Source of the DNA: an uncultured Dehalococcoidia bacterium
GTDB taxonomy: Bacteria > Chloroflexota > Dehalococcoidia > Lucifugimonadales > Lucifugimonadaceae
Length of the DNA stretch: 64,000 bases
Direction: 5' to 3'
Assembly: GCA_951812795.1 (NCBI GenBank)
Contig: OX638325.1
Coordinates: 1,302,001-1,366,000, forward strand
Shown here: one piece after another, positions 1 through 64,000 of the stretch
Layout: each line of letters begins with the position of its first letter
Numbering within the stretch: the first letter of the stretch is position 1
Made by a program: the position numbers and the translations under genes
The notes under the pieces: model-generated
Told to the model about the DNA's origin: nothing
Databases searched by the model: none
Seen by the model: only the letters and a program-made list of their open reading frames with translations

Positions 1-885
1 TCCCATCATTACTTGGCGGCCCAGCGGAATTCTGCGTAGCGCGTTGCCCAGCGTATCGCCTCGGCCCTCCATGGGCTGATACCACGGCGTGGTCGGACTT
101 TTGTCGTCGACGGCCCGATCCATTGCCTCGATGATCTCAAATCCCGCCGTTTCGAGGTCCCGGTTCACCTCGTCGGTAGTCGCGATGTCCTTGAGCGCGA
201 TGCCGCGCATCAATTCCCGTTTGATTTCAAGGTGTCGGTTGTTGTCGGGATCGAACTTGTCCGTCATGCACATTTCCTGACCCCAGAAGAGTGCTCCGGG
301 TTTTAGCACGCGGAATATCTCGGCGAATGCTCCCGCCTTGTCTGGAGCATGGCACGTCGATTCGATCGCGTACCCTCGGTCGAATGTGTCGTCTGCGATG
401 GCGCCCATGTCCATGAAACTGCACGCGAGGAATTCGACCATGTGGTCGATCCCTGCCTCTGCGATCAAAGATTTCGCTTGTTGCAACTGGACTTCACTGC
501 TATTTATTCCGACTACGCTAACGTCGGCCTCCTGGACGACGCGGCGCATCGGGCCGCCGATGCCGCAACCGACATCGATTACCGTCATCCCATTGCGCAA
601 CGCCAGCTGGTCAATCATCAGCCGCTGGTGCCGGACCTGGGAGTCCTCCAGGCTCTCGCGTCGCGAAAGCGGTGCGAAGTGGAGTGATTCGCTCCATCCG
701 AACACCATGAAGTCGTTACAAAGGTTGTAGTATTCCCTCACGGTTTCGGCGTGGTCGTAGCCATTCGTGCCTGCGTCCTCAACGCGTGCCCTATCCATCC
801 ATCCATCGAAGTGATTCACCCGACTGCGGACATTCGACCCACGGTATGCGGCCTTCAGGCCATCGGATAGTTTGCGGAGTTGCAT
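1..885 (-). CDS. Sterol C-24 methyltransferase (SMT/ERG6 family), C-terminus cut by window edge
   Basis: Predicted SAM-dependent enzyme that alkylates the sterol side chain at C-24. 295 codons are visible; family members run about 340-380 aa, so the end lies left of the window. The ATG at 885 has an AGGAA site 8 nt upstream. Seen in order: aromatic block at residues 52-70 (YYN...FGW...LHF), SAM motif I IDVGCGIGGP (103-112), SMT signature YAIESTCHAP (172-181), CMTDKFDP (206-213) and PWYQP (267-271). This set is characteristic of eukaryotic ERG6/SMT1 and rare bacterial homologues, and is not found together in ubiquinone or tocopherol methyltransferases. It starts 11 bases after the RND transporter gene, so they are probably cotranscribed. 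The exact sterol substrate is unknown. Confidence 0.87.
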   Translation of the reverse strand, partial: MQLRKLSDGLKAAYRGSNVRSRVNHFDGWMDRARVEDAGTNGYDHAETVREYYNLCNDFMVFGWSESLHFAPLSRRESLEDSQVRHQRLMIDQLALRNGMTVIDVGCGIGGPMRRVVQEADVSVVGINSSEVQLQQAKSLIAEAGIDHMVEFLACSFMDMGAIADDTFDRGYAIESTCHAPDKAGAFAEIFRVLKPGALFWGQEMCMTDKFDPDNNRHLEIKRELMRGIALKDIATTDEVNRDLETAGFEIIEAMDRAVDDKSPTTPWYQPMEGRGDTLGNALRRIPLGRQVMMG

Positions 886-896
886 CAGCACATTTC

Positions 897-3389
897 CTAC
901 GCGGAATCCTTTTCCTGTTCGTACTCCTGATGGATGCCCTCAATCGCGACATCCAGCTCCTCCCACTCCCGCTCAACCATAGAACGTAGCCGCATGTTCT
1001 GGTACGCGCCCCACACCACCATTGCGGGCAGCACCACAAATACTGAAACCATCAACGAATAGACGATCGTGATTGTAGCGGTGATGCCAAACTGCTGGGA
1101 CGCTAGCAGCGGCGAGGCTATCAGCACTCCAAAACCCAACGCTGTCGTCAGTGCGGAACCCAGCAATGCCGATCCAGTTGTCATGAGGGTACGGATAGCC
1201 GCTCTCTCCGGGTCGCGTGAACGAGAGAATTCCTCTCGGTAGCGATGAATCACATGGATGGTGTAGTCCACTCCGATCCCGATCGAGAGCGCGGTGATGA
1301 TCGAGGTGATCAGTGAGTAAGGAATACTCAGCAACGCCATCGTGCCCAATACGCAGATAAGCACGAGGACGATTGGCCCGACCGCGATGATTCCCAGCAT
1401 AGGCTGCCGCAACGTGACCCAGAAGAATATGGAGAGGATGCTCAGAGCCATGGCAATGGTGGTGCCGATCGCCTCTGTCTGTCGGTCTGTTATTTGGTTC
1501 TGCACCGCGACCGCGATGATCTGGTCGGAAGTCGCGGTAATAGCGCTGTCGTCGCCCAACCAGAGCGCTTCGATCTCCTCTTGCATCATTCCCGTTTGTC
1601 CGGGATCGCCCGGGTTGGTCGGGAACTGGAGCAGAATCGTATCGATGCCGTCCGGATCGTCGATCAAAAAACGCGCCAATTCCGGTTCTCTCGCTACGAG
1701 CTCATCGATCAAATCCTGCATCAGATCCGGATCGAGTGCCACTCCGGCGGTAGCTTCCCGGAAGATGGCCGCGAGCTCCGGATCGTACTTGTCGCCGGGT
1801 TCTCCAGAGTCTTCGATCCAGTCAAGCATGTGAAGATGGTACGAAGTCTGAATCGGTCCCGCCGCCGCACCGGGTCGGCGGTGTTCATCCTCAAACGCGG
1901 TCGAGAGATCGTTGAGATTCAGCAACGTGCGTATCTCGGTCAGTTCCGCTTTCACCAAAAGACTGGCGACCTCCGTCGAACCGCCGACCGCCGAGTCGAG
2001 GGTATCCATATCCTCCAGAACACTCCCTCCGCGGGGAAGGATGTCACGGACGCTGAATTCGGACTTCAGCCCGGTAGCAGCGAATCCTAGCCCAGTCGTC
2101 GCCGCGATCACAGCGAGGAGGAATGGGACCGGCCACCGCGTGACGCTTCTTCCCAGTAGCTCCGCAATCGGTGTGATTCCCGGCAACGCGTTCGAGATTG
2201 GCCTGGGCGGCGTCAATTTGTCGCGCGCCTCACGCCGACGGTCAATTATCGCTCGGCCAGCGGGTATCAACGTCAGCATCACTATCAGGCTTAAGCCCAC
2301 ACCCAGTCCTGCGACGATGCCGAAGTCGCCGATCACTCCAATCGGAGAGAATAGGGTCGCCAAAAAGCTTACGATCGTAGTTACCGCCGCCAACGTCAAC
2401 GGAATGGTGACATGACGGAGTCCAGTCTGGACCGCTTGCACGACCGGCAAGCCTTCAAGTCGCTGTTCGCGGTAGTGTGAGATGGCCTGGATCGCGTAGT
2501 CTACCGTCAGGCTGATGACGATCACCGGGATCATTGCCGTGAGCGAACTCGGAGGGCCTATCAGACTAAGCCCGTTCGGGCCGAGCCAACCCTCTGCACC
2601 AACGATCCACGTTATCGAGACGATGAGTCCAATCAGGGTCAGCAGCATATCTGATACAGTGCGGGTGAATAGGAGGAGGAGCAAAGCGATCAGAAGCAAC
2701 GCCAGCCCGATCAACGGCGCCATGCCCGACTCTGTGGCCTGCTTGTACTCATCCTCGACTATCGTCGACGATAGGCTGCTAACTCTTAGCGGCCCTTCAT
2801 GCTCATCAGCCAACTCGTGAATCCAACGTTCAGCATCTTGGATTCGTTCTTCACCGGTGTCACTAAGGCGGATGTTGGCGATCGCGACCTGCGTGCCGTC
2901 CTGATCGATCCCGGTCAGCGCATCGATCGCACCCGCAATCTCAGGAAGGCCAAGCGCAGCGGCAATCACCGCCTGATTGATCCCATCCAACCCTTGCGCC
3001 TGCGCCAGACCTCCAATAATCGATGAAGGAGCGACCACCGCGCCGACAGGCACTAGTAACTCGCTGACTCTCGGGTCGCTGACGATTTCACCGATCAAAG
3101 CATCCATCTGGGCAAGACCATCGGGCGTGATTGCATCTCCGCGGAACAGCAAGGTAACGATGCTGATCTCGCCGGAATCCCCGAAAAGCTCTTCTATTTC
3201 CCGCGTCACATCAGCGATGGCGTGATCCGGAGGAAGGAATGCCACATTTGCGCCCTCAGTCGGCGGCGCGCGCAACGTAGTCCCACTGGCCAGCGCAACA
3301 GTGACGATAAGGAGAACGACGAGCGTGACATACGGCCGGACCGTGATCAACCGGCTTAGCTTGTCTAGAATGTTGCCAAGAACGTTCAT
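897..3389 (-). CDS. RND/MMPL-family transporter, probable lipid (sterol) exporter
   Basis: Large inner-membrane RND protein of the MMPL/HpnN type, about 830 aa, built as two repeats: each has one N-terminal helix, a soluble periplasmic domain and a block of five helices. Visible hallmarks are the paired helix motifs TVDYAI...HYREQ in the first half and GVDYTIHVIHRYREE in the second. I prefer the ATG at 3389 (AAGG 10 nt upstream, just before the first helix) over an in-frame GTG at 3467 that adds 26 residues. Known relatives move hydrophobic lipids, including hopanoids (HpnN) and, in methanotrophs, sterols (BstA). It lies between a Rieske oxygenase and a sterol methyltransferase, so sterol transport is inferred from context; no direct substrate determinant is visible. 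Confidence 0.85.
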   Translation of the reverse strand: MNVLGNILDKLSRLITVRPYVTLVVLLIVTVALASGTTLRAPPTEGANVAFLPPDHAIADVTREIEELFGDSGEISIVTLLFRGDAITPDGLAQMDALIGEIVSDPRVSELLVPVGAVVAPSSIIGGLAQAQGLDGINQAVIAAALGLPEIAGAIDALTGIDQDGTQVAIANIRLSDTGEERIQDAERWIHELADEHEGPLRVSSLSSTIVEDEYKQATESGMAPLIGLALLLIALLLLLFTRTVSDMLLTLIGLIVSITWIVGAEGWLGPNGLSLIGPPSSLTAMIPVIVISLTVDYAIQAISHYREQRLEGLPVVQAVQTGLRHVTIPLTLAAVTTIVSFLATLFSPIGVIGDFGIVAGLGVGLSLIVMLTLIPAGRAIIDRRREARDKLTPPRPISNALPGITPIAELLGRSVTRWPVPFLLAVIAATTGLGFAATGLKSEFSVRDILPRGGSVLEDMDTLDSAVGGSTEVASLLVKAELTEIRTLLNLNDLSTAFEDEHRRPGAAAGPIQTSYHLHMLDWIEDSGEPGDKYDPELAAIFREATAGVALDPDLMQDLIDELVAREPELARFLIDDPDGIDTILLQFPTNPGDPGQTGMMQEEIEALWLGDDSAITATSDQIIAVAVQNQITDRQTEAIGTTIAMALSILSIFFWVTLRQPMLGIIAVGPIVLVLICVLGTMALLSIPYSLITSIITALSIGIGVDYTIHVIHRYREEFSRSRDPERAAIRTLMTTGSALLGSALTTALGFGVLIASPLLASQQFGITATITIVYSLMVSVFVVLPAMVVWGAYQNMRLRSMVEREWEELDVAIEGIHQEYEQEKDSA

Positions 3390-3539
3390 CCAGGCCAGCC
3401 TTTCCAATGGTTGAAGTCGCAAGATGCGACGCTTGCTAGCGCGAGGTGTTCCGAGGTCATCGTACACTGGCTCATTGACTCTCGCCGTCGCCGCAATGAA
3501 CTCATAGCGCTGGTCGCCGCGCGCACCTCAACATTGCGG

Positions 3540-4604
3540 TCATTTCGGACGTGCCGGGTGCGATTCGGCAGTAATGCTTGAATCGGGATAGAACTGGGCG
3601 CAGTAGGCTCTAAATGGCATGATCTCGCCGTCGGAACGGCAAAGGCGCGGGCGAGATTGGTATCGTAAGCGGCTCCAGATAACAACATCCTGTTGAACAT
3701 CGCTACGCTGTTGCATGGCCATAAACTTGTTCATGATGGGTGCGCGCATCCTTGTAGGAAGGAACCCCAAACCTACAACCCAGCGCTTCGGTTTCCGTAT
3801 CTCGCGCACCTGCGAGGCCAAAGTCATGTCGATGAGTGTGCCATCGACTGGTGTCGCCAAAACCCACAAGCGCAAGTCCATCCCGATGGACTTTTCGCGG
3901 ATTACCACGAGTGAATATCCAAGACCAGCTACAGTCGTGTCGGCGGTAATGTCAAATCTCAGCGTCGCGATCCGTGCGATGTGCCGATTAGTTGTAAATT
4001 TGAATCGGCTTGTGAGAAGGTGACCGTCCACTGACAATGCCTCGGCTCGCCCGGCATTATCGTAGCCGTGGACGTAATTCAGGTGTCCCAAATCCACCGA
4101 GTTCTCAGTTGTATCTTGGGGGTGGCCGGGAAAACGAGTGGTGCTTACCTCGAGGTCGGACCACCCATCTTGCTCCGGCACGCCGGCAGGCAAAGCCCAT
4201 TGTGGCGCTCGCCCATTGATACCCCACCAGGCGAAGATGAGGCCCGCTATATCTCGTGTTTCGAAGACTCGTAGTCTCGCCGTTCGAGGCGGATCGGCAT
4301 ACGGTGTGGCAACGCATTGCCCGGTCACGTCGAACTCGAAACCATGGAAGGGACAGACGATTCGGCCATCAGATACGCATCCACCGCCGTCACTGCCGAG
4401 ATAAGCACCCATATGAGGGCAATACGCTTCAGCTACACATACGCCCCCGTCTTGGTCGCACCACGCGATGATGTCGACTCCCATCCACGTTTTCTGGATG
4501 AGTTTGTCTTTGGTTAGTTGCCGTCGAGTTGCTACGAAATACCAACCCTCGGGAAAGGGAGTAGGCTCTGGGTAAATCGTCGTGCTCCGACTTTGGGTCG
4601 ACAT
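3540..4604 (-). CDS. Rieske non-haem iron oxygenase, possible sterol oxygenase
   Basis: Predicted terminal oxygenase of 354 aa. Residues about 18-125 form a Rieske [2Fe-2S] domain with ligands C62, H64, C84, H87 (CPH...CPFH). The catalytic domain carries the mononuclear iron motif N168-x2-D171-x2-H174-x4-H179 (ENSVDLGHLNYVHG). This arrangement is shared by KshA-type steroid hydroxylases, the cholesterol 7-desaturase DAF-36/Neverland and the bacterial C-4 sterol demethylase SdmA; which of these reactions applies cannot be decided from sequence alone. ATG at 4604 is preceded by GGAG. It is upstream of the RND and sterol methyltransferase genes on the same strand (150-base gap), suggesting one sterol-modification unit. 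The reductase partner is not obvious nearby. Confidence 0.85.
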   Translation of the reverse strand: MSTQSRSTTIYPEPTPFPEGWYFVATRRQLTKDKLIQKTWMGVDIIAWCDQDGGVCVAEAYCPHMGAYLGSDGGGCVSDGRIVCPFHGFEFDVTGQCVATPYADPPRTARLRVFETRDIAGLIFAWWGINGRAPQWALPAGVPEQDGWSDLEVSTTRFPGHPQDTTENSVDLGHLNYVHGYDNAGRAEALSVDGHLLTSRFKFTTNRHIARIATLRFDITADTTVAGLGYSLVVIREKSIGMDLRLWVLATPVDGTLIDMTLASQVREIRKPKRWVVGLGFLPTRMRAPIMNKFMAMQQRSDVQQDVVIWSRLRYQSRPRLCRSDGEIMPFRAYCAQFYPDSSITAESHPARPK

Positions 4605-4909
4605 GGCGCTCCAGTCCTCGATACGGTTCGCACAATTCGCGAAATGACTATCCCTAAGTCAGTTTGATCACCGGTTTAACGAATGAAGACTGTGTCATCA
4701 TCCGCACAGCAACGGTAGAACCGCTGCCTGTATTTAGATATTTTACGTTTTCGGTCGTCCGGCATTCGATCGAGTCGAGTCGTAAGAAATACACAATGAT
4801 CACTGGCTAAGGAAAACGGACTAGCGAACCGAACGCGGCTGCACGATACTGGAGAGATTGAGGAAACAGCTCAGCGAAGTTGCGATCAACTTGTGTGAGA
4901 CTGATTTGT
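4605..4909. other. Divergent intergenic region between Rieske and FAD genes
   Basis: About 305 bases without a convincing gene. It must hold the outward promoters for both the Rieske-RND-SMT unit and the FAD oxidoreductase. The middle (around 4725-4755) is AT-rich, with TATTTAGATATTTTA as a possible -10 area, but I could not assign a reliable -35/-10 pair. The geometry would permit shared control of the two divergent units. Confidence 0.4.
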
Positions 4910-6298
4910 ATGGCAATGGGCGAGAGCGACACCAAACGGCGGCGCATTGCGATCGTCGGAGGCGGCATTGCGGGATTAGGTGCCGCATGGGCGTTGGACA
5001 ACCACCGAGACCGATTCGACTTTCGGCTGTTCGAAGCTCAAGATCGAATCGGTGGAAATGCGGTAACCGCTGACATGCCGCAGGATGACGGCAGTTCGAT
5101 TCCATTTGATATTTCAGTAACCGCGTTGATCCCGTCGGTATATCAGCACGTGCAGTTGTTGATGCAACGTTTCGGTATCGATACGATAGATACCAAGTTC
5201 AGCTACAGCGTGAAGTACCAAGGCAGTACGTACGCTCACGATTTCGACTCCGACATAAGGCAACAACTACAACCTGAAATCGCAAAATTCCAACGAGTTT
5301 TGAAACGGCTACATTCGTTCGGCCGGCTGACGCGCTCCCGGTCGAGGTTGGTTAACGCTGTTAATCCGTTCAACTACATCAGCATGGGGACGATCCTCAA
5401 TCTGGGCGGTTTCTCGGGTGATTTCAGGTACAAAATCCTCAAACCGATGTTTGTGAACTTCTTGATGGCGACCAACGTGTTCGACATGCCTGCGTCTTTA
5501 TTCGCTAGGTACCTCGAGTTTTTCGACATTGAGGTTGCCACATCGATGAACACTTGGGACCAGGGAACTCGACGAATTTACGAAAATCTCACTGCCGAAT
5601 TCACGGACAAAATCCACCTGAACCGGCCGGTACGAAAGGTGTACCGCCATTCAACTCATGTCGTGGTCGAGGACGCAAACGGTGTGAACGAGACGTTCGA
5701 CGACGTGATTTTCGCGTGCAACGCGAACCAGACGTTGATGATTCTCGACAAGCCCTCGTTTTGGGAGCAGTACATACTCTCGTCGATACGATACGAGAGC
5801 GAACTCCACAATCACACTGTTGTGCACTCAGACTCGTCGATCCTGCCGGTCAACGAAACTCGGCCCTTGGAGACTCGTAGCAACCACATCGAACAATATG
5901 GTGCGAGACCGGACAATTACGAAATCACGTACATCATGCACAACCAGCAGCCGTGGGCTGGCCGGTCCGACAAGCCCTGTCTCGTGACCTACAACCCGAT
6001 CAGCAGGATCGATGAATCTAAGGTCATCCAAAAACGGTGGTTCCAGCACATTGTGCATGACGTCCGGCACGTTGCCCTGCTGATCCATCTGTTCCGCTTC
6101 ATCCAAGGCAGGCGACGCACTTGGCATTGTGGCGCCCACACGTTGATCAACAGCCAGGAAACGTGTTTCATAACCGGACTCGCCGCCGCAAGACAGATCG
6201 GCGCGGACTATCCATTCCACGATCCCGAAGCAACTCGGATATTCAATTACTACGGAAGCATCTTGTATGGTTGGCGCTTCAGGAAAGCGAAAAACTGA
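4910..6298 (+). CDS. FAD-dependent oxidoreductase (amine oxidase/desaturase-like, COG2907 type)
   Basis: Flavoprotein of about 462 aa. The N-terminus has the dinucleotide-binding fold IAIVGGGIAGLGAAWAL followed by an acidic residue (FEA) and the GG-containing RIGGNA motif, typical of the amine oxidase/phytoene desaturase superfamily. Overall it resembles the predicted NAD/FAD-binding proteins of COG2907, often linked to lipid modification. The C-terminus (HCGAHTLINSQETCFITGLAAA) fits the last FAD-binding motif. I start at ATG 4910, three residues before MGESD; an upstream TTG at 4880 would add a non-conserved stretch. It is transcribed divergently from the Rieske oxygenase, so a role in the same sterol or lipid pathway is possible but unproven. 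Confidence 0.75.
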   Translation: MAMGESDTKRRRIAIVGGGIAGLGAAWALDNHRDRFDFRLFEAQDRIGGNAVTADMPQDDGSSIPFDISVTALIPSVYQHVQLLMQRFGIDTIDTKFSYSVKYQGSTYAHDFDSDIRQQLQPEIAKFQRVLKRLHSFGRLTRSRSRLVNAVNPFNYISMGTILNLGGFSGDFRYKILKPMFVNFLMATNVFDMPASLFARYLEFFDIEVATSMNTWDQGTRRIYENLTAEFTDKIHLNRPVRKVYRHSTHVVVEDANGVNETFDDVIFACNANQTLMILDKPSFWEQYILSSIRYESELHNHTVVHSDSSILPVNETRPLETRSNHIEQYGARPDNYEITYIMHNQQPWAGRSDKPCLVTYNPISRIDESKVIQKRWFQHIVHDVRHVALLIHLFRFIQGRRRTWHCGAHTLINSQETCFITGLAAARQIGADYPFHDPEATRIFNYYGSILYGWRFRKAKN

Positions 6299-6442
6299 CA
6301 TACGTTGGCCCCGCAAGACCGGGAGTGGATTTCGGATTACTGAATCGGGTTTTGCATGTGTTGATCAATTGATCGCACCGGATTACTGCTCTGTCTCATG
6401 AACGGCGGTCGGCGAAACGATTTCGAGCAGTCGGATGGCTTT

Positions 6443-6470
6443 TTGGCTGCGCGTGTCGATGCTCTAAAAT
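6443..6470 (+). promoter_or_regulatory. Candidate sigma70-type promoter for citrate synthase
   Basis: TTGGCT at 6443-6448, a 16-base spacer, then TAAAAT at 6465-6470. Transcription would start about 100 bases upstream of the citrate synthase ATG. It is the best -35/-10 pair in the 278-base gap; no experiment supports it. Confidence 0.35.
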
Positions 6471-6576
6471 AGGTTGAAACGTATCGGAAGTGTTTGACGT
6501 TGCAGCGATCCTTTTCACGGCATCGAAATCGCCACCGGCATCCCCTAATAGTTCAACAGCATCGGACGAGACATCA

Positions 6577-7725
6577 ATGGCCCAGGACAGTGAAATCAAG
6601 CTCAACCGCGGATTGCGAGAGATATATTTCGACCGCACAGAGACGACCTTCATCGACGGTAGCAACGGTGTGCTTGAGTACCGGGGCTATAGCATTCACG
6701 ATCTGGCAGAACATTCAAATTTCGAAGAGACGTCCTATTTGCTGCTGCATGGCGAATTGCCGAAACAGGAACATCTGAATGCGTTCGACGAAGAGCTGCG
6801 CAGTCAGAGAGAGTTGCCGGAACAAATATTTCCGATAATCGAAGCCGTCAAGGACTCGCACCCGATGGATGTGCTCAGGACGGCGGTCTCGGCGTTGTCG
6901 GCCTTCGACCCGGATAAAGAGGCGGAGTGGGACGATGTGGAAGCGACGTTCCGCAAGGGAATCCGGATGACAGCCCAAGTGCCCACAATAGTTGCGGCAC
7001 ACTACAATATCCGACGCGGCAACGATCCGGTGGGTCCTAACTCGGATTTGAACCACGCGGCGAACTTCCTCTACATGCTCGACGGCGAACTGCCATCAGA
7101 CGATGCCGCCCAATTAATGGACAAGGATTTGGTGCTGCACGCTGATCACGGATCGAACGCGAGCGCGTTCGCGGCGCGGGTGGTTGCCGGCACAAAAGCC
7201 GAGGCGTATAGCACTGTTTCGGCCGCTATCGGCGCGCTGTCTGGTCCTTCGCACGGAGGAGCGGCCGAGAACGTGATGCAGATGGCGCGCGAGATAGGAA
7301 GTCCAGAAAATGCCGCGGGTTACGTTAGAGACCTGTTGAGGTCTAGGACTCCAGTTATGGGATTCGGGCACCGGGTATACAAGTCGGAGGACCCCCGTGC
7401 GCGGCACTTGCGCGAGGGAGTTCGGCGGTTGAGCCAGGAGAAGGGCGAACCGGAGTGGTACAACATCTTGGAAGCGGTTGTCGAGGCGATGTCGCCGTAT
7501 GCCCGAAGAGGCGTCCATGTTAATGTGGACTTTTTCGCGGGCGTCATTTACTACCTGAACGGCATCCCGCAGGACCTGTTCGTACCGATATTCGCCATCG
7601 GCAGAGTTCCGGGTTGGATCATTCAAGTCGTTGAACAGTATCGTCGAAACATCCTTATTCGGCCGCTGTTGAAGTACACGGGCGGACGAGAGCGCGAGTA
7701 CATCCCGATTTCTGACCGCGGCTAA
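6577..7725 (+). CDS. gltA: Citrate synthase (or 2-methylcitrate synthase), short type
   Basis: Condenses oxaloacetate with acetyl-CoA (possibly propionyl-CoA) at the entrance of the TCA cycle. 382 aa, the length of the short bacterial/archaeal type. The catalytic triad of the family is visible: H226 in GPSHGG, H265 in GFGHRVYK and D318 in NVDF. The start ATG 6577 matches the usual family N-terminus (SEIKLNRGLREI); a further upstream frame extension to 6490 looks non-conserved. It heads a same-strand run with the MidA-like methyltransferase and the gcv genes, 12 bases before the next gene. Sequence does not separate citrate from methylcitrate synthases, although no prp genes are nearby. Confidence 0.92.
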   Translation: MAQDSEIKLNRGLREIYFDRTETTFIDGSNGVLEYRGYSIHDLAEHSNFEETSYLLLHGELPKQEHLNAFDEELRSQRELPEQIFPIIEAVKDSHPMDVLRTAVSALSAFDPDKEAEWDDVEATFRKGIRMTAQVPTIVAAHYNIRRGNDPVGPNSDLNHAANFLYMLDGELPSDDAAQLMDKDLVLHADHGSNASAFAARVVAGTKAEAYSTVSAAIGALSGPSHGGAAENVMQMAREIGSPENAAGYVRDLLRSRTPVMGFGHRVYKSEDPRARHLREGVRRLSQEKGEPEWYNILEAVVEAMSPYARRGVHVNVDFFAGVIYYLNGIPQDLFVPIFAIGRVPGWIIQVVEQYRRNILIRPLLKYTGGREREYIPISDRG

Positions 7726-7737
7726 TCAGAGCCTTCC

Positions 7738-8913
7738 ATGCCGGACGAACACACACCGGCGCGCCAGATCGTTGAATCAGAGATTCGCGCGAATGGTCCG
7801 ATCACATTCGCCCGTTTCATGGAGATCGCGCTCTACGGAGTGCACGGTTACTACGCTTCGTCGGTCAGCGCCGGAGCGGACTATGCGACGTCACCACAGA
7901 TGCATCCCGCATTTGGCGCTTTAATTGCGGGGTACCTTCTCAATGCTTGGGAGACTCTAGGCGAGCCAGGAACGTTCGATGTTGTGGAGTTGGGCGCGGG
8001 TGATGGCGGGTTGGCACAGGACGTTCAAGATGCGGTCGCAAGAGTACGAGAATCAAATGATCGGCGAGCACAATTCAGCGAAGCGCTAAGATACCACGCG
8101 TTTGATATCCGTCCCCGGGGATGGGTGCGGGATGTTGGCGAATTGCGGCGCTTAAATCCAGTTGTCGGATGTGTGATCAGCAACGAGTTGCTGGATGCAT
8201 TTCCCGCGCACGTCTTTACCGTACGAAATCGCAAGGTCCTCGAGTGTTACGTCGGTTTTGGCGACACCGGCGAGTTGGCATTCGTTGAAGGCGATGCGTC
8301 CACTAACGAGATTGTGGACCGTGTGAGCGAATACACCTCGATTTTGCCGGAAGGTTATCGTGGCGAGGTGAATCTCGGGATCGGTGAGTGGGCGAGCACC
8401 GTCGCGGGTTTGCTGAAAAGTGGATACGTGTTGACGATTGACTACGGACACGAACGCAACGCGTTGTATCACCCAGCTAGGTATGAGGGTTCTTTAAGGT
8501 GTTATCGAGAGCATGTGTTGGGGCAGAATCCGTTTCGGGATGTCGGCCTGCAGGACATGACGGTGCATGTAGATTTCACCGCGGTTGATGAAGTTTTGGA
8601 TGCAGTTGGTTTTGAGCGGAAAACGGAGTTGAAATCGCAACGAGACTTTCTGTTTGATCTGGGGATAGGGGAGTATTTGCGCCGGGTTAGGGAGGCGTTA
8701 GTGTCAAGGCAACATGAGATGGATGTGGTCCTCCAGAATCGCGAATTGCAGTCTCTGAATTCGCTCGTCGACACGCGGGGACTTGGGAATTTCAGAGTCG
8801 CTCAACACCGTCGTGGTGCGCCAGAGATTGACCTCGCCGGATTGGAAACGGCGCCTGTCTATGGGGATCCATTGTCACGGCCTCGCCACCTAAGTTCCAT
8901 CCCGTACGATTGA
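7738..8913 (+). CDS. MidA/NDUFAF7-family class I SAM-dependent methyltransferase
   Basis: 391-aa member of the DUF185/COG1565 family. The opening region (ITFARFMEIALYGVHGYYA...) and the SAM motif VVELGAGDGGLAQDV around residues 82-96 are typical, as is SNELLDAFPAH near residue 145. The eukaryotic relative NDUFAF7 methylates an arginine of respiratory complex I; bacterial members are largely uncharacterised, so the substrate is unknown here. It begins 12 bases after citrate synthase and ends 34 bases before gcvT, suggesting cotranscription. Confidence 0.85.
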   Translation: MPDEHTPARQIVESEIRANGPITFARFMEIALYGVHGYYASSVSAGADYATSPQMHPAFGALIAGYLLNAWETLGEPGTFDVVELGAGDGGLAQDVQDAVARVRESNDRRAQFSEALRYHAFDIRPRGWVRDVGELRRLNPVVGCVISNELLDAFPAHVFTVRNRKVLECYVGFGDTGELAFVEGDASTNEIVDRVSEYTSILPEGYRGEVNLGIGEWASTVAGLLKSGYVLTIDYGHERNALYHPARYEGSLRCYREHVLGQNPFRDVGLQDMTVHVDFTAVDEVLDAVGFERKTELKSQRDFLFDLGIGEYLRRVREALVSRQHEMDVVLQNRELQSLNSLVDTRGLGNFRVAQHRRGAPEIDLAGLETAPVYGDPLSRPRHLSSIPYD

Positions 8914-8947
8914 TATGAGGCGATCGAGAACCTAAGGGAAACAGCGG

Positions 8948-10096
8948 ATGCTAAGTATGGCAATGAGGACACCGTTATATAAAACTCACGTCGCGAGCGG
9001 CGCACGTATGGTGCCGTTCGGGGGATGGGACATGCCGGTTCAGTATCCGAGCGGGATCATTCACGAGGTCCGGCAGGTTCGGAACGATGTTGGCATGTTC
9101 GACGTTTCTCACATGGCGAGGTTGGAGTTCACGGGTGCGGACGCAGGTCGGTTCTTGGACACGGTGCTGAGTTTGCGGGCGTCTCGGCTTGAGCATGGCT
9201 TAGGCCGGTATCACGTCATATGCAACCAAGATGGAGGGATTATCGACGACGCGATCGTCTACAACCTTGCGGAGAACCGATTCCTACTGGTGGTGAACGC
9301 CGGTAACGCCGACACCGATCGAGCGTGGCTAACGTCTCAGATGAATGCGTTTGCCGCGGAAGGACACGTTGACGTCGAACTCGTCGACCGTTCTCTAGAC
9401 ATCGCGATGATTGCGGTTCAAGGTCCCAATGCGGTGTCGATGTTGGATGAATTGACGGGTGACGAGGCGGGATCGACAACTAGGTTTCACGCGGGTGAAG
9501 CGACGCTCGACGGTGAGCGCATCCTGATGGTTCGAACCGGATACACCGGTGAAGACGGATTCGAGATCATGTTCGACAGCGCGCACGCGCCGCGAATCTG
9601 GAATCTTTTGATCGATTCTGGCACGACGGAATGTGGATTGGGGGCTCGAGACGTATTGAGATTAGAGGCCGGGCTTATGCTCCATGGTTCAGATATGACG
9701 GTCGAGAACAATCCGTACGAAGCGGGGTTGAGATGGACGGTGCGACCTAATCGTACGGAATATATCGCTGGTGAAGCCCTGCGCAAGATCCGCGACGAGG
9801 GTACGCCGAGGCGGATCGCGGGATTCGTGATGCGCTCTCGCGGGATCGCGAGGCATGGGCACTCTATTTGCGTTAACGGAGACGAGGTCGGTGTCGTTAC
9901 CTCGGGTACGCACTCTCCTACCTTGGGAGTGGCCATCGCCATGGGATATATCGACATCGCACAATCCGAAATCGGAACCGTAGTTCAGATCGACGTTCGC
10001 GGTCGAATGGTTGACGCAGAAATCGTCAAGTTGCCGTTCTATCGAAGAGACAGGACAATCAAACCTACAGCGCTACGGGCACGTACTCGACGCTGA
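8948..10096 (+). CDS. gcvT: Aminomethyltransferase, glycine cleavage T protein
   Basis: Transfers the methylene group from lipoyl-bound aminomethyl to tetrahydrofolate, releasing ammonia. 382 aa, normal length. The family start (RTPLYKTHVASGARMVPFGGW) follows directly; signature parts include FDVSHM, GYTGEDGFEI and GLGARDVLRLEAG. AAGGGA lies 8 nt before ATG 8948. A second ATG (MAMRTP) five codons in is possible. First gene of gcvT-gcvH-gcvPA-gcvPB on one strand. Confidence 0.95.
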   Translation: MLSMAMRTPLYKTHVASGARMVPFGGWDMPVQYPSGIIHEVRQVRNDVGMFDVSHMARLEFTGADAGRFLDTVLSLRASRLEHGLGRYHVICNQDGGIIDDAIVYNLAENRFLLVVNAGNADTDRAWLTSQMNAFAAEGHVDVELVDRSLDIAMIAVQGPNAVSMLDELTGDEAGSTTRFHAGEATLDGERILMVRTGYTGEDGFEIMFDSAHAPRIWNLLIDSGTTECGLGARDVLRLEAGLMLHGSDMTVENNPYEAGLRWTVRPNRTEYIAGEALRKIRDEGTPRRIAGFVMRSRGIARHGHSICVNGDEVGVVTSGTHSPTLGVAIAMGYIDIAQSEIGTVVQIDVRGRMVDAEIVKLPFYRRDRTIKPTALRARTRR

Positions 10097-10246
10097 GCCG
10101 TCCCCAGAGTTTTCGCTTCGCGACATGATGCCATACATCGTCCAGATGCAAGCTCATAGATCTGGGTTCACTGAGGAATTGCGAGATCACGACTTCCCGC
10201 ACATGAATTTGTTAGAGTCAATGCGGTTATCGACACAGGTACCAAC

Positions 10247-10251
10247 GGAGG
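10247..10251 (+). promoter_or_regulatory. Shine-Dalgarno site fixing the TTG start of gcvH
   Basis: GGAGG followed by 9 bases and then TTG at 10261. The encoded MYPDDLKYSSEHEW is the standard N-terminus of H proteins, so this non-ATG start is well supported. Confidence 0.8.
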
Positions 10252-10260
10252 CAAACTGCG

Positions 10261-10638
10261 TTGTATCCAGATGATTTGAAATACTCGTCCGAACATGAAT
10301 GGGCGCGCGTCGGAAATGGCGACGTCGTCGAGGTCGGAATCACCAACTTTGCACAGGACACTCTTGGCGATGTTGTGTTTGTCGAATTGCCCGAGATTGG
10401 CTCGAAGGTGGATCAGTTCGACAAGTTTGGAGAGATCGAATCGGTGAAGGCCGTGAGCGACCTGTTCTCGCCGGTCAGCGGTACCGTTACCGCGGTCAAC
10501 GAAGAGTTGGAGCAATCGCCCGAACTCGTCAACTCGGATCCTTATGGCGACGGTTGGATCATGGAGGTCCAGCTCGACGATCCATCGGAGCTGGACGAGT
10601 TGATGGATTCCGAAACCTACCAAGGAACGTTGGAGTAG
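10261..10638 (+). CDS. gcvH: Glycine cleavage system H protein
   Basis: Lipoyl carrier that shuttles aminomethyl between the P, T and L proteins. 125 aa, the usual length. Lipoylation site K63 lies in the conserved context EIESVKAVSDLFSPVSG. It starts with TTG 10261, supported by a GGAGG site and by conservation of the first residues. The 164 bases before it contain no recognised gene or glycine riboswitch. The next gene, gcvPA, begins 3 bases after its stop codon. Confidence 0.96.
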   Translation: MYPDDLKYSSEHEWARVGNGDVVEVGITNFAQDTLGDVVFVELPEIGSKVDQFDKFGEIESVKAVSDLFSPVSGTVTAVNEELEQSPELVNSDPYGDGWIMEVQLDDPSELDELMDSETYQGTLE

Positions 10639-10641
10639 TCT

Positions 10642-12045
10642 TTGACGAGCAACGCCGACTCTCCCCATCCCTTCATTCCAAATACGCCGTCTGAACGCGC
10701 GCAGATGTTGGCGACGATCGGCGTTGACGATTTCGACGCCCTAATCACCGACATCCCGGAGCAACATCGCAATTCGTCGCTCCAACTACCGAATGCGGCA
10801 TCGGAGTTAGAGGTCGCCACCCGCATGCAGGCCTTGGCAGCTTTGAACCAAGATGCCGGCACTCGACCTTCTTTTTTGGGCGCCGGCGCGTACCGTCACT
10901 TCATTCCATCCACCGTGGGCGCGATATTGCAGCGCGGCGAGTTCGTCACTTCTTATACCCCATATCAACCCGAAGCGGCGCAAGGAGTGTTGCAAAGCGG
11001 ATTCGAGTTTCAGTCCGCGGTTGCTCAGATCTTCGGCATGGAAGTCGCCAATGCCGGGATGTATGACGGTCCGACGGCGTTTGCGGAGGCCGGGTTAATG
11101 GCGGCCAGGGTTAGTCGGCGCAATCGAATTTTGATTCTGGACACGGCCGACAAACGACTCTTTGAAGTTGCTGAAGCTTACGCCCGTTACCAGCAGGTCG
11201 AGATTGAAGCGATCAGTCGCGAGTCCGTGTTGAACGGAGACGTTCCCGACGATGCGGCATGTATCGCATTCCAATCACCGAATTTCTTGGGTCGGATCGA
11301 AGATGTTCAGGCGTTGACAGATGCCGCCCACGCGGCGGGAGCGTTGTCGGTGATGCACACGTACCCTACGGCCCTTGGGATGTTCAAGTCGCCCGGAGAG
11401 TTTGATGTAGACATCGCCACTGGCGAGGGCCAACCGCTAGGTGTGCCCCTGACGTTTGGCGGCGCGTACGTCGGTCTGTTCACCGCTAAACAGCGCTTCA
11501 TTCGGCAGTTGCCCGGCCGAATCATTGGCCGGACATCAGACACTTTAGGTCGCACCGGCTACACACTGACGTTACAGACACGGGAACAACACATTCGGCG
11601 AGAGCGAGCTACCTCTAACATCTGCACGAGCACGCAGCTCATCGGGTTGATGGTCGCGGTCTATTGCGCGACTATGGGGCCGAGCGGCCTGCGTAAGGTT
11701 GCAGAGTTGTCGTACCACAAGGCGCACTATCTGGCGAACGCAATCGACGCACTGCCCGGGTGGAACGTAATTCGAGAATCTGATCCCCCCTCCCCCTCTC
11801 AGGGGCAGATTCAAAGAGGGGGTCCCAGTCCGGACACATTCTTTAACGAATTTGCCGTCGAGTGTCCGATCGCACCCAGCGATGTGAATCGTTTGCTCGC
11901 AGGACGAGGCATTATCGGGGGGCTTGATGTGTCAGATGTTGTGCCCTACGGGATCCTTCTCTGTGTGACTGAGATGAACAGTCGGCAAGACATTGATCGT
12001 CTAGTGGACGCGCTTTCCGGGATCGGGAATGGAGGTGTCGCGTGA
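10642..12045 (+). CDS. gcvPA: Glycine dehydrogenase (decarboxylating) subunit 1, with an in-frame repeat insert
   Basis: N-terminal-type half of the two-subunit glycine decarboxylase, 467 aa. Recognised from FLGAGAYRHFIPS (79-91), TPYQPEAAQGVLQ (106-118), YDGPTAFAEA (141-150) and RTSDTLGRTGYTLTLQTREQHIRRE. TTG start at 10642 uses a GGAG that overlaps the gcvH end. Odd feature: residues about 381-397 (DPPSPSQGQIQRGGPSP) are encoded by a GC-rich palindromic repeat that also occurs between genes; normal proteins pass directly into the PFFNEF segment here. The frame is intact, so the protein is probably functional with a loop insert. It overlaps gcvPB by 4 bases. Confidence 0.95.
   Translation: MTSNADSPHPFIPNTPSERAQMLATIGVDDFDALITDIPEQHRNSSLQLPNAASELEVATRMQALAALNQDAGTRPSFLGAGAYRHFIPSTVGAILQRGEFVTSYTPYQPEAAQGVLQSGFEFQSAVAQIFGMEVANAGMYDGPTAFAEAGLMAARVSRRNRILILDTADKRLFEVAEAYARYQQVEIEAISRESVLNGDVPDDAACIAFQSPNFLGRIEDVQALTDAAHAAGALSVMHTYPTALGMFKSPGEFDVDIATGEGQPLGVPLTFGGAYVGLFTAKQRFIRQLPGRIIGRTSDTLGRTGYTLTLQTREQHIRRERATSNICTSTQLIGLMVAVYCATMGPSGLRKVAELSYHKAHYLANAIDALPGWNVIRESDPPSPSQGQIQRGGPSPDTFFNEFAVECPIAPSDVNRLLAGRGIIGGLDVSDVVPYGILLCVTEMNSRQDIDRLVDALSGIGNGGVA
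11785..11826 (+). repeat. Palindromic repeat, type B, inside gcvPA
   Basis: C-rich arm (CCCCCCTCCCCCTCTC), then AGGGGCAGATTC and a G-rich arm ending AGAGGGGGT. The same element type recurs at 23379-23413, 58511-58551 and 60019-60060. Here it is translated in frame within the glycine dehydrogenase subunit. Confidence 0.8.
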
Positions 12046-13580
12046 GTGAAGGCGTAGTTCCCAACGCAAGCGTTGCCGACATGCATGATCGACGTTTGTT
12101 GATGGATCGCTCCGTTAGCGGACGGCGAGCGATCGAGATGCCGGCCGCGGATGTTCCGTTGGCGGAGATGCCGAACGACGATCTCTTGCGCGATGCGGAT
12201 GATTTGCAGCTGCCGGAGATGTCGCAACTCGATGTCATCCGCTACTTTACCTTGCTGAGTCGGCTGAACTTCTCGATCGACACCAACTTCTATCCGCTCG
12301 GGTCTTGCACGATGAAATACAACCCGAAGCTTAACGATCAGGTGGCATCGCTTGGAGGGTTTGCGAACATTCACCCACTGCAAACCGACGACAGCGTGCA
12401 GGGCGCGCTAGAGGTGATGTTCGAACTGCAGGAGTGGCTCGGCGAGGCAACGGCGTTGCCGGGCGTTGGATTGGCACCATTGGCTGGTGCGCAGGGTGAA
12501 TACGCGGGTCTGTTAATTGCTCGCGCGGCCCTTGAGATGCGTGGCGAATCGCATCGGAAGGTGGCCTTGATCCCGGACTCGGCCCATGGCACCAACCCGG
12601 CTTCGGCGGCGATGGCAGGGATGGATGTGGTCACCATTAAGACCGACGAATTCGGAAATGTGGATGTTGAAGACCTGCGGGCGAAGGCGGACGAGAACGC
12701 GTGCGTCTTCATGCTGACAATTCCAAGCACCTTGGGATTGTTCGAGCCGAATATCATCGAAATCAATAACATCATCCACGACGCCGGAGGCCTAGTCTAC
12801 GCCGACGGCGCCAACCTGAACGCCCTGCTCGGACTAGTAAAGCTCGGAGATCTGGGCGTCGACATCTGTCACTCAAACCTCCACAAAACCTTTTCGACGC
12901 CCCACGGCGGCGGCGGCCCCGGTGCGGGGCCGGTCATGGTGACCGAAGAGCTCGCTTCCTTCCTCCCCGAACCAGTTGTCGTCAAGAGCGACGGCGATGT
13001 CCCCTCTCCCGCTCGGCGGGAGAGGGCTAGGGTGAGGGCACAGCAATACCATCTCACACGCCCCGACAACAGCATCGGGAAGATCAACGGCTTCCACGGC
13101 TCGTTCTCCATCCTCGTCCGTGCATACACCTACATGCAATCGCTAGGTGGTGACGGTCTGCGCGCGGTATCCGAGAATGCATTGATCAACGCGAACTACA
13201 TTCAAGCGCGGCTCCGCGACAGATTCGATCTTGCAGTGGATCGTCTGTGTATGCACGAAACGGTATTGAGTGGCAAACGACAGGCCGACCGCGGCGTTCC
13301 GGCCCTCAGTATCGCCAAACGACTCCTCGACTACGGCATCCACGCGCCGACCATGTACTTCCCCTTGATCGTCCCTGAGGCGCTCATGGTCGAACCCACT
13401 GAAACCGAATCTAAGGAGACGCTCGATCGTTTCGTAGCTGTGATGCAAGCCATCGACGACGAGATCGATAGCGATCCGGATTCGGTCAATCACGCGCCTC
13501 ACACATTACCCAATACACGGTTGGATGAGGCAACGGCGGCGAGGAGGCCGGTGTTGAGGTGGCAGGCTGAAACGGACTGA
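12042..13580 (+). CDS. gcvPB: Glycine dehydrogenase (decarboxylating) subunit 2, with an in-frame repeat insert
   Basis: C-terminal-type, PLP-binding half of glycine decarboxylase, 512 aa. The PLP lysine is K282 in SNLHKTFSTPHGGGGPG; other landmarks are NFYPLGSCTMKYNPK (82-96) and DSAHGTNPASAAM (179-191). It starts at GTG 12042, overlapping the gcvPA stop (GTGA), so translation is probably coupled. Residues about 320-335 (VPSPARRERARVRAQQ) are encoded by a palindromic repeat and are extra relative to the usual loop between the DGD and Y-L-RP segments. No stop or frameshift results. Works with gcvPA, gcvH, gcvT and an unseen lipoamide dehydrogenase. Confidence 0.95.
   Translation: MSEGVVPNASVADMHDRRLLMDRSVSGRRAIEMPAADVPLAEMPNDDLLRDADDLQLPEMSQLDVIRYFTLLSRLNFSIDTNFYPLGSCTMKYNPKLNDQVASLGGFANIHPLQTDDSVQGALEVMFELQEWLGEATALPGVGLAPLAGAQGEYAGLLIARAALEMRGESHRKVALIPDSAHGTNPASAAMAGMDVVTIKTDEFGNVDVEDLRAKADENACVFMLTIPSTLGLFEPNIIEINNIIHDAGGLVYADGANLNALLGLVKLGDLGVDICHSNLHKTFSTPHGGGGPGAGPVMVTEELASFLPEPVVVKSDGDVPSPARRERARVRAQQYHLTRPDNSIGKINGFHGSFSILVRAYTYMQSLGGDGLRAVSENALINANYIQARLRDRFDLAVDRLCMHETVLSGKRQADRGVPALSIAKRLLDYGIHAPTMYFPLIVPEALMVEPTETESKETLDRFVAVMQAIDDEIDSDPDSVNHAPHTLPNTRLDEATAARRPVLRWQAETD
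13001..13040 (+). repeat. Palindromic repeat, type A, inside gcvPB
   Basis: Inverted arms CCCTCTCCCGC and GCGGGAGAGGG with a 3-base loop, followed by the tail CTAGGGTGAGGGCA. The same element lies between genes at 23437-23479 and, without the tail, at 51672-51697. Here it adds about 14 residues to the protein. Confidence 0.85.
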
Positions 13581-13703
13581 TCCGTACGGGTGGTATATTT
13601 TGGCACACAGTCCTGTTTCAACGGCAACCGTTGACTGGATAAATCGTTTTACCTTGAACTGAATATCTAATTCGCGCCTGATCGGCGACCAACGGAGGAC
13701 AGA

Positions 13704-14714
13704 ATGTACGTAGGCACACAAGTCGCGCCAAGACACGACGAAGACCTCAGGCAGTGGGCGCAACTCGGCGTTGTCAACATCTGCGCCGACCCGCGCGAGG
13801 GCAATGCCCACACCTGGAAGCAGGACGATCTTGCGCAGTGGCGGGAGCACGTCAACTCGTTCGGCATCGAGTTGGACATGATCCAGTTGCCTCTGTCGTC
13901 GACGCCGATAGAAACGGCCGAGGCGCCGAGCATCATGTTGGGTGTCGATCCCGACCGTGATCGCGAGATTGAGGTCGTCAACACCCTGATCGAAAACTGT
14001 GCCGCGGTGGGCATCCCAGCAGTCAAATACAACATGAATTTGATTGGCATTCCGCGCTCCGAACGAGAACCCGGAAGAGGCGGCTCCAGCAACTCAACGA
14101 TGCGATTTGACAAGATCGCTGACGATAACGCTCCGGGCATCGCCGGTAATGTCTCCGAAGACGAGTTCTGGGAGCGCATCGACTATTTCCTCGAACGCGT
14201 GGTCCCAGTCGCCACAGACAACAAGGTACGGCTCGCCTGCCACCCCCACGACCCCTACACACCTCCGGGATTCCGCGGCGTCACCCGAGTTTTGGGTTCG
14301 CCCGCTGGCCTGAAGAAGTTTGTGAACATGCACGAAAGCCCGTACCACGGCCTCAACTTCTGCCAAGGCACCGTCACCGAGATGCTCGACGATCCGGGCG
14401 AGGAGATCTTCGACATTATCCGCTACTTCGGTTCGCGAGAAAAGATCTTCAACGTTCACTTCCGAAACATCAGGGGCCACAAACTCGACTTCATGGAAGT
14501 CTTCCCCGACGAGGGCAGCATCAACATGTACGAGTGCGCCAAGGTCTACCAAGAGGTCGGTTACAAATACATGCTGATGCCCGACCACGTTCCGCACATC
14601 GCCGGGGGCGACCCACAAGGAACGGCGTTCGCTTTCGTTTACGGCTACATAACCGCGCTATTGCAGGCGTTAGGTGAGCCGCGCAAACAACCTTGGGTCA
14701 CCAAAGGTCCATAG
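13704..14714 (+). CDS. uxuA: Mannonate dehydratase (UxuA family)
   Basis: Predicted TIM-barrel enzyme converting D-mannonate to 2-keto-3-deoxygluconate in glucuronate breakdown. 336 aa; family members range from about 340 to 400. Seen: KYNMNLIG near residue 105, metal-ligand regions LACHPHDPYTPPGFRG, GLNFCQGTVTEM, VHFRNIRGH and LMPDHVPHIAGGD. ATG 13704 has GGAGG 5 nt upstream. It stands alone between gcvPB and the MscS gene; UxuA relatives with other sugar-acid substrates exist, so the substrate is tentative. Confidence 0.85.
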   Translation: MYVGTQVAPRHDEDLRQWAQLGVVNICADPREGNAHTWKQDDLAQWREHVNSFGIELDMIQLPLSSTPIETAEAPSIMLGVDPDRDREIEVVNTLIENCAAVGIPAVKYNMNLIGIPRSEREPGRGGSSNSTMRFDKIADDNAPGIAGNVSEDEFWERIDYFLERVVPVATDNKVRLACHPHDPYTPPGFRGVTRVLGSPAGLKKFVNMHESPYHGLNFCQGTVTEMLDDPGEEIFDIIRYFGSREKIFNVHFRNIRGHKLDFMEVFPDEGSINMYECAKVYQEVGYKYMLMPDHVPHIAGGDPQGTAFAFVYGYITALLQALGEPRKQPWVTKGP

Positions 14715-14720
14715 CCAAAG

Positions 14721-14744
14721 ATTTCCCCCGCTCGCGGGGGAAAT
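14721..14744. repeat. Perfect hairpin after mannonate dehydratase
   Basis: Arms ATTTCCCCCG and CGGGGGAAAT around CTCG, 7 bases after the uxuA stop. It is one of the window's short GC-rich palindromes and could also act as a transcript 3' end, but no T-run follows. The next 80 bases (to about 14823) look like further repeat debris. Confidence 0.7.
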
Positions 14745-14842
14745 GTCCGAAGGACAACGGGGCCCGACGGAGGCATTAAAACGATGACCCGTCATGCCAG
14801 GACAAGCCGGAATCCAAACCCGCGTAACGCTTCAATCACCAC

Positions 14843-15988
14843 ATGACTATCGATGACGAATACACGATTGCAATCGTCTTCGCAATCGTAACCGTTGTGA
14901 TTGCCGCGATTCTTCAAATCGCCTTGAAAATCGCCAAGAACCGCTTGGCCCCCGCGCCTAGCGAAGGCAATCCAACAGTCAAATACCTCATTGTCAACGC
15001 GGTCGACGGCCCCGCGGTCTTGATTGTTTTGCTGGCCGGCGCGACCTACGCCAGTTCATTGGCAATCGATCATTGGCACACTGGACGCGACATCGATGCC
15101 GACCTCGCCCTGTTAACACGCCGAGCCGGCTCCGTAGCCGTGGTCGCAGTCGCTGCGCACCTAATTTCCCGTATCGGCTCATTGCTGCTCGGTTGGTACG
15201 CCGCAAACGTCGCCGCAACAACTTCCTCTCACATCGACGATCAGTTGGTTCCGTCCTTCCAGCGCATGCTCCCGATCCTGGTCTACTCACTGGCGATTCT
15301 CTGGGCGCTCGCGATTTTCGAGATCCAAATCAGCCCCTTGCTCGCCACCTTGGGCATCGGCGGAATCGCCATCGCTCTTGCCGCACAACCAACGCTTTCC
15401 AACTACTTCGCCGGGACATACGTTATCTCGGAAGGCGAGATCCACATCGGCGACTTCATCGAGATCGAAGGCGGTCCGTCTGGATACGTCGAGGATATCT
15501 CTTGGCGCAGCACGAAAGTAAGGTCGTTCTTCAACAACCTAATCATCATCCCAAACTCGATGATGGCCGAGAACATGATCACGAACTATTCACGACCGGC
15601 ACCAGCAATAAACGTTATCGTTAACTGCGGCGTCAGTTATTCATCCGACCTCCAACAGGTCCAAGACATCGCGGTCACTGCCGCCCGCGAGTTGGCCGTT
15701 GAGTCTGAATACGCCGTGACCGACAGCGAACCGAGCTTTGGATTCGACACGTTTGGCGATTCGAACATCGACTTCTGGGTCTTCATACAAGCCACCGACC
15801 GTGTCGGCGCATGGTATCTAAAGAGCGATCTGATAAAGCTGATTCATCGACGCTTCAACGATGCCGGCATCGCCATCAACTACCCGATCCGGCACTTGGT
15901 TGTGGATGATGTGCCGGAGGAAGAGGAAGGTGCAGATCGCGAACCGACGCCACCAGAACAGATCGTGGAGTTTGTGCGGAATGGTTAA
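14843..15988 (+). CDS. MscS-family mechanosensitive ion channel
   Basis: Inner-membrane channel that releases solutes on hypo-osmotic shock. 381 aa. Helices are visible at about residues 8-28, 50-72, 88-118 and 150-168; then comes the conserved pore helix region (LLATLGIGGIAIALAAQPTLSNYFAG) and the beta domain (GDFIEIEGGPSGYVEDISWRSTKVRSFFNNLIIIPNS), both diagnostic. The C-terminal tail after about residue 355 is acidic. ATG 14843 has no clear SD. Neighbours are unrelated. Confidence 0.9.
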   Translation: MTIDDEYTIAIVFAIVTVVIAAILQIALKIAKNRLAPAPSEGNPTVKYLIVNAVDGPAVLIVLLAGATYASSLAIDHWHTGRDIDADLALLTRRAGSVAVVAVAAHLISRIGSLLLGWYAANVAATTSSHIDDQLVPSFQRMLPILVYSLAILWALAIFEIQISPLLATLGIGGIAIALAAQPTLSNYFAGTYVISEGEIHIGDFIEIEGGPSGYVEDISWRSTKVRSFFNNLIIIPNSMMAENMITNYSRPAPAINVIVNCGVSYSSDLQQVQDIAVTAARELAVESEYAVTDSEPSFGFDTFGDSNIDFWVFIQATDRVGAWYLKSDLIKLIHRRFNDAGIAINYPIRHLVVDDVPEEEEGADREPTPPEQIVEFVRNG

Positions 15989-16150
15989 CGGCAACCTCAA
16001 CTGTACTGGCCTTTGGTTCCATTCGTCGGAGGGGAAACATTCAGATTAGATTTCGTCTATGTAAATTCCATTGGCGTGACCTTCTTGACAGGTTTGGCGA
16101 ACGAGTAGAGCGACGAAATCAAGGCGATCGATTCCAAGATTAATTCCACG

Positions 16151-17044
16151 TTGAACACCGCCCAAAAAGGCGTAGCTGCCTACCTCCTGATCGCATTCGG
16201 ATTGGCGTGGCTACTCTGGGAGATGACGCTAATGATCGGCCCGTCAGCCGATGAACCCCTGTTTCAACTCGCCATCCTTCCCGGTGCAATCGCACCTGCA
16301 ATTGCAGCCATCGTCGTCAGACGATGGGTCACTCGCGAGGGATTTGCGGACGCAGGACTTAGGTTGAACCGACATCGGTGGCGCTACTACCTCACCGCAT
16401 TATGTTTGCCTCTCCTGGTAGTCTCGGTGATCGTGCTATTAGCAGTGACTTTGGGGATTAGCGACCCGGATTTTTCCCTTGGCCGAGCTCTGTGGCAACT
16501 GGGACCTCCGGGCACAGTAGCCCCGCCCCTTCCTGACGGCATTTTCGGCTTGGTAGCCATCCAGTCCTTGATCACCGCGATAGTGGCAACGCCAATCCTT
16601 TTGGGCGAAGAATTCGGATGGCGCGGTTATCTCCAGGTTCGATTGTTGGGTGATCGACCCCTTCTTGCCGCCATTTCGACAGGCATCATATGGTCGCTGT
16701 GGCACCTCCCCTTAAACTTGCGCGGCTACAACTTTCCTGACCATCCTGTGTTCGGGGTGCTTGTCTTCACGGTGAGCGCCATCATGCTGTCCATAATATT
16801 CGGCTGGTTGCGCACGAAGACCAGTAGCATCTGGTCCGCGAGCCTCGGACATTCTGCAACCAACGCAATCGGCGGAAGCCTGACATTGTTGCTGTTTATC
16901 GGTGCCCCGAATTGGATCTTCGTCAGCTACGTCGGCATCTTAGGATGGATTCCGTTAGGCATCCTATGCGTTTGGATCATGATGACGAGGCAACTTAACG
17001 GCGAAGTCTTGAAAAGCAGCAGCGCCAGTAGGTTTTGCAGCTGA
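16151..17044 (+). CDS. CPBP-family intramembrane metalloprotease
   Basis: Polytopic membrane protein of about 297 aa with the three CPBP (CAAX protease/bacteriocin-processing, Abi) motifs: GEEFGWRGYL (EExxxR), IIWSLWHLPL (FxxxH-like, with H) and GHSATNAIGG (HxxxN). Known relatives cleave prenylated or other membrane peptides; no substrate can be assigned. The TTG at 16151 is the best in-frame start before the first helix, but it lacks an SD and could be wrong. The gene converges on the M1 aminopeptidase, with 3 bases between the stops. Confidence 0.82.
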   Translation: MNTAQKGVAAYLLIAFGLAWLLWEMTLMIGPSADEPLFQLAILPGAIAPAIAAIVVRRWVTREGFADAGLRLNRHRWRYYLTALCLPLLVVSVIVLLAVTLGISDPDFSLGRALWQLGPPGTVAPPLPDGIFGLVAIQSLITAIVATPILLGEEFGWRGYLQVRLLGDRPLLAAISTGIIWSLWHLPLNLRGYNFPDHPVFGVLVFTVSAIMLSIIFGWLRTKTSSIWSASLGHSATNAIGGSLTLLLFIGAPNWIFVSYVGILGWIPLGILCVWIMMTRQLNGEVLKSSSASRFCS

Positions 17045-17047
17045 GGC

Positions 17048-19639
17048 TCACCCGTTAGCGGACAACCACTCCGCCAACGGCCCGGCCTCCCGTACCCTCG
17101 ATGCCACGTTGACATCGAGTCGCTCCAAATGCTGTTCCAATGTCAATTGACCTGTCGGCACGCTGTGCGTTTCGAAAAACTCTTTCACATCAGCGGTCTG
17201 CTCGGGTTTGGAAAGGGCTTGGATGCCGCTGACCATCCTGACGATGCTGTTGTCCGGATACATCTCGAGCATTTCGTCCCAGTGGGATTTGATGAATTTC
17301 CATGCCGTGAACCCGTGGTGGCGGTTGAACATCGCACCGCCTGCTAGGTATGGCGCATCTTGCGAACGGACCTCGCCGTTTAAGCACATCTCCAACGTGT
17401 TCTGGAACTCGCCATCGCCCGGGAAGGATGCGAGCAGGCTCATGTAGCGTCGCTCTTCTTGAGGTGTAGCAGGGTCCTTGAATCGACCGAGGAAGACTTC
17501 GTAGTCATCGGCTGATCCCAAAATCGCAACGGCATTGGCAGACGCTGACGCCATGTTGGGCTCTATCGCCTCACCCGCGAGGTAACCGTCGTGCATTGCG
17601 CGCAGTTTCGCCAATGCATCTGCGTTGCGCGCCGTGATTCCCAGCGAACGGGCGAGTACTCCGCGCAACTCGAGGTCGCGAGGTGAATCGTCGTCGCGCG
17701 GTTCCCAGCCTAAACGCGCCAGGCCGGCAGTATAGAGGGCTGCAAGCCGCGAACGCATGAGAGCCTTCGCAGCGTCGTCTTCGACGATGCGTTCAAGACT
17801 CCCCAAGTTGCGCGTCAGCAAAGTCCATACATCTAGGTCGTCCTCGTTCGAATATTGTTCAGCTAGACGAACGTAATCGATTGCGGACGAGTTGCCGGCC
17901 GCCATAGCCGCCCACTGGTCGTCGGCTAGGCTGTAGCGCTCGATCGCCTCCATGTCGCCCATCGCGTCGCGCAGGGACGTCATCAGATCGGGCGAATAGT
18001 TGACGCGGTAGAAGCCGTTACTGCCGCTGTTCGCGTTTACCCAACGCACACCTTCCAACTCGGCGATCTCGACATCATCCTCGCTCATCAGCATCTTCAT
18101 GCTGCCGATATTGCCACCGGCGTCGGCGTATCTGATACCCATCGGTATCGGCCACACCGTTTCGTCAGCCCGTTCGGGCTTTTTGTAGAAGAAGCGGTTC
18201 TGAGTGAGAATCGTCTTGTTACACCCGTCGCATTGCTTTGCGTTCACGATCGGATATCCGCGTTGGTATATCCACGCGTCCATCGTGCTGCGTACTGGTT
18301 CTCCAGTGACTTCTTCGAGCGCGTCCCAGAGGTCTGAGGTTTCAGTATTGCCGTACTGGTGCTTCTTCAGATAGTGGCGTATGCCGTCGCGGAAACGATC
18401 CGGCCCGAGGTGCTGCTCAAGCATCCGCAACACCGATCCGCCCTTTTCGTAAGTGAGCAGGTCGAACATGCCGTCGGCGTCGGCGGGCGACTTGACCTCG
18501 TATTCAATCGGTCGCGTTTTCTGCAACGAATCAACGTCGAATGCGGCTGATCTCTCGAGACTGAACTGGTCCCAGCGTCGCCATTCCGGATTGAACGCGT
18601 CGGTGCACATCGCCGCCATGAAGGTCGCGAACGCCTCGTTGAGCCAGATACCGTTCCACCACTCCATCGTCACGAGGTCGCCAAACCACATGTGGGCGAG
18701 TTCGTGAGCGATGACGTCGGCGATTCTAAGGAGTTCTGGTTGGGTAGCCCGTTCGGTATCGACCAAGAGGATGACCTCTCGGAACGTGACGCAACCTAAA
18801 TTCTCCATCGCGCCGAATGCGAAGTCGGGGACGGCGACGAGGTCGAGCTTTTCGCCGGGGTACGGAATGCCGTAGTAATCGATGAAGTACTTCAGCGAGA
18901 AGGCACCGGATTCGAGCGCGAAGGGAGTGAGGTGGCCTTTGCCGATGGGATGGATGATGCGGAGCGGTACGCCGTCGACATCGACTGGATCGGTCGCTTC
19001 GAAGGGGCCGACGATAAATGCCACCAAGTAGGTGGACATCTTTATCGTGGTGCCGAACTTGACGGTTCGCTCGGAGCCGTCGTCAGATACGACCTCGGAA
19101 ATGATCGGACCGTTGGACGCGGCGAAGAGGTCGGCGGGCACCGTCAGGGCGACTTCGAACGAGGCCTTCATCGCTGGCTCATCGAAGCATGGGAATGCCT
19201 GCCGGGCATCGGTGCTCTCGAACTGTGTTGTAGCTATCTTGCGCTCAGTTCCCGACTCGTCGGTGAACGTTGAGATGTAAAAACCCGCGAGTTTGCGGTT
19301 GAGGATTCCGTCGAAATCGATCGCTAAACGGTACGTCCCGGGTGCGGCGTCGCTAGCAAGTTGAAGCGTAACCCGTTCCAACTCCTCGTCATACGTGAAG
19401 TCGGACGCTTCGATCGTGCCGGAATCGCCAACTAAACGGGCCGATTTGACCTCGATCTCTTTGGTATTGAGAACGATCTCTGAAACCGCTTCGGTCACCT
19501 CCAACGAGATGTCGACTTCGCCCGAAAACGTTTCGGCATCTAAGTCTGGCCGAATATGAAGGTTGTAGTGACTCGGGGTTACCGAGGTTGGGAGTCGGTA
19601 GGGGTTGGATTGGGTTTTGGTGGTGACGGCGTCAGACAT
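17048..19639 (-). CDS. M1-family zinc aminopeptidase
   Basis: Removes N-terminal residues from peptides, probably in the cytoplasm (no signal peptide seen). 863 aa. The exopeptidase motif GAMEN and the zinc site HELAH-x18-E (VIAHELAH...WLNEAFA) are present, followed by a long helical C-terminal domain as in ERAP1/tricorn-interacting-factor types. I choose ATG 19639 (AGGA 8 nt upstream; SDAVTTK) over an in-frame codon at 19690. Substrate preference is not predictable. Confidence 0.92.
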   Translation of the reverse strand: MSDAVTTKTQSNPYRLPTSVTPSHYNLHIRPDLDAETFSGEVDISLEVTEAVSEIVLNTKEIEVKSARLVGDSGTIEASDFTYDEELERVTLQLASDAAPGTYRLAIDFDGILNRKLAGFYISTFTDESGTERKIATTQFESTDARQAFPCFDEPAMKASFEVALTVPADLFAASNGPIISEVVSDDGSERTVKFGTTIKMSTYLVAFIVGPFEATDPVDVDGVPLRIIHPIGKGHLTPFALESGAFSLKYFIDYYGIPYPGEKLDLVAVPDFAFGAMENLGCVTFREVILLVDTERATQPELLRIADVIAHELAHMWFGDLVTMEWWNGIWLNEAFATFMAAMCTDAFNPEWRRWDQFSLERSAAFDVDSLQKTRPIEYEVKSPADADGMFDLLTYEKGGSVLRMLEQHLGPDRFRDGIRHYLKKHQYGNTETSDLWDALEEVTGEPVRSTMDAWIYQRGYPIVNAKQCDGCNKTILTQNRFFYKKPERADETVWPIPMGIRYADAGGNIGSMKMLMSEDDVEIAELEGVRWVNANSGSNGFYRVNYSPDLMTSLRDAMGDMEAIERYSLADDQWAAMAAGNSSAIDYVRLAEQYSNEDDLDVWTLLTRNLGSLERIVEDDAAKALMRSRLAALYTAGLARLGWEPRDDDSPRDLELRGVLARSLGITARNADALAKLRAMHDGYLAGEAIEPNMASASANAVAILGSADDYEVFLGRFKDPATPQEERRYMSLLASFPGDGEFQNTLEMCLNGEVRSQDAPYLAGGAMFNRHHGFTAWKFIKSHWDEMLEMYPDNSIVRMVSGIQALSKPEQTADVKEFFETHSVPTGQLTLEQHLERLDVNVASRVREAGPLAEWLSANG

Positions 19640-19757
19640 GCGGATTCCTGGGTTTGACGATTCAAATGGCGCGCTTTGCGTGCGGCCCAATATCTGAATC
19701 TAACAATGATTGGGCGACAAGCCGGCGCTTCAACGGACGGAACGTCCTAAGCGAAAC

Positions 19758-19786
19758 GTAGGGGCAGGTTTCAAACCTGCCCCTAC
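19758..19786. repeat. 29-base perfect palindrome
   Basis: Two 14-base arms (GTAGGGGCAGGTTT and its complement) around a single C. It sits in the 201-base gap between the M1 aminopeptidase and aldolase genes. Its outer part GTAGGGGCA resembles the arms of the 58602-58682 inverted repeat. Confidence 0.85.
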
Positions 19787-19840
19787 CGGCGACCGGGGGA
19801 GGATTGTACACAGCACCCGAAAGGGGCATTGACGGTTTGT

Positions 19841-20671
19841 TTAGATCGTCTCTAGCGTATCCTCGGCTTCGCGGGCCTCTACCTCGCCGAACTTGGCTGC
19901 CGCAATCTCGCGTAGTTGGGCGAAGTCGTTTTGGATGCCTCTGAGCAAGATCCCGACGTCGCTGGAATGGAGCACGAAACGGACGCCGAGTTCGATGGCT
20001 TTGCCTGATGTTTCGATCGTCTGCTGGTGCACCATCGTCGGAACGCCGTGTTTGTTGCCCGTGTCAACGATGTTCTTGAGGACGTCTAGGTAAATCGGGT
20101 TATCGACTTCATCGGGAATGCCCAGTGATGTCGTGAGGTCGTTGGGACCAACGAAGATCCCGTCGATCTCGGCGCAATCAAGTAGCTCGTCCAATCGATT
20201 CGCCGCCGGTTCGGACTCGATCCCCATGATGAAGATGTGGTCCTTGTGCCGGTTGTGGAGATACTCTCGCGTCTTTTCGCTGGGCAACTCACCTGTCAAA
20301 CCGGCGCGCTCGAAATACTCTCCTTTAAGCGGATGGAGCCGCACCTTGTTGGCGCATGCCCGTACCTCTTCAACTGTCTCGCAGTAGGGCACGAGGACGC
20401 CGTCTGCTCCGGCGTCTAACGCAATAGCGACGTAACTATCGTCGGTGTTTGGTGTTCGGATTATGCAGGTGACGCCAGCACTCTTGATGCTAGTGACGAT
20501 CTCGGCGATACGAGCGCGGCTACGCGAGGTGTGCTCCCAGTCGATGATGATGTAGTCGAGCGTCGATCCGGCGTATACCCTCGACCATCGCAACCCTTCG
20601 ATTGCGGCGATCATGAATCCGAATACGGGTTTACCCGCCTTGAGTGTGGCTTTGAGTTGTGCCGGTTCCAT
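19841..20671 (-). CDS. HpcH/HpaI-family aldolase (2-oxo acid aldolase)
   Basis: Class II pyruvate aldolase-type TIM barrel of 276 aa; family members split 4-hydroxy-2-oxo acids into pyruvate and an aldehyde. Visible: IIIDWEHT near residue 42, RTPNTD, GADGVLVPYCETVEE, the metal-binding glutamate region IMGIESEPAANRLDE and GPNDLTTSLGIP. Start ATG 20671 (GGAG 11 nt upstream); a long upstream extension in the same frame overlaps the preceding gene and is not conserved. It follows the Gfo/Idh gene by 8 bases, so the two likely form an operon for a sugar or aldonate. The substrate is unknown. Confidence 0.88.
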   Translation of the reverse strand: MEPAQLKATLKAGKPVFGFMIAAIEGLRWSRVYAGSTLDYIIIDWEHTSRSRARIAEIVTSIKSAGVTCIIRTPNTDDSYVAIALDAGADGVLVPYCETVEEVRACANKVRLHPLKGEYFERAGLTGELPSEKTREYLHNRHKDHIFIMGIESEPAANRLDELLDCAEIDGIFVGPNDLTTSLGIPDEVDNPIYLDVLKNIVDTGNKHGVPTMVHQQTIETSGKAIELGVRFVLHSSDVGILLRGIQNDFAQLREIAAAKFGEVEAREAEDTLETI

Positions 20672-20679
20672 CGGTTTTT

Positions 20680-21708
20680 TTACTCCATGTCCAGAACCAC
20701 TTCGCGCCCAGTGCGCGCAGATTCTTCGGTTGCTTCTAATACCTTTAACACGTTTAGACCGTGAACCTGCGGTATCGGTGTGTCGTCGTCGCCGCGTTCC
20801 AACGATTCGATGAACTCGGTGAACTCGTCTAACAGGCTGTCGCGTTCGGGCACGTCTTCCTTGCGCCAACTGCCATTGCTGGTGTCGGCGATGTAGAGGG
20901 CTGGTTTGTCCCCTCCACCATAAGGCAATCGAAATCGTGCCATGCCGTTGGTGAAGAACCAGTCGCCACCATACTCGGTAGCGCCGTGGTCCCAAGCGAT
21001 GCGGCTCACACAAGCCACAATGCCGCTCTTCCAGCGGATGAAATACATGCCGGTGTCGTCGGCATTGATCTTGGGATGCTCGGAGCTGGGGTGGGTGAAC
21101 TGTCCCTGTTGCGCAGATACCGTTGCAACGTCGTAGCCGATGATCCACAGCAGCCGATCGATCTGATGCGTGCCGTCCATCTGCCCCATTCCGCCGCCGC
21201 GTTCTCGATCAAGCATCCATTCAGGTCGGTTGTACGGCCCGTACGGCTTGTGCCATACGTCGTATGCCATCAGCACAGTTCCAAGATCGCCGCTATCGAC
21301 GACGCCTTTCATGGCCCGAACCGCCGGATAGTAGCGCTGAGTATGCGCCGTCATCAACTTGACGCCGTTCTCGCGTGCTGCATCCAACATCTCTTCAGCC
21401 TGCGATGCCCATACCGCGGTAGGTTTCTCCATGTAGATGTGCTTGCCAGCGGCGGCGGCATCGAGTGCTGCTTGGTAGTGCAACCAGTGCGGAAGGGTAC
21501 CGACGATGACGTCTACATCGTCGCGTGCCAGAGCGTCGCGGTAGTCGGCAACGAAATCAACGTCCGGATGTCGGTCCTGCCAAGAAGCCGCGACGTCCTC
21601 TCTCGGCTCGGCAACGACCTTCACCTCGGCGCCGGGGGTTTTCTTCGCGACATCGATATAGTTGCCGCCGATCCGACCGGTGCCTAGTACTGCAACTCCA
21701 AAAGACAT
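20680..21708 (-). CDS. Gfo/Idh/MocA-family oxidoreductase
   Basis: NAD(P)-dependent sugar dehydrogenase-like protein of 342 aa. Rossmann motif VAVLGTGRIGGNY at residues 5-17, the EKP motif (YMEKPTAVWA, near residue 94) and a downstream DGTHQIDRLLWIIG segment with the catalytic-type His. ATG 21708 has AGGA 9 nt upstream. Together with the HpcH aldolase 8 bases downstream it suggests oxidation then cleavage of a sugar-derived compound; this is inference from gene order. Confidence 0.88.
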   Translation of the reverse strand: MSFGVAVLGTGRIGGNYIDVAKKTPGAEVKVVAEPREDVAASWQDRHPDVDFVADYRDALARDDVDVIVGTLPHWLHYQAALDAAAAGKHIYMEKPTAVWASQAEEMLDAARENGVKLMTAHTQRYYPAVRAMKGVVDSGDLGTVLMAYDVWHKPYGPYNRPEWMLDRERGGGMGQMDGTHQIDRLLWIIGYDVATVSAQQGQFTHPSSEHPKINADDTGMYFIRWKSGIVACVSRIAWDHGATEYGGDWFFTNGMARFRLPYGGGDKPALYIADTSNGSWRKEDVPERDSLLDEFTEFIESLERGDDDTPIPQVHGLNVLKVLEATEESARTGREVVLDME

Positions 21709-21854
21709 ATGGCGTGATCCTGCTTTCTAACCCGTTCTACGAATCAGGTTTCGACTCTAACAGCGAGATGCGAAGGTAATGATACTCTGATTAATCCTCC
21801 ATCAAATCAGAATCGATCCCCATTCATACACAAGCGCAGGATCGGGTTTCATCG

Positions 21855-22598
21855 ATGCAAGATCACCAACAGACCAGAAAATACGAACGCATTAGACATC
21901 TGCTTTTATCTAATCGGCAAGAGCATCCTGACGGATTTTGGTCCTGGATGTCCGATCTAAACGGTCAACCCGCAGACAAGAAAAGCGCGAACAAGTTTTT
22001 GCTGGCCTGTATCTTGGACTACCAGATGCGGTATCAGATCGTCTGGGAAAATGCCAAACGGTTTGTGGAGGATGACCTCGGTGATCCTGAGCACCTTTGG
22101 GAGACAATCACAAGTGTGCCGCGATCCGAATGGGAGTCTGAAGCTAGTTGGAGGAAACATTCGCTGCATCGATTCCCTGACGGTCATAACAGGGTTTGGC
22201 GAATCGGATCTCGGATAGTCAGTGACTATCAAGGAGACGCGCGAAACGTCTGGGATGGCCAGTGCCCAGATGTCGTCGTGAAACGGCTTGAGCGAGTGGG
22301 AGCCGGTCCACAAATATCACGAGTGACCGTAGGAGGACTTATCGATACCGGCCAGATCACTGGCGAAAGTTCTCTCAAGGCCGATCTTCACACTACTAAG
22401 GTCCTAGGCAGGGTATTCACAGGCGAGAAGGTTTCGCCGGATCATGCGCACCAAATAGCAGAATCAGTGCTTCCGGGCGACACTTGGCAACTCGATTTCC
22501 CCCTCTTTCAACTCGGCCTAAATGTCTGTAAAACTCGCGATCCGCGCTGCGGCGAGTGCTACCTCCGCGATGAGTGTCGTTACGCTGTAGCCCGTTAG
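21855..22598 (+). CDS. Divergent HhH-GPD DNA glycosylase-like protein with [4Fe-4S] motif
   Basis: 247 aa, related to endonuclease III/MutY base-excision enzymes. The C-terminus has the exact cluster spacing C225-x6-C232-x2-C235-x5-C241. The segment ADLHTTKVLGRV aligns with the catalytic-Asp motif (VDTHxxRVxxR). The helix-hairpin-helix region is diverged (RVGAGPQISRV), and the lysine used by bifunctional enzymes appears replaced by Gln, which would make it a monofunctional glycosylase or a DNA-binding protein. ATG 21855 lacks a good SD. It converges with the HAD gene, 6 bases apart. The family assignment is by motif only. Confidence 0.7.
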   Translation: MQDHQQTRKYERIRHLLLSNRQEHPDGFWSWMSDLNGQPADKKSANKFLLACILDYQMRYQIVWENAKRFVEDDLGDPEHLWETITSVPRSEWESEASWRKHSLHRFPDGHNRVWRIGSRIVSDYQGDARNVWDGQCPDVVVKRLERVGAGPQISRVTVGGLIDTGQITGESSLKADLHTTKVLGRVFTGEKVSPDHAHQIAESVLPGDTWQLDFPLFQLGLNVCKTRDPRCGECYLRDECRYAVAR

Positions 22599-22604
22599 CC
22601 TTCG

Positions 22605-23315
22605 TTACCGGATACCAAGCATCCCACGCAACTCCACAACACTCCCGATCTCCATGTCTGGCGCGGGCGCATCGTCTGGATATTCGTCGGTGACACGGAT
22701 CCAGGCTGTTTTCATTCCGACACCGGCTGCCCCTGTGATGTCGGTGTATGGGTTGTCTCCGACGAAGAGGATTTCGGATGGTTGGATATCGTCGATTCCT
22801 TCGAAGGAGAGTTTCAGGCGGCGGGTCGCTTCGTGATAGATGCGAGGGTCTGGTTTGTCGGCTCCAAAGAGGCGAGAGACTATTGCGAACGGGACGACGT
22901 CCGCGTAGCCGCTGTGTTCGAGCTTGATGATTTGGAATTTCTTGCCGTTCGTCACCACCGCCCACGGGAAACGAGCTTCGTTCAACTCCTTGACGAACTC
23001 TATCGCGCCTGCGATCGGCTTAGCTTGGCGGCCCATAGAGTTGAAAAACCAAGCTTCAAACTCGACAGGGTTCAAATCGATCTCCGACCATCGCTCCATG
23101 ATCCGTACGGCGGCAGCCTGCCCGTCGATCGTGCCGTGGGGCGACAGCGACCAGAAGAAATCAATCGCCCCGTCCCAACCCATTGTCGAGTTGATCGCCT
23201 TTTGCGTGTCGTAGAACTCCCGAAAAGTCGCCTCGAATGCGCTGGTCCGATCCAGTAGGGTGTCATCTAGATCGAACAGCGCAGCCCGGATACAGTTCAA
23301 TCGGGGTTTTTCCAT
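22605..23315 (-). CDS. HAD-superfamily hydrolase (phosphatase-like)
   Basis: 236 aa. Motif I FDLDDTLLD with nucleophile D15 and D17, motif II VVTNG, motif III lysine near GADKPD, and motif IV ILFVGDNPYTDITGA. The helical cap between motifs I and II is of the C1 type found in phosphoglycolate phosphatase, YjjG and haloacid dehalogenases. The substrate cannot be read from sequence. Its own neighbours give no clue. Confidence 0.88.
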   Translation of the reverse strand: MEKPRLNCIRAALFDLDDTLLDRTSAFEATFREFYDTQKAINSTMGWDGAIDFFWSLSPHGTIDGQAAAVRIMERWSEIDLNPVEFEAWFFNSMGRQAKPIAGAIEFVKELNEARFPWAVVTNGKKFQIIKLEHSGYADVVPFAIVSRLFGADKPDPRIYHEATRRLKLSFEGIDDIQPSEILFVGDNPYTDITGAAGVGMKTAWIRVTDEYPDDAPAPDMEIGSVVELRGMLGIR

Positions 23316-23350
23316 CTCAGGTTCTCAGACTTGGTTTTGCTTCGGGATTC

Positions 23351-23479
23351 TCTCGTCCCCTCTCCCGCTCGCCATCAACCCTCCCCCTCCCAGGGGGAGA
23401 TTAAGAGGGGGTCACCGGTGAGGGCAACCGGGCGGCTCCCCTCTCCCGCTCGGCGGGAGAGGGCTAGGGTGAGGGCAAC
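23351..23479. repeat. Nested cluster of type A and type B palindromic repeats
   Basis: The 166-base gap is mostly repeats. A left type A half (CCCCTCTCCCGCTCGCC) at 23357-23373 is interrupted by a complete type B element (C-rich arm from 23379, ending AGAGGGGGT at 23412) and resumes with GGTGAGGGCAAC (23417-23428). A full type A copy with its GGTGAGGGCAAC tail follows at 23437-23479. The layout reads as B inserted into A. Confidence 0.75.
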
Positions 23480-23481
23480 CG

Positions 23482-26400
23482 TCAATTTGAAATGGGCGCT
23501 AACAGCAGAATCTCGACGGTCACCTCATCTTCGACGACGAAGATTTGGCTCACGGGAGCTTCCATCCCGAAATCCGCCCACACGAAATTGGCCGTCCCGA
23601 GGATGACCAAATCGCTGCCATTGTCGAGACGTGCGGTGATGTCGAATTCTAGGTCGGCATCGGTACCGTTGACGTTGACAGTTCCAGTCAATTTGGTTTT
23701 GTGTTCCGCGCCGCTATCCAAGAACGGAGCCGGAACATCTCCTAGATCGGAAAAGTGAACTGTGGCTACGCGCTGATTAGGGAACATGCGCTCACGGACG
23801 TACCGGTCGCGACGTGATTGATCGCTCACCAGCGTATGCAGGTCGATCTCGACGGATGCGCTGTTCGAACTGAAATCAACTACCCCGCTGAGCGTCTCGG
23901 TCTCAAGTGACACGACTACGTCTGCGCCTCGCAGGGTTTCGTCGACTTTGAACAATCCCTTCGAACCCGCACCTATGGTGAAGGTTTGTGCCGCGGATGA
24001 TCCCATACCCGCTACCTTCGACGTTGGATCGATGTCCAAGTCGATCGAATCGCCAGCACTGACGAAGTTTCCGGTCGATGTGACCTGCCCGCCTTCGATC
24101 TTCCAGATCTCGATCGTGTTCAACACATCGCCGTTTTCGTCCATCTCCTGCTCGCCCGCGGCGCCAACGTAGTCGATGTCCTTGCCTTCGCTGATTAGTT
24201 GCAAAGCTTTGGCGAGATCGCCAGGGCCAACTTGTTCGCCCGGAGCATTCGCCACCCTTCGCATCGCTGCCTTGATATCGTCGCCATCTTCCGAACCGGC
24301 CTCGGCGATTGCCAGCGCAAGGATCGCCGCGGCGTCGAACGCCTCGGAGATGAAGATGCTCGACGGATCACCGCCAAGTTTGGAAGCGTAAAGCTCCTGG
24401 AATGCGTTCTGCGAAGGGGTACCTGGTGAGCCGGGTGCGGTGCCGTAGTTGCCTTCGAAGTTATCTGCGCCGACGGTATCGAACATCTCTTGGTTCTTCG
24501 TTCCGTCCACGAACATGAACTCGTCGAAGAACTGGCCTTCAACCGCCTCGCGCAGATATACGCCCGCGGTTTCGGGGTATGACATCGCCATCAGAACCGT
24601 TGCTCCGCCCTGCGAAGCCTGACGCAATTCCGAGGTGTAGCTTGCTTGTCCGCCTTCGATCGGTACGGATGCCGACACCGTTCCACCCAGACTCTCAAAC
24701 GTCTCCGCGAACACTGTCGAGAGACCCTCGCCATAGGCATTGTTGATGTACATCGTCGCCACGTTATCGTAGCCGAGTTCGTTGGCCACTTGCGCAAGTA
24801 TGACTCCTTGAAACGCGTCCGATACCGTGGTGCGGAATACGAGGTCGTTGTCATCCAAACTCGAGAGAGCCGGTGAAGTCGACGCAGGTGAAACGAGCAC
24901 CGCCCCATTCGGGATCGTCACCGATTCCGCAACCGCCAACGACACTCCAGACGACAGCGAGCCCACAATCGCCTCAACGCCGTCCACATTCACCAACGCG
25001 CTCGCCGCGTCAGTCGCAATCTGCGGACTGGTGCCGCTGTCTCGATGGATCATCTCGATCTGCCTACCATCGATGCCGCCCGCTTCGTTGATCAGCACCG
25101 CCGCAAGATCGGTAGCAAGAACGATAGGAGGACCGAATACTGCCAGATCACCGGTGGCGTCGATCAACGTGCCGATCTTGATCGGGTCGCCGCTCGGCGC
25201 CATCGTCGTTGGAGCAGCCGTGATGTCAATTGAGTCACCTGGTCTGGCGAAGATACCGGTCGAGGTTACTTGTCCACCGTCGATCTTCCAGACTTCGATG
25301 GTGTTTTGGACATCTCCGTTTTCGTCGAAGTCCTGATCGCCAGCCGCACCGACATAGTCGATGTCCTTGCCTTCGTTGATAAGTTGCAACGCCTTGGCGA
25401 GATCACCGGGTCCGACCTTTTCGCCCGGCGCGTTAGCTATGTCGCGCATCGCCGCTTTGATGTCATCGCCATCTTCGGAACCTGCCTCGGCGATAGCTAG
25501 AGCGAGGATGACCGCGGCATCAAAGGCTTCGGAGACAAAAAGGCTCGATGGGTCACCGTCCAGCTTGGAAGAATAGAGGTCTTTGAAGGTCTCTTGAGTT
25601 GGAGTGCCGGGTGCGCCCGGAGCTGTGCCGTAGTTGCCCTCAAAGCTGTCGGCGCCGAGGTTGTCAATCATCTCCTGATTCTTAGTGCCGTCGACGAACA
25701 TGAAGTCGTCGAAATACTGACCCTCAACAGCCTCGCGCAAGTAGACGCCTGCGGTTTCGGGGTATGACAGTGCCAATAGGACTTCGGCACCGCCTTGCGA
25801 AGCTTGGCGTAGCTCGGATGCGTAGCTTGCCTGACCACCTTCGATGGGAACTGCTGCGGAGACCGTCCCTCCTTGGCTTTCGAAGTTTTCTTGGAAGACG
25901 TTCGAAAGTCCCTCACCGTAAGCATTGTTGATGTACAGCGTGGCGACGTTCTCGTATCCGAGTTGGTTCGCGAGTTGAGCCGCGATCACGCCCTGCAGGG
26001 CGTCGGAGACGGTCGTTCGGAACACCGTATCGTTGTCATCAAGATTCGTGATCGCTGGCGAAGTAGACGCGGGAGATACAAGAACCGCGCCGTTAGGTAT
26101 AGTCACGGATTCGGCAACTGCCAGAGTGACGCCGGAGGAGAGGGAGCCGACGATGGCTTCCACGCCATCGACGTTTACGAGCGCACTAGCGGCGTCGGTA
26201 GCGATCTGAGGGCTTGTGCCGCTGTCGCGATGCACCATCTCGATGGGGCGCCCATCGATACCGCCGGCTTCGTTTATCAGCAACGCCGCGAGATCTGTGG
26301 CGAGAACAATCGGTGGACCGAATGCAGCAAGATCGCCGGTGACATCGATGAGCGTACCTATCCTTATCGGCTCGCCCGCTGGTTCCACCACCACTTCTGG

Positions 26401-26592
26401 CGTGGGTTCAGGCGCCTCAGTAGGCGGCACCGGAGTTGCGGTAGGCGCAACTGGGGCCGGAGACGGTGTTGGTTCTTCGGCGCTGCATGAAACTACTGCG
26501 ACGCTGACGCTCAAAGCGGCTATCAGCAACAGCACAAACACTCCAGACATTCGAGCGGCGGCGTAGGTTTTCAGTACTTGCATTTCGTGCAT
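23482..26592 (-). CDS. Lipoprotein fusion: two Leu/Ile/Val-type binding domains plus YceI domain
   Basis: Predicted exported lipoprotein of 1,036 aa. A signal peptide ends in a lipobox (VVSC) near residue 36; a Pro/Thr/Glu-rich linker follows. Two Peripla_BP_6 domains then come in tandem (each about 370 aa, starting PIRIGTLIDVTGDLAAFGPP and PIKIGTLIDATGDLAVFGPP), very similar in protein but with many synonymous DNA differences. The last about 180 residues (TFTIGAGSKGLFKVDE... to VEILLLAPISN) match a YceI-like lipocalin fold that binds isoprenoid-type lipids in known members. I start at ATG 26592 (AAAGGA upstream); ATG 26610 is also possible. No transporter genes adjoin it. Confidence 0.85.
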   Translation of the reverse strand: MHEMQVLKTYAAARMSGVFVLLLIAALSVSVAVVSCSAEEPTPSPAPVAPTATPVPPTEAPEPTPEVVVEPAGEPIRIGTLIDVTGDLAAFGPPIVLATDLAALLINEAGGIDGRPIEMVHRDSGTSPQIATDAASALVNVDGVEAIVGSLSSGVTLAVAESVTIPNGAVLVSPASTSPAITNLDDNDTVFRTTVSDALQGVIAAQLANQLGYENVATLYINNAYGEGLSNVFQENFESQGGTVSAAVPIEGGQASYASELRQASQGGAEVLLALSYPETAGVYLREAVEGQYFDDFMFVDGTKNQEMIDNLGADSFEGNYGTAPGAPGTPTQETFKDLYSSKLDGDPSSLFVSEAFDAAVILALAIAEAGSEDGDDIKAAMRDIANAPGEKVGPGDLAKALQLINEGKDIDYVGAAGDQDFDENGDVQNTIEVWKIDGGQVTSTGIFARPGDSIDITAAPTTMAPSGDPIKIGTLIDATGDLAVFGPPIVLATDLAAVLINEAGGIDGRQIEMIHRDSGTSPQIATDAASALVNVDGVEAIVGSLSSGVSLAVAESVTIPNGAVLVSPASTSPALSSLDDNDLVFRTTVSDAFQGVILAQVANELGYDNVATMYINNAYGEGLSTVFAETFESLGGTVSASVPIEGGQASYTSELRQASQGGATVLMAMSYPETAGVYLREAVEGQFFDEFMFVDGTKNQEMFDTVGADNFEGNYGTAPGSPGTPSQNAFQELYASKLGGDPSSIFISEAFDAAAILALAIAEAGSEDGDDIKAAMRRVANAPGEQVGPGDLAKALQLISEGKDIDYVGAAGEQEMDENGDVLNTIEIWKIEGGQVTSTGNFVSAGDSIDLDIDPTSKVAGMGSSAAQTFTIGAGSKGLFKVDETLRGADVVVSLETETLSGVVDFSSNSASVEIDLHTLVSDQSRRDRYVRERMFPNQRVATVHFSDLGDVPAPFLDSGAEHKTKLTGTVNVNGTDADLEFDITARLDNGSDLVILGTANFVWADFGMEAPVSQIFVVEDEVTVEILLLAPISN

Positions 26593-26642
26593 CCGTCTAG
26601 TTCCTTTCATCGATGATCGAGCTTGTTCGTATCATCTTCATA

Positions 26643-27080
26643 TCAACTGCTTTCGCAGTACTCCTTTACAGCATCCATATCTTTAACCAGGCCCATTCTG
26701 ATTACTAACTTCAAGACCGGCACGAAGATCCTTGACTTGAACGTGTAGGGCGCAGCATCCATCACCAGCGTCAACTCGGTCGCGCCATCGACAGGCCTCA
26801 CTGTGAATACCGAATCCCATATCGTTCCGCCTTCGTCGGATACTAGCCTCACTCGCTCATTCTCCACGTACTCCGTAACTTCCAAGACAGTGGATGCTTC
26901 TCGACCCATCATCAAACGTGTCTCACGGAAACGCGAGCCGACGCCCTTCCTGACATCAGAAATAAACTCGACATCGACGATGTGAGGGATCGCCTTGGAG
27001 TAGTTGTCGATTTCGGATACCGTGCGGAACACGAAATCTACAGGCGAATCGATCGTTCTACGGACAGTGGTTCTGGACAT
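26643..27080 (-). CDS. SRPBCC (START-like) domain protein
   Basis: 145 aa single-domain protein of the SRPBCC/polyketide cyclase type, with the usual opening (TVRRTIDSPVDFVFRTVSEIDNYSKAIP) and strand pattern. Members hold hydrophobic ligands or act as cyclases; COG3832/RatA-type relatives exist. No catalytic residue can be picked out. It lies on the same strand between two binding-protein genes, but cotranscription is uncertain. Confidence 0.78.
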   Translation of the reverse strand: MSRTTVRRTIDSPVDFVFRTVSEIDNYSKAIPHIVDVEFISDVRKGVGSRFRETRLMMGREASTVLEVTEYVENERVRLVSDEGGTIWDSVFTVRPVDGATELTLVMDAAPYTFKSRIFVPVLKLVIRMGLVKDMDAVKEYCESS

Positions 27081-27169
27081 TCAATCTTCTCAGGCGGAGT
27101 CACGCTCCGATGGAGTTCAATCCATATTCCAGATTCTATCGACAGCCAACTGAACGGACCAATAACGGT

Positions 27170-28453
27170 TCACCGAATTGACGAGAGATCGATCTCATCA
27201 CCCGGCAACGCGTAGATTTCCGTGTCCAGAATTGTGTTGTCCTTGACCGTCCAGACTCGCATCCAGCTAACGACGTTCCCATTTTCATCAAAGTCGACGT
27301 TCCCGGAGGCGCCGATATAATCGACATCCTCACCGTCGCGCACCAACTCCAAAGCCTTCGCAATATCAGTCGGCCCTACAATCTCGCCTGGAGGATTGGC
27401 GACTGATCGCAACTCGTTCCTTACTGCCACCGGATCATCGCTTCCAGCCTTCTCTATAGCCAATGCCAGAACTGCAGCCGCGTCGAACGCCTCCGTAATC
27501 AACGACGCCGAAGGGTTCCCGTCTGTGCGCTCCTCGTACATTCGCCTAAACGCCTCGACGCCGGGCGACGCGGGCGCGCCAGGCGATACGCCGAAATCTC
27601 CCTCGAAGTAGTTTCCCCCAATCGCATCAAACATCGTCTGGCTCCGTGTCACGTCGACAAACATGTAGTCGTCGTAAAACTCTCCCTCGGCCGCTTCGCG
27701 CAGCAAGATCTGACCGGAGTCCGGATAGGCGATCGTAACCAATACCTCCGGCGACCCCTGAGTCGAGTCGCGCAACTCCGACACGTAGCTCGCTTGCCCT
27801 AATTCGTGTGAAACCGCAGCCGTTACCGTCCCACCCATACCCTCAAACGCCTCAATGAACGAATCGTTCAGGCTCGCACCGTAAGCATTGTTAACATACG
27901 TCGTCGATACCCGCTGGTAACCCGCCGCTACTGCCAACTCGGCTAGAACTTGGCTCTTGACTGCGTCGTTGACACGCGTCCTAAACACCATGTCGTTGTC
28001 GGCCAAAGCCGTGATCGCATTCGATGATGATGCTGGCGAAATATGTAGCACCTTTCCAGGAACGGTCACCGACTCCGCAATCGCGATCGTCACGCCGGAA
28101 GATACTGCGCCCATCACGATCTTGACGCCGTCGACATTCACAAGGCCACTCGCCGCGTCGGTGCCTACTTGCTCACTCGTACCACTGTCCCGATGGATCG
28201 CCGAAATCTCTCCGCCGTTGACTCCACCTGCCTCGTTCACCAACTCGAAAGCGAGGTCAATCGCCTCCTGCATCCCTGGCCCAAGTGTGGAAAGGTCTCC
28301 GCTTACCGGCAACACTGTGCCGACCGTCGTGTCGCCACCATCAGATTCTTCAGATGTGCACGAGTATCCGAACACCAATGACAGAATCGAGATAACCGCC
28401 GCAACGCCGATCAAAGACGCCCTCCCGAGAACGGTCTTGCGTAGATGTGACAT
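27170..28453 (-). CDS. Branched-chain-type ABC substrate-binding protein
   Basis: 427 aa, one Peripla_BP_6 domain beginning TTVGTVLPVSGDLSTLGPG. The N-terminal helix is followed by GYSC, a weak lipobox, so export as lipoprotein is probable rather than certain. The ligand-pocket segments (HRDSGTSEQVGTDAASGL, SPASSSNAITAL, YVNNAYG) closely match those of the neighbouring paralogues. ATG 28453 follows a GGGA site; a GTG one codon earlier is also possible. It has no permease or ATPase partner nearby. Confidence 0.88.
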   Translation of the reverse strand: MSHLRKTVLGRASLIGVAAVISILSLVFGYSCTSEESDGGDTTVGTVLPVSGDLSTLGPGMQEAIDLAFELVNEAGGVNGGEISAIHRDSGTSEQVGTDAASGLVNVDGVKIVMGAVSSGVTIAIAESVTVPGKVLHISPASSSNAITALADNDMVFRTRVNDAVKSQVLAELAVAAGYQRVSTTYVNNAYGASLNDSFIEAFEGMGGTVTAAVSHELGQASYVSELRDSTQGSPEVLVTIAYPDSGQILLREAAEGEFYDDYMFVDVTRSQTMFDAIGGNYFEGDFGVSPGAPASPGVEAFRRMYEERTDGNPSASLITEAFDAAAVLALAIEKAGSDDPVAVRNELRSVANPPGEIVGPTDIAKALELVRDGEDVDYIGASGNVDFDENGNVVSWMRVWTVKDNTILDTEIYALPGDEIDLSSIR

Positions 28454-28516
28454 CACATTTCCCGGATTCCTTTAACTTCCGTATTTCACGGCGTTTACTC
28501 TGAAATCGACTCCGAT

Positions 28517-29806
28517 TTACCGCACCGACGATAAATCGATGTCATCGCCCGGAAATGCATATATGTCCGTGTCGACGATTTGGTTTTCTTCGACCTTCCA
28601 AACTCGCATGCCGCTCACAACGTCGCCGTTTTCATCGAAATCGATGTCCCCAGCCGCGCCCACATAGTTGATGTCCGTGCCTTCGCGTACGAGTTCTAAC
28701 GCTCTCGCGATTTCACCGGGCCCGACAATCTCGCCGGGCGGATTAGCCACCGGACGCAATGCGTCCCGCACCGCAACCGGGTCGTCGGTACCCGCCTTCT
28801 CAATCGCTAACGCAATTACGATCGCACCATCGAACGCTTCCGCAATCAATTGTTGATTGGGATCGCCGCCCGTGCGTTCCTCGTAAATCCGCCTGAAATC
28901 GTCGACCGCTGTCGACTGAGGATTGCCTGGTGATACACCGAAATCGCCTTCAAAATGATTTCCGCCAATTGCATCGAACATCGTCTGATTCTTCGTCACG
29001 TCGACAAACATGAACTCGTCATAGATTCCGCTTTCAGCCGCTTCCCGAAGCAAAGTTTGACCCGAGTCCGGGTACGCGATAGTCACTAACACTTCCGGTT
29101 CGTCCTTTGCCGCATCTCGGAGTTCGGAGATGTACGAAGCCTGTCCCAACTCATGCGCCACCGCTGCGGTGACCTCGCCACCCGCGCGTTCGAAATTCTC
29201 CACAAACGATTCGTTCAAACTCGCTCCGTAGGCGTTGTTTATGTAGGTCGTCGAGACTCGCTTGTAACCCAACGCCTCGGCCAAACTTGAGAGCGCTTGA
29301 CTTTTGACGAAATCGTTGACGCGGGTCCGAAACACCATGTCGTTGTCCGCAAGCGCCGTAATCGCTTTCGAGGATGACCCAACCGAAAGATGCAACACGC
29401 CAGCGGGAATAGTAACCGACTCCGCAATGGCGATCGTCACACCGGAGGAATGTGCGGCAATCAAGATATTGACCCCGTCGACGTTGACCAATCCGCTTGC
29501 CGAATCCGTACCGATTTGTTCGTTGGTGCCCGAATCGCGGTGAATCGCCGAAATCTGACCACCGTTCACTCCACCAGCCTCATTCACCAACTCAAAGGCA
29601 AGATCCATCGCTCTTTGGGCGGAAGGGCCAAACGCCGATAGATCTCCGCTAACCGGCATCACCGTGCCAACCTGCACGTCGGCACTCCCCGCTTCACCAG
29701 CTTCTTCCGAACCGCACGAACTCAATGCCAAAGCAATCGCGGCACAAACCGCGAGGAATACAGCCTTGTGGGAACCTCTCGACTTTAAAAGTAGATGACT
29801 TCGCAA
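28517..29806 (-). CDS. Branched-chain-type ABC substrate-binding lipoprotein
   Basis: 429 aa. Signal peptide with good lipobox LSSC near residue 31, then one Peripla_BP_6 domain starting VQVGTVMPVSGDLSAFGPS. It is a close paralogue of the protein downstream (same HRDSGTNEQIGTDSASGL and FRTRVND blocks). The start is a TTG at 29806 with a G-rich sequence upstream; no better in-frame ATG precedes the signal peptide. Third gene of this binding-protein group, 63 bases upstream of the previous one. Confidence 0.88.
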   Translation of the reverse strand: MRSHLLLKSRGSHKAVFLAVCAAIALALSSCGSEEAGEAGSADVQVGTVMPVSGDLSAFGPSAQRAMDLAFELVNEAGGVNGGQISAIHRDSGTNEQIGTDSASGLVNVDGVNILIAAHSSGVTIAIAESVTIPAGVLHLSVGSSSKAITALADNDMVFRTRVNDFVKSQALSSLAEALGYKRVSTTYINNAYGASLNESFVENFERAGGEVTAAVAHELGQASYISELRDAAKDEPEVLVTIAYPDSGQTLLREAAESGIYDEFMFVDVTKNQTMFDAIGGNHFEGDFGVSPGNPQSTAVDDFRRIYEERTGGDPNQQLIAEAFDGAIVIALAIEKAGTDDPVAVRDALRPVANPPGEIVGPGEIARALELVREGTDINYVGAAGDIDFDENGDVVSGMRVWKVEENQIVDTDIYAFPGDDIDLSSVR

Positions 29807-29898
29807 ATGCCCACCCCCAGTAGTACCGAGACTACGTATCTCTAGATTTCAAAATTCGCGCTTCTCGACGAGACGCGCAGCCGCAATCGGCGACGCAA

Positions 29899-30441
29899 TT
29901 AACTCGATTTTGGTGGCGGTGGCAACGAGAGACTCGGTGCCTCGGTGAATCCGAACTCGTTGACCGTTAACAAATATCCCACAACCAGGATCACCAAAGG
30001 CAACACCAACGCGATCACCAGCGACACGTTCTGGGCCTTCCATCGCTCAAAAACGGGCGTCAATAAGCTCGCAAAAATCGTCACGATGGCGCCGAGCGGA
30101 ACAATGTAACGAATTGCTCCCGTTATGTCAGCGCCGTACTCGATCGCTGCGGCAGCTCCGACAGTTAGCAACAGCAGCACGGTCAACACGATATTGAACC
30201 TCCGAGAACGGCTTTGGACATCGCCATTGATTCGCGCCCATATCATCCCGACGATGATCGCACCAATAAACGAAACGACTGCGACACTCCCCGCATTCGC
30301 GATTAAGTCGTCAGGCGAGGTGAGCGGAGCATTGACGAAAATCGCAACCGCGCCACCGATCAACGTCGCGACAAACGCCGGCAATCGATCTTGGATGTGT
30401 GCCCGCGGTCCGGATGGTAATTCCTGAGATTCGCTTTCCAT
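29899..30441 (-). CDS. Small multi-helix membrane protein of unknown function
   Basis: 180 aa. I see about five hydrophobic helices (starting at FVATLIGGAVAIFV, VAVVSFIGAIIVGMIW, VLTVLLLLTVGAAAAI, YIVPLGAIVTIFA, LVIALVLPLVILVVGYLL) and a proline-rich C-terminal tail (LSLPPPPKSS). No family is recognised. ATG 30441 (MESESQ) is chosen because residues upstream look non-coding. It begins 29 bases after the ManD/RspA-type gene on the same strand. Confidence 0.6.
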   Translation of the reverse strand: MESESQELPSGPRAHIQDRLPAFVATLIGGAVAIFVNAPLTSPDDLIANAGSVAVVSFIGAIIVGMIWARINGDVQSRSRRFNIVLTVLLLLTVGAAAAIEYGADITGAIRYIVPLGAIVTIFASLLTPVFERWKAQNVSLVIALVLPLVILVVGYLLTVNEFGFTEAPSLSLPPPPKSS

Positions 30442-30470
30442 GAGTGTTCGTTTCTCTGCGCCAGAACTCG

Positions 30471-31775
30471 CTAAGGCTTGACCATTCCGCCGTCGGCCCG
30501 GCGAACGGTGTCCCACGCGCCACCAAACTCACGATCCTTAAACGGGAACTTAACAGCCATCTCTTCGTCGATGTCGATACCGAGTCCAGGCTTGCCGTTC
30601 GGCCACATCATACCGTCGTGCACCTCAGGAAAACCGGGGAACATTTCTCGCGTCCGCTCTCCAGGAATCGCGTACTCCTGGATGCCGAAGTTGTAGCAGT
30701 TGATATCGAGCATCAGGTTCGCAGCGTGGCCAACCGGAGAGGTGTCGCCGGGTCCGTGCCAAGCCGTTCGAACGCTGAACAACTCACCCATCGCTGCAAA
30801 TTTCTTGCCCGGCGTGATCCCGCCGATCTGCGACATGTGCATGCGCAAAAAGTCGACCAAGCGATCCTTGATCATCGGGATGATCTCGTGCGGACTGTTC
30901 CAAAGCTCGCCCATCGCGATCGGCGTGGCGCACTGTTGACGCACCATCCGGAAATACTCGTTGTCTTCCGGACTGAACAGGTCTTCAAGGAAGAAGAGCT
31001 GATACTTCTCGACCTCTTTAGCGAACCAAACCCCGAGAATCGGCGGTATGCGCTCGTGAACATCGTGAAGGATCTCGACTCCGTAACCGAATCGATCGCG
31101 GATGTGTTCGAAGAGATCCAATGCACCTCTAATGTATGGTTTCGGCTCGAAAACGCCGCCAGGGTGCGCATAAAGCTTGTTGGGATCGTAATCCCTCAAC
31201 CAGGATGTGACGGGAATCGGTCCTTGTGATACGTCGCCCGCAACAATCGAACCGTCGCCCGACGCGCCGTGAGAACCATACGACGAATATCCTTGCGTGG
31301 CAACTTGGACGCGGATGTGATGGAAACCGTTTTCCATGTGCGCCGCCATCCGATCCGCCGTCTCCTCCTTAGTGCCACCGCTCGCGTGAACGTAAACTGG
31401 GGCCGCTTCGCGTGCCCTACCGCCTAGCAAGTCGTAAACCGGCATTCCCGCCATCTTCCCCTTGATGTCCCAGAGGGCTTGGTCAACACCCGACAACGCA
31501 TTGTTCAACACCGGCCCGTTCCGCCAGTAAGACGAAACATACGAAGACTGCCAGATGTCCTCGATATCGGCTACATTCTTGCCCATGAGGAACGGACGGA
31601 GGTAGTCATCGACGGCGGCCTTGACGGTGGATGGTCGTTGCGTAAATGTTGCGCATCCGACGCCGTAGAGGCCAGGTTCCGAAGTTTCGATCTTCACGAT
31701 CACCAGTCGAATGTTGTCCGGCTCGGTCATGATCACTCGGATATCGCGAATCGTGACGTTGTCTGCAGCGGTCAT
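30471..31775 (-). CDS. Enolase-superfamily sugar-acid dehydratase (ManD/RspA type)
   Basis: 434 aa. Belongs to the mannonate dehydratase ManD/'starvation-sensing' RspA branch: HDVHERIPP carries a metal ligand, then LFFLEDLFSPED, MGELWNSPHEIIP, RMHMSQIGGITPGKKFA and TAWHGPGDTSPVGHAANL, all in the expected order. Members dehydrate D-mannonate or D-gluconate; some are poor enzymes, so the exact activity is open. AAGGAGG 4 nt before ATG 31775 is a strong ribosome site. It diverges from the three alcohol dehydrogenase genes, which may act on related compounds. Confidence 0.9.
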   Translation of the reverse strand: MTAADNVTIRDIRVIMTEPDNIRLVIVKIETSEPGLYGVGCATFTQRPSTVKAAVDDYLRPFLMGKNVADIEDIWQSSYVSSYWRNGPVLNNALSGVDQALWDIKGKMAGMPVYDLLGGRAREAAPVYVHASGGTKEETADRMAAHMENGFHHIRVQVATQGYSSYGSHGASGDGSIVAGDVSQGPIPVTSWLRDYDPNKLYAHPGGVFEPKPYIRGALDLFEHIRDRFGYGVEILHDVHERIPPILGVWFAKEVEKYQLFFLEDLFSPEDNEYFRMVRQQCATPIAMGELWNSPHEIIPMIKDRLVDFLRMHMSQIGGITPGKKFAAMGELFSVRTAWHGPGDTSPVGHAANLMLDINCYNFGIQEYAIPGERTREMFPGFPEVHDGMMWPNGKPGLGIDIDEEMAVKFPFKDREFGGAWDTVRRADGGMVKP

Positions 31776-31903
31776 GTTGCCTCCTTAGTGAAAGTTAATG
31801 ATACGTGTCCTCTTCGCCCCAATCCAACCATCACCCGACGCACATGCCTTCATTTCTCGTTAACATGCGAACAGGCACTACCGGCAACTGAAGGAGTAGT
31901 TCG

Positions 31904-32911
31904 ATGAAGGCTATGACTTGGCACGGCGGAAACCACTTCACACTCGACGAAGTCCCAGATCCTGAGTTAAAACCGGGTTTCGTGCTCGTCGAGATCGACA
32001 CGACTGGCATTTGCGGAACCGATGTCCACATCACCCAGGGCCTGTTTCCTTCGGAACCTCCAACCATCCTCGGTCACGAGGGCACCGGCATCATCGTCGA
32101 GGTCGGAGAAGGCGTCTCAAAAGAACGCATCGGTCAACGCGTAGTCTTGAACCACAGCGCTCACTGCTTCGAATGCTGGAACTGCCGGAACTGGAACGTC
32201 TCTCGCTGCCAGGTTGCTCCCATCTCCTCAAATGGCCTCTTCGCTCAATACGTTGCTCTACATTCCCGCACCGCTCTTCAACTGCCGGGAAGCCTAGATA
32301 TCGAGACCGCGGCCATGACTGAGCCGGCCGCTTGCTGCCTCTCCGGCGTGGAGATGCTCGACATCCCATACCGCGCCACTGGTCTAGTCATCGGCGCCGG
32401 CATTATGGGACTCTTCACGGCCGCCTTCATGAAGACTCACGGCGTTGAGACGCTCGTCGTATCCGAGCCGGTAAAGGTTCGCCGCGAAATGGCTAAGCAG
32501 TTCGGTGCCGAGATCCTCCATGATCCCAACGACGTTCCGCTTGAGGAAGTGATGGCCCAAGTAACCGATGAAGGCCGAGGATTCAGCGTTACTGCCGAGG
32601 CTGTCGGAAAACCAGAACTCATCGCCGCCTGCGTCAACGTGACGAAACCGCGCGGCCAGACCCTCATGATCGGAGTCTGCCCTGAAGGTTCGCCGCTCCC
32701 CGTCGACCTCTACGACATGCACTTCCGCGAGATAAAGCTCGTCGGAGCCTTTGGACGCGGAAACGTATTCCACCGCGTCCCTGGCGAACTCGACAAACTC
32801 AACCTCGAAAACGTGATCTCCGGCCGCTATCCCCTAGCCGATCTTCCCGATGCCATCACCGCCTCCGCCGAAGGCCTTGGTGTCAAATTCGCCATCAAAC
32901 CAAACGCATAA
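31904..32911 (+). CDS. Zinc-dependent MDR alcohol/polyol dehydrogenase, copy 1
   Basis: 335 aa. Catalytic zinc region GICGTD and GHEGTG; structural zinc ligands with spacing C-x2-C-x2-C-x7-C (CFECWNCRNWNVSRC); NAD-binding VIGAGIMG. AAGGAG precedes ATG 31904. First of three tandem paralogues with 24-base gaps. The cofactor half is nearly identical in all three, whereas the substrate half differs, suggesting related but distinct alcohol substrates. A polyol or sugar-acid substrate is inferred from the neighbouring dehydratase. Confidence 0.9.
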   Translation: MKAMTWHGGNHFTLDEVPDPELKPGFVLVEIDTTGICGTDVHITQGLFPSEPPTILGHEGTGIIVEVGEGVSKERIGQRVVLNHSAHCFECWNCRNWNVSRCQVAPISSNGLFAQYVALHSRTALQLPGSLDIETAAMTEPAACCLSGVEMLDIPYRATGLVIGAGIMGLFTAAFMKTHGVETLVVSEPVKVRREMAKQFGAEILHDPNDVPLEEVMAQVTDEGRGFSVTAEAVGKPELIAACVNVTKPRGQTLMIGVCPEGSPLPVDLYDMHFREIKLVGAFGRGNVFHRVPGELDKLNLENVISGRYPLADLPDAITASAEGLGVKFAIKPNA

Positions 32912-32935
32912 CCGCGAAATCTTGGGAGATCCAAT

Positions 32936-33943
32936 ATGAAGGCGATGACTTGGCAAGGCGGTAACCGGTTCACTCATGATGATGTGCCGGATCCAGTTGC
33001 GGAGCCGGGTTTCGTGGTGGTCAAGATGGACACGACTGGCATCTGCGGGACGGATGTGCACGCCACGCAGGGACTCTTCCCGTGGTACCCGCCGCAGATT
33101 ATGGGTCACGAAGGCTCTGGCGTGATCGTTGATGTCGGCGAGGGAGTCGCCAAGGACCGGATAGGTCAGCGAGTGGCGGTGAACCGCAAGGCGCAATGCT
33201 ACGAGTGTTGGAGCTGCCGGAACTGGAACACCTTCCGCTGCGAGGTCGCTCCGGAATCCCCGGACGGAATGTACGCAGAGTACATCGGCCTCGACGCCCG
33301 GGCCGCTATCGCGCTACCGGGCGATCTCGATATCGAGACTGCCGCGTTGACTGAACCCGCGTCGTGCTGTCTGGCCGGAGTCGAGACGCTCGACATCCCT
33401 TACCGCGCAACGGGCTTGGTCATCGGTGCCGGCGTCATGGGTCTCTTCACCGCCGCATTCATGAAGTCGCACGGGGTCGAGACCCTGGTGGTGTCGGAAC
33501 CGGTGACGGTGCGACGCGAGATTGCGACGCAGTTCGGGGCCGACATCCTGCACGATCCCCGCGACGTCCCGCTGTCTGAGGTCATCGCTGATGTAACCGA
33601 CGAAGGTCGCGGCTTCGATGTGACCGCCGAAGCGGTCGGCAAGCCGGAACTCGTGGCCGCTTGCATCAACGCCACCAAACCCCGAGGTCAGACGCTGATG
33701 ATCGGCGTCAGCCCGGAGGGATCCACGCTGCCGATCGATCTATACGACATGCATTTCCGCGAGATCAATTTGATGGGTTCCATGGGACGGGGGGACGTGT
33801 TCCATCGGGTACCGAACGAGTTGACGAAGCTCAATCTTGAAAATGTGATCTCCGGCCGCTACCCACTCGCCGAACTTCCCGACGCCATAACTGCCTCGGC
33901 GGAAGGTCTGGGTGTCAAGTTCGTAATCAAACCAAACGGTTAG
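32936..33943 (+). CDS. Zinc-dependent MDR alcohol/polyol dehydrogenase, copy 2
   Basis: 335 aa, same architecture as copy 1: GICGTD, GHEGSG, structural zinc cluster CYECWSCRNWNTFRC and VIGAGVMG. It has the most divergent N-terminal half of the three (for example EVAPESPDGMYAEYIG) and asparagine/methionine changes near the C-terminus (INLMGSMGRGDVFHRVP). GGGAG lies 7 nt before ATG 32936. Codon choice is more GC-rich than in copies 1 and 3. Confidence 0.9.
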   Translation: MKAMTWQGGNRFTHDDVPDPVAEPGFVVVKMDTTGICGTDVHATQGLFPWYPPQIMGHEGSGVIVDVGEGVAKDRIGQRVAVNRKAQCYECWSCRNWNTFRCEVAPESPDGMYAEYIGLDARAAIALPGDLDIETAALTEPASCCLAGVETLDIPYRATGLVIGAGVMGLFTAAFMKSHGVETLVVSEPVTVRREIATQFGADILHDPRDVPLSEVIADVTDEGRGFDVTAEAVGKPELVAACINATKPRGQTLMIGVSPEGSTLPIDLYDMHFREINLMGSMGRGDVFHRVPNELTKLNLENVISGRYPLAELPDAITASAEGLGVKFVIKPNG

Positions 33944-33967
33944 ACCTCAACGTTCAAGGAACTCGAC

Positions 33968-34975
33968 ATGAAGGCACAGACCTGGCACGGCGGCGCACAT
34001 TTTACTCTCGACGACATCCCGGATCCCAAACCGTCCCCCGATTACGTAGTGGTAGCAATCGACACCACCGGTATCTGCGGCACCGACGTGCATGTAACTC
34101 AAGGCCTGTTTCCAAAAGACCCGCCGCAGATTTTGGGCCACGAAAGTTCCGGCATCATCGTCGAAGTCGGCGATGGGGTCTCCAAAGATCGTATCGGTCA
34201 GCGCGTTTGCGTCAACCATCCGGCGAGCTGCTACGAGTGCTGGTATTGCCGAAACTGGAGCTTATGCCGGTGCGAAAACCAGCCAATGATTTCCAACGGC
34301 TATTTCGCGCAATACGCCGCCGTCGCATCGCGGTCTGCCGTTGAGATTCCGGAGACGCTCGATTTGGAGACCGCCGCTCTGACCGAACCGGCTGCGTGTT
34401 GCCTATCGGGTGTTGAAATGCTTGACATCCCGTACCGCGCTACCGGCCTCGTCATCGGCGCTGGCATCATGGGGCTATTCACCGCTGTTTTTTTGAAATC
34501 CCACGGCGTCGAAACGCTAGTCGTTTCGGAACCGGTCAAGATCAGACGCGAAATGGCCAAGCAATTCGGAGCCGACATCCTACACGACCCCAACGATGTA
34601 CCTCTTTCGGAGGTTGTCGCCGACGTCACAGACAACGGACGCGGGTTTAGCGTCACCGCCGAAGCTGTCGGCAAGCCCGAACTCGTCGCCGCCTGCGTCA
34701 ACTCCACAAAACCCCGCGGCCAGACCCTCATGATCGGCGTCAGCCCGGAAGGATCACCACTCCCCGTCGACCTCTACGACATGCACTACCGAGAAATTAA
34801 ACTCATCGGAGCTTTCCGCCAAGGCGACGTCACCCACCGCGTCCCAAGAGAACTCGCAAAACTAAACCTCGAAAACGTGATCTCCGGCTGCTACCCTCTA
34901 GCCGATTTACCCGAAGCGATCACCGCATCCGCCAAAGGCTTAGGCATCAAATTCGCCATCAAACCCAACCGCTAG
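33968..34975 (+). CDS. Zinc-dependent MDR alcohol/polyol dehydrogenase, copy 3
   Basis: 335 aa, GICGTD, GHESSG, CYECWYCRNWSLCRC and VIGAGIMG. AAGGA precedes ATG 33968. One of the residues near the active site differs from copies 1 and 2 (HESSG instead of HEG). The stop codon overlaps the end of the convergent PaREP1-like gene by 4 bases (CTAG). Confidence 0.9.
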   Translation: MKAQTWHGGAHFTLDDIPDPKPSPDYVVVAIDTTGICGTDVHVTQGLFPKDPPQILGHESSGIIVEVGDGVSKDRIGQRVCVNHPASCYECWYCRNWSLCRCENQPMISNGYFAQYAAVASRSAVEIPETLDLETAALTEPAACCLSGVEMLDIPYRATGLVIGAGIMGLFTAVFLKSHGVETLVVSEPVKIRREMAKQFGADILHDPNDVPLSEVVADVTDNGRGFSVTAEAVGKPELVAACVNSTKPRGQTLMIGVSPEGSPLPVDLYDMHYREIKLIGAFRQGDVTHRVPRELAKLNLENVISGCYPLADLPEAITASAKGLGIKFAIKPNR

Positions 34976-35337
34976 TTTTGTGCGTCGCGCGTCAACTCCA
35001 TCATGCGATTCACGAAACGGTGCACACGCAAACGATCGAGAACGAATTCGTAGTCTTCCATCATGCCGTTGTAGAAGTTCGAGTGGAAGTATCTAGCAAT
35101 AGAAAATCCGTCTGCGAGTGATGGCTCTTGGTATTCGGTTGCGAACTGCTCAACCGCCTGTACCATCGAACGGTGGGTCTTCGCCTCCATGCCCCGTCGC
35201 TTCATCTCGGCAATCACGACGTGTGACGCCGCACACCACAGCTTTTCGGATGCTTGGAGAATGTCGCCCGCGTCAAACTCTCGGTCAGCATCTTCGAGGA
35301 ACTTCTGGGCGGTCTCGATGTGTTCCGTCGTCAGCAT
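34972..35337 (-). CDS. PaREP1/HEPN-like small helical protein
   Basis: 121 aa, all-helical. The motif GDILQASEKLWCAASHVV resembles the PaREP1/DUF86-like HEPN group of small helical proteins; the function of this group is not established. No catalytic R-x4-6-H motif of HEPN RNases is evident. Start ATG 35337 has a weak SD. It overlaps the stop of the convergent dehydrogenase. The family call is tentative. Confidence 0.6.
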   Translation of the reverse strand: MLTTEHIETAQKFLEDADREFDAGDILQASEKLWCAASHVVIAEMKRRGMEAKTHRSMVQAVEQFATEYQEPSLADGFSIARYFHSNFYNGMMEDYEFVLDRLRVHRFVNRMMELTRDAQN

Positions 35338-35399
35338 GTGTTTTCAAGTCCCATTGAACGATTCGATTTATAGGGGCAATCCTAACAGCCACCGTCGTT

Positions 35400-36992
35400 T
35401 TACCGCCCATAAAGCTCCGTTCCACGATGGAACGCGAACCAGCCAAACCAGAACGAAACATTCGAAGGAACAATCTCCAACACGGTCGACTCGGCCTCGG
35501 CGTCAGTCAGCCTCTCTCGGCTAACATCCCATTCCTTGCCGTTGTTGTCTAAAACCTTGTCAGGAAACCCGGCCTCAGGCGCGTCATCGGGCAATCGGAA
35601 TTCCAGACCATCCCGATTTTCAAAAATGTGAGCGTCAGAAGACGTTGCCGAAGCAATGACCACGACCTCGATGTCGCCAATTCTGTCGTGAATGATTCGC
35701 TCCTGGCGCAGCAGCCCGATCGGATACGCCTTTTCAACACCGTTCAGGTTCACACCCAACACCTCTGCTTTAGGCGCCAACACGTCATCCCGGTATGCGA
35801 TGGGGAACATCGTCTCAGGGTCGGCGCGGTATGCGAAGTAAATCGAGCTATCGTCGTCTTCGTGCGTATACGACCGCGCGGTGTAAAGTGCACCTTCACG
35901 CGTGATCACGGTGGTATCGGGATGCTCCGCGCGCCAATCTCCCCAAGTGGTTCTTGCGGTTGGGAAGTATCCGAGCTCAATTCCACTCCCGGCTAGTTCA
36001 CCGATAATCGGGGTACCAGTGAATTGATGCCACAAAGAACGCGTCGCCCGGTCATACATCACCTTGTTGCTGCGGAAGAGCAATCCGGACGTTCCGAACG
36101 TCGTTGGCTCCCCGTTGATGTAGGCTCGATACCCGATCGCGCTGTTGCAAAGCGTTCACCACGTGAGCGATAACGGCTCACCTCCCAGAACATCATTCAC
36201 CAACTCATGTGCATTCACGATTCGCAACGGATACGCCCGGTGCTCACCGTTTATCGAAACACCGATCACACGCTCGTCATCCTCCAAATATTCTGCTCCT
36301 TCATCGTCGACATTGGCATGTGCCGGATTCTCGAGCGGAGGTATGCCGTCAGGGATGACTCCGCCCCACTCGACCTCCGTCAAATCGACGTCCGATTGGC
36401 CACTCAAGGCCGGGGACAGAAACGCACCGAACCGCCCGTCGATCTGCCGCAGATAGTTGATCTTCCACTCGCCGTATTCAGACGGCACAGGGTACTCGTC
36501 GCTATGTCTTCCAATCCATTCCGACCACGCCTTCCAGTCATCACCGAAAGCTGTTTGCCCCGTCAATTCCACTAGAGTCACTATCGCAGCTGTGATAATG
36601 TCGCGCGAAAAATAATTCCGAAGCGACTCTATGATCACGCGAACCTGCGACGTGTCCTTCTCCTCCCGAATCCTCTCAAGCGCGTCCAAGGTCCGAGTGT
36701 TCAACGGCCCGAAGCCCGGAGAGAGGTCGAATCCCGCGAATACCAGGTACATCATCGTGTTCGAGTCGTAGGGCACCGGCGTCCGCGTCGGCGGCACATT
36801 CGGATCCGTTTCAGCTGTGGTCTCCGTAGAAGTAATGATCGTAAACACATCGGCCAGAGCCGGGGTCGGACTTGCTACGTTGACTGTAGAGCTCCGATCC
36901 GCCACCCAAGACATCGACACGAGCAAAACCACCGCCAATACCGCCAACGCTCCAAAAAGCGCAACGACTGACACGATGTTTTTGCTGTTCAT
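35400..36992 (-). CDS. DUF3179 membrane-anchored protein with in-frame UGA, probable selenoprotein
   Basis: One 530-residue reading frame interrupted only by TGA at 36158-36156 (codon 279). N-terminal signal anchor (about residues 7-30), a linker, then a DUF3179 domain running from about residue 245 to the end. The family's conserved CPLC/CTLC motif reads SLTW-U-TLCNS: the UGA replaces the first Cys, giving U279-x2-C282. Upstream (HRAYPLRIVNAHELVND) and downstream (FGTSGLLFRSNKVMYDRAT, FWFGWFAFHRGTELY) parts both match the family and are in one frame. A SECIS-like hairpin lies 13 nt after the UGA. ATG 36992 overlaps the FGGY kinase stop (ATGA). Alternative: a point-mutated pseudogene. The function of DUF3179 is unknown; a UxxC motif suggests redox chemistry. 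Confidence 0.8.
36124..36142 (-). promoter_or_regulatory. SECIS-like hairpin downstream of the in-frame UGA
   Basis: Read on the minus strand: stem CGAT/ATCG, loop CGGGT, a G-A mismatch and two further pairs (GC/GC). The loop begins 20 nt after the UGA and has G at position 2, in agreement with the described bacterial SECIS rule (loop 16-37 nt downstream, G within the first two loop bases). The stem is short, so support is moderate. Confidence 0.5.
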
Positions 36993-38503
36993 CTCACGAG
37001 TGCCTTGCTAGCTCGGCCGACATTGGGATAAATCCCAACTGCGACAGCCCCCGTGAGAGCTGCGCCTACCGCCGCCTCTTCCCGAACCATGCCGATCGAA
37101 ATCGATCCACCAAACGCCTCTTCCAAACACTGTCGTAGAGCCGCATTAAGGCGCAATCCATTACCTGAACCGACGAATCTTTCTCTGGTTCCGGCTCCCA
37201 GTTCAATCGCGCTTCGATACGACTTGGCGAGCTCTGACGCCATCGAACGGAATACCGCCAAAGCCATCGAAGCAGGCGTGAAATTGCCCGGCGTTATGCC
37301 AGTGAACGTACCCCGAGCATCCGGTCGTTCGCGTGATCCTGTGAAGAGTGCAGATGAAGTCATAGCGTCAGTAGATTGATCGGATAAAACCGCTTCAGCA
37401 AGTACCGCGAGTCTCTCGTAAACCCTGTCTTCATCTACGTCGTCAACGTCGAACACGGTTTGTGCTGTCCGCATGAAAAAGTCCTTCAACGCACGAAACG
37501 TCCGTCCACCAACCACACCGACACCTGCCAATAGAAAACCGCTCTCAACATGCGGACGGATCTCCAACCATCCGTGATCGATCGAACCATCGCTGGGATC
37601 CCGCTTTAGGGACGACAGATCCCCAAGGAACACCGTCGCTTGCCCGCCCGTCCCGATGTTGATCGCCACCGTGTCGTCCGCATCGTCGACCGCACCGACA
37701 AACGCACATTGATGATCGCCAGATGGGACGGATACAGGCGTCCCTGGCCGTATGCCAGTCAGACCACTAAATTCGTCCGTCAACCCACCGATAACGCTGC
37801 ACGAATCCACGATCTCCGGAAACAATCCACGGCCGATTTCAAGTTCACCGATCAACTCATCATTCCAGTCGCGCTTGGGAACATTGAGAACGCCCCAACC
37901 AGCTGCGTCGGTCGCATCAGTCACCGGCCGCTTGGAGCCAACTAACTTGTGCGCCAGGAATTCTGGCGCAGTGATAGCCGCCTCGGCGTTAGAATGCATC
38001 ATGCCCATGTAGTCCAACCAAAACAACGTCGGGGCCGTGTATCCAGTTACGATCGGACATCCCGCATCTCTGAACGACGGCAATCCCGCACCTCTCCGTG
38101 TCGCTCCGCCCTTCGATGCCATCAAACCCAAGAAATCACCACCATCGCCGTCAACCACGTCTTTGCATCGCTGGTCCTGCCAAGCGATAAACGGCCCAAT
38201 CGGCGAACCATCACCATCCAACAGTTGGCAACCCTGCTGCTGTCCGGTAACCCCGATCGCGACCACGTCCACAAGATCCAATCCCGAACGCAGCTCGTCA
38301 ACGGTTCGGACGACGCACGCGACCATCGCTTCGATATCCCACTCCGATCTGCCAATGACTCGATCGTGTGTCGACGTAGTCTCGGCATCGTTGGGCGCAG
38401 AAAGTGAGGCAACCATCTCGGCTGGGCCATCATCGACACGAACCGCAACGACCGTCACCGAAGTTGAACCAAGATCTATGCCTAACGCCACGCGCATGGG
38501 CAT
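36989..38503 (-). CDS. FGGY-family carbohydrate kinase
   Basis: 504 aa ATP-dependent sugar kinase of the xylulokinase/sedoheptulokinase group. N-terminal phosphate-binding GIDLGSTSVTVVAV (8-21), VTGQQQG, WQDQRC, substrate-loop SGDHQC, and adenosine-binding INIGTGGQAT and GSGNGLRLNAALRQC. The substrate is uncertain: the QQQG in place of QMHG and the DHQC segment argue against a standard xylulokinase. Its stop overlaps the DUF3179 start by 4 bases (ATGA), so the two are translationally coupled. Confidence 0.85.
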   Translation of the reverse strand: MPMRVALGIDLGSTSVTVVAVRVDDGPAEMVASLSAPNDAETTSTHDRVIGRSEWDIEAMVACVVRTVDELRSGLDLVDVVAIGVTGQQQGCQLLDGDGSPIGPFIAWQDQRCKDVVDGDGGDFLGLMASKGGATRRGAGLPSFRDAGCPIVTGYTAPTLFWLDYMGMMHSNAEAAITAPEFLAHKLVGSKRPVTDATDAAGWGVLNVPKRDWNDELIGELEIGRGLFPEIVDSCSVIGGLTDEFSGLTGIRPGTPVSVPSGDHQCAFVGAVDDADDTVAINIGTGGQATVFLGDLSSLKRDPSDGSIDHGWLEIRPHVESGFLLAGVGVVGGRTFRALKDFFMRTAQTVFDVDDVDEDRVYERLAVLAEAVLSDQSTDAMTSSALFTGSRERPDARGTFTGITPGNFTPASMALAVFRSMASELAKSYRSAIELGAGTRERFVGSGNGLRLNAALRQCLEEAFGGSISIGMVREEAAVGAALTGAVAVGIYPNVGRASKALVR

Positions 38504-38597
38504 AGTTTATGTACTGAACGCGTCAAGGGACGATGCAGGACACAAAGCACAACCTACCGATGTGATTTACCGGTAACGAGGTCAAACGGGTGAAATT

Positions 38598-38849
38598 CTA
38601 CCCGTAGTTGCAGCCGATGCCCTTGTAGCCAATCTCGACTTCACCGTCAGCGGTGACGAGAACAGGAGTAATGCGGTCACCGCCCGAAAGCCGCTCGACC
38701 TCGTCCCACATTTGCGGTTGCTTAGATACATCGATCTCTTCGTAATCGATGCCCTTGGTTACCAGTTCCGACTTGAGCATGTCGCAGTACCCGCAGGTTG
38801 GATGGGTATAGACGACTGCCTTGTCGCGGGTTGGTTCTTTGGTTGGCAT
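38598..38849 (-). CDS. Glutaredoxin-like protein
   Basis: 83 aa, thioredoxin fold. Active site CGYC (TCGYCDML), cis-Pro in ITPVLV, and the C-terminal GYKGIG segment are typical of glutaredoxins of the NrdH/GrxC kind. It would reduce small protein disulphides using glutathione, thioredoxin reductase or another thiol. ATG 38849 lies 7 bases after a TATAAT box and has no SD, so the mRNA may be leaderless. Confidence 0.88.
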   Translation of the reverse strand: MPTKEPTRDKAVVYTHPTCGYCDMLKSELVTKGIDYEEIDVSKQPQMWDEVERLSGGDRITPVLVTADGEVEIGYKGIGCNYG

Positions 38850-38856
38850 GGTTCGG

Positions 38857-38862
38857 ATTATA
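38857..38862 (-). promoter_or_regulatory. TATAAT -10 box directly before the glutaredoxin ATG
   Basis: A perfect -10 hexamer ends 7 bases before the ATG, which would place the transcription start at or next to the start codon. The -35 (CTTAGC, 16-base spacer) is poor. It overlaps the gap after copA. Confidence 0.4.
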
Positions 38863-38879
38863 CCCGTTGAATCCAGTCG

Positions 38880-41234
38880 CTAAGTTCCGCGCCTCAACCT
38901 TAGAGCATTCAAAGACACGGACAATGACGAGAGCGCCATTGCCGCGGCAGCAGCGACTGGGCTGAGGAAGCCGCTTTCGCTGATGATCATTCGGAGATAT
39001 TCGGGCGGCGGCGAATCTGCGAATACCGGATGCAGCACTCCCGCTGCGATTGGAATCAGAACCACGTTATACGCGAACGCCCAGAAAAGATTTTGCCGGA
39101 TCACTCGCACCGTTGCCCGGCTTATCGAAATCAGACGCGGTACTGCGGTCGGTTCATTGTTGACCAACGTCACATCTGCCGACTCGATTGCGATGTCGGA
39201 ACCGCTCGCCATCGCGACTCCTACATGCGCGGCCGCAAGTGCCGGCCCGTCGTTGATGCCGTCGCCGATCATTGCCACTTTGCGGTCTTGATTAGATAGT
39301 GCGCTCACCCGAGTAGCTTTTTCGATTGGCGAAACTTGGGCTTCAACGTGTTCGATGCCAACAGCTTCCGCGACGACCTTCGCGACCTCCGCTCGGTCTC
39401 CAGTGATGAGATGCGACTCAACGCCCATTTCGCGCAGCGATTCGACGGCTGACATCGCATCGTCGCGTATGGCGTCCTGCAATCCGATCGCGGCGACCGG
39501 CTGACCATCGATCGAGATCGTCACCGGTGTTTGGGCGCTCGCTTCTATCCGCTCGACAGCGTTGAAGATCTCGCTGTCTGCATCGAGTGAGATCGCTGAC
39601 GGATTCATCACGGCGACGACTAGATCATCGACCAACGCGTACACGCCCTGACCAGTGATCGATTGGAATCCTTCAGATTCGGGGATTTCGAGGCTCCGGT
39701 TGCGCGCTTCGCTGACGATCGCCGTTGCTACCGGGTGCTCGGAATAGACCTCAACCGCGGCAACAACGCTCAAAACCTCGTCTTTGGAAAGAGCGGAAGT
39801 AGAGTCGACGTGGATCGAGACCACTCGGGGTTTCCCCGCAGTTAGAGTTCCGGTCTTGTCAAACGCCACCGCGTCAACGTTTGCGGCTCGTTCCAGAGTC
39901 GTGGCGTCCTTGATCAATATCCCATGCTCTGCGGCGCGACCGATGCCGGCTACCACCGCCGTTGGTGTCGCCAATCCCAGCGCGCATGGACATGCGATCA
40001 CAAAAACCGTTACTGAGATCAACAACGCGTTCGGTAATGACGGGTCCGGCGCCACCACGAGCCAAAATAGGAACGACGCCAAACCTGCTACGAGGACGGC
40101 GGGCACAAACCTCGCCGTCACCCGGTCAACAAATCGTTCGATAGGTGCACGAGTCGCTTGGGCCCGCTCTACTTGGCGAATGATTTGGGCGAGAAGCGTG
40201 CGCTCACCGATAGTTGCGACTTTGGCCTTGCAAGCGGTCGCGATGTTCAACGTCCCAGCAAAAATCGCGTCACCCCGTTTCTTCGTCACGGGCATGCTCT
40301 CGCCGGTGAGCATCGACTCGTCGATCTCGGCGGCGCCTTCAATCATTCTGGCATCTGTCGGTACGCGTTCGCCCGGACGGACCACAACCGTATCTCCAAC
40401 CTCAATATCTCCGATGTCAACCTCCACCACGCCGTTCGCACGTTCCACAAGGGCTGTCCGCGGTTGCAATTCGATCAGCATCCGAACCGCCTCACTTGCT
40501 CGCAATCGAGTCCTTCCCTCCAACCACCGCCCCAACGAAACCAACCCGATGATCGCCGCAGGTACTTCGAAATATGTTCCGATGTGATGTTCCGGGACGA
40601 CGAAGCTGGCGGCATCCGACCATAAAGTTGAATCCCCGAGTATCAGCTGAGATACCGTCACCAGAGCACTGTACGCGAACGCAACCGAAGTGCCGACAAC
40701 AACCAACGTGTTCATGTTGGATGTTTTGCGCTTTGCAGCCGCCCACGCCGACCTGTAGAAAGGAGCGGCGACTCGCAGCTGGATCGGAGTGGCGACCACC
40801 AAGAATAGCAGATTCAGCGCATAAGCCGGAACATCGGGCGCAAACATAGACCGCGCCATCGTCGCGATCATGATCGATAACATCGCCGCGATGCTCACGA
40901 TCGCACCGTTTCGAACCGCCACAAGCTCTGATCGTTGCGCTTCGAACCTAGATTCGTGGCCGCTTCCCAACGCATCATCTGCCACATCCGCCGACCTCGC
41001 CGACACATCGATGCCGTAACCTGCGTCGCTCACTGCTGCAGAGATGGCACCGAACATCTCGCCGCCACTTTCCAAAGTGTCCGCGTTCGCGTCCGAGAAG
41101 TTGATGTTAGCGGAATTGGTCGCCAACGACACGTCGGCGGAATCGACGCCTGGAACCGACGCTATCGCCTCGGTAACGTGCGAAACGCACGCGGCGCACG
41201 TCATTCCGCGGATGTAAATGGTCTTTGAAACCAT
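38880..41234 (-). CDS. copA: Copper-translocating P1B-type ATPase
   Basis: Exports Cu(I) using ATP. 784 aa. One N-terminal HMA domain with MTCAAC (C13, C16), eight predicted helices, actuator motif LTGESMPV, the transmembrane CPC metal site (VIACPCALGLATPTA), phosphorylation motif DKTGT, SEHPVATAI and the hinge GDGINDGPAL. The CPC plus MTCAAC pair indicates Cu(I)/Ag(I). ATG 41234 has an AGGGGG site 8 nt upstream. The glutaredoxin 30 bases downstream is on the same strand; both could serve in metal stress. Confidence 0.95.
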   Translation of the reverse strand: MVSKTIYIRGMTCAACVSHVTEAIASVPGVDSADVSLATNSANINFSDANADTLESGGEMFGAISAAVSDAGYGIDVSARSADVADDALGSGHESRFEAQRSELVAVRNGAIVSIAAMLSIMIATMARSMFAPDVPAYALNLLFLVVATPIQLRVAAPFYRSAWAAAKRKTSNMNTLVVVGTSVAFAYSALVTVSQLILGDSTLWSDAASFVVPEHHIGTYFEVPAAIIGLVSLGRWLEGRTRLRASEAVRMLIELQPRTALVERANGVVEVDIGDIEVGDTVVVRPGERVPTDARMIEGAAEIDESMLTGESMPVTKKRGDAIFAGTLNIATACKAKVATIGERTLLAQIIRQVERAQATRAPIERFVDRVTARFVPAVLVAGLASFLFWLVVAPDPSLPNALLISVTVFVIACPCALGLATPTAVVAGIGRAAEHGILIKDATTLERAANVDAVAFDKTGTLTAGKPRVVSIHVDSTSALSKDEVLSVVAAVEVYSEHPVATAIVSEARNRSLEIPESEGFQSITGQGVYALVDDLVVAVMNPSAISLDADSEIFNAVERIEASAQTPVTISIDGQPVAAIGLQDAIRDDAMSAVESLREMGVESHLITGDRAEVAKVVAEAVGIEHVEAQVSPIEKATRVSALSNQDRKVAMIGDGINDGPALAAAHVGVAMASGSDIAIESADVTLVNNEPTAVPRLISISRATVRVIRQNLFWAFAYNVVLIPIAAGVLHPVFADSPPPEYLRMIISESGFLSPVAAAAAMALSSLSVSLNALRLRRGT

Positions 41235-41330
41235 CGCACGCGCCCCCTGGTCATGATGATCGGGCTGCTATGTATAGCGGTCTCGATAGTTTAAGGTTAA
41301 TCTGCCAACGCTCAATCCAACGGAGAATCC

Positions 41331-42932
41331 ATGGCACAAAGCGAATCTTCGTCTGGCTTGCCGCGCCGCCAAATATTGATCACGATGGCGTGCGCAATGA
41401 CCGGACTGTTTCTCGCCGCTCTCGACCAAACCGTGGTCGGCACGGCGATGCCACGCATTATCGCGGACCTCGGCGGTTTCGATCGATACACGTGGGTGAC
41501 GACGGCCTACCTAGTCGCATCAACCATCACTGTCCCGATCGTCGGTCGGCTGTCCGACATCTTTGGTCGTAAGTGGTTCTATCTCGTTGGATTGATCATC
41601 TTCATGATCGGCTCATTCGCCGCAGGCACCGCGACCTCGATGAACCAACTGATCGCTTTCCGAGCGTTTCAAGGTTTGGGCGGGGGCGTGCTCATGTCAC
41701 TAGTTTTCGTTATTGTGGGTGACCTTTATGCGCCCGCGGAACGCGGAAAAATCCAAGGCGTTATCGCCGCGGTTTTCGGCATGTCATCCGTCATCGGACC
41801 GACCCTCGGTGGTTTAATCACCGACACCCTTTCGTGGAACTGGATCTTCTACATCAACCTCCCGATCAGCATCCCGTTGATCATCGCGATGACGCGTTTC
41901 TTCCCGCGTATCGAACCGCAACCAATGGATCGAACCATTGATGTTCTCGGTGTAATCACGCTCATCGCGACTGTCGTGCCGCTGATGCTCGCGCTCTCGA
42001 TAGCCGGCGATTCAGGTTGGACATCGTCCCAGGTAATCATCCTCTTCGCCGTTGCGGCGACCGCTGTCGCAGCCTTCATATTCGTGGAGATGCGGACGCC
42101 CAACCCGATAATGCCGCTTCACATATATACGAATCCGGTCCTGGCGGTCACCATTCTTGCGACCTTTGTGACCGGGTTCGGTATGTTCGGAGCCATCATT
42201 TTCATCCCGCTATTCTTCCAAGGCGTGCTCGGAGCGTCCGCCACCAGCAGCGGCAGTTTCCTGACGCCGATGATGCTAGGAACCGTGATCGGAGCATCCA
42301 TATCCGGGCAGGTCATCTCGCGGCTTGGCAGTTATCGTTGGCCTGGTCTCTTCGGTGTCACGATGATGTCGATCGGTCTATTCCTGTTGTCCACCACATC
42401 GGAAGCAACGACTTACCCCATCGCGATTTCATTCATCGTATTGCTCGGATTCGGACTCGGTTTCACCTTCCCCGCGTTCACCATCGCGGCACAGAATGCG
42501 GTCGAACACCGCTTTTTGGGCATTGCCACATCAACCGTGCAGTTCTACCGAACCATCGGAGGGGCATTAGGGCTGGCGCTATTGGGATCACTAATGGCGA
42601 ATCGGTTCCGCGCCAATCTGAGCGATTCATTGCCACCCGAGGTCCGGGAAGCCATCAGCGGCGATGAGATTGCCGAATTGGCCAACAACCCGGCAGCAAT
42701 GGTGAACCCGGAAGTATTGAACGGAATCGTAGCCAATTTGGGGTTAGCGGATGGTGCCACAAGCGCAATGCTCGATGGGTTGCGCACAGCTTTGGCTTCG
42801 TCGCTTTCAAGCGTTTTCCTTGCTACCTTCTTTATCTTGGTGACCGCCATCGCTATCGTCCTGTTCCTCCGCGACGTGCCGTTGCGGAGCGCTTCAGGAC
42901 GTGGTGGACCCCCGCCTGCGGCAGGCGAATAA
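41331..42932 (+). CDS. MFS transporter of the DHA2 (EmrB/QacA) family
   Basis: 533 aa drug:H+ antiporter-type exporter, with predicted 14 helices. The first motif (LDQTVVGTAMPRIIADLG) and motif A GRLSDIFGRKWFY are those of DHA2 proteins; motif C (FGMSSVIGPTLGGLI) marks an antiporter. Substrate unpredictable. GGAG lies 5 nt before ATG 41331. Its last codons form the hairpin CGCCTGC/GCAGGCG, which may help end the transcript. Confidence 0.9.
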   Translation: MAQSESSSGLPRRQILITMACAMTGLFLAALDQTVVGTAMPRIIADLGGFDRYTWVTTAYLVASTITVPIVGRLSDIFGRKWFYLVGLIIFMIGSFAAGTATSMNQLIAFRAFQGLGGGVLMSLVFVIVGDLYAPAERGKIQGVIAAVFGMSSVIGPTLGGLITDTLSWNWIFYINLPISIPLIIAMTRFFPRIEPQPMDRTIDVLGVITLIATVVPLMLALSIAGDSGWTSSQVIILFAVAATAVAAFIFVEMRTPNPIMPLHIYTNPVLAVTILATFVTGFGMFGAIIFIPLFFQGVLGASATSSGSFLTPMMLGTVIGASISGQVISRLGSYRWPGLFGVTMMSIGLFLLSTTSEATTYPIAISFIVLLGFGLGFTFPAFTIAAQNAVEHRFLGIATSTVQFYRTIGGALGLALLGSLMANRFRANLSDSLPPEVREAISGDEIAELANNPAAMVNPEVLNGIVANLGLADGATSAMLDGLRTALASSLSSVFLATFFILVTAIAIVLFLRDVPLRSASGRGGPPPAAGE

Positions 42933-43239
42933 CGAATTTCGATATTGTTCGCTGCCCCTCAAGACCGATTTGGGAAATTCGCTCCAAAACTGCACGTAAA
43001 CCCACTAGACAAGCGCCGCACACACGTTTAGCATTAAGATAGTGCACGTAATCCGCGGCCACGCCTTAAACAGGCTTTCCATAGCGCACCCGCGGCTGGA
43101 AAAACTCTCCAGCTGGGTGGGGCGCGTTTTCGCGCGAAACGGACACAGCCGTAATCCGTCACCTGTGCAGAACCCCAGCATTATCGACTAGGCCGAACCG
43201 TCGTTGCTGATTCTCAGACCTGCACTCAAGGAGAACTGA
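42933..43239 (+). other. Leader/intergenic region upstream of rpoB
   Basis: About 307 bases without a gene. rplJ and rplL, which usually precede rpoB, are absent here, so rpoBC must have its own promoter in this gap. Two hairpins are visible: GCTGGA/TCCAGC with loop AAAACTC (43095-43113) and GCGCG/CGCGC with loop TTTT (43122-43135). They could be a structured leader that controls rpoBC; I could not define a promoter. Confidence 0.5.
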
Positions 43240-46200
43240 ATGGTCATTTCACATGCGTTGACCGCTGGCGGCAAGAGCCGCGCATACCGCACCTTTGGCG
43301 AAACTAACGTGCCGACGGATATGCCGGACTTAATCCAGGTCCAAAAAGATTCTTTCGATTGGTTGCTCGGCGACGGACTCCACCAACTCTTCGAAGAGAT
43401 TTCGCCTATCACCGACTACTCGTCGGACAATCCCAAGTACGAAATGAGTCTGACCGAGCACGAGATCGGCGAACCTGAGTTTTCCGAAGAAGAGTGCCGC
43501 GAACGCGAAATCACCTACAGCGTGCCTCTTCACGTCACGATCGAGTTGAAAATCAACGAGACCGACGAGATCAAAGAGCAGACGATCTTCTTCGGCGACA
43601 TGCCCAAGATGACTGAGAACGGCACCTTCATCATCAACGGCGCCGAACGCGTCGTAATCTCGCAACTCGTCCGTTCACCGGGCGCGTACTATTCGCAAGA
43701 CGAAGACCCCGCCACTGGTAATCGACTATGCAGCGTCAAGCTGATCCCGTACCGCGGTGCATGGGTCGAACTCGAAACCAGCAACCGAGACATACTTTTC
43801 GCGAAAGTCGATCGCAAGCGCAAGCTGCCGGTTACCACGCTGCTGCGCGCGATCGCCGCGGTTGAAGACGGTTCCGAGCACGACCAAGAATCACCCCTCA
43901 ATCTCGACTCGCTCGAGGCGATGCGTGAAATCTTCGGCGATCCGGCCGAAGGCGACGAAGATGCCGAAGTGCGTGACTTCATTCGGTCGACGTGGGAATC
44001 CGATGCCGACGCTAAGGACGAAGACGACGCGCTGAAAGAGTTCCACAAGCGAATGCGACCGGGCGAACCAGCCACCGTGGATGGTGCCAAGCGTCTCGTC
44101 TCTCAGATGTTCTTCGACTCGCGCCGATACGATCTCGGAGATGTCGGGAGATACAAGCTAAACCGGCGCATCGACGTCGACGTTGAACTCACTCGCCGAA
44201 CCCTCACCAAGCGCGACTTTGTCAACATCATCAAGCGCATGATCAAAGTCAACGAGGGCACAGCAGTACCAGACGACATTGACCATCTCGGCAACCGTCG
44301 CGTCCGAACTGTTGGCGAATTGATCCAGAACCAGATTCGCGTTGGTCTTGTTCGAATGGAGCGAGTCGTGCGCGAACGCATGACGACCCATCCGGGCGAA
44401 ACCACCCCCGCAGCGTTGATCAACATTCGACCAGTCGGAGCCGCAGTCAAGGAGTTCTTCGGCGGATCACAACTGTCCCAGTTCATGGACCAGACCAACC
44501 CGCTGTCTGAATTGACTCACAAGCGACGCCTCTCCGCCCTTGGCCCAGGTGGCTTAACGCGTGATCGAGCCGGCTTTGACGTACGTGACGTACACCACTC
44601 TCACTACGGCCGAATCTGCCCGATTGAGACTCCCGAAGGACCGAACATCGGTCTTCTCGGCTCTCTCGCAACCTACGCCAAAGTGAACGCATTCGGATTC
44701 GTCGAAACGCCGTACCGAAAAGTTCGAACTTCAATATCGAATCGGTCCGATGACTTGATCGGACGCATGCTTACGCAAGACGTCCGAGAAAAAAGCCGCA
44801 AGACTATCGTTGCCAATGCGGAGACCGTTGTCGACGAAAACCTCGCCAAACGCCTGCGCAGGCTTGGCGAACAGCAAATCGAAGTCCGACCCTTCATCTC
44901 ATTGAACGCCGAAGACGTCGAATACCTTTCCGCCGATCAAGAAGAGGAAGTATTGATTGGCGAACCCACCACGCCCGTCGATGCTGTCGGCCAACTCGAA
45001 GGTAGCGTCCGTTGCCGAACCGGTGGTGAGCAGTACGTCAAGGCGCGCCCTGAAGACGTCGACTATATCGACGTTTCACCGTCTCAAATCGTGAGCGTCT
45101 CCGCCGGTCTTATCCCATTCCTTGAACACGATGACGCCACGCGCGCCCTGATGGGTTCAAACATGCAGCGCCAAGGCGTACCACTGATTCGACCGGAAGC
45201 CCCGATCGTCGGCACCGGCATCGAATCCCGCGCCGCACTCGACAGCGGTCAGGTAGTTCGATCTTCTATCGACGGCATCGTTGTCTCGGTCACCAGCGAC
45301 AAGATAGTGATCGCCGACGATCAAGGCGATACGCGCGCCTACCCGCTCATCAGATACGAGCGCTCAAACCAGAGCACCTGCATCAATCAGCACCCCATCG
45401 TCACCAAAGGACAACGCGTCAACGCCGGACAGGCCATCGCCGATAGCTCCTCGACCGAAGGCGGGCGCCTCGCGTTGGGTCAAAACGTCTTGGTCGGCTT
45501 CATGAGCTGGGGCGGCGGCAACTATGAGGATGCGATCATCCTCAGCGAGGACCTCGTCAAAGACGACCGCTTTACCTCCACGCACATCCAGAAACACCAG
45601 GTAGAAGCCCGCGAAACCCAACTTGGACCAGAAGAAATCACCCGCGATATTGCCAACGTCGGCGAGACCAATTTGGCAAACCTCGACGAAGAAGGCATTG
45701 TCATCCCAGGAACTTGGGTCGGCCCTGGCGACATCCTCGTCGGAAAGGTCACACCCAAGGGCGAGACCGAACTCACCGCCGAGGAGAAGCTCCTCCGAGC
45801 CATCTTCGGTGAAAAGGCACGCGACACCAAAGACACCAGCCTCCGAGTGCCCCATGGCGAAAAAGGCAAAGTTATCAAAGTCCGCGTCAGCAAGAAGGAA
45901 AACGGTGCCGAGCTGCCTCCAGGCGTCTCGATGATGGTCCGAGTCTGGGTTGCACACACTCGCAAGATCATGCAAGGCGACAAAATGGCCGGCAGACACG
46001 GCAACAAAGGTGTCGTCGCCATGATCTTGCCCCGCGAGGACATGCCACATTTACCGGACGGAACTCCGCTTGACATCGTCCTCAACCCAATCGGTGTACC
46101 GTCGCGCATGAATCTTGGTCAGCTACTCGAAACACACCTCGGATGGGCAGCACGAGAACTCGACTTCTCGGCAATCACTCCGGTTTTCGACAGTGCAACT

Positions 46201-47145
46201 GAAGTCGCAATCGAAGACGAGTTGGCGAGGGCATGGTTTGTTTCCGCGTCCGAAGCCCGCAACCACCGCGACATCACTGACCGATCGATCGATCAGGAGA
46301 GAATCCGACAGTGGCTCCAAGAGCGCGGGTACGACTACGACGAACTCAGCAGTCACGACATTAATGACGCTGGGAAGGCCAGCGAAGCGTGCATGCGGCT
46401 CTGGCTCTCCGAAATCGCTGGGCAAGACACGACCGCGTTAGACCGCAACGAACTATTGGCCGTTGCGCGCCGCCTCGATCGCGAAAGCGGTAACGCCGCG
46501 CCAATCCTCGGCAAGCAGACTCTCATCGACGGACGCACTGGTGAGAGATTCGACCAACCAGTCACCGTCGGCAACATCTACATGATGAAGCTGATCCACC
46601 TGGCGGAAGACAAAATGCACGCTCGATCCACCGGACCTTACTCGTTGATCACGCAACAACCTCTGGGCGGCAAGGCGCAGTTCGGGGGCCAGCGATTCGG
46701 CGAAATGGAGGTCTGGGCGCTCGAAGCATATTCCGCGCCACACACCTTGCAGGAAGTGCTGACCATAAAATCCGACGACGTCAAAGGACGAGTGTTGGCA
46801 TACGAGGCCATCGTCAAGGGCCAGTCGGTCGTTTCTGCCGACGTTCCCGAATCGTTCAACGTTTTGATTCATGAGCTTCAAGGGCTTGGACTAGACATCT
46901 CGATGATCGGCGACGCCAACTTTGAGACTGGAGCCGGCGACGAAGCCGACGAAGTGATCGAAGAAACTCCGTTCCAAGAAGATCAAGACTTCGTCCCGAT
47001 TGGTGGTGACGTCATGGACATCGGAGCGGAACTGCCGCCGCCGGTGTTGGAGTTCGATGTCGACTTCAGCGAAGACGATGATCAAAGCTCGGAGTCGTCA
47101 GACGAAGGGGAAGCCGACGACGACTCGGCCGAAACCGACGAATAG
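43240..47145 (+). CDS. rpoB: DNA-directed RNA polymerase subunit beta
   Basis: 1,301 aa. Full-length catalytic subunit with [13 protein letters not shown], the rifampicin region ([19 protein letters not shown]), SLLGGLAT-like [17 protein letters not shown], and the C-terminal [24 protein letters not shown]. The last 60 residues are an acidic tail. AAGGAG lies 6 nt before ATG 43240. Followed by rpoC after 91 bases. Confidence 0.98.
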
Positions 47146-47236
47146 TCACAAGACGGGTTCGCACACCGCGTGCGTCCCCGCGCTCACACCTGCGACCAAA
47201 CAACGTCCCACTCGCGACCAAACGAGGTAAAACGGA

Positions 47237-50200
47237 ATGGCATTTACACCCTTACAGCAAACCGCTCCTAGTCCCGAAAGCGACTTTCGTGCGATCAAAA
47301 TCGCGATCGCTTCGCCTCAGGTCATCAGGAAATGGTCGTGGGGCGAAGTCAAAAAAGCCGAAACCATTAACTACCGGACGCTACGTCCGGAACGCGATGG
47401 GCTTTTCTGCGAACGGATTTTCGGTCCGACGCGGGATTTCGAGTGCTACTGCGGGAAATACAAACGTCAGCGCGACATGCGCATGCGACGCGAGGGATTC
47501 GTCTGCGACCAGTGCAAAGTTGAAGTCACTCGCACCTCTGTTCGACGCGAGCGCATGGGACACATCAACCTAGCCGCACCAGTCGCACACATCTGGTTTT
47601 CCAAGGGAACACCGTCACGGATGAGCATCATCCTAGACATCACCCCCAGAAACCTCGAGAGAGTGCTTTACTTCTCCTGTTACATCATCACCAAAGTCGA
47701 TGAAGACGCCCGACTCCTTGCGATCACCGAGTTGATGGATTACCGCGAGCAGGAACTCGCGCGCATCGAAGAGGAGCGCACGCAGTTCGCCGCCACCGAA
47801 CGAAACGAAGACTTCCTGGCTCAACTGATCGACCAAATCCGAAACATTCATATCTCGTTGGGTGAAGACCCAGACGCGATTCCAAGTGCGCCCGAAGGCT
47901 CTTCCATGGAAGACGTGGTCGAAACCGCGCTCGCGCACTGGAAGATCGTCTTCGAACAAGATGTCGCGCGGAAAATCGATCAAGCGGAAAGTCTGCAGAT
48001 CAAGACCGAGTTGAACGAGGCCGAATACCGCGAGCTCAAGGACCGATTCGGCAATGTCTTTGAAGCCGGAATGGGCGCCGACGCGATTCTCGAACTGCTC
48101 CAAAACCTCGAACTCGACGAGATTCACCAGGAACTCAACGAAATTATCCGCAACACGTCCGGTCAACGCCGAGCCAAAGCGGTCAAACGTTTGAGCGTGG
48201 TCGAAGCATTTCGAACCAGCGGCAATAAACCCGAGTGGATGATCCTGACCGTACTACCGGTACTACCTCCTGAATTGCACCCGATGGTGCAGCTCGACGG
48301 CGGCCGATTCGCGACTAGCGACCTTAACGATCTGTACCGTCGCGTCATTAACCGCAACAACCGGCTGAGCCACCTTCTCAAACTCTCCGCGCCAGACATC
48401 ATCGTCCGTAACGAACGCCGAATGCTGCAAGAAGCCGTCGATGCACTCATCGACAACGGTCGACGCGGTCGAGCAATCATGGGGCGGCACAACCACAAAC
48501 TCAAGTCCCTCACCGACCTGTTGCGCGGCAAGCAAGGCCGCTTCCGACAGAACCTGCTAGGAAAACGGGTCGACTACAGTGGGCGCGCCGTCATCATCTC
48601 CGGACCACAACTCAAGCTGGACGAGTGCGGCATCCCCAAGGAAATGGCCCTCGAACTTTTCAAGCCGTTCGTCATGAACCGCCTGATCGCATTGGGTCAC
48701 GCACACAACATCAAAACCGCGAAGCGCCGCGCCGAACAAGCCGACGCAGAAGTCTGGGACACACTCGAAAAGGTAGTTGATGGACACCCAGTGCTCCTGA
48801 ACCGCGCACCAACGCTCCACCGTTTGGGGATCCAGGCCTTCTACCCGAAACTCGTCGAAGGTAAAGCCATACAGCTCCACCCGCTGGTCTGTACCGCCTT
48901 TAACGCTGATTTCGATGGCGACCAGATGGCCGTCCACGTACCGCTTTCGCCAGGTGCCATCAATGAAGCGAAGACGCTCATGCTCAGCACGAGCAACATG
49001 CTCGCACCGCGATCCGGCTCACCTATCGTATCGCCGACGCTCGACATGCTGCTCGGCCTGTACTACATGACCGGGCCAGTGATGGACACCGCGGTACCGG
49101 TTCCGACCGACGTTATCGCCACCGAGTTCGCGCTCAACAACGGCTCCAAGTCTGAAAACGGTCACGCCGGCGTGCGATATTTTGGCAGCTTGCAGGAAGC
49201 TCTCTTTGCTCAAGAGACCAACGAGATCGGGCTCCGCGACCGCATCCGAGTCCGCGTGTCAGGCGGCACTCCAGTCTGGACTGAATCGACTGCGACAACT
49301 CCGTTCATCGTCGGCGAACCTCACGACTGGATTGAAACCACCGTCGGACGGATCATCTTCAACGAGATTCTTCCGGATTCGATGGGGTTCCATAACTACG
49401 TCATGAAGGAAGATGAGCTCGATGCCGTCGTGCATCGCTGTTACAGCGAACTCGGCAACGCCGGCACCGCTATCGTCCTCGATGAGATGAAACGTCTCGG
49501 ATTCGAGTACGCGACCCGTTCGGGCACCACCATCGCGATCAAAGACGCCGTTCCGCCCCCAGAGAAGGCCGGACTTATCGAAGATGGTCGAGCTCAAGTC
49601 GCCGAACTTCAGAGGATGTACGACGAAGGCGTCATTACCGATGAAGAGAAGTACACCGCGACCATCGAGACGTGGAACGAGACGTCCGATCTGGTTACCG
49701 ATGCCGTAAAATCGCATCTTCCTGAGTACAACGGCGTATTCGCTATGTCCGACTCGGGCGCGAAAGGTAACTTAGCTCAGATCAAGCAGATGGCCGGCAT
49801 GCGCGGCCTCATGTCGAACCCGCGCGGGCGCATCATCGACGTCCCGATCGAAGCCAGCTTCGCAGAAGGCCTATCCGTCCACGAGTTCTTTGCATCGACC
49901 CACGGTTCGCGCAAGGCACTAGCCGACACCGCCCTCAAGACCGCCGAAGCCGGATATCTGACCCGACGTATGGCTGACGCTGCTCAGAACGTCATCATCA
50001 ACGAACGCGATTGTGGGTCCCCGATCGGCATGACCGTCTCCGCTGAGGCGTCAAGAGCGCTCAACCTACCGTTCGAGGAACGCATCTTCAGCCGGTACGC
50101 CGTACAAGATGTAGTCGATCCCGAGACCGGCGAAGTCATCGCAACTCAGGACACGCTCATCGACATTGATCTGGCACGCCGCATCGTCGATTCCGGACTC

Positions 50201-51607
50201 GAGGAGCTCGAAGTCCGATCACCGGTCGGTTGCATGCTCGAGCGTGGTATCTGCGGGCGCTGCTATGGCAGCATGCTTGCCGACAACCGCCCGTCGATCA
50301 TCGGCGAAGCAGTCGGGATCGTCGCTGCACAATCGATCGGCGAACCTGGTACGCAGCTGACCATGCGTAACTTCCACACCGGCGGTATTGCAAGCGACCG
50401 CGACATTACGACAGGACTACCCCGCGTCCAAGAGCTGTTTGAAGCGCGCAACCCGAAGGCACCAGCCATCCTCTCGGAAATCCCCGGTATTATCAGCTTC
50501 CGCGAAACCCAAGGGAACATCGTTATCGCGGTCGAGAACGTCGAAACGTTCCACTCCGACGTCGAGATCCCTGCTGGATATCGACCAAACGTTGAAGTCG
50601 GCGATTGGGTTGATGCCGGGTCCAACCTCTTGACACTCACCGCGGCGGGTCGCCGAGACGCAATGGGCGACGACGGCGCACTCGCTTTGCCGGAAGAGTT
50701 GGTGTCCGAGGTTTCTGGCGAGGTCGAGAGTATCGACGACACCGCGATTCGCATATTCTGGCTCGAGACCGACGAGCGTGAATACATGCCACAGAGCAAC
50801 GCCGAAATCTTGGTCTCGGAAGGCCAGGAGATCGAACCCGGAACGCAGCTCACCGACGGAACTCAGAACCCGCACGACATCCTACGCATCAGCGGCATCG
50901 AAGCCGTCCAACGCTACCTCGTCGAAGAGGCTCAACGCGTCTACCGTTCGCAAGGTGTCAAAGTGCACGACAAACACTTCGAGGTCGTCGTGCGACAGAT
51001 GCTCCAAAAGGTCAAGATTGAAAGCACCGGCGATTCGAAACTTCTCATTGATGAAGTCGTCGACCGATCACAGTACCTCCAAGCCAACGAGGAAGTCCGT
51101 GAGCAAAACGGCGATCCCGCAACCGCAATGCCCGTCCTTCTCGGCATCAGTCGAGTGTCGCTGATGTCGCAAAGCTTCTTGGCGAAGGCCTCGTTCCAAG
51201 AAACCGAGCGCGTCCTTACCGATGCCGCTCTACAGGGCAGCGTCGACCGGCTGACCGGCCTCAAAGAGAACGTCATCATCGGCCGCATGATACCGGCACG
51301 CCTTGACCGTTCAGTTGAAGGCCGCGAACTCCTCGGACTGCCGGACCCCGAAGAAGTCCTACCGGAACCCGTTACCCAAGGTTGGGAAGAGGCGCTTGCA
51401 GCTATCGCCAGCGACGATGTTGCTGCCTCTCTCGCCGCGTTCAACGTCGACAGCCAATCCCCAAACGTCTCGATCGGATTCTCCGGCGACGACGGTCAAA
51501 ATGCTTCGGAACCCGACTACTCCAACCTCGCCAGCACATTCTTCGGCGGCATCGAAACTCCCGAAGAACCCGTCATCTCGTTTGATGACGATGGCGACAG
51601 CGAGTAG
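47237..51607 (+). CDS. rpoC: DNA-directed RNA polymerase subunit beta'
   Basis: 1,456 aa. Zinc-finger region at the N-terminus (CYCGKYKRQ...CDQCKVE), catalytic loop [16 protein letters not shown], bridge-helix region and trigger-loop region ([17 protein letters not shown]). An acidic tail is present at the C-terminus. GAGG lies 9 nt before ATG 47237. Cotranscribed with rpoB. No inteins seen. Confidence 0.98.
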
Positions 51608-51671
51608 CTAAATCCGAAACTTCATGACTGTCAGTTGTCTAGCTGGAACCTGAGCAGACAAGACACATAAT

Positions 51672-51697
51672 CCCCTCTCCCGCTCGCCGGGAGAGGG
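51672..51697. repeat. Type A palindromic repeat between rpoC and sulfatase
   Basis: Arms CCCTCTCCCG and CGGGAGAGGG with a 5-base loop, without the usual GGTGAGGG tail. Its G-rich side lies just upstream of the sulfatase start, so it could influence translation or act as a transcript end. Confidence 0.7.
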
Positions 51698-51714
51698 AGA
51701 TGGCGAGGTCCGCC

Positions 51715-53118
51715 ATGCCAAACGAATCCGACCGCCCCAATGTCATCGTCTTCATGACCGACGACCAAGGCTACGGCGATCTGTCGTGCATGGGCGCTAC
51801 CGATTTCCGCACCCCCAACCTCGATAACCTCGCCGCAAATGGTGTCCGATTCACCGACTGGTACTCCAACAGCCCGGTCTGCAGCCCCTCACGAGCCGCT
51901 CTCCTAACCGGCCGCTACCCCGGCAACGCCGGCGTCCGCGCCATCCTGCAAGGGCACCGCACCGCATCTGGTCTGCCCAACTCGACACCAACCATCTCGT
52001 CGCTCCTCAAAGACCGCGGCTACCAGACATCCATGGTCGGAAAATGGCACCTCGGCTTAACCGATGAGTGCCGACCGCATAGCCACGGCTTCGACTACTG
52101 GTTCGGATTCCTCGCCGGTTGCATCGACTTCTACTCCCACATCTACTACTGGGGCGCTAACCGCCCCGGCCCCGGTATCAATCCCACACACGACCTCTGG
52201 GAGAACAACGAAGAGGTTTGGCACGACAGCGAATACTTCACCGAACTCATCGCTGAAAAAGCCATCGAACGTTTACGCGCCATGGTCGCCGAGAAGCGTG
52301 AATCCGGCCAACCGTTCCTCCTCTACGCCCCCTTCAACGCGCCGCACTACCCTATGCACGCGCCCGAGAAATACACCTCCCGCTTCGCCCACCTTCCCTG
52401 GGATCGACGCATCATGGCCGCAATGATCTCCGCCATCGACGACGCCATCGGCGCCATCATGAACGAACTCACCCGCCTCGGCGAAGCCGAAGACACCTTC
52501 ACCTTCTTCGTCTCCGACAACGGCCCGTCCCGCGAGACCCGCAACTGGCTAGACGGAACCCTCGACCCATACTACGGAGGCACCTCCGGCGGACTCAAAG
52601 GCCACAAATTCAGCCTCTTCGACGGCGGCATCCGCATGCCCGCAATCGCCCACTACCCCGCACGAATCCCCGGAGGACAAGTCGTGTCCACCCCTTGTGC
52701 ATCCATGGACATCGTCCCCACAGCCCTTCACGCCGCCGACGGAACCGCGCCAACTCCCGACACCGGCGAGTTCGACGGCACCAGCATCCTAGACCTCCTA
52801 TCCAACGGCACCGACCTCCCCGAACGCGACCTCTACTGGGAACTAGACGGCCAAACCGCCATCCGCCGAGGCAACCACAAACTAGTCATCGACGGTGTCC
52901 TAGTAGAAGAAGACCAACCCCAAACCCACATCCACCTAGCCGACCTCTCAAACGACATCTCCGAGAGCCATAATTTGGCCGATCAGGCACCGAGATTGGC
53001 ATCCGAACTTGAGAAGGCGGCGCTGGACTGGCGAGCTGGGATTCAGGAGCGTTGGGATCGCGATTACGCGCATCTTGGGCATGGGATTGTTACTTACGCC
53101 GATTTTCCGGTGGGGTAA
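51715..53118 (+). CDS. Sulfatase (arylsulfatase/alkaline-phosphatase superfamily)
   Basis: 467 aa. Formylglycine motif C56-S-P-S-R60 (VCSPSRAALLTGR), metal-binding DD at 16-17 (MTDDQGYGDL), and FFVSDNGPS near residue 265. Hydrolyses sulfate esters, likely of sulfated polysaccharides or related compounds; activation would need a formylglycine-generating enzyme not seen here. I choose ATG 51715 (GAGG 6 nt upstream, directly before the conserved N-terminus); ATG 51700 inside repeat-derived sequence is possible. No signal peptide is visible, suggesting cytoplasmic action on imported substrates. Confidence 0.9.
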   Translation: MPNESDRPNVIVFMTDDQGYGDLSCMGATDFRTPNLDNLAANGVRFTDWYSNSPVCSPSRAALLTGRYPGNAGVRAILQGHRTASGLPNSTPTISSLLKDRGYQTSMVGKWHLGLTDECRPHSHGFDYWFGFLAGCIDFYSHIYYWGANRPGPGINPTHDLWENNEEVWHDSEYFTELIAEKAIERLRAMVAEKRESGQPFLLYAPFNAPHYPMHAPEKYTSRFAHLPWDRRIMAAMISAIDDAIGAIMNELTRLGEAEDTFTFFVSDNGPSRETRNWLDGTLDPYYGGTSGGLKGHKFSLFDGGIRMPAIAHYPARIPGGQVVSTPCASMDIVPTALHAADGTAPTPDTGEFDGTSILDLLSNGTDLPERDLYWELDGQTAIRRGNHKLVIDGVLVEEDQPQTHIHLADLSNDISESHNLADQAPRLASELEKAALDWRAGIQERWDRDYAHLGHGIVTYADFPVG

Positions 53119-53180
53119 ATCGCCGAATCTTTGGAGCAGGCATCGGCTTTGCCTACATTGGAAAACCTGCGCAGTTCCGC

Positions 53181-56100
53181 CTAGGATTCAAGTAATTGCA
53201 GTGCTTTCGAGGGGTCCGAATCCCACTCTAACGACAACATCAACTGTCCCATGAGACCTTCACGTTGATCCGAATCTAGACCCAGTTCGGCTGCCGCTGC
53301 GTTGGCAGCAAATGTGCCAGCGGTGATTTCGCCCGCCCATTCACGATCAACCGAAGCAGCGTTGTTATAGAACCAACTCAATAGGAATTCTGTGACCTGA
53401 TCTTTGGACAACGCACGAATCTCGCCGATTGCATCTTTGAACGCGTTAACGGTCCTATCCCGCATATTAGCGAGATGTTCGTGATGATCGACTTCGCCTT
53501 TGATGATCGACAGTCCCGAGTACGAAGTTAGGGCCAAGTTCGCAGCGATGACATGTGTCGACAAGTGTTGTGTCATGGGTGGCGGCAGTTGCTCATCGAA
53601 TTCGTTGGAGTCGTTGTCAGGCCAGAGTTTGGAATTGAGGTGGCGCCGCGCCAATAGTTTCACGGATTTGCCGTTCATCAGTGGGACCAACAGTGGGGAT
53701 TCTCCAAGCGACTCGCAACCTTTGACCGTTGGTAGGAGCTTTTCGACTGTCGTCCCCCAATCGGCAAGAGTTTCAAGTTCGACAGCAACCGCGAAATTGG
53801 ATAGTTTGCTGGTCAATGGATCACCATCGTACCAGTAGACTTGCAACGGCAATCCTAGGGATACGAACGCATCGGTCACTTCTTGGCGACGTTTTTCAAT
53901 GCGTCGTCGCGTCTTTGCCCGTGAAAACTCTGCCGCACGAGTTAGGGCACGTAAACGCGGCCCTGCTTTAGCAACTTTTGACATTTCCGCTAATGAATCC
54001 GGATTCGACGACAACTCGATGATCATCGCGTCGAGATCTGAAAGAAGTTTGGAAAGTTCGTCAAGTTCCGCTTCCGGGCAATCGCGTCCAATTAAAAACC
54101 ATGGTTCCAGTCTGATGGCTGGTATATCTTTCCCAATCAGCGTCTGATTTACAAACACCGACAGAGCCCGATAGCCGTTTGGCCGCGACAATCGGGGCAA
54201 CGCATTGCCGCAGATATCCCAGATCAAGGCTGACAAGGGATCACCGACCTCTATTTTGGATTCACCAGCTAGTGGATCGGGACCAATCCCGGGAGCAATG
54301 TCAATGGCCGCCTGCTGTAGCTTCAGTCGGCGTCTTTCCAAGCGTGTCCACTCGGACGTTGAGAAATCGCGCCGTGCGAACAATAAACCGAAATCTTCGA
54401 CGAGGCTAACGCATTTCGGAAGTAACTGCGAAAACCTCACCATACGTTTTGTTTCGTTAGTTCCAAAATGAAGATGTGCCAAGCTTATGCGTTCACGGTT
54501 CGTTCGAGTGATAAGAGGGTGGTTATCATACTTTCTAAGCAAACCAGATGCGGTGTGGTCATGACCGTCAATCTCAAGTTTGTGCCCACCGGGTAACACC
54601 GCTTGAACATTCACCTTGGTGATATTCGGCAAGGTTCGGAGCAACAACTGGCCGATCTTTATCGACCTGTCTCTTGGGTCACCCTGATCGACGTCGGAAA
54701 CGTGCAAAAACCTCGCGTAACCTACGCGTTCATTTTCGTCGTCCAGTAGCTTCAACTCTGTGATCCAAGGGTCTTCAGATCGGAATTTCTGAAACACGTA
54801 ATCGGGACCGCCGACTGCCTCCACGATCTCGTTCGCCAATTCCTCTGACACCTCCGACGCCATCGCTACGCAGTCCGCGAAGTCAGGAAGTGCACTCCTT
54901 CGCAACGTGTCGAGAAACTCAGTGTTGGCCCTGACGCATGAAACCATCTCGTGCCAATCAATGCCTGTTCGGATCAGCGAACGTAATAGTCGGCTTATAT
55001 GTTCGATTTCCCTAATGTTGACCAACATAGATGCGATTTTGGGAACGCCGATTTCGTTTATTAAAGCTTCACGGAAATCAGAATCCATGCCGCCCGCAAC
55101 CATTTCAGCCACGGATTCCCGGATTTCGGGAGCTGAAATTTCAGGAGGGTCGATATCGCCTACGGCGAATAAATAAACCAGCGGTATATATGCAGGAGCG
55201 ACGTTGTGGCGACGCACGATCTCCAACCAACGTGCAGACTGGTTCCAAAAATCGAATAGTTCCAACCCTTTAAGGGAAGCTTCCAGATTCTCCGCGTTGT
55301 CATCGCTTAACTGCTTCAGTTCTCCAATAATCAAGTTGGACAGATCAGGGCGGTCTTTGACAACCTCGAACACGAACCTTGTGAGCGACGTGCCAAGCAA
55401 AATCCTCAAAACGTTCAAAACAGTCGAGTCAAGTTTCGGAGGTGGAGTATCATGGATCGCGTTCACGATTGCTGTTGAACGGATTTGATGAACACCCTTG
55501 AGTGCCCCATCAACTTCGATCAACAGATGTTCTTGATTCAAGCGACTTAAAGCGGATCGGATTTCCCATGCACTAATCCCTAACGATTGCCGTAAAGCTT
55601 CGATTTCTACGCTCGCGGACCACCTGTCTGCAACCGCCACCCGAGCCAACACCTCGAGTTCATGAACTCTGTTTTCGTTAATCCGTTTGTTGATCTGATC
55701 CGCGATTACGTCGCTGAGACGCTTGCCTTGGGTCAATAGGTGCGTGAACTCCAGCGTCAAGCCGTTGCATTTCTCAAACGCTTCTCTCCAATGCGCCTCC
55801 GATGTTTTTCCGCGTCTGATCAGACCGTTGTAGACCGTCTCGGCCGACTGCTCGTTGAGAGACACTTGCACCGTAGTGAAATCAGCCACGTCGCCGAGAA
55901 CAAACATGTCTTCGCTGCGAACGCTGCCTACCAAATGGACTCCTGGCATGTCCGCGAGCGCAGCCTGCAATCTAGACCACCCCAACATCTCCGAGTTCCC
56001 TACCCCGTCGACGAGGATACCCACAGGCGCACCGGGCGAAGCTTCGTGCGCTTTGAGAAGTCTCACTATTTGAGACACGTCGTCGCTTGATACGCGGTTT

Positions 56101-57200
56101 ACCTTGAACCACAGCACCCCGGGCAGCGCGAGTGGCAGGGTCCAAAGTACGGCTGATTTTCCTATTCCTGACGGGCCTTCGAGCAATGTCGTTTTACCGT
56201 CTTCCAATCCTTTCAACACCTCGGTAACGAGATCTGGTCTAGGCACAACTAGGTCCGCGCCGACGTGACCGAGCTGCGTAGATACGCCTTCGTAATACGC
56301 ATCGCCCGCTTCGGAAGGCGTCAAATCAATCGCGCTGCATATACCGGTCGACAGAGCGTATTCGATCGAATCAAGGTCGATTAGTTCGGCTGATGAATTG
56401 ATCCCGTTGACCAGCATAGTTCGATCGACGCCGAATCTATTTTGATATTCAACCTCGGCGTTTTTGTCTGCGGCTGCTGCGATCGTCGATTGGAGGTCTC
56501 TCGCAATCCAAGCGATTGCTGCTCCGGGTAACTCCCGAATGCTCCTGATCTCCGACTTTGTTTCCGACACTAACCAATCCCATGGAACCACTAGAATTGA
56601 CGCATTTCCAATCAATTCTTCGAACACCTCAGTAGAGTGATCGCCTCGGTCGATTCGATGTTGAATCAACTTTCCAAGTTCGCCGAACTCGTCAATTAGA
56701 GAATTCAGGGGAATTTCGGTACCATAAACATCTGAATCAATATCCCATCCTTTGATGCCTTTTTCCAAGACGACGACTAGTCGGGCGTCAGATGGGAGTT
56801 TTGTCAACGCATCGGCGATATGACCGCTTGCTTCGCTGGCCGAAAATGGGCCGCGCTTGGCTTGACGCGATTTGACCTCATAGCGGACTTTGTCTGGCCC
56901 TTCGAGGTGGAGGTCGGCGAATCCTTCGGGAATCAGCCGATCCGTTACCAATTTCCCAGTAGCAATTTGAGAAGCCAACCACGCACCGACAACATGCTGG
57001 AAATCGAATCCGCGAACCGCTCGAGAACCTGAGCGTGAGAGATGCCAAGCTTCTTCGTTAGTCGGTTCTGGTCGAGCGCCGGCTAACGAAGACGGAGCTT
57101 GTTCAACGTCGTTTTCGCTAGATTTTGCGACCAATGCTTGTCGCGCATTAGCAAACGGTCGACGACCTTGCCTTCGCCTCGATTTGCGTTTTCTCGCCAC
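53181..57200 (-). CDS. Putative antiviral NTPase with N-terminal nuclease domain
   Basis: 1,339 aa. Residues 57-115 (SGSRAVRGFDFQHV... D96 ...E108-V-K110-S-R-Q113) fit a PD-(D/E)xK nuclease of the DUF4297/Cap4-like type. Residues 342-349 are Walker A (GPSGIGKS) and 393-399 Walker B (VGILVDG), a STAND-like NTPase, followed by a winged-helix-type region near 535-600 and a long C-terminal part (about 700 aa) with no recognised domain, perhaps sensing. The basic N-terminus (KRKSRRRQGRR) could bind nucleic acid. GTG 57200 is the start but has no clear SD. It is a lone gene between a sulfatase and a dehydratase. A defence role is inferred from architecture. Confidence 0.72.
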   Translation of the reverse strand: MARKRKSRRRQGRRPFANARQALVAKSSENDVEQAPSSLAGARPEPTNEEAWHLSRSGSRAVRGFDFQHVVGAWLASQIATGKLVTDRLIPEGFADLHLEGPDKVRYEVKSRQAKRGPFSASEASGHIADALTKLPSDARLVVVLEKGIKGWDIDSDVYGTEIPLNSLIDEFGELGKLIQHRIDRGDHSTEVFEELIGNASILVVPWDWLVSETKSEIRSIRELPGAAIAWIARDLQSTIAAAADKNAEVEYQNRFGVDRTMLVNGINSSAELIDLDSIEYALSTGICSAIDLTPSEAGDAYYEGVSTQLGHVGADLVVPRPDLVTEVLKGLEDGKTTLLEGPSGIGKSAVLWTLPLALPGVLWFKVNRVSSDDVSQIVRLLKAHEASPGAPVGILVDGVGNSEMLGWSRLQAALADMPGVHLVGSVRSEDMFVLGDVADFTTVQVSLNEQSAETVYNGLIRRGKTSEAHWREAFEKCNGLTLEFTHLLTQGKRLSDVIADQINKRINENRVHELEVLARVAVADRWSASVEIEALRQSLGISAWEIRSALSRLNQEHLLIEVDGALKGVHQIRSTAIVNAIHDTPPPKLDSTVLNVLRILLGTSLTRFVFEVVKDRPDLSNLIIGELKQLSDDNAENLEASLKGLELFDFWNQSARWLEIVRRHNVAPAYIPLVYLFAVGDIDPPEISAPEIRESVAEMVAGGMDSDFREALINEIGVPKIASMLVNIREIEHISRLLRSLIRTGIDWHEMVSCVRANTEFLDTLRRSALPDFADCVAMASEVSEELANEIVEAVGGPDYVFQKFRSEDPWITELKLLDDENERVGYARFLHVSDVDQGDPRDRSIKIGQLLLRTLPNITKVNVQAVLPGGHKLEIDGHDHTASGLLRKYDNHPLITRTNRERISLAHLHFGTNETKRMVRFSQLLPKCVSLVEDFGLLFARRDFSTSEWTRLERRRLKLQQAAIDIAPGIGPDPLAGESKIEVGDPLSALIWDICGNALPRLSRPNGYRALSVFVNQTLIGKDIPAIRLEPWFLIGRDCPEAELDELSKLLSDLDAMIIELSSNPDSLAEMSKVAKAGPRLRALTRAAEFSRAKTRRRIEKRRQEVTDAFVSLGLPLQVYWYDGDPLTSKLSNFAVAVELETLADWGTTVEKLLPTVKGCESLGESPLLVPLMNGKSVKLLARRHLNSKLWPDNDSNEFDEQLPPPMTQHLSTHVIAANLALTSYSGLSIIKGEVDHHEHLANMRDRTVNAFKDAIGEIRALSKDQVTEFLLSWFYNNAASVDREWAGEITAGTFAANAAAAELGLDSDQREGLMGQLMLSLEWDSDPSKALQLLES

Positions 57201-57317
57201 ATTTCGATTCTACGAGGCTGTTGCCGAGTTCCATTTTCGAGACGGTTGCGATCATCCGGTGGCATCCGTTCGCCACATGCGCAAATGGTCTCGACGGAGG
57301 TACGCCTCCCGTGCCCC

Positions 57318-58475
57318 TCACCACCCCTCAACCCCATATCGCTCCATCGCCTCCATACTCACCTCAACCCCCAACCCCGGCTTCCCACTCACCCGCACAT
57401 ACTGCCCGTCAAACTCAATCGGCTCCTCCAGCATCGCCTGATACATGGGAATGAACGAGATCGCATGCTCCAGCCGGTAGAAGTTGACCGTCGACATGCA
57501 GACGTGGGCGCCGGCCACGATCTGTATCGATCCCATCGCGTTGTGCGGACTTATCGGGATGTAGTAGGCCTCCGCCATCGAGGCGATCTTCTTGATCTCG
57601 CTGATGCCGCCTGTCCACACGATGTCTGGCATGATGTAGTTGGCGAGATTCTTTCGGAAGACTGGCAGGAAGTCCCAACGGGTGTACAGCCGCTCGCCGA
57701 CGCAGATGTTTGGCACTGTGTTCTGACGCACCGTCTCTAATGCGTCCCAACTCTCCTGCGGCAACGGCTCCTCGAACCACTCGATGTTCGACTGCTCGTG
57801 CAACGTGTTGGCGAGCCGGATCGCGGTCGGAACGTTGAAGTTGCCGTGTGCATCGATCAATATCTCCGGTTTCGGGCCTACCGCCTCACGCACCGCTCGC
57901 ACGATGTCGTAACCCAGTTGCTCGCCCGCGTGTGAGATGACACCGTCCGTGAACTTGGTGTGGACCGGCACCATCTCATTGAACGGGTCCAGCTTCATCG
58001 CCTCGTGGCCATCCGCCACCACCTTCTTAGCCGCTTCGTAGTAGTCCTCCGGTGTCGTCGCGCCGGTGAACCACCCATTCGCGTACAGCCGCACTTCATC
58101 CCTGAACTTCCCGCCCAGCAGCTCGTACACCGGCACTCCCAACGCCTTTCCCTTGATGTCCCACAACGCAATATCGATCCCGCTGATCGCCGTCGACGCA
58201 AACCCACGCGAACTCATGTACGTGTACCGACGGAACAACCGGTGCCACAACGGCTCGATATTCGTCGGATCCTCACCTACCAGCACCTCCTTCATCGACA
58301 ACACCGCACGAGCCGTCAGGAAACTCCCACCGCCCGGATAGTTCGTGCACTCGCCCCAACCGTGAATCCCTTCATCCGTATCGATCCTCACAAACGTCCA
58401 CTGCCGCTCGTTCGGCCCGCCATATCCATGACCCGGGGGCGTCACCACATAGGCATTGACATCGGTAATCTTCAT
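57318..58475 (-). CDS. Enolase-superfamily sugar-acid dehydratase, mandelate racemase group (paralogue 1)
   Basis: 385 aa. Active-site residues of the MR/galactonate dehydratase group: K161 (AMKLDP), D208 (LIDAHGNFN), E235/E236 (FEEPLP), E261 (VGERLYTRWDF) and H311 (SPHNAMGS). It would dehydrate an aldonate or uronate-derived acid; the sugar is not predictable. AGGAG lies before ATG 58475. It is the last gene of a dehydratase-MFS-dehydratase group on the minus strand. Confidence 0.92.
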   Translation of the reverse strand: MKITDVNAYVVTPPGHGYGGPNERQWTFVRIDTDEGIHGWGECTNYPGGGSFLTARAVLSMKEVLVGEDPTNIEPLWHRLFRRYTYMSSRGFASTAISGIDIALWDIKGKALGVPVYELLGGKFRDEVRLYANGWFTGATTPEDYYEAAKKVVADGHEAMKLDPFNEMVPVHTKFTDGVISHAGEQLGYDIVRAVREAVGPKPEILIDAHGNFNVPTAIRLANTLHEQSNIEWFEEPLPQESWDALETVRQNTVPNICVGERLYTRWDFLPVFRKNLANYIMPDIVWTGGISEIKKIASMAEAYYIPISPHNAMGSIQIVAGAHVCMSTVNFYRLEHAISFIPMYQAMLEEPIEFDGQYVRVSGKPGLGVEVSMEAMERYGVEGW

Positions 58476-58510
58476 TTCGCAACTCCTGCGTTCATGTTAC
58501 GCGCAACAAA

Positions 58511-58551
58511 ACCCTCCCCCTTGATGATCCAAAGGGAAATTAAGGGTGTTT
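58511..58551. repeat. Type B repeat variant (degenerate)
   Basis: CCCTCCCCCTTGATGATCC then AAAGGGAAATTAAGGGTGTT. A decayed copy of the element at 60019-60060; one G-rich arm has lost several Gs. Confidence 0.65.
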
Positions 58552-58601
58552 AGAACCACAATGTGAATGAGGGAGGATGGTGGTATCTCGGTGATTCCGT
58601 A

Positions 58602-58682
58602 GGGGCAACCCTTGTGGTTGCCCAGTGCTCTTAACGATGACGTGATGTTGTTTCACTGGAGGGCAACCACAAGGGTTGCCCC
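58602..58682. repeat. 22-base perfect inverted repeat with 37-base loop
   Basis: Left arm 58602-58623 (starting GGGGCAACCCTTGTGG) is the exact reverse complement of right arm 58661-58682. It lies in the 234-base gap between the MFS transporter and dehydratase genes, with the degenerate type B repeat next to it. No gene is seen there. Confidence 0.85.
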
Positions 58683-58709
58683 GACGCCCCAAATCCTTCG
58701 CATCCTAGT

Positions 58710-60005
58710 TCAATTAACCGGTTTCGTAGCAAACAACGACGCCACCGCCGCCAAGATACCCACGAATCCAGCAACGAAGAAAAACGGCAAGTAGCTCTCG
58801 CCACCCACAAAATCGAATATGAGGCCCGGGATGAGCACACCCACCGCCTGCCCCAATGTCGTGAACGGCTCCGTGATACCCCGTATCGTGCCTAACGCTG
58901 ACCGCCCGAAATAGTCCGCATACGCTACCGGAGGCACCACCAGCATCCCGCCAAGCCCGAAGCCGAAGAACGCCGAGAACGCCAGTGCCTCGATCGTCGT
59001 GTCCGTCAGCGTGAACAGGAACGCACCGACCGCCAAGTTCAGCGCGACTGCCACCATCACGAATCGCGCCGACACGCGCTCAACGATCCGCCCCCAAACC
59101 AAACTGCTAATTCCGAGAAAGATCGCGTTGAGACTTATACTCACACCCGCTGTGACAGCATCTAATCCCTGATCTCGAAAAAAGGCTGCGGCGTGAGTGT
59201 TGGAGCCAGCGTGCATGAAGAACATCATGCCCGTCGCCAGCGCCAGAAGCCACAACGCCGGCGTCCGCATCGCATCCCTCGACGTCCAGTTCGGCTCCTC
59301 GACACTCGCCGACTTACCGCCATTCGCCTCCACCTCCGCATCCGTCTCATCCTCAACATCGCCATCAGGCTGTAACCCCAGCTCCTCCGGCTGCTCCGAT
59401 ATCAACAACGCCACTGGCAGCAGTGCCACCACAAACACCACGACGCTCAAAACGAACCAGGCATCCCGCCATCCGCTCTGGGCGATCACAATCGACGCGA
59501 TCAGCGGAAAAAGCACCATCCCCGCCGAGTGTGACAACCCCAAGATCCCGTTCGTCCGCCCCCGCATCCGAATGAACCAGCGCGACACAACAACCGACGT
59601 CCCGATCTGCACCGGACTCGCAAAGATCACTCGCCCCGTCCCGTATGCGATGTAGAAAACCCACGGTATCGTCGCACCCATCACTGTCAGACTCACATCC
59701 GACCACCGCAACACGAACGTCGAGATGCACAACACCACAACGCTCCCCGTCAAAACCGCCCGAGCGCCATACCGGTCGATCATCCGACCAATGATCGGCG
59801 ATGTAAACGTCGCCACCAACCCACCAGCCGCCGCCGCACCCGCGATTAACGTCCGACTCCAGCCCAGCTCCTCCGACAGCGGATATATGAAGACCGAAAT
59901 CGTTAGACTAGCCGCCGCATTCCGCACGAAGTTCGCAGACCCCGCGGCGCCCAGAATCCACCACCCGTAGAAGAACGGCGACCGATCTGCCAGCTTTTGA
60001 CGCAT
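58710..60005 (-). CDS. MFS transporter, probable sugar-acid importer
   Basis: 431 aa with about 12 helices. It resembles the monocarboxylate/oxalate-formate class of MFS carriers (RSPFFYGWWILGAAGSANFVRNA at the start, then two helical halves with a central acidic loop around residues 200-230). I start at ATG 60005, just before the first helix. It lies between two close dehydratase paralogues on the same strand, so uptake of their common substrate is the likely role. Substrate inferred, not shown. Confidence 0.85.
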   Translation of the reverse strand: MRQKLADRSPFFYGWWILGAAGSANFVRNAAASLTISVFIYPLSEELGWSRTLIAGAAAAGGLVATFTSPIIGRMIDRYGARAVLTGSVVVLCISTFVLRWSDVSLTVMGATIPWVFYIAYGTGRVIFASPVQIGTSVVVSRWFIRMRGRTNGILGLSHSAGMVLFPLIASIVIAQSGWRDAWFVLSVVVFVVALLPVALLISEQPEELGLQPDGDVEDETDAEVEANGGKSASVEEPNWTSRDAMRTPALWLLALATGMMFFMHAGSNTHAAAFFRDQGLDAVTAGVSISLNAIFLGISSLVWGRIVERVSARFVMVAVALNLAVGAFLFTLTDTTIEALAFSAFFGFGLGGMLVVPPVAYADYFGRSALGTIRGITEPFTTLGQAVGVLIPGLIFDFVGGESYLPFFFVAGFVGILAAVASLFATKPVN

Positions 60006-60018
60006 CACGGACCACCAA

Positions 60019-60060
60019 ACCCTCCCCCTTGATGTCCAAGGGGGAATTGAAGGGGGTTCA
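60019..60060. repeat. Type B palindromic repeat
   Basis: CCCTCCCCCTTGATGTCC, then AAGGGGGAATTGAAGGGGGTT: one C-rich arm facing two G-rich arms, giving alternative hairpins. It sits between the MFS and upstream dehydratase genes. Confidence 0.75.
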
Positions 60061-60081
60061 CACGAGCAACAACTGCCACGC

Positions 60082-61248
60082 CTAAACCGGCGGCGAATCC
60101 GGATGACGATACTTCTCGATCGCATCCATACTCACATCAACACCCAATCCCGGCTTGCCCGAAACCTTGACATACTGCCCGTGGAAATCGATCGGCTCCT
60201 CCAGCATCGCGTTGTATGCGGGTATCGACGCCATCGAGTGCTCCAAACGATAGAAGTTGACTGTCGACATGCTCACATGCGCCCCCGCCACAATCTGCAA
60301 CGATCCCATCGCATTATGCGGACTTATCGGAATGTAGTATGTTTCGGCCATCGTCGCGATCTTCCGGATCTCACTAATCCCACCAGTCCACACGATGTCC
60401 GGCATGATGTAGTCCGCCAAGTTCCGATGGAATACCGGCAGGAAATCCCACCGCGTGAACAACCGCTCGCCCACGCAGATGTTCGGCTCCGTGTGCGCCC
60501 GAACCGTCGCCAAGCCGTCGAATCCCTCCGGCGGCAAAGGCTCCTCGAACCATTCGATCCGACTCTGCTCGTAAAGGTTGTTCGCCAACCGGATCGCCGC
60601 CGGCACGTTGTAATGCCCGTGCGCATCGATCAATATCTCGAACTGTGGACCAACCGCCTCGCGTGTCGCCCGCACGATGTCATACCCAAGCTCTTCACCG
60701 TCGTGCGAAATCTGGCCCGTCTGATACGCCGTGTGATACGGACGCATCTCCAAAAACGGGTCCAGCTTCAACGCCTCGTGACCAGACTCGGCAACCTTCT
60801 TCGCCGCCTCGCCATACTCCTCAGGCGTCGAACACCCGGCGAACCAACCATTTGCATACAACCGCACCTCATCCCGGAACTTACCACCGAGCAGCTCGTA
60901 GATCGGTACCCCCATCGCCTTCCCTTTGATGTCCCACAGCGCAATGTCGATCCCGCTGATCGCCGTCGTCGGCAATCCCCGAGAACCCATATACGTGTAA
61001 CGCCGATACAGCTTCTGCCAAAGAGGTTCGATATTCATCGGATCCTCGCCCACCAATGCCTCCTTCATCGCCAACACCGCCTGCGCCGTCAAGAAACTAC
61101 CATGACGCGGACTACTCGTCGCTTCTCCCCAACCCGAAATCCCCTCATCCGTGTCGATCCGCACAAACGTCCACTCCCGGTCCATCGTGCTCCCGAAAGC
61201 CGGCATCTGAGGCTCAACAACCCATGCCTTTACATCCGTAATCTTCAT
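60082..61248 (-). CDS. Enolase-superfamily sugar-acid dehydratase, mandelate racemase group (paralogue 2)
   Basis: 388 aa, close paralogue of the gene at 57318-58475, with the same active-site set: KLDPF, LIDAHGHYN, FEEPLP, VGERLFTRWDF and SPHNAMGS. GGGAG lies 6 nt before ATG 61248. Differences cluster in the N-terminal capping domain (MPAFGSTMDREWTF; SSPRHGS), which in this superfamily sets substrate specificity. First gene of the dehydratase-MFS-dehydratase group. Confidence 0.92.
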   Translation of the reverse strand: MKITDVKAWVVEPQMPAFGSTMDREWTFVRIDTDEGISGWGEATSSPRHGSFLTAQAVLAMKEALVGEDPMNIEPLWQKLYRRYTYMGSRGLPTTAISGIDIALWDIKGKAMGVPIYELLGGKFRDEVRLYANGWFAGCSTPEEYGEAAKKVAESGHEALKLDPFLEMRPYHTAYQTGQISHDGEELGYDIVRATREAVGPQFEILIDAHGHYNVPAAIRLANNLYEQSRIEWFEEPLPPEGFDGLATVRAHTEPNICVGERLFTRWDFLPVFHRNLADYIMPDIVWTGGISEIRKIATMAETYYIPISPHNAMGSLQIVAGAHVSMSTVNFYRLEHSMASIPAYNAMLEEPIDFHGQYVKVSGKPGLGVDVSMDAIEKYRHPDSPPV

Positions 61249-61451
61249 CAGTGACTCCCTGCAGTTTCAACCACCGACCACTAACCCAGCGCCGCGCATC
61301 AAGTCTACACCTCGACCAACCAACATCTATCACAGCCCATGATCAAAAATTCCACCACCCTAGTTCAAAAAACAATAGGTGGTATTTTGTTGTATAGGGA
61401 CACATGCCAGCGAAATGGGCTGAGCGGGACCCACAATCTAGATTCACCATC

Positions 61452-61760
61452 ATGACCACGAAATCAAACCTGAACAGAGACGATGTTCTTGACCTTCTTC
61501 GGAAACACAAACCTGTTCTGAACGACCGTTTCGGCGTAACAGAGATTTCTCTGTTCGGGTCGTTTGCCCGCGATGAGGCGACCGAGGACAGCGACGTTGA
61601 TGTGATAGTGGAATTTGAAGAAACCCCAACTTGGCATGCCTTCTACGGTGCTAAGCGGTACATTGAAGGCGTCTTCGGGCGCTCCGTAGACATTGCACGT
61701 TTGGGCAGTATCCGCAAGGAGATCCGACACTACGTACAACGAGACTTGACCAAAGTTTGA
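61452..61760 (+). CDS. MntA-type nucleotidyltransferase antitoxin
   Basis: 102 aa minimal nucleotidyltransferase. Signature GSF (36-38) with D48-x-D50 (GSFARDEATEDSDVDV). In characterised MntA/HepT systems such proteins neutralise the partner by AMP-ylation. I choose ATG 61452 (MTTKSNLN); an upstream ATG at 61404 adds a non-conserved stretch. The HEPN gene starts 7 bases after its stop, as in typical pairs. Confidence 0.85.
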   Translation: MTTKSNLNRDDVLDLLRKHKPVLNDRFGVTEISLFGSFARDEATEDSDVDVIVEFEETPTWHAFYGAKRYIEGVFGRSVDIARLGSIRKEIRHYVQRDLTKV

Positions 61761-61767
61761 TACCGAT

Positions 61768-62115
61768 ATGCGAGACCGTGATTGGAAAATGTTCGTCGCT
61801 GACATGGTCGGATTTTGCGAAAATGTCATCAAATACACCGAAGACCGCGACTTCGAACTATTCGTCAACAACCGTCCAATCTACGAGGCCACGATGTGGA
61901 ATTTACGGCTAATCGGCGAGGCAGCTACCAACGTTCCAACATCAGTGCGGGATGCGAATTCGCGAATCGAATGGCAAGACATCATAGGCTTACGTCACCA
62001 CTTGACTCACGCCTACCTAACCATCGACGACGAGATTATCTGGAAAACGATCCAAACTGACATCCCACAACTCTTGACTGAACTCAACAAGTTGTTGATG
62101 TCCATTGGCGATTAA
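61768..62115 (+). CDS. HepT-like HEPN RNase toxin
   Basis: 115 aa, all-helical HEPN (DUF86) protein. The active-site motif R76-x4-H81-x-Y83 (GLRHHLTHAY) is intact. Known HepT proteins are RNases held in check by a paired nucleotidyltransferase, here encoded immediately upstream. Such modules are mobile and may act in phage defence or genome maintenance. Confidence 0.87.
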   Translation: MRDRDWKMFVADMVGFCENVIKYTEDRDFELFVNNRPIYEATMWNLRLIGEAATNVPTSVRDANSRIEWQDIIGLRHHLTHAYLTIDDEIIWKTIQTDIPQLLTELNKLLMSIGD

Positions 62116-62201
62116 GAGGCGCAGAAACGACGCGACGCGGCACGTCCCTCTGACCATACCCCCAACGTCACCGTCGACTTCTGCTTAACCTTTCACCACA
62201 C

Positions 62202-62960
62202 CTACCCCAACCCCACCTCAAACACTCGCTCGTACCGCGTCGGCCGGTTGTAGTGCAGAATACTCTGCATCAATACCATCGATCGTACCGGCACCACGAT
62301 CTCATCCCATCGTTCCCTCGAAGCCCGCGCCTCCAACCAACGCTGACCAATTGCCGCCAACACTCGCTTTTGAGTCCCGCTGCGCACACGGCCCACCGTC
62401 ACATGAGGCGAAAACTCACGTCTCTCCTCAGGAAAACCGCGCTTAACCATCGCACCATCCAATCGCGCCGCCAAACTCGACATCCTTCTTAAATCACCAT
62501 CCATACCCGTCCACAACACCCGCGGAGTGCGTTCCCCCGGAAAACACCCATTCGCACCCAACAACAACTCCAATCTCGCAGAATCCGCCGCAACCTCCTC
62601 GAGTTCTAATTTCAGATCTGCTAGGTCATCCTGATGCACATCACCCAAAAACTTCAGCGTCACGTGCATATTCTCCGGCGCGGTCCATCGAACCGCATCG
62701 TACGCCACCGCACCGCGTGACGGCCGCCGCCTCTGCATTCCGTCATACGACACCTCGCGCATCGACCTCGACATGCCATCCAACACCCTGATCGCCCGCC
62801 TCGGCAACGTCACCGCCACGAATAACCGCAGATAAAGAGACTCCGACTCGAAATCCCCTTCCCTTTCTCCCCCTGGCAACAACACCGGCTCAACGTCGAG
62901 CCGTATCACCCCACGCCGCGAACGCTGAACCTCTTCCGTTGTTTCGTCTATAGTATCCAC
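62202..62960 (-). CDS. thpR: RNA 2',3'-cyclic phosphodiesterase (ThpR, 2H phosphoesterase)
   Basis: 252 aa. Two HxTx motifs, H99-V-T101-L and H186-V-T188-V, define the 2H family; spacing and RLFVAVTLP start match ThpR/LigT. The first 40 residues before LYLRLFVAV are extra and low in conservation, with a Gly/Glu-rich stretch (PGGEREGDFESES), so the true start could be downstream. The annotated start is GTG 62960 with AGGA upstream. It diverges from the truncated enolase-superfamily gene with 38 bases between. Confidence 0.85.
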   Translation of the reverse strand: MDTIDETTEEVQRSRRGVIRLDVEPVLLPGGEREGDFESESLYLRLFVAVTLPRRAIRVLDGMSRSMREVSYDGMQRRRPSRGAVAYDAVRWTAPENMHVTLKFLGDVHQDDLADLKLELEEVAADSARLELLLGANGCFPGERTPRVLWTGMDGDLRRMSSLAARLDGAMVKRGFPEERREFSPHVTVGRVRSGTQKRVLAAIGQRWLEARASRERWDEIVVPVRSMVLMQSILHYNRPTRYERVFEVGLG

Positions 62961-62998
62961 ACCATTATCCTAGCCCACACAACTATTAACATTTGACC

Positions 62999-64000
62999 AT
63001 GTTCTCTGATGCCTCAAACCCCGATATCTGGTGGACCCCCACCGACCTCCAGTTCCAAGAGATCCACGCCCGCGGCGGCACCGATTGGACCACCATCATC
63101 CTCTCCGACGCCGACGGCGTCGCGGGACAAGGCGAGATCACTTCGACCCAACTCTCCAATAGTGTCGCCGCCGTAACTGCACGCTTGGCCAATCGGCTCC
63201 GAGGACAACGCATCGCCTCCGACGACCACGTGATGCAGATCCTAGGCATCGATCCAAAGGAGCTAGAGCAAGACCAAAGACTCGCGACGGCCGTTAGCGG
63301 ACTCCGTTGCGCTGTCGCCGACGCCCTCGCCCAGCGTGCCTATATGCCGCTCGCGCAATACCTCAGATATACACACCAACACGACGGCGACCTCCCCGAC
63401 AAAGTCCAACTCTACGGAAACATAAACCGTTCTCTACTTCCCGACGACCAAGGCCCCGTCGACCGCGGACCCGACGACTTCGCCGAAATGGCCGTCGAAG
63501 CAGTAAACAACGGTTTCACGACGATCAAATGCGCTCCCTTCGACGAGTGCCGAGCGCCATTCGAAACCACCGGACTCCCCCACTGCGCCGAAGCTGGACT
63601 CGATCGCGTCCAGGCCATCCGCCAAGCCGTCGGTCCCGACATCACCATTTTCGTCGACTGCCACTCGCGGTTCGACCTCGACTCCGCTCTCGCCCTAGAA
63701 CCCGAACTCCGAGCCGCGGGAGGCCAATGGTTCGAAGAACCCGTAGACCCCATCGAGCATTCCGACGACCTCCGCACGGTCCACGAACACGCAGTCCTAC
63801 CGGTCGCCGGTGCAGAACACGGCTACGGTGTAGACCTCTTCAAGCGACTCCTCAACGAGGACATCCTCGACATCGTCATGCCCGACGTGAAATTCTGCGG
63901 CGGCCCCGTCGAGGCCTACCGCATCGGCGTCGAACTCGAGCCGGCATACCCCGGGTCAGTCTCCATGCACTGCCCATCCGGACCTCTCTCACTCCTCGCC
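62999..64000 (+). CDS. Enolase-superfamily protein, cut by right window edge
   Basis: 334 codons visible from ATG 62999; the 3' end is outside. Barrel residues: K177 (TIKCAP), D220 (FVDCHSRFD), E246/E247 (FEEPVDP) and E273 (AGAEHGYG), then DVKFCGGPVEA. These place it in the mandelate racemase/muconate-lactonising group, divergent from the three other enolase-superfamily genes in this window. No SD is seen and 38 bases separate it from the divergent thpR. Substrate unknown. Confidence 0.82.
   Translation, partial: MFSDASNPDIWWTPTDLQFQEIHARGGTDWTTIILSDADGVAGQGEITSTQLSNSVAAVTARLANRLRGQRIASDDHVMQILGIDPKELEQDQRLATAVSGLRCAVADALAQRAYMPLAQYLRYTHQHDGDLPDKVQLYGNINRSLLPDDQGPVDRGPDDFAEMAVEAVNNGFTTIKCAPFDECRAPFETTGLPHCAEAGLDRVQAIRQAVGPDITIFVDCHSRFDLDSALALEPELRAAGGQWFEEPVDPIEHSDDLRTVHEHAVLPVAGAEHGYGVDLFKRLLNEDILDIVMPDVKFCGGPVEAYRIGVELEPAYPGSVSMHCPSGPLSLLA

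Follow-up and report, generated by a model that had tools for sequence, protein, structure and literature searches.

Two papers (PMC9312934, PMC13188914) already count DUF3179 (PF11376), with the motif UxxC/T, among the selenoprotein families, and in them the entry is traced back to Zhang and Gladyshev (2007) and an Olavius algarvensis symbiont. The name 'DUF3179 domain-containing (seleno)protein' also occurs in NCBI annotation. One protein so named, WP_254274462.1 from a haloarchaeal plasmid, is a homologue of the protein described here: about 70% of the length aligns at 28-30% identity, and the match extends into the N-terminal part. Its motif is TYCTLC, with Cys rather than Sec. A different kind of likeness is offered by the Rieske-fold proteins (NirD and Rieske ferredoxins), whose fold is resembled by the predicted fold of the first DUF3179 repeat, whereas DUF3179 proteins have no canonical 2Cys-2His cluster site, are built as a tandem repeat, carry a UxxC motif and show no detectable sequence homology to them.

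The gene examined here lies in a window of 64,000 nucleotides, the whole stretch of DNA analysed, which belongs to one contig of 2.61 Mb (OX638325.1) from an uncultured Dehalococcoidia bacterium. Its product shares with the known DUF3179 selenoproteins the Pfam family and the Sec position in UxxC and, as far as a comparison by their listings goes, differs from them by SAR202-type hosts, by several Sec paralogues per genome and by an added N-terminal helical region. The doubt about novelty expressed in the initial annotation was justified: the Sec reading of DUF3179 is already known, and the gene of the window is a well-supported addition rather than a discovery. What it contributes is the expansion of the family in SAR202-type genomes and, at the level of prediction, an architecture of tandem repeats and a fold which is Rieske-like yet lacks the cluster ligands. 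In the literature searched, no paper joining SAR202 with selenoproteins was found. Gene callers treating TGA only as a stop split this gene, as the list of open reading frames of the window did, and can thereby easily overlook the Sec forms of DUF3179 in SAR202. The features of the locus are collected in Table 1.

Table 1. Features of the DUF3179 locus, numbered from the first nucleotide of the window.
Feature	Positions	Strand	Basis or remark
Putative DUF3179 selenoprotein gene	35400..36992	-	530 codons counting the TGA as Sec; no other stops
N-terminal membrane helix, residues 3-36	36885..36986	-	AlphaFold2 secondary structure, alignment
DUF3179 domain (PF11376), residues 215-523	35424..36350	-	Pfam match spanning the TGA in one piece
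DUF3179 repeat 1, residues 248-353	35934..36251	-	Rieske-like predicted fold; holds U279/C282
In-frame TGA, predicted Sec (U279)	36156..36158	-	Codon 279; first position of the U/CxxC motif
Cys282, second residue of UxxC	36147..36149	-	Invariant in the 38-sequence alignment
Predicted bSECIS hairpin	36124..36142	-	Covariation in relatives; Sec versus Cys contrast; energies
DUF3179 repeat 2, residues 416-511	35460..35747	-	Homologous to repeat 1, without the UxxC motif
FGGY-family carbohydrate kinase, upstream	36989..38503	-	Order conserved in genus
Heavy-metal (HMA, E1-E2) P-type ATPase, further upstream	38880..41234	-	Order conserved in genus

Codon 279 and its exchange with cysteine

The gene runs on the minus strand from an ATG at 36992-36990 to a final stop at 35402-35400, with 278 codons ahead of the TGA and 251 behind it, as the initial annotation had counted. 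That annotation had also described one DUF3179 domain split only by the TGA, and the Pfam match does cross this codon, at 1.6e-77 and 261.2 bits against a curated cut-off of 27 and over profile positions 2-290 of 292, which places the protein in PF11376; an NCBIfam search gave no match for it. A window-wide scan for in-frame TGAs flanked on either side by a long open frame returned six others besides codon 279, all of which were rejected because their context resembles that of non-coding frames, leaving the DUF3179 case as the only convincing one.

Elsewhere in the window TGA is a normal stop, ending three of the ten large open reading frames checked; the stop of the FGGY kinase (36991-36989) is a TGA. 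These stops refute a general reassignment of TGA in the organism, for example to Trp, which had been dismissed from the outset on the same grounds. Two distant paralogues in relatives do have Trp (TGG) at the Sec column, but the usual exchange partner is Cys and the genome has a tRNA-Sec with a TCA anticodon, and the probability of such a reassignment is negligible.

The closest named relative, with a protein 92% identical, is SAR202 cluster bacterium bin127 (MPNN01000002.1), a genome bin recovered from the sponge Aplysina aerophoba (PMC5649159), and orthologues are 65-92% identical across the full or nearly full length. A TGA at the same codon is found in all 22 nearest Chloroflexota homologues, which come from independent assemblies, and in many more distant ones. 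This identity rules out a TGC misread as TGA and makes a sequencing error or a plain nonsense mutation of a Cys codon extremely improbable, even though TGC or TGT does stand at the same place in other DUF3179 proteins, two proteobacterial homologues (one TGC, one TGT) among them.

DUF3179 sequences, mostly of SAR202-type Chloroflexota, were gathered from 60 genomes and made non-redundant. At exactly the column of codon 279, where the initial annotation had located the first Cys of the CxxC motif, 78 rows have TGA and 32 have a Cys codon (TGC or TGT). The few remaining rows come from second repeats or diverged paralogues and have Ser, Trp or other residues; the redox residue would therefore not be essential in every member of the family. 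All but one of the in-frame TGAs within the DUF3179 domain fall at the Sec column. TGA and Cys forms interchange on the DUF3179 tree: when the tree is built with the Sec column left out, seven changes between Sec and the rest are needed, of which at least four are forced by well-supported (starred) branches. One gene of the set (L091, G017:C1:2386900-2389100) has two in-frame TGAs: the first, at a Gly conserved in relatives, lies 8 codons upstream of the second, which occupies the Sec column. The first would be an error, a second Sec or a sign of decay.

When close relatives were inspected for degraded frames, the frames downstream of the TGA proved intact and under purifying selection, with dN/dS of 0.08-0.14 (0.138 against the nearest orthologue L024, 0.082 against L025 and 0.111 against L029), values not above those of the N-terminal part.

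Sec machinery and distribution across genomes

The genome was searched for selA, selB, selC and selD, as the initial annotation had suggested, and the machinery is complete, with tRNA-Sec (67.8 bits, anticodon tca), selA (520 bits), selB (325 bits) and selD (366 bits), the last carrying an in-frame TGA of its own. Together with the UGA/Cys alternation, the selected downstream frames and the TGA common to the 22 nearest homologues, this supports the Sec interpretation first proposed, and on sequence grounds it is very probable that the gene of the window inserts Sec at UGA-279 and encodes a DUF3179 selenoprotein. SelA and SelB are enriched in sponge symbionts (PMC5649159).

A scan of the whole genome with the hairpin model, which is not a selenoprotein census, recovered the three DUF3179 genes with TGA and no other significant match. 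Further DUF3179 genes with TGA at the Sec column lie in the same genome at G000:C1:2057713-2058621 (L048, L082), about 3 kb from selD, and at 792033-792890 (L051, L084), and a fourth copy (916427-917401) has Ser at that column.

Among genomes at least 90% complete, selA is present in all 22 which have the TGA form, and three which lack selA (G011, G012 and G030) have no DUF3179. The TGA-bearing genomes without a full selA (G001, G003, G027 and G028) are bins of 61-88% completeness. Over all 60 genomes the association of selA with the TGA form (26/30 versus 20/30) is weak when taken alone, because many Sec-using relatives do not have the TGA form of DUF3179. No phage homologues were found.

Some SAR202-type genomes (G034, G019, G028 and G036) contain up to 11-12 DUF3179 matches each, with Sec and Cys copies side by side, and some copies are arranged in tandem (L107, L110). 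The presence of both forms in one genome makes the advantage of Sec over Cys testable by comparison. Nine genomes of the same bacterial family (G010, G011, G012, G014, G020, G021, G029, G030 and G032) are small, 1.0-1.5 Mb, and have neither a selA over the cut-off, nor tRNA-Sec, nor DUF3179; the Sec trait was possibly lost in them with genome reduction.

A candidate bSECIS hairpin downstream of the TGA

The predicted hairpin of the window starts 13 nt past the TGA and has its loop, CGGGU (36135-36131), 20 nt past it; the arms (36142-36136 and 36130-36124) form an upper stem of 4 bp followed by a mismatch and then 2 bp. The published bSECIS model calls for a loop of 3-9 nt with a G in the first two positions, an upper stem of 4-16 bp, a spacing of 16-37 nt and a minimum free energy of -7.5 kcal/mol or lower (PMC13188914, Fig 2), although some bSECIS elements fail it (PMC13188914). 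The 19-nt hairpin of the window agrees with the loop, G-in-loop, stem-length and spacing rules and misses the energy rule at -3.7 kcal/mol, so that of the SECIS proposed in the initial annotation the position stands and the element is borne out at family level, while the claimed fit to the rule holds for geometry and fails for energy.

In the nearest orthologue (L024) the hairpin reaches -9.4 kcal/mol, with a pairing probability of 0.99 against about 0.07 in the window. The difference comes from an A at 36126 (minus strand), which breaks a G-C pair kept in orthologues, where a pairing C is found; the change is synonymous, in an Arg codon, and may be a mistake in the assembly, a mismatch that is tolerated or the beginning of decay. 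Taken alone, the window hairpin is no better than synonymous reshuffles (z of about 0) or dinucleotide shuffles, and since the folding of this single sequence is unsupportive, the case for a SECIS element rests on relatives.

Sec members of the family have a common, covarying predicted hairpin 13-31 nt past the TGA, which the Cys members lack. A common stem of up to seven pairs, extending from +13 to +31 and mostly closing a CGGGU or CGUGU loop at +20, is present in 54 of the 78 Sec rows, and hairpins of a similar kind, set slightly out of this register, occur in other clades. Double-sided changes occur in six of the seven stem pairs across 19 distinct rows, although these were preselected for at least six pairs and the percentage paired is hence biased; stem covariation is 0.581, against 0.138 when shuffled and at most 0.113 when slid. 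In unselected rows, the hairpins of Sec members are more stable than those obtained by synonymous resampling (mean z -2.09), and those of Cys members are not (0.00). The Gly codon of the loop is GGG in all 27 Sec rows with Gly there, and among the window genes counted no Gly codon is rarer than GGG (92 of 739).

The single synonymous change, which disrupts the stem at its third pair from the base, is what one would expect if an ancestral Sec insertion were in early decay, with the hairpin damaged and mostly a membrane-bound fragment of 278 residues being made. Such decay appears improbable, however: dN/dS after the TGA is low even against the closest orthologue (0.138), 251 codons follow without a frameshift or further stop, the upper stem and the GGG loop are retained, shorter stems are found in some relatives too, and a single-base assembly error could also account for the A. 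We therefore favour continuing Sec insertion at UGA-279. Orthologues with strong and with weak hairpins make the minimum SECIS needed by SelB testable by comparison.

Predicted fold, putative function and neighbourhood

The AlphaFold2 model of the full protein (mean pLDDT 87) begins with a membrane-type helix at the N terminus, followed by a helical region and the two-repeat DUF3179 part. In the alignment, several homologues have lipoprotein-like N termini in place of the membrane helix, which suggests that the DUF3179 domain is exported and probably faces outward.

The two repeats are homologous (hhalign probability 99.7, E 7e-26). Modelled alone (pLDDT 94), repeat 1 is predicted to have the overall Rieske fold: its best 50 structural matches are without exception Rieske-fold proteins, with Z 6.7-9.1 over 82-108 aligned residues, and NirD-type proteins match it with Z 9.1 and an rmsd of 3.0-3.4 over 97-98 residues; Foldseek gave weak E-values, the best being 0.027. 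In the alignment of 38 sequences the CxH and CxxH cluster ligands of Rieske proteins are not conserved, Cys is invariant only at 279 and 282, and there is no invariant His. Solved structures, searched by sequence, yielded no relative. When profiles were compared by hhalign with the Rieske proteins encoded in the same genome, no homology was detected (probability 1%), and we accordingly claim similarity of predicted fold, not homology. The C-terminal part is thus predicted to comprise two Rieske-like beta domains in tandem, both lacking iron-sulphur ligands, and this offers a structural clue to a domain of unknown function.

In the proposed mechanism, the ribosome at UGA-279, guided by SelB and the hairpin just downstream, would insert Sec from a tRNA-Sec whose charging proceeds through SelA and draws on selenophosphate supplied by SelD. 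The product would be a protein of 530 residues anchored by its N-terminal helix at the outer face of the membrane, in which U279-x-x-C282 of repeat 1 would most likely form a reversible selenenylsulfide/selenol redox pair. By analogy with established selenoproteins, such a redox role is reasonably likely, and the protein may be regarded as an exported selenol/thiol redox protein. More tentatively, DUF3179 may represent an exported module of two cluster-free Rieske-fold domains with a UxxC/CxxC centre, expanded into multiple Sec and Cys copies in SAR202-type genomes.

UxxC/CxxC pairs can also bind soft metals, and U279 and C282 might instead hold copper or mercury outside the membrane, a change of function which would leave Sec insertion unaffected. 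The heavy-metal P-type ATPase two genes upstream, in an order conserved within the genus, would suit this role, but the ATPase is absent from the neighbourhood in the other clades examined and the domain has no other invariant Cys or His, and we consider metal binding unlikely and retain the redox role.

The ATG of the DUF3179 gene overlaps the stop of the FGGY kinase as ATGA (36992-36989), which fits a coupled start. Among the clades examined, the order of kinase and P-type ATPase is kept within the genus only; in other clades the neighbours are tautomerase-like proteins, a TPP enzyme, an ABC transporter or a GMC oxidoreductase, so that no common pathway can be read from them. Directly downstream of the DUF3179 gene, on the minus strand at 34972-35337, is a gene for a small protein of the PaREP1 family, a Pfam family named from archaea, with a counterpart at the same place in one other locus only (L026). 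Convergent with the DUF3179 gene, on the plus strand at 31904-34975, three zinc-dependent alcohol dehydrogenase paralogues, each of 335 residues, stand in tandem, and tandem copies of this kind are also found in relatives within the genus.
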